In this document: piece by piece, positions 1-11,555 of the stretch | How the letters are laid out: every line of letters begins with the position of its first letter | Position numbering within the stretch: the first letter of the stretch is position 1 | Assembly: GCA_030052355.1 (NCBI GenBank) | Contig: JASIGS010000542.1 | Coordinates: 1-11,555, forward strand | From: Streptosporangiaceae bacterium | GTDB taxonomy: Bacteria; Actinomycetota; Actinomycetes; Streptosporangiales; Streptosporangiaceae | Length of the DNA: 11,555 nucleotides | Direction of reading: 5' to 3' | Position numbers and translations under genes: made by a program | Notes under the pieces: model-generated | Databases searched by the model: none | The model's input: only the letters and a program-made list of their open reading frames with translations | Told to the model about the DNA's origin: nothing

Positions 1-1
1 G

Positions 2-286
2 GCGCTGCGTGCCGGTCTCGGGGCGCATTACCACGTGGGCCCCGGGCTGCGCATGCCCCAGGCCTGTCTCTTCGCGGCAGAGCCAAACCAAGACCCCGAC
101 ACGATCCTCGTCACCATGGGCTCCAGCCCGGTCTCCAGCCGGTTGTTCCGTGCCCAGGTGACACTGTCCCGGCCACCGGGGCAGACCGTCATCCGGATCC
201 GCCCCGGAGGTACCAGTGCCGAGTACCCCATCAACGCGCTGGGCATCGCCAGGAAGATCAGCCATGTCCTGGCATCTACCTGGTGA
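2..286 (+). CDS. Unrecognised protein, C-terminal part (5' end outside window)
   Basis: An open frame enters from the left edge with no stop upstream and ends at TGA 284-286, giving about 94 C-terminal residues. An internal ATG at 35 is unlikely to be the true start because the frame stays open to the edge. Third positions are mostly G or C, as expected for real coding sequence here. The segment is moderately hydrophobic and ends in a run containing the residues GIARKISHVLAS. I see no catalytic motif, cysteine pair or membrane span, and I do not recognise the family. It converges on the dehydratase gene, whose stop lies 36 bp away. Confidence is limited because a shorter frame also exists on the opposite strand. 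Confidence 0.5.
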   Translation, partial: ALRAGLGAHYHVGPGLRMPQACLFAAEPNQDPDTILVTMGSSPVSSRLFRAQVTLSRPPGQTVIRIRPGGTSAEYPINALGIARKISHVLASTW

Positions 287-322
287 GCGCTTGCTCAGGC
301 GGGCGACGCGAAGACCTGTCCG

Positions 323-1303
323 CTAACCGCGCATCAGCGCCGCGAAGGCAACGGGATCGACGTTTCCGCCGGACAGGACCACCACGGTGCGCGGCGCGGC
401 CTTGACTGAGCCCGCGAGCAGCGCGGCGAGCGGCACCGCGCCGCTCGGCTCGACGACGATCTTGAGCCGGGAGAAGCAGAACCGCATCGCCGCCACGATG
501 GCGTCGTCCGGCACCGTGACCACGTCATCGAGCAGGCGCGCGTTCACAGGGAACGTGAGCTCACCGGGCTGCTGGGCCCGCAGGCCGTCGGCGATCGTGG
601 CGGGAGCGGGGATCGTGATCCGGCGGCCAGCGCGGAAGGACTGGCTGGTGTCACTGGCGTCCTCCGGCTCGACGCCTATCACGGACGCCGCCGGCACCAG
701 CCCCTTGACCGCGGTGGCGACTCCGGCCGCGAGCCCGCCGCCGCCCACCGGGACCAAGACGAGGTCGAGGCCGTGACCCGGTGCCATCTGCGCCGCCTGC
801 GCAGCCAGCTCGAGTCCTGTCGTTCCCTGCCCTGCCATGACCTCGTAGTCGTCGAACGGCCGGATAAGGGTCAGCTTGCGATCTGCGGCGATCGAGGCCG
901 CTACCTCCTCGCGACTCTCGCGCTGCGGATCGTAGCGGCGCAGCTCGGCCCCGTAGCCCTCGATAGCCGCCAGCTTGGCCGCAGGCCCGTTGGCCGGAGC
1001 GACGACCACCGCTTCGATGCCCAGCAGGTGCGCGGCCAGCGCGACAGCCGCGCCGTGGTTGCCCGAGGAGTAGGCGACGACACCGCGGCCGCGCTCGTCG
1101 TCGTCTAGCTGGCTCAGCCGGTTATAGGCGCCGCGGAACTTGAACGAGCCGCTGCGCTGGAACATCTCGGCCTTCAGCAGCACGTTCGCGCCGCACTCGC
1201 GGTCGAGCGTGGCGGAGCTGAGCAGCGGAGTCTGGTGCGCCACGCCGCGCAGGCGCGCCGCGGCGGCGTGCACCCGGTCCAGGGTCAGTCCGTCTGCCGG
1301 CAT
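323..1303 (-). CDS. PLP-dependent threonine/serine dehydratase-like enzyme (fold type II)
   Basis: Predicted to carry out PLP-dependent deamination of threonine or serine to a 2-oxoacid plus ammonia in the cytosol; serine/threonine racemisation is possible in this fold. With start 1303 it is 326 aa. Visible family motifs are SGSFKFRGA with the Schiff-base lysine at about K55, the substrate loop SSGNHG at 79-84, the phosphate-binding glycine loop GGGGL at 187-191, an EPSGA segment, and SGGNVD at 311-316. There is no C-terminal ACT regulatory domain, so it resembles the short catabolic or racemase-like forms rather than biosynthetic IlvA. I chose ATG 1303 over ATG 1369 or 1339 because GAGGAG lies 4 nt upstream and the family's N-terminal helix begins there; the extra 22 residues look unlike the family. 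It is divergent from the aminotransferase gene. Exact substrate is not determinable from sequence. Confidence 0.88.
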   Translation of the reverse strand: MPADGLTLDRVHAAAARLRGVAHQTPLLSSATLDRECGANVLLKAEMFQRSGSFKFRGAYNRLSQLDDDERGRGVVAYSSGNHGAAVALAAHLLGIEAVVVAPANGPAAKLAAIEGYGAELRRYDPQRESREEVAASIAADRKLTLIRPFDDYEVMAGQGTTGLELAAQAAQMAPGHGLDLVLVPVGGGGLAAGVATAVKGLVPAASVIGVEPEDASDTSQSFRAGRRITIPAPATIADGLRAQQPGELTFPVNARLLDDVVTVPDDAIVAAMRFCFSRLKIVVEPSGAVPLAALLAGSVKAAPRTVVVLSGGNVDPVAFAALMRG

Positions 1304-1332
1304 GTGTCTCCTCGTCTGGGGTTCATCGTGCA

Positions 1333-1361
1333 GGCCCATGTCTAGCACGCCGGCATGGGCC
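1333..1361. repeat. Inverted repeat in divergent promoter region
   Basis: GGCCCATG at 1333-1340 is repeated in inverted orientation as CATGGGCC at 1354-1361, a perfect 8-bp match with a 13-nt spacer and half-site centres about 21 bp (two helical turns) apart. It lies between the divergent dehydratase and aminotransferase genes and overlaps the longer, less likely dehydratase start. This geometry would suit a dimeric repressor, but no regulator gene is adjacent and GC-rich palindromes arise easily in such genomes. Confidence 0.35.
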
Positions 1362-1378
1362 CGGCCCAACGCCGCTGC

Positions 1379-1384
1379 TAGGGT
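1379..1384 (+). promoter_or_regulatory. -10 box of leaderless promoter for the aminotransferase
   Basis: TAGGGT fits the actinobacterial -10 consensus TAnnnT and ends 9 nt before ATG 1394. Transcription would start around 1391-1394, leaving essentially no 5' leader, which agrees with the absence of a Shine-Dalgarno sequence. No convincing -35 was found. Confidence 0.45.
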
Positions 1385-1393
1385 CCGTACGCT

Positions 1394-2785
1394 ATGCCAG
1401 ACGACATAGGTGACGCCGGAGGCGGCCCGGCCGGCGTCAGCCGCGAGCGGCTACATGAGCTCATAGACCGGGAACGTGCCGCCTACCGCGCCCTGCATCC
1501 GAGGTCGGCCGCCGCTTTCGCCGCGGCGGGCGGTCACCTGCTCGGCGGCGTCCCGATGACCTGGATGCGGATGTGGGCGGGCGGCTTCCCGCTCTACCTG
1601 GACTCGGCGCACGGCGCGCGGCTGACCGACATCGACGGCAACGAGTTCGTCGACTTCTGCCTGGGCGACACCGGGGCGATGGCCGGGCACTCCCCCGGCC
1701 CGGTCCAGGACGCGGTCGCCCGCCGGTACGCCGGGCTGGGCGGGGCCACGACGATGCTCCCGACCGCGGACGCGTCGTGGGTGGGGGCCGAGCTTGCCCG
1801 CCGGTTCGGGGTGCCGCACTGGAGCTTCACCCTGTCGGCGACCGACGCCAACCGGTGGGCGATCCGGCTGGCAAGGCAGCTCACCGGGCGCCCTCGGATC
1901 CTGGTGTTTTCGCACTGCTACCACGGCAGCGTGGACGAGACGTTCATCCTCGCCACGCCCGACGGGCCCCGGTCGCGTGACGGCAACGTCGGCGCTCCGG
2001 TCGATCCTGTGGTGACCACCCGGGTGGTGGAGTTCAACGACGCCGGGGCGCTCGAGCGGGAACTGTCGTTCGGCGACGTGGCGGCCGTGCTGATGGAGCC
2101 CGCGCTCACCAACATCGGCATCGTGCTGCCCTCGCCCGGGTATCTGGCTGCGGTCCGGGAGCTGACCAGGGCGCGCGGGGTGCTGCTGATCAACGACGAA
2201 ACGCACACGTTCAGCGCGGGACCGGGGGGCTGCACCCGGGCGTGGGGACTCGAGCCGGACATCGTGACCATCGGCAAGTCGATCGCCGGGAGCATCCCGG
2301 CCGGCGGATTCGGCCTGTCGGCCTCGCTTGCCGGGCAGATCCTGGCCGACGAGTCTGCCGACCTCGTGGACACCGGCGGCGTAGGCGGGACGCTAGCGGG
2401 GAACGCCCTGTCGGTCGCGGCCATGCGGGCGACGCTGGAGCACGTACTGACCGACGCCGCGTTCGACGGCATGATCGCGGTTGCCACCCGGTACACGGAA
2501 GGGGTCAGATCCGTCCTGGAGTCCAGCCGGCTGCCGTGGACCATCACGCAACTCGGTGCGCGGGCGGAGTACCGGTTCTGCCCGGCGCCGCCGCGCGACG
2601 GCGGCTCGTCGGCCGCCGCCGCGGACACCGACCTCGACGAGTACCTGCACCTCTACCTGGTCAACCGCGGCATCCTGCTGACACCGTTCCACAACATGGC
2701 GCTGATGTGCCCGGACACGACGTTCGCCGACGCGGACGCTCATGTCGCGGTGTTCGATCAGGCAGTGGCCGACCTGCTGCAATAG
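1394..2785 (+). CDS. Class III PLP aminotransferase, glutamate-1-semialdehyde aminomutase-like
   Basis: A 463-aa fold type I PLP enzyme of the ornithine/GSA aminotransferase group, transferring or shifting an amino group on an unknown substrate in the cytosol. The catalytic lysine is K295 in TIGKSIAGSIPAGGFG, and the pyridine-N-binding aspartate is D268 in NDETHTFSAGPGG. The N-terminal DIDGNEFVDFCLGD segment and the cofactor-phosphate region around SATDAN are typical of the group. DETHTF replaces the DEVMTGFR of true GSA aminomutase (HemL), so heme synthesis is not its likely role; it matches a subfamily usually annotated only as aspartate aminotransferase family. No Shine-Dalgarno is seen, but a TAGGGT -10 box lies just upstream. 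The stop is 12 nt before a phosphotransferase gene, implying co-transcription and perhaps a phosphorylated amino compound as substrate (inference). Confidence 0.88.
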   Translation: MPDDIGDAGGGPAGVSRERLHELIDRERAAYRALHPRSAAAFAAAGGHLLGGVPMTWMRMWAGGFPLYLDSAHGARLTDIDGNEFVDFCLGDTGAMAGHSPGPVQDAVARRYAGLGGATTMLPTADASWVGAELARRFGVPHWSFTLSATDANRWAIRLARQLTGRPRILVFSHCYHGSVDETFILATPDGPRSRDGNVGAPVDPVVTTRVVEFNDAGALERELSFGDVAAVLMEPALTNIGIVLPSPGYLAAVRELTRARGVLLINDETHTFSAGPGGCTRAWGLEPDIVTIGKSIAGSIPAGGFGLSASLAGQILADESADLVDTGGVGGTLAGNALSVAAMRATLEHVLTDAAFDGMIAVATRYTEGVRSVLESSRLPWTITQLGARAEYRFCPAPPRDGGSSAAAADTDLDEYLHLYLVNRGILLTPFHNMALMCPDTTFADADAHVAVFDQAVADLLQ

Positions 2786-2797
2786 CAAACTGCTGTC

Positions 2798-3700
2798 GTG
2801 AGCGATCCTGGCCACGTACTCGAAATGCTGGCCGTCCGGCCGCGCAAGGTGGCCGTCCTCAAGGACGCCCCGTTGCAGAACGGCAACTGGCTGGTCGAAA
2901 CGACCGGCGGGCAGCGCCTCGTGCTGCGCCGTTACAACGCCAGCAGCACGCAGCAGGATCTCCGCTACGAGCACTGGGTGCTCGACCATCTCGCCAGCGC
3001 CGGCTGGCCCGTGCCTACCGCGGTCAGCGAGGCTGTCTACTGGCACGGCTGCTGGTGGTGCCTGACCCGGTACGTGCCAGGCGAGGCGGTCAGAACCGAA
3101 GACGCCGGGCAGCGCCGTCGGCGCGGCCGCGACCTGGCCCGGCTGCACCTCGCGCTACGCGGCCTCGACGACCGGATCGGGCAGCGTCCCGGCTGGCGTG
3201 CCCAGCACGAGGCAGTGACCATGCCCGCGACGAACGACTGGGAGGCGTGCGTTCGGGGGCTTGCTTCAGTTAGCCCCCGGCTCGCCTCGTGGGCACAGGC
3301 CGCCGCGGCGCAGACCCATGCTTGCCTCGCAGCCATCGGAGCAGGCGACCTGCCGGTCTTAGTGGTGCACGGCGACTTCGCCGAGTGGAACGTCCACTAC
3401 GAGCACGGACGCCTCGCCGGGGTCATCGACTTCCAGCTCACGCACGTGGATTCGCGGCCCTATGAGCTGGCGATCGCACGAACCCACCGGGCGCCGGAGG
3501 CCATCGATGCCTACCGCGCCGAACTTGCCACGAGCGGCTGGCCGCTCAGCGACCTCGAGGAAGCGGCCATCGTTCCCGTTTACCGGGCCTTCCGCGTCGG
3601 CATGGCCGCCGCCGAAATGGCGGGTGGCCGGGTTACCGGCCGTTATGACCTGGCGATGATCGAACGCCAGCTATCCAGGACCGGCGCGCCCGCGCCCTGA
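2798..3700 (+). CDS. APH/choline kinase-fold phosphotransferase
   Basis: A 300-aa kinase-like phosphotransferase of the aminoglycoside phosphotransferase/homoserine kinase type, predicted to move the ATP gamma-phosphate to a small hydroxylated molecule. The Brenner-type catalytic loop HGDFAEWN carries D193 and N198, and the metal-binding motif IDF carries D211, in the VVHGDF...GVIDF arrangement of the family. The N-lobe segment LVLRRYN corresponds to the ATP-contacting strand, with Arg where many relatives have Lys. The start is GTG, 12 nt after the aminotransferase stop with no clear Shine-Dalgarno, so translation probably depends on the upstream gene. Nothing specifically indicates antibiotic resistance; the neighbour suggests a metabolic kinase, by analogy with the known pairing of hydroxylysine kinase with a class III PLP enzyme. 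The substrate is unknown. Confidence 0.82.
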   Translation: MSDPGHVLEMLAVRPRKVAVLKDAPLQNGNWLVETTGGQRLVLRRYNASSTQQDLRYEHWVLDHLASAGWPVPTAVSEAVYWHGCWWCLTRYVPGEAVRTEDAGQRRRRGRDLARLHLALRGLDDRIGQRPGWRAQHEAVTMPATNDWEACVRGLASVSPRLASWAQAAAAQTHACLAAIGAGDLPVLVVHGDFAEWNVHYEHGRLAGVIDFQLTHVDSRPYELAIARTHRAPEAIDAYRAELATSGWPLSDLEEAAIVPVYRAFRVGMAAAEMAGGRVTGRYDLAMIERQLSRTGAPAP

Positions 3701-3726
3701 CGGACACCCCCTAGGCCCGGTCTAAT
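3697..3726 (+). promoter_or_regulatory. Possible promoter for the tandem P-loop gene
   Basis: CTGACG at 3697-3702 and TCTAAT at 3721-3726 match the -35 (4 of 6) and -10 (5 of 6) consensus with an 18-nt spacer. Transcription would begin near 3733, giving a leader of about 33 nt before ATG 3766. The elements overlap the end of the phosphotransferase gene. Weak evidence; the gene may instead be read through from upstream. Confidence 0.3.
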
Positions 3727-3765
3727 CCAGTTGACCCGCCCACGTTCGTCCACTGGGCTAGGTAG

Positions 3766-5016
3766 ATGCAGGACGACGTGTTCCACGTGCTGTGGGTGTG
3801 CGGCCCCGCGGGAGTTGGCAAGTCGACTGTTTCCTGGCAGTTGTTTACTGAGCTAGCGGACGCGGGAGTCCGGGTGGCCTTTGCCGACACCGATCAGCTG
3901 GGCATGTGCCATCCGGCAGGTGACGACGCTCGGGGCCGGCAGCGGGTCAAACTGGCGAACATCGCTGCGATGATTCCCAACTACCGAGCGGCCGGGGCGC
4001 AGTACGCGATCATCAACGGGGTTATCGACCCGTCAGCCGGCCTGCCAGCACGATCGCTGCCGGGATCGGTGGTGACGATCTGCCGACTGCGCGCCAGCCC
4101 CGAAGAAGTCGAGCGGCGCTTCCTTGCCAGGAGCGACGAGCCGGGCGACGTAACGGGCTGGCTCAGCGAGGTCAGGGAGGAAGCAGTCGGCTTCGATCAC
4201 AGCAGCTTTGCCGATGCTTGCGTGGACACGACCGGCGTGGCACCGGCCGATGTGGCCGCGCTGGTGCGGGATGCGTGCAAGGCCTGGCCGGGTTTCAGCG
4301 CGGACCGAGCCGCGGACCACGCTGCCGACCGCGCCGCAGCACGGACTCAGCGCAGCGATCCGGCCGGGACCGGGGCTGACGGAACGGGCGGACCAGGAGC
4401 CGGGGCCGATGGCGCCGGGGCCCACGGGGACGTCATGCTGATCGCAGGTCCGACCGGAGTGGGCAAGTCGACGATCGGCTTCCGGGTCTACGTCAACCTC
4501 GTAACAGGCCAGCTCGGCGCTGGTTACGTTGACCTGGAGCAAGTCGGCTTCATAAAGCCGGCTCCCGCCGACGCCCTGCAAGTCCATCGTCTCAGGGCTC
4601 GCAACCTCGCGGCGATCTGGCAGAACTACCGTGCTGAGGGAGCGACCCACCTCGTCGCGACGGGGCCGGTCGAGGACCGGGCCGCCTTGCAGGTGTACGC
4701 GGACGAGATGCCGGCAGCCACGGTCAGGCTGTGCCGGCTGCGTGCCGGCCACGATCAGCTGAGCCAGCGGATCGCGTCGCGCGGAGCGGGCGGCAGCTGG
4801 CCGCAGCCGGGAGATCCGCTGCGCGGACAGCCAGCCGACGTGTTGCGGGCAGCCGCGACGCGGGCCGCGCTAGAGGCTGCTGCCCTCGACCGCTCCGGCA
4901 CCGACGGGCTGGTTATCGACACCGACAGGCTGGCCGCAGACGAAACGGCAGACCTGATCGCGCGAGCCGCCGGCTGGCCCGGCCAGCAGAAGGTCCTTCC
5001 GGCCGTAGATACATAA
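3766..5016 (+). CDS. Tandem P-loop NTPase with two kinase-like modules
   Basis: A 416-aa protein containing two copies of a small P-loop NTPase/kinase-like module. Walker A is GPAGVGKST at 13-21 in the first copy and GPTGVGKST at 228-236 in the second. Each copy continues with an acidic strand (DTDQLG at 41-46; DLEQVG at 256-261), an N-x-A-A-x-x-x-N-Y-R-A-x-G-A helix, and a hydrophobic strand ending in CRLRA, so the halves clearly arose by duplication. They are joined by a low-complexity linker at about 178-221 rich in Ala, Gly and Asp. The fold resembles shikimate/gluconate/CPT-type small-molecule kinases, but substrate and activity are unknown. No transmembrane or signal segment is visible. 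A weak AGGT precedes ATG 3766. The gene is 65 bp after the phosphotransferase on the same strand and ends at a hairpin-rich convergent region. Confidence 0.75.
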   Translation: MQDDVFHVLWVCGPAGVGKSTVSWQLFTELADAGVRVAFADTDQLGMCHPAGDDARGRQRVKLANIAAMIPNYRAAGAQYAIINGVIDPSAGLPARSLPGSVVTICRLRASPEEVERRFLARSDEPGDVTGWLSEVREEAVGFDHSSFADACVDTTGVAPADVAALVRDACKAWPGFSADRAADHAADRAAARTQRSDPAGTGADGTGGPGAGADGAGAHGDVMLIAGPTGVGKSTIGFRVYVNLVTGQLGAGYVDLEQVGFIKPAPADALQVHRLRARNLAAIWQNYRAEGATHLVATGPVEDRAALQVYADEMPAATVRLCRLRAGHDQLSQRIASRGAGGSWPQPGDPLRGQPADVLRAAATRAALEAAALDRSGTDGLVIDTDRLAADETADLIARAAGWPGQQKVLPAVDT

Positions 5017-5047
5017 GGCCAAACAGGTCTATAAGGTCCATGCAAGC

Positions 5048-5121
5048 CAGCGAAGCTTGATCTTCCGGTGCCGTGGGTGGGGAGTTCTTACGGCTACCAC
5101 CGTAAGAACTCCCCACCCACG
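5048..5121 (+). repeat. Palindromic repeat element, copy 1
   Basis: A 24-nt flank (5048-5071) followed by a perfect hairpin. The first 32 nt (5048-5079) match 10828-10858 at 26 of 32 alignment columns with one gap, and both copies continue into an inverted repeat. This makes it a probable member of a dispersed palindromic family rather than a one-off terminator. The other copy is degenerate in its arms. Confidence 0.55.
5072..5121. terminator. Perfect 22-bp hairpin, probable bidirectional terminator
   Basis: The arm at 5072-5093 (beginning CGTGGGTGGGG) is the exact reverse complement of 5100-5121, with a 6-nt loop CTACCA. It lies 55 nt past the P-loop gene stop and 76 nt past the helicase stop on the other strand, the usual place for a bidirectional terminator. 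There is no U-tract on either side, which is common for actinobacterial terminators. It also belongs to a palindromic element with a second copy in the window. Confidence 0.7.
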
Positions 5122-5129
5122 AACGAGAA

Positions 5130-5181
5130 GCGAGTACAGCTCGCCTGAAAGTTGCGCTGCGCCGGATCGTGTCACCCGGCG
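5130..5181 (-). terminator. Two further stem-loops after the helicase operon
   Basis: CGCCGG at 5160-5165 pairs with CCGGCG at 5176-5181 around a 10-nt loop. A 4-nt bulge allows four more outer base pairs. A second hairpin, GCGAG at 5130-5134 with CTCGC at 5140-5144, follows. Together they lie 17-68 nt beyond the helicase stop codon. They may assist termination of the minus-strand operon together with the 22-bp hairpin. No U-tract is present. Confidence 0.4.
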
Positions 5182-5197
5182 AACGCAGCTGGGCGGC

Positions 5198-6514
5198 TTA
5201 CCGGACCACCACGCGCCGTTCTGCGAGGTGAGCCATGACCGCCTGGTTGGCTTCCCAGCCATCGGGAAACTTGGCCGGGACGTTCAGGTGGACAGGCTCG
5301 GTGGACGGGTACGCGTCGAGCAGTTCGGGGATGCCGGCCCGCGCCACGACGATGCAGGCGTGCCGGTGCCGCGAGGTGAGCACGCAGAGCCGGCCGGCTT
5401 CGAGGTGGAACGCGGTCGCGTCGTGACGGCCGGACAGCGGATGCAGCACGATCACGACGTCGAACTCCCGGCCCTGCAGGCGGTTGGCCGTATCGACTGC
5501 TATCCCCGCCAGCGCAGGACCGAGCATGGCGCGGATCGCCTTCGCCTGGTCGCGGTGCGCCGTGCCGATCGCGACCCGGTCAGCGGTGACCGGCCTGCCG
5601 TACGGCGCGACCTCGGAGTAAGCGACGCAGCCTCGCTGCAGCACGCGCTCGGCGATAGCCGCGCACGCCAGCACGGCCTCGCTGTCGGTGCGCACGGTGT
5701 GCCGGGCGGGAAGCTCGAAAAGCGCCCAGCCGGTCTGCGCCGCGACCGACAGCGCCTCGTCGACCGGCTCATAGCCGAGCGCCGCGGTGCTGAATTCGAG
5801 CCGCCGCTCGCCCGGCCTGGTCCCGGCCACGAAGCCGTCGAACGGGTAGAACGCTTCGGCTACGACCGGCACGGCCGGGGGCGGCAGCCGCCAGGACACC
5901 GGGAGCTTGCGCACCGGGATGTCGTCGTTGTGCCGCAGCATGACCTCGACCGCGCTCTGCATCGGGTCCCAGGTCAGCCCCGCCCATCTGTCGATGTCGA
6001 CGGTCGAGAACGGGTCGAGCTGGCCAGGATCGCCGACGAACAGCCCGCGCTCGAACCGGCCCCCGATGCGCAGCAGCATGTCCGAGCGCATCTGGTATGC
6101 CTCGTCAAGGACGGCCCACGGCCACAACCCATCCCGCAGCGTCGCCCACTTGGCCGCGGTGGCGACCACGACCTGGCAGCCGGCCAGGTCGCGCACGTCC
6201 GACGACACGGTGAGGTTGGCGTTGCGGCGCACCCGCGCCGACGGCAGGTAGCCCTGGCCGGACAGCCGCCCGACGGGCATGCCGGGCGCCGAGCTGGCCA
6301 GCCGGTCGGCCAGGTCGTCGACCTGCTCGTTGGTCTGCGCGACCACCATGACCGGTTCCCCGGCGCCGGCGAGTGCGAGCGCCGCGCGGACCACGAGCGC
6401 GGACTTCCCGGCGCCGGGCGGCGAGTCGACAACGACCGCCCGGTGACCCGCGTCCAGGTCTGCGAGCACCGAGTCGGCGGCGCTGGCAGCCAGCTCGGCC
6501 GCCCCGATCGTCAC
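5198..6514 (-). CDS. Compact superfamily 1 (UPF1/Dna2-type) helicase
   Basis: A 438-aa ATP-dependent nucleic acid translocase or helicase. Motifs in order: Walker A SPPGAGKS at 31-38 (K37); motif Ia VVAQTNEQ; Walker B LDEA with D137 and E138; motif III GDPGQLDPF at 161-169; motif IV-like SWRLP with R209; motif V TANRLQGREFD from 342; motif VI TSRHRHACIVV from 380. This set and the QGREFD signature point to the UPF1/Dna2/Senataxin branch of SF1. It is short for the branch, with little room for 1B/1C insertions, so it may need partners. Of two in-frame GTG codons (6520 and 6514) I chose 6514: GAGGAG lies 5 nt upstream and the codon forms a GTGA overlap with the preceding stop. It is the last gene of a four-gene operon. 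Helicase activity and polarity are inferred from motifs only. Confidence 0.88.
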   Translation of the reverse strand: MTIGAAELAASAADSVLADLDAGHRAVVVDSPPGAGKSALVVRAALALAGAGEPVMVVAQTNEQVDDLADRLASSAPGMPVGRLSGQGYLPSARVRRNANLTVSSDVRDLAGCQVVVATAAKWATLRDGLWPWAVLDEAYQMRSDMLLRIGGRFERGLFVGDPGQLDPFSTVDIDRWAGLTWDPMQSAVEVMLRHNDDIPVRKLPVSWRLPPPAVPVVAEAFYPFDGFVAGTRPGERRLEFSTAALGYEPVDEALSVAAQTGWALFELPARHTVRTDSEAVLACAAIAERVLQRGCVAYSEVAPYGRPVTADRVAIGTAHRDQAKAIRAMLGPALAGIAVDTANRLQGREFDVVIVLHPLSGRHDATAFHLEAGRLCVLTSRHRHACIVVARAGIPELLDAYPSTEPVHLNVPAKFPDGWEANQAVMAHLAERRVVVR

Positions 6515-8037
6515 GACCACTCCTCGACCGCGTCCTCGGGGGCCGCGGCGGAGCCGGAGCCGTCGGGCACGCCGTCCCGCTGGTCAGCCGCATACGGGAC
6601 CGGCGGGCCGCCGTGCGTCCACGGGGTTTCCTCGACGGCGGGGAACTCATCCACCGGCTGATAGCCGCCGGTCAGCACGGAGTAGCACAGCCAGTCGCCG
6701 ACCGCGGGGACGCTGCCCGGAGTGGCGGCCAGGCCCCGGCCCATGCCGCCGGACAACTCGAGCACGACGCGGACCGGCCGGCCCGGTTGTGCGACGACGC
6801 CGACGATCCTGCCTTGCTGCGCCGGGCGGGCCGGCGACACGACCGTCTCGCCGTCGCCGACCAGCACCGGGTCGGCCGTCTCGACCGTGATCCACGGCCG
6901 CAGCACGCGGCGCTTGCCGTTGCCATTCGCGAGCCGATCAGGCTCCGCCTCGACGACCTGACCCGCGAACGCCTCTCCCGACAGCCGGTACTCGGCCATG
7001 GCGAGCGGGTCGTCGAACGCGCGCTGCGCTGCGCAGTTCGCCTGCGCGCGTTCCAGCCAGTTGAGCCGCCGGGCCGCTGCGACCGCCTGGTCGCGGCGCG
7101 GCTGCGGTGCCCCGCCGTCGCGCAGGTAGTTCCCGAAGGCGGTGAACGCATCCTTGTCGGCGTCCCAGCGCTGCGCGACGTGCTGCCCGGCCGGCAGCTC
7201 GCGCAGCAACTCCACGGCTCGCCACATGAGCTGCCAGGTGGGCATCAGCTGACCGGACAGCGCGTCCCGCAGTGCCTCTTCCGCGCGCCGGGCGGCTGCC
7301 CTGGAGTCAGCCTGTGCGCACGCTTCGATCAGCGGGTACAGCACCTCGTTGTCGAACGTCGGATCCGTGGCCGGCCCGGCCGGAGGCCACAGCAGCGGGT
7401 CCTCGGCGGCAGCGGCAGCCTCCGGCCCGGTCATGCCGTCTGGCGGGTCGATCCAGCCCATCAGCGCGGCCAGGTTCTGGTCCTCGATGTCGCTCTGCCC
7501 GCTGGCCCAGTGCTGCGACAGCGCCCCGGTTGCCGCGAGCATCAGGCATGAACCCGGATGCTCGGTTCGCTCGGCGAAGAACGACAGCCACCGGCCGAGC
7601 AGCGGGACGACCGGAGCCACGGCGAACTCGCCGTCGGTCCGGCGGAACCTGGTAGACCGGCCGAGCAGGCGGACGAACCCGATGCTCGCCTGGCCGGGTA
7701 CCAGAAGCTGCGGCGCGTCGGTGCTGCGGACTCGGCCGGACACCTCCTCGACCGAGCCGGAGAAGCCCGTCACGTATCGCACGACGACCCGGCCGAGCTC
7801 GGCCGCGAACGCGAACCGCTGGTCCCGGTTGCGAGGCTGGCTCACCACCAGCAGCCTGGGCGCGTCCTGCCGGTCGCCCACCACGGCGGCGAGCGGTGCG
7901 CACGCCTCGCCGGCCAGGCCGAGCGGCACGAGTACCAGCGGGCGGTCGCTGACATGCACGTGAGCGACCCCGGCGAGCGGCTGCGCCACCCCGGCCGACC
8001 TGGCCTGCACCCGGGCCAGCGCGGTGAGCGTGCTCAC
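6511..8037 (-). CDS. Unknown 508-aa protein of the nuclease-helicase operon
   Basis: I do not recognise a family with a known function. The protein starts at GTG 8037, overlapping the nuclease stop in a GTGA, and its own stop overlaps the helicase start in another GTGA, so its production is tightly coupled to both enzymes. The first ~150 residues look like an alternating beta/alpha domain with hydrophobic strands such as PLVLVPLGLAG and RLLVVSQPRNRDQRF. The middle (about 180-360) is mainly helical with many Trp and Arg residues. Residues about 370-470 are strand-rich (VLVGDG, GRIVGVVAQ, VRVVLELSGG) and could be a small beta-barrel, and the last ~40 residues are acidic and Pro/Gly-rich. I see no Walker, nuclease, zinc or membrane motif. 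A scaffold or nucleic-acid-binding subunit would fit, but this is inference. Confidence 0.82.
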   Translation of the reverse strand: MSTLTALARVQARSAGVAQPLAGVAHVHVSDRPLVLVPLGLAGEACAPLAAVVGDRQDAPRLLVVSQPRNRDQRFAFAAELGRVVVRYVTGFSGSVEEVSGRVRSTDAPQLLVPGQASIGFVRLLGRSTRFRRTDGEFAVAPVVPLLGRWLSFFAERTEHPGSCLMLAATGALSQHWASGQSDIEDQNLAALMGWIDPPDGMTGPEAAAAAEDPLLWPPAGPATDPTFDNEVLYPLIEACAQADSRAAARRAEEALRDALSGQLMPTWQLMWRAVELLRELPAGQHVAQRWDADKDAFTAFGNYLRDGGAPQPRRDQAVAAARRLNWLERAQANCAAQRAFDDPLAMAEYRLSGEAFAGQVVEAEPDRLANGNGKRRVLRPWITVETADPVLVGDGETVVSPARPAQQGRIVGVVAQPGRPVRVVLELSGGMGRGLAATPGSVPAVGDWLCYSVLTGGYQPVDEFPAVEETPWTHGGPPVPYAADQRDGVPDGSGSAAAPEDAVEEWS

Positions 8038-9161
8038 GCGGTCTGCCCCAGGGACTCATCGCGCAGCCGCGAGGCCGCGCGCAGCAGCGTGGCCGCATCG
8101 GCCTCGTCCGGTCCTGGCTCCAGCTCGCCGGTTGCCAGCCGCAGCGCAGTCGGCACGTACTCGATGCCGCCGAGGTCTTCTCGCACCGCGCGCCCGAGTG
8201 CGGCAGTCGTGGCGGCCGACTCGTTCCTGCAAAAGCGGCACATCTCGCAAGTCGCGAGGCACTCAGGCGAATACCTGGCAGGGACGGCACGCAGCGCGTC
8301 CGCCAGTTCCCCGGCCGGCCGGCGCGCGACGCCGCCGGAGTCGACCGCCAGATCGAAGCTCAGGTCGACGCCGAGATCGCGGACCAGGTCCGCGGTCAGC
8401 TCGAGCCTGGACAGCTGGCGGCGCAGCACGGTGAGCTGCTTGCGCACATCCAGGACGGAGGCGACCGGCCGGTTGGAGAAATTCTCCGGGCAGACCAGCA
8501 CGACATCGTCGGCGACCAGACCGGGGCCGCTCGCGGCGCCGGCCAGCAGGTCGCGCAGGGCCAGCACGTACACCGCGGACTGGATCGCGGCCGCGGCGAC
8601 CTTGTCAGCGTCGGCCTGCCCGTCGATGACGGCGAAGGACTTGATCTCGACCACGCGGAACTGGCCGCCCAGCCGGAACGCGATCAGGTCCGGCTCCAGG
8701 TAGGCGAACCGGCCGCCGACGGGCAGCCGCAGCAGCGGGTGGTCGAACAGCGTGCCCGCGTCCGGGCCGGACTGCGCCGAGCGGGTCAGCAGCTGCCTGG
8801 TCCTGGCGTGCCGCACGTCCAGGGCGACGTTGCCGCCGACCTCCTCGAGGTCGTCGTAGGAGACCTCGGGGATGGGCAGGCCGAGCTGCTCGCGCAGCAG
8901 CCGCAGCAGCTCAGCGCAGCCGTTGGCCTTGACCTGCGCCTCAAACGCCCTGCCGCGCGTGATCGCGAACTGCGACTGGCCGAACGGCGCGGGGAAGCCG
9001 ACGTGCGCCGCGAGCCGCGGCTTGTCGACGCCCGCCGCGTCCAGGATTGCCCGCCGGGCGCAGCCTGGATTGGTGGTCAGCGCGGCGATCGTGCGCGCGT
9101 TGTGCGGCCTGGCGGGCAGCGAGCCCCGGATCTGGGCGAGCCGCTCCTCGGTGTCGTCCAC
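8034..9161 (-). CDS. RecB/Cas4-like PD-(D/E)XK nuclease with probable Fe-S cluster
   Basis: A 375-aa predicted DNA nuclease. The catalytic core is visible as EPD with D158, then VVEIKSF with E172 and K174, then QSAVYVLAL with Q194 and Y198, the D...E-x-K...Q-x3-Y order of RecB-family nucleases. An upstream RGRAFE (E74) may be the first helix motif. Cysteines are placed as in the Fe-S nucleases Cas4, AddB and Dna2: a lone C34 in NPGCARR before the core, and a C-terminal group C301, C305, C308, C311 that could complete a 4Fe-4S cluster. The start is GTG, 16 nt after the upstream stop, with AGGGGG just before it. The stop overlaps the next gene in a GTGA. No cas1/cas2 or CRISPR repeats are nearby, so a CRISPR adaptation role is not supported; the partner is more likely the SF1 helicase. 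Cluster binding is inferred from spacing only. Confidence 0.85.
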   Translation of the reverse strand: MDDTEERLAQIRGSLPARPHNARTIAALTTNPGCARRAILDAAGVDKPRLAAHVGFPAPFGQSQFAITRGRAFEAQVKANGCAELLRLLREQLGLPIPEVSYDDLEEVGGNVALDVRHARTRQLLTRSAQSGPDAGTLFDHPLLRLPVGGRFAYLEPDLIAFRLGGQFRVVEIKSFAVIDGQADADKVAAAAIQSAVYVLALRDLLAGAASGPGLVADDVVLVCPENFSNRPVASVLDVRKQLTVLRRQLSRLELTADLVRDLGVDLSFDLAVDSGGVARRPAGELADALRAVPARYSPECLATCEMCRFCRNESAATTAALGRAVREDLGGIEYVPTALRLATGELEPGPDEADAATLLRAASRLRDESLGQTA

Positions 9162-9177
9162 TCCCCCTGACCTTCGG

Positions 9178-9972
9178 TTAGGCCCCGTCGACGGAACGAG
9201 CCGTCAGCCGCAGGCGGCTGCCGAAAAGCTGGCCGGCGTCGTCTAGCTGAGCGCGAGCCCGGGTCGCGGCCGCCCGCCGGTGCACGGCGTCCGCGTCCCT
9301 GTGGACTTCCAGCTCGGCCTCCGCCGCCTGGCTGACCAGCTGCGGGTCGGCGTTCCTGGCACCCGGCTGGGCACCTGGGACGTTGACAGCGAACCGCCAC
9401 AGCAGCCTGCGCGCATCAGCGCCAGGACTCCGGACGCGGCGGACGCCGTCGGCCACGGCGATCGCCGCCAACAGGTAATCGACGCGCGGGCTCAGCGGTC
9501 CGATTACACGCTGCTCGAGCGGCCAGGTGGAAACCGCCAGCAGGCCGCGGGCCGGCCCGAGCAGGTCGGTGGTCAGCGCCGAGCACAGGTAGTACGCGCG
9601 TGCGTACGGAGCAGACCGGAACGAGCGCTCCTCGTCCCGGCGCAGGCTGGTCAGCCTGGCGGCGACCAGCGGCCCGCCGAAGAACGCCTCATGCACGGAC
9701 ACGATCAGCCGTGGCGCAGCGGGCACGCCGATCAGGGTGAGCGCCTGGTGCACCTGCTCGCGGATGGGCAGCAGCTGCCCGTCCTGCTCCCGCTCGCCGC
9801 TGCCGGGCTCGCCTTCCAGCCTGGCGACGGCTTCGTCCCACTCGCGCTCGGCAGTCCGCAACTCGGCCCGCAGCTGGCGGCTCCGCGGCCGGTCGCCGGC
9901 CGCGACGGCGCGCCGGACCGCCGTGCGCAGCTCATCGATGCGGCGCTCCAGGATGTCGGCTGGCGTGCTCAC
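9178..9972 (-). CDS. Unknown coiled-coil protein, first gene of the nuclease-helicase operon
   Basis: A 264-aa protein of unrecognised family. Residues about 7-53 are rich in Glu, Arg, Leu and Ala with heptad-like spacing (ILERRIDELR..., LRAELRTAEREW), a likely coiled coil or long helical hairpin. A variable Gly/Glu/Gln segment follows, then from about residue 68 to 180 a compact helical domain containing SVHEAFFGG and SLRRDEERSF, which could be winged-helix-like, though this is only an impression. The C-terminus is helical and charged. I chose GTG 9972 over an upstream in-frame ATG at 10068: the longer frame would overlap the XRE gene, and a TAGGCT -10 box lies 7 nt before GTG 9972, indicating a leaderless transcript. 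The nuclease begins 16 nt downstream. Nothing indicates membrane location or enzyme activity. Confidence 0.78.
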   Translation of the reverse strand: MSTPADILERRIDELRTAVRRAVAAGDRPRSRQLRAELRTAEREWDEAVARLEGEPGSGEREQDGQLLPIREQVHQALTLIGVPAAPRLIVSVHEAFFGGPLVAARLTSLRRDEERSFRSAPYARAYYLCSALTTDLLGPARGLLAVSTWPLEQRVIGPLSPRVDYLLAAIAVADGVRRVRSPGADARRLLWRFAVNVPGAQPGARNADPQLVSQAAEAELEVHRDADAVHRRAAATRARAQLDDAGQLFGSRLRLTARSVDGA

Positions 9973-9979
9973 GGCCCGG

Positions 9980-10008
9980 AGCCTACATCTTCCAGTCTTT
10001 ACCAGCAA
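9980..10008 (-). promoter_or_regulatory. Leaderless promoter of the nuclease-helicase operon
   Basis: On the minus strand, TTGCTG (10008-10003) and TAGGCT (9985-9980) are separated by exactly 17 nt, and TAGGCT ends 7 nt before GTG 9972. Transcription should start at or next to the start codon. The -35 matches consensus only at TTG; the -10 fits TAnnnT. The operon therefore probably has its own promoter, separate from the XRE module upstream. Confidence 0.5.
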
Positions 10009-10051
10009 CTTCCTTTGATTGGCCGGATGCTCCCCGTGTCGCCCGGCCAGG

Positions 10052-10255
10052 TCAGCGAGCCTGCGCATCGTTCGCCGAGTACTGGAAGACCTCCTCGAGC
10101 GGCACGCCGAACACCGACGCGATCTGAAATGCCATCTCCAGGGAGGGCGAGTAGCGCCCCTGCTCGATCGCGATGATCGTCTGCCGGGTCACGCCGATGC
10201 GCTCCGCTAGTTGCGCCTGGGTCATCTCGCCGCGGGCGAACCGCAGCGCGCGCAT
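10052..10255 (-). CDS. Small XRE-family transcriptional regulator
   Basis: A 67-aa stand-alone helix-turn-helix protein of the Cro/C1 (XRE) type, resembling the small YozG-like regulators. The fold runs from RALRFARGEMTQAQLAERIG through the recognition helix TRQTIIAIEQGRY (about 23-35) to LEMAFQIASVFGVPLEEVF, nearly the whole consensus of this subfamily. I chose ATG 10255. An upstream in-frame ATG at 10348 would add 31 residues and overlap the preceding gene by 55 bp, and the position where relatives usually start carries GTC, not GTG. Shine-Dalgarno support for 10255 is weak (AGGG about 11 nt upstream). It follows the membrane protein gene by 38 bp on the same strand, and two matching palindromes lie on their shared promoter, so it most likely represses its own operon as a dimer. 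No sensor domain is present. Confidence 0.85.
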   Translation of the reverse strand: MRALRFARGEMTQAQLAERIGVTRQTIIAIEQGRYSPSLEMAFQIASVFGVPLEEVFQYSANDAQAR

Positions 10256-10293
10256 CGAGTTCGTGACCCTCGTCTGCTTGCCTGCGAGGATGG

Positions 10294-10707
10294 CTACAGC
10301 CCTCGCCGGTAGCAGCTGATCTTCACGATGGACCCGCCGACCGCCCACAGCACGAACCCGAGGTAGATGACGTTGGCGATCCAGAAGTAGTCCCAGCGGG
10401 CCAGCGCCATGAAGAAGCCCGCGGCCGCACCGGCCACGACGAACCAGCGGCTCACGTACTCGCCGAACCGGTAGATCTCCTTGTCCCTGGCGTCGCTCCG
10501 GCGGTCCTCGGGCCCGGTCGTGGACAGCGTCCGGCCGACTGTCGCGGTGAGGCTTGCTGCGCAGGCGGTCCAGAAGAGCACCCAGCCGTAGGACACGTGC
10601 GCGACCGGCGTGCTCGCCAGCCGGCCGGCGATGATCGCCAGGTAGACCACATACGCGGCCGCGCTGGTCACCAGGTACACCCAGGTCCGTCTCTCGTCGT
10701 ACGACAT
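10294..10707 (-). CDS. Four-TM membrane protein paired with XRE regulator
   Basis: A 137-aa integral membrane protein with no recognised enzymatic motif. Hydrophobic segments lie at about 9-28, 38-58, 88-104 and 107-128. A highly charged loop between TM2 and TM3 contains GPEDRRSDARDKEIYRFGEY, and the protein ends in a basic YRRGL tail. Membrane proteins of this size with a D-x-R-x-x-x-I loop and an adjacent small XRE regulator form a common bacterial pair of unknown function. I chose ATG 10707 (MSYDERRTW) because upstream in-frame ATGs at 10749 and 10743 fall inside or before the predicted transcription start, and ATG 10725 lies inside the downstream palindrome. GAGGG just before 10707 could act as a close Shine-Dalgarno. 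It is the first gene of the module, and its level is probably set by the downstream XRE protein. Confidence 0.78.
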   Translation of the reverse strand: MSYDERRTWVYLVTSAAAYVVYLAIIAGRLASTPVAHVSYGWVLFWTACAASLTATVGRTLSTTGPEDRRSDARDKEIYRFGEYVSRWFVVAGAAAGFFMALARWDYFWIANVIYLGFVLWAVGGSIVKISCYRRGL

Positions 10708-10723
10708 CGCCCTCACACCCAAC

Positions 10724-10743
10724 ATGTCAAGAATGTTTGACAT
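10724..10743. promoter_or_regulatory. Palindromic operator, site 2 (at transcription start)
   Basis: ATGTCAA at 10724-10730 and TTGACAT at 10737-10743 form a perfect 7-bp inverted repeat with a 6-nt spacer. The site covers the predicted transcription start (near 10742) of the membrane protein/XRE transcript. It shares its architecture and left half exactly with the site at 10771-10790. Confidence 0.65.
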
Positions 10744-10748
10744 CACCA

Positions 10749-10777
10749 AATGTAAAGCAGAGCAGACGGCATGTCAA
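10749..10777 (-). promoter_or_regulatory. Sigma70-type promoter of membrane protein/XRE operon
   Basis: Read on the minus strand, a perfect -35 TTGACA (10777-10772) and a -10 TACATT (10754-10749) are separated by 17 nt. The predicted start is near 10742, giving a leader of about 35 nt to ATG 10707. This AT-rich stretch stands out from its GC-rich surroundings. The -35 is part of one palindrome and the start region is covered by the other. The 304-bp gap 10708-11011 holds this promoter, both operators, a palindromic repeat element and the -10 box of the divergent polymerase gene. Confidence 0.7.
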
Positions 10778-10790
10778 TAATTCTTAACAT
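10771..10790. promoter_or_regulatory. Palindromic operator, site 1 (over the -35 box)
   Basis: ATGTCAA at 10771-10777 and TTAACAT at 10784-10790 form a 7-6-7 palindrome with one mismatch, the same layout as 10724-10743. Centres of the two sites are 47 bp apart. Six of its seven left-half bases are also the -35 hexamer, so binding here would block RNA polymerase. Confidence 0.62.
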
Positions 10791-10827
10791 AGCTCTCTTC
10801 GGCGGGCCGTTCCCGGGCCGGACAGCG

Positions 10828-10896
10828 CAGCCAAGCTGATCTTCACGACCCGTGGGTGTGAAGTAGTAGCGCCTATAGCCGACACAACTTCACACC
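10828..10896 (+). repeat. Palindromic repeat element, copy 2 (degenerate)
   Basis: The 10828-10858 segment matches 5048-5079 at 26 of 32 alignment columns. It leads into a 10-bp inverted repeat, GGTGTGAAGT at 10855-10864 with ACTTCACACC at 10887-10896, around a 22-nt loop. A competing short hairpin (CTTCAC 10841-10846 with GTGAAG 10858-10863) uses the same left arm. It sits between two divergently transcribed genes, where no terminator is needed, which favours a dispersed repeat over a terminator. Confidence 0.5.
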
Positions 10897-10999
10897 GATG
10901 ACGCGGACTAAACGGATCTTTATCGCTATTAGGGCAGGACCGGGCTCCCTGCGCAACGGCCGTGGTCGGCGGCTCGGGCGCGGCGAACCGGGACCGGGT

Positions 11000-11005
11000 T
11001 ATCGT
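11000..11005 (+). promoter_or_regulatory. -10 box, leaderless start of the polymerase gene
   Basis: TATCGT fits TAnnnT and ends 6 nt before ATG 11012, so the seventh base after it, the usual +1, is the A of the start codon. No Shine-Dalgarno is visible, in line with a leaderless mRNA. No -35 could be recognised. Confidence 0.4.
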
Positions 11006-11011
11006 GAGCCC

Positions 11012-11555
11012 ATGCCCGAGCGCAGGGAGGTCATCGAGGTCGGCGGCCGGGACGTGACGATCACGAACCCGGACAAGGTGTACTTCCCGCGGACCGGGCA
11101 CACCAAGATGGACCTGGTCCGCTACTACCTCAGCGTCGCGGACGGCGCGCTGCGCGGGGTAAGAGACCGGCCCATGGTGCTCAAGCGGTTCGTGCACGGC
11201 GCGGACGGCGAGGCGTTCTTCCAGAAGCGGGCCCCGTCGTCGCGGCCGGACTGGCTGCAGACCGTCATTCTCAGCTTCCCATCCGGCCGGACCGCCGAAG
11301 AACTCGTCGTGACCGACGCGGCCGGACTCGCCTGGGTGGTGAACCTCGGCTGCATCGACCTGAACCCGCACCCGATCAGGGCCGCGGACCTCGACCACCC
11401 CGACGAGCTGCGCGTGGACCTGGACCCCATTCCCGGCGTCGAGTGGGCACAGATAGTGAGCGTCGCCCTGGTCGCACGCGAGGTGCTGGCTGACTTCGGG
11501 CTCACCGGCTGGCCGAAGACCTCGGGGTCGCGCGGCATGCACGTCTACAGCCGGA
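11012..11555 (+). CDS. LigD-family primase-polymerase domain protein (N-terminal part)
   Basis: The first 181 codons of a gene that runs off the right edge. It encodes the archaeo-eukaryotic-primase-type polymerase domain of bacterial non-homologous end joining, which adds ribo- or deoxynucleotides at DNA ends. Visible family features are NPDKVYFP at 19-26, the motif around MVLKRF at 55-60, NLGCIDLNPHP at 111-121, the metal-binding DLD with D136 and D138 followed by P139, and TSGSRGMHVY from 170. This order matches the PolDom of LigD and of stand-alone actinobacterial PolD proteins. The gene may be a stand-alone polymerase (about 300-350 aa) or the start of a longer LigD; the window cannot decide. 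ATG 11012 is preferred, with a TATCGT box 6 nt upstream. It is divergent from the XRE/membrane module. No ku gene is within view. Confidence 0.86.
   Translation, partial: MPERREVIEVGGRDVTITNPDKVYFPRTGHTKMDLVRYYLSVADGALRGVRDRPMVLKRFVHGADGEAFFQKRAPSSRPDWLQTVILSFPSGRTAEELVVTDAAGLAWVVNLGCIDLNPHPIRAADLDHPDELRVDLDPIPGVEWAQIVSVALVAREVLADFGLTGWPKTSGSRGMHVYSR

Follow-up and report, generated by a model that had tools for sequence, protein, structure and literature searches.

A candidate DNA2-like nuclease-helicase divided among three actinobacterial genes, with an optional fourth

The enzyme Bad combines in one chain an Fe-S nuclease, a central domain of unsolved structure and an SF1B helicase; in Geobacilli it lies beside a type III methyltransferase, and its authors suggest a role in restriction (PMC7430649). 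Streptomyces already has the helicase-nuclease AdnAB (PMC5869714). Among defence systems, Wadjet cuts circular plasmids but leaves linear DNA intact (PMC10586767), and Wadjet and Lamassu are described as enriched in Streptomyces chromosome arms (PMC10482375). How does a four-gene locus from a soil actinobacterium compare with these?

In the window, i.e. the whole stretch of 11,555 nucleotides that was analysed, genes A, B, C and D are neighbours in that order, all on the minus strand. They encode a coiled-coil protein (A), an Fe-S RecB-type nuclease (B), a protein of 508 residues (C) and an SF1 helicase (D). The features are as follows.

9178..9972, minus strand: gene A, about 264 aa; predicted model with pLDDT 90.2
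9162..9177, minus strand: A/B gap of 16 nt with a purine-rich ribosome-binding site
8034..9161, minus strand: gene B, 375 aa; RecB-family nuclease with four cysteines of iron-staple type
9060..9062, minus strand: fourth cysteine of B, C34, in 128 of 135 sequences (7 gaps)
8568..8741, minus strand: nuclease motifs of B, H141, D158, E172-x-K174 and Q194-x3-Y198, kept in 126-133 of 135 sequences
8229..8261, minus strand: cysteines C301, C305 and C311 of B, in 135 of 135 sequences
8034..8037, minus strand: GTGA overlap of the B stop and the C start
6511..8037, minus strand: gene C, 508 aa; predicted model with pLDDT 88.7 and pTM 0.85
7105..7947, minus strand: C residues 31-311, RNase H-fold, exonuclease-like domain without the usual DxE (predicted model)
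6670..7104, minus strand: C residues 312-456, stalk and beta-barrel like those of IGHMBP2, SETX and Sen1 (predicted model)
6511..6514, minus strand: GTGA overlap of the C stop and a D start, within GTG GTC GTG ACG
5198..6520, minus strand: gene D, 440 aa; SF1 helicase motor (1A/2A) without a barrel
6401..6415, minus strand: Walker A motif of D, GAGKS, in 123-124 of 127 sequences (3 gaps)

An earlier interpretation made from the letters alone (the sequence-only reading) had described four minus-strand genes, two GTGA overlaps and a 16-nt gap, and all are present where it placed them. Within the gap, AGGGGGAG precedes the GTG start of B. An alternative start of D at 6520 is possible, because the C/D junction reads GTG GTC GTG ACG. 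The reading frame of A is open up to 10068, but its start is probably the GTG at 9972, as the same reading had it and in agreement with its relatives, which begin near there. Its naming of B as an Fe-S RecB-like nuclease and of D as an SF1 helicase also holds, given the RecB-family motifs and four conserved cysteines of B and the intact SF1 motifs of D.

The genes travel together. Of 94 relatives that B detected in a scan of genome contigs, 80 loci were retained. By tblastn, C adjoins B in all 80. D is present in 76, and in the remaining four the contig ends after C; A is likewise present in 76, and two of the four loci without it begin at a contig edge. Rare co-occurrence, a prospect that the sequence-only reading had raised, is not what is seen: co-occurrence is wide, with all four genes near full length in 96 of 138 loci. 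In 132 loci (the 138 less six duplicates, with starts from a crude gene caller) the pairs that were detected share a strand in 100/100 cases for A-B, 129/129 for B-C and 121/123 for C-D, a neighbourhood that exceeds chance. The distances of A, B, C and D correlate at 0.92-0.97, i.e. divergence is mirrored (largest value of 500 permutations, 0.27), as would also be expected from common descent of the species.

B is fused to C in two diverged relatives (L201 and L202), and 15 of 40 database homologues of the fusion are 691-798 aa long and covered over 97-99%. B and C stand without a nearby D at four loci (L123, L186, L187 and L189). In these genomes and four others not previously examined, all eight with D away from C, D was found every time: in seven it shares contig and strand with C at a distance of 28-63 kb, and in one it is on another contig.

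What do the proteins look like? A, B and C match no family at E <= 1 in Pfam, NCBIfam or PADLOC 2.0.0. The model of A has a helical hairpin, then a helix-helix-helix-strand-strand unit that can be read as winged-helix-like, then further helices; a fold search with it gave no significant match. In B the four-cysteine pattern is of the iron-staple type described in PMC7430649, the Fe-S cluster itself being predicted. D matches AAA_12 (PF13087, 1.6e-8) and AAA_11 (PF13086, 3.2e-7), both over the cut-off, whereas UvrD_C_2 (0.0047) stays below it; two NCBIfam helicase models give weak partial matches far below their cut-offs. A profile search of the PDB with D places IGHMBP2 first (4.1e-10) and also finds DNA2 (1.9e-8). 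The motor is thus of the UPF1-like SF1B type, a feature shared with the DNA2 and Bad helicase-nucleases.

For B and C, sequence searches of the PDB returned no usable match; the best two (E 1.3e-10 and 2.5e-7) were given no weight, being designed proteins in which no stretch passes by itself. Profile comparison of B and C with the RecB-helicase proteins of L117 and L119 was without result, as it was for B against L118 and against the PDDEXK protein of L140; in one of these B or C comparisons the motifs fall in register, but at E 0.22. Pfam searches of four diverged and two other B proteins and of three diverged C proteins gave nothing relevant, and no relatives of B were found in viral contigs or of C in phages.

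In the model of protein C an apparent RNase H-fold domain is followed by a region that looks like the stalk and barrel of helicases of the DNA2/IGHMBP2 type, and C probably carries, as judged from this model, the stalk and barrel that D is without; the order B/C/D would then repeat that of DNA2. The sequence-only reading had proposed a split Dna2 with two unknown partners. The split is supported and made sharper by the predicted stalk and barrel, but C is not merely an unknown partner. It is doubtful that C is an active exonuclease: the DxE of DEDD exonucleases is not in its first strand, where residues 34-41 are hydrophobic or non-acidic, and E44, though present in 133 of 136 sequences, lies outside such a motif.

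Could the complex process RNA or R-loops instead? Helicases of the UPF1/SETX/IGHMBP2 type and RNase H folds often act on RNA, IGHMBP2 is the best PDB profile match of D, and the predicted barrel of C is like those of IGHMBP2, SETX and Sen1. B, however, belongs to the Fe-S RecB class, which is known from DNA nucleases (PMC7430649), and SbcCD and Wadjet, which adjoin a number of copies, act on DNA (PMC10586767), so that an RNA role appears highly improbable.

Genome tallies for C are lower bounds, as a subset of first-look candidates was scored. C was found in at least 14 of 396 genomes of a phylum sample, in at least 125 of 200 of the family of G001 (Dactylosporangium roseum, as identified by L006), in 65 of 65 of the genus of G005 (Actinomadura, by L014) and in at least 141 of 150 of the genus of G028. 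The last is taken to be Streptomyces, because in 6 of 12 loci from it (L136, L143-L147) the proteins share 74-94% identity with those encoded on a named Streptomyces plasmid. C is thus near-universal in two genera, but A accompanies only some copies: the common form in the genus of G028 is B-C-D without A (nine loci examined), and a profile search did not find A in 14 core-type genomes. As a control, the search found A in six of six genomes known to have it and in none of four core genomes. A was accordingly rejected as an obligatory subunit. The shared enzyme is B-C-D and A is an optional add-on, which narrows the proposal that all four proteins form one machine.

The author's classes place 130 loci, after removal of six duplicates and two short contigs, as 71 core or diverged and 59 accessory; loci L136-L147 are included since their genomes carry further copies. 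The 71 comprise 47 assigned by genus name (Actinomadura, Spirillospora), nine without A that have shared neighbours, four with B-C without a nearby D, and 11 diverged or displaced. The accessory class is the remainder.

The two classes keep different company. At least one sought marker lies within 9 kb of C in 40 of the 59 accessory loci and in none of the 71 others (Fisher p 3e-19), counts to be read with the knowledge that the queries were taken from accessory flanks, the gene caller was crude and the loci are not independent. Among accessory loci with 6 kb on both sides, 34 of 44 have a marker. The markers are SbcCD (18 loci), the SMC-like c27 (10), a large type IV-like restriction protein (6), Wadjet I, Wadjet II and pPIWI-RE (4 each), GmrSD and HsdM (3 each), Hma and RhuM (2 each), and PglW, DruE, Cas3, AbiJ and a type III methyltransferase (1 each). 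Names of representatives come from Pfam or PADLOC, except for the one that we take to be HsdM. SbcCD occurs in eight named genera and two gene orders. In Streptomyces and the genus of G028 it is divergent from A; in Amycolatopsis, Crossiella, Nocardia, Kibdelosporangium, Paractinoplanes, Micromonospora and Virgisporangium it is found downstream of D. The SbcCD genes of L003 are fragments. In L002, L003 and L147 the Wadjet I genes come after D, and in L022 they precede A. The window, which extends 3.5 kb past C on the A side, is among 19 accessory loci without a sought marker. Wadjet as the identity of the module was rejected, since no Jet match (jetABCD) was found in six window proteins scanned with PADLOC or in nine scanned with Pfam.

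Some copies are located close to linear replicon ends. One linear Streptomyces plasmid carries C about 13 kb from its end. In G522, mirror-image copies lie about 22 kb in from either end of an 8.53-Mb contig, and in G488 one copy falls within the first 10 kb; other copies are internal, e.g. in G409. Is the module, then, an enzyme of DNA repair only, perhaps of linear replicon ends, with the defence genes as company in variable chromosome arms? The end-proximal copies, the near-universal presence of C in the genera of G005 and G028 and the lack of any sought marker at the 71 core or diverged loci favour this, and the end-proximal copies may simply reflect company, because Wadjet itself is enriched in the arms of Streptomyces (PMC10482375). 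Against it, SbcCD adjoins 18 of 59 accessory loci across genera and in two orders, and many different defence systems adjoin others; repair alone is an unlikely explanation.

The opposite reading, a self-contained defence system in which A (or C) senses foreign DNA and B-D destroys it, the core forms being defensive as well, draws on the same neighbours, on the limitation of A to some forms and on the GmrSD or RhuM genes that separate C from D in L018, L021, L024 and L181. It is harder to reconcile with near-universality in two genera without sought defence neighbours, or with the frequent tie to SbcCD, a general DNA end enzyme, and we consider it slightly less probable than repair alone.

The lineages point different ways, and the module probably serves repair in some and forms the DNA-degrading arm of defence in others. 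On balance we favour B, C and D as subunits of one end-processing nuclease-helicase, built like DNA2 but encoded by three genes, for repair at core loci and as a defence arm elsewhere. We infer its assembly and mode of action as follows. B would be the Fe-S nuclease, C would supply a central RNase H-like domain with stalk and barrel, and D would be a 5'-3' motor. The complex would load on a free or clipped DNA end, perhaps with the help of A as an optional DNA-binding or loading subunit; D and the barrel of C would then travel along one strand 5'-3', the polarity of the SF1B class, and feed it to B for cutting. At accessory loci SbcCD (Mre11-Rad50), or elsewhere perhaps an SMC-like ATPase, might recognise or open ends, and the complex would probably degrade DNA opened by Wadjet, by restriction enzymes or by the entry of linear phage. 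At core loci it would probably serve DNA repair.

Because linear DNA escapes Wadjet, which cuts circular plasmids (PMC10586767), it would be logical for a partner to destroy the linear product. A more tentative extension is that SbcCD, the three-gene DNA2 and the loader A constitute a bacterial counterpart of the MRN-DNA2 pair, an end-destruction machine that finishes the work of Wadjet or other defences. Such a machine could tell foreign ends from capped telomeres, a possibility raised by the copies near linear replicon ends, where host ends are capped.

New here are the stalk/barrel reading of C, the core and accessory forms with an optional A, and the defence-gene company of accessory loci. 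If the proposal is right, a DNA2-type enzyme is spread over three genes, with helicase barrel and motor on separate chains, and its parts can be tested separately. Although close to universal in two large actinobacterial genera, the module has no Pfam, NCBIfam or PADLOC model for A, B or C. Its pairing with SbcCD and Wadjet makes testable the fate of plasmid DNA after Wadjet cutting, and also how bacteria whose chromosomes are linear keep from degrading their own ends.

How does the module stand beside known systems? AddAB, RecBCD and AdnAB likewise process ends with a helicase and a nuclease. The RecB helicase is UvrD-like, in contrast to the UPF1-like D, and the helicases of AddAB and AdnAB are also UvrD-like. 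AddB shares the iron-staple nuclease with B (PMC7430649). These systems were rejected as the identity of the module because D is not a UvrD-like SF1A helicase. Archaeal HerA-NurA is alike as a helicase-nuclease that works with Mre11-Rad50; its nuclease and motor come from other families than B and D. Mokosh MkoA is the best PADLOC match of D (5.3e-9 over about 85 residues), but only the motor end of this 1112-aa model matches, and A, B and C do not. No already-named system was matched within PADLOC 2.0.0, Pfam, NCBIfam and the open-licence literature, in which titles and abstract openings gave no recognised description of the split B-C-D form.

RecB-like proteins with a helicase of the TIGR03491 (TM0106) type, e.g. 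in L117, carry RNase_H_2 and then AAA_11/12 after the TIGR03491 region, and D aligns to L117 at E 5e-14. They are single chains, however, B and C do not match L117, and B gave no match to TIGR03491 among NCBIfam families at E <= 1. Eukaryotic DNA2 has the same order of nuclease, stalk and barrel, and 1A/2A (PMC4716839), but it is a single chain that has an OB domain and lacks the RNase H-like part.

Bad is sporadic, as is the module, and has the same succession of Fe-S RecB nuclease, central domain and SF1B motor; its type III methyltransferase neighbour in Geobacilli has a parallel at L191. Bad is a single chain, whereas here there are three genes and A, with SbcCD or Wadjet beside many copies; the genes are separate in the window, and only B-C fusions occur, in a diverged clade. 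The closest known enzyme is the single-chain Bad, which the module would resemble in its working but not in being one polypeptide.

On the upstream side of the gene for the optional subunit A, the window carries a break-repair gene, which encodes a LigD primase-polymerase domain and is divergent from an HTH gene upstream of A. The HTH gene and that of a small membrane-like protein overlap each other, share A's strand and are separated from A by 79 nt, on its upstream side. The window also encodes a protein with two P-loops, perhaps a tandem kinase-like ATPase.

10898-11555, plus strand: LigD primase-polymerase domain gene (PF21686, 6.6e-51)
10052-10749, same strand as A: XRE-type HTH gene (HTH_3, 2.4e-16) and small membrane-like protein gene
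3766-5016: two-P-loop protein (P-loops at about residues 8-49 and 220-240)

In related loci of other genomes, GmrSD-type genes (L021, L024) or RhuM-type genes (L018, L181) are inserted between C and the helicase gene D. One and the same set, SbcCD plus A-B-C-D, lies near each end of one 8.53-Mb contig (L137 and L138), the placement expected of terminal inverted repeats. In a diverged clade (L197-L200, L204), C and D are retained and the nuclease residues of B are degenerate, with K174R and Q194E in the sequences read; the nuclease there may be inactive.

Ten accessory loci (L005, at 6136-8963, and nine others) carry a gene pair, divergent from A or near it, that consists of c27 and a gene for a 125-aa protein, for which no match was found. 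The c27 product, about 800 aa long, resembles SMC/RecF ATPases (SMC_N, 3.6e-14), and its top PADLOC matches are mad3 (4.5e-21) and LmuB (2.6e-18).
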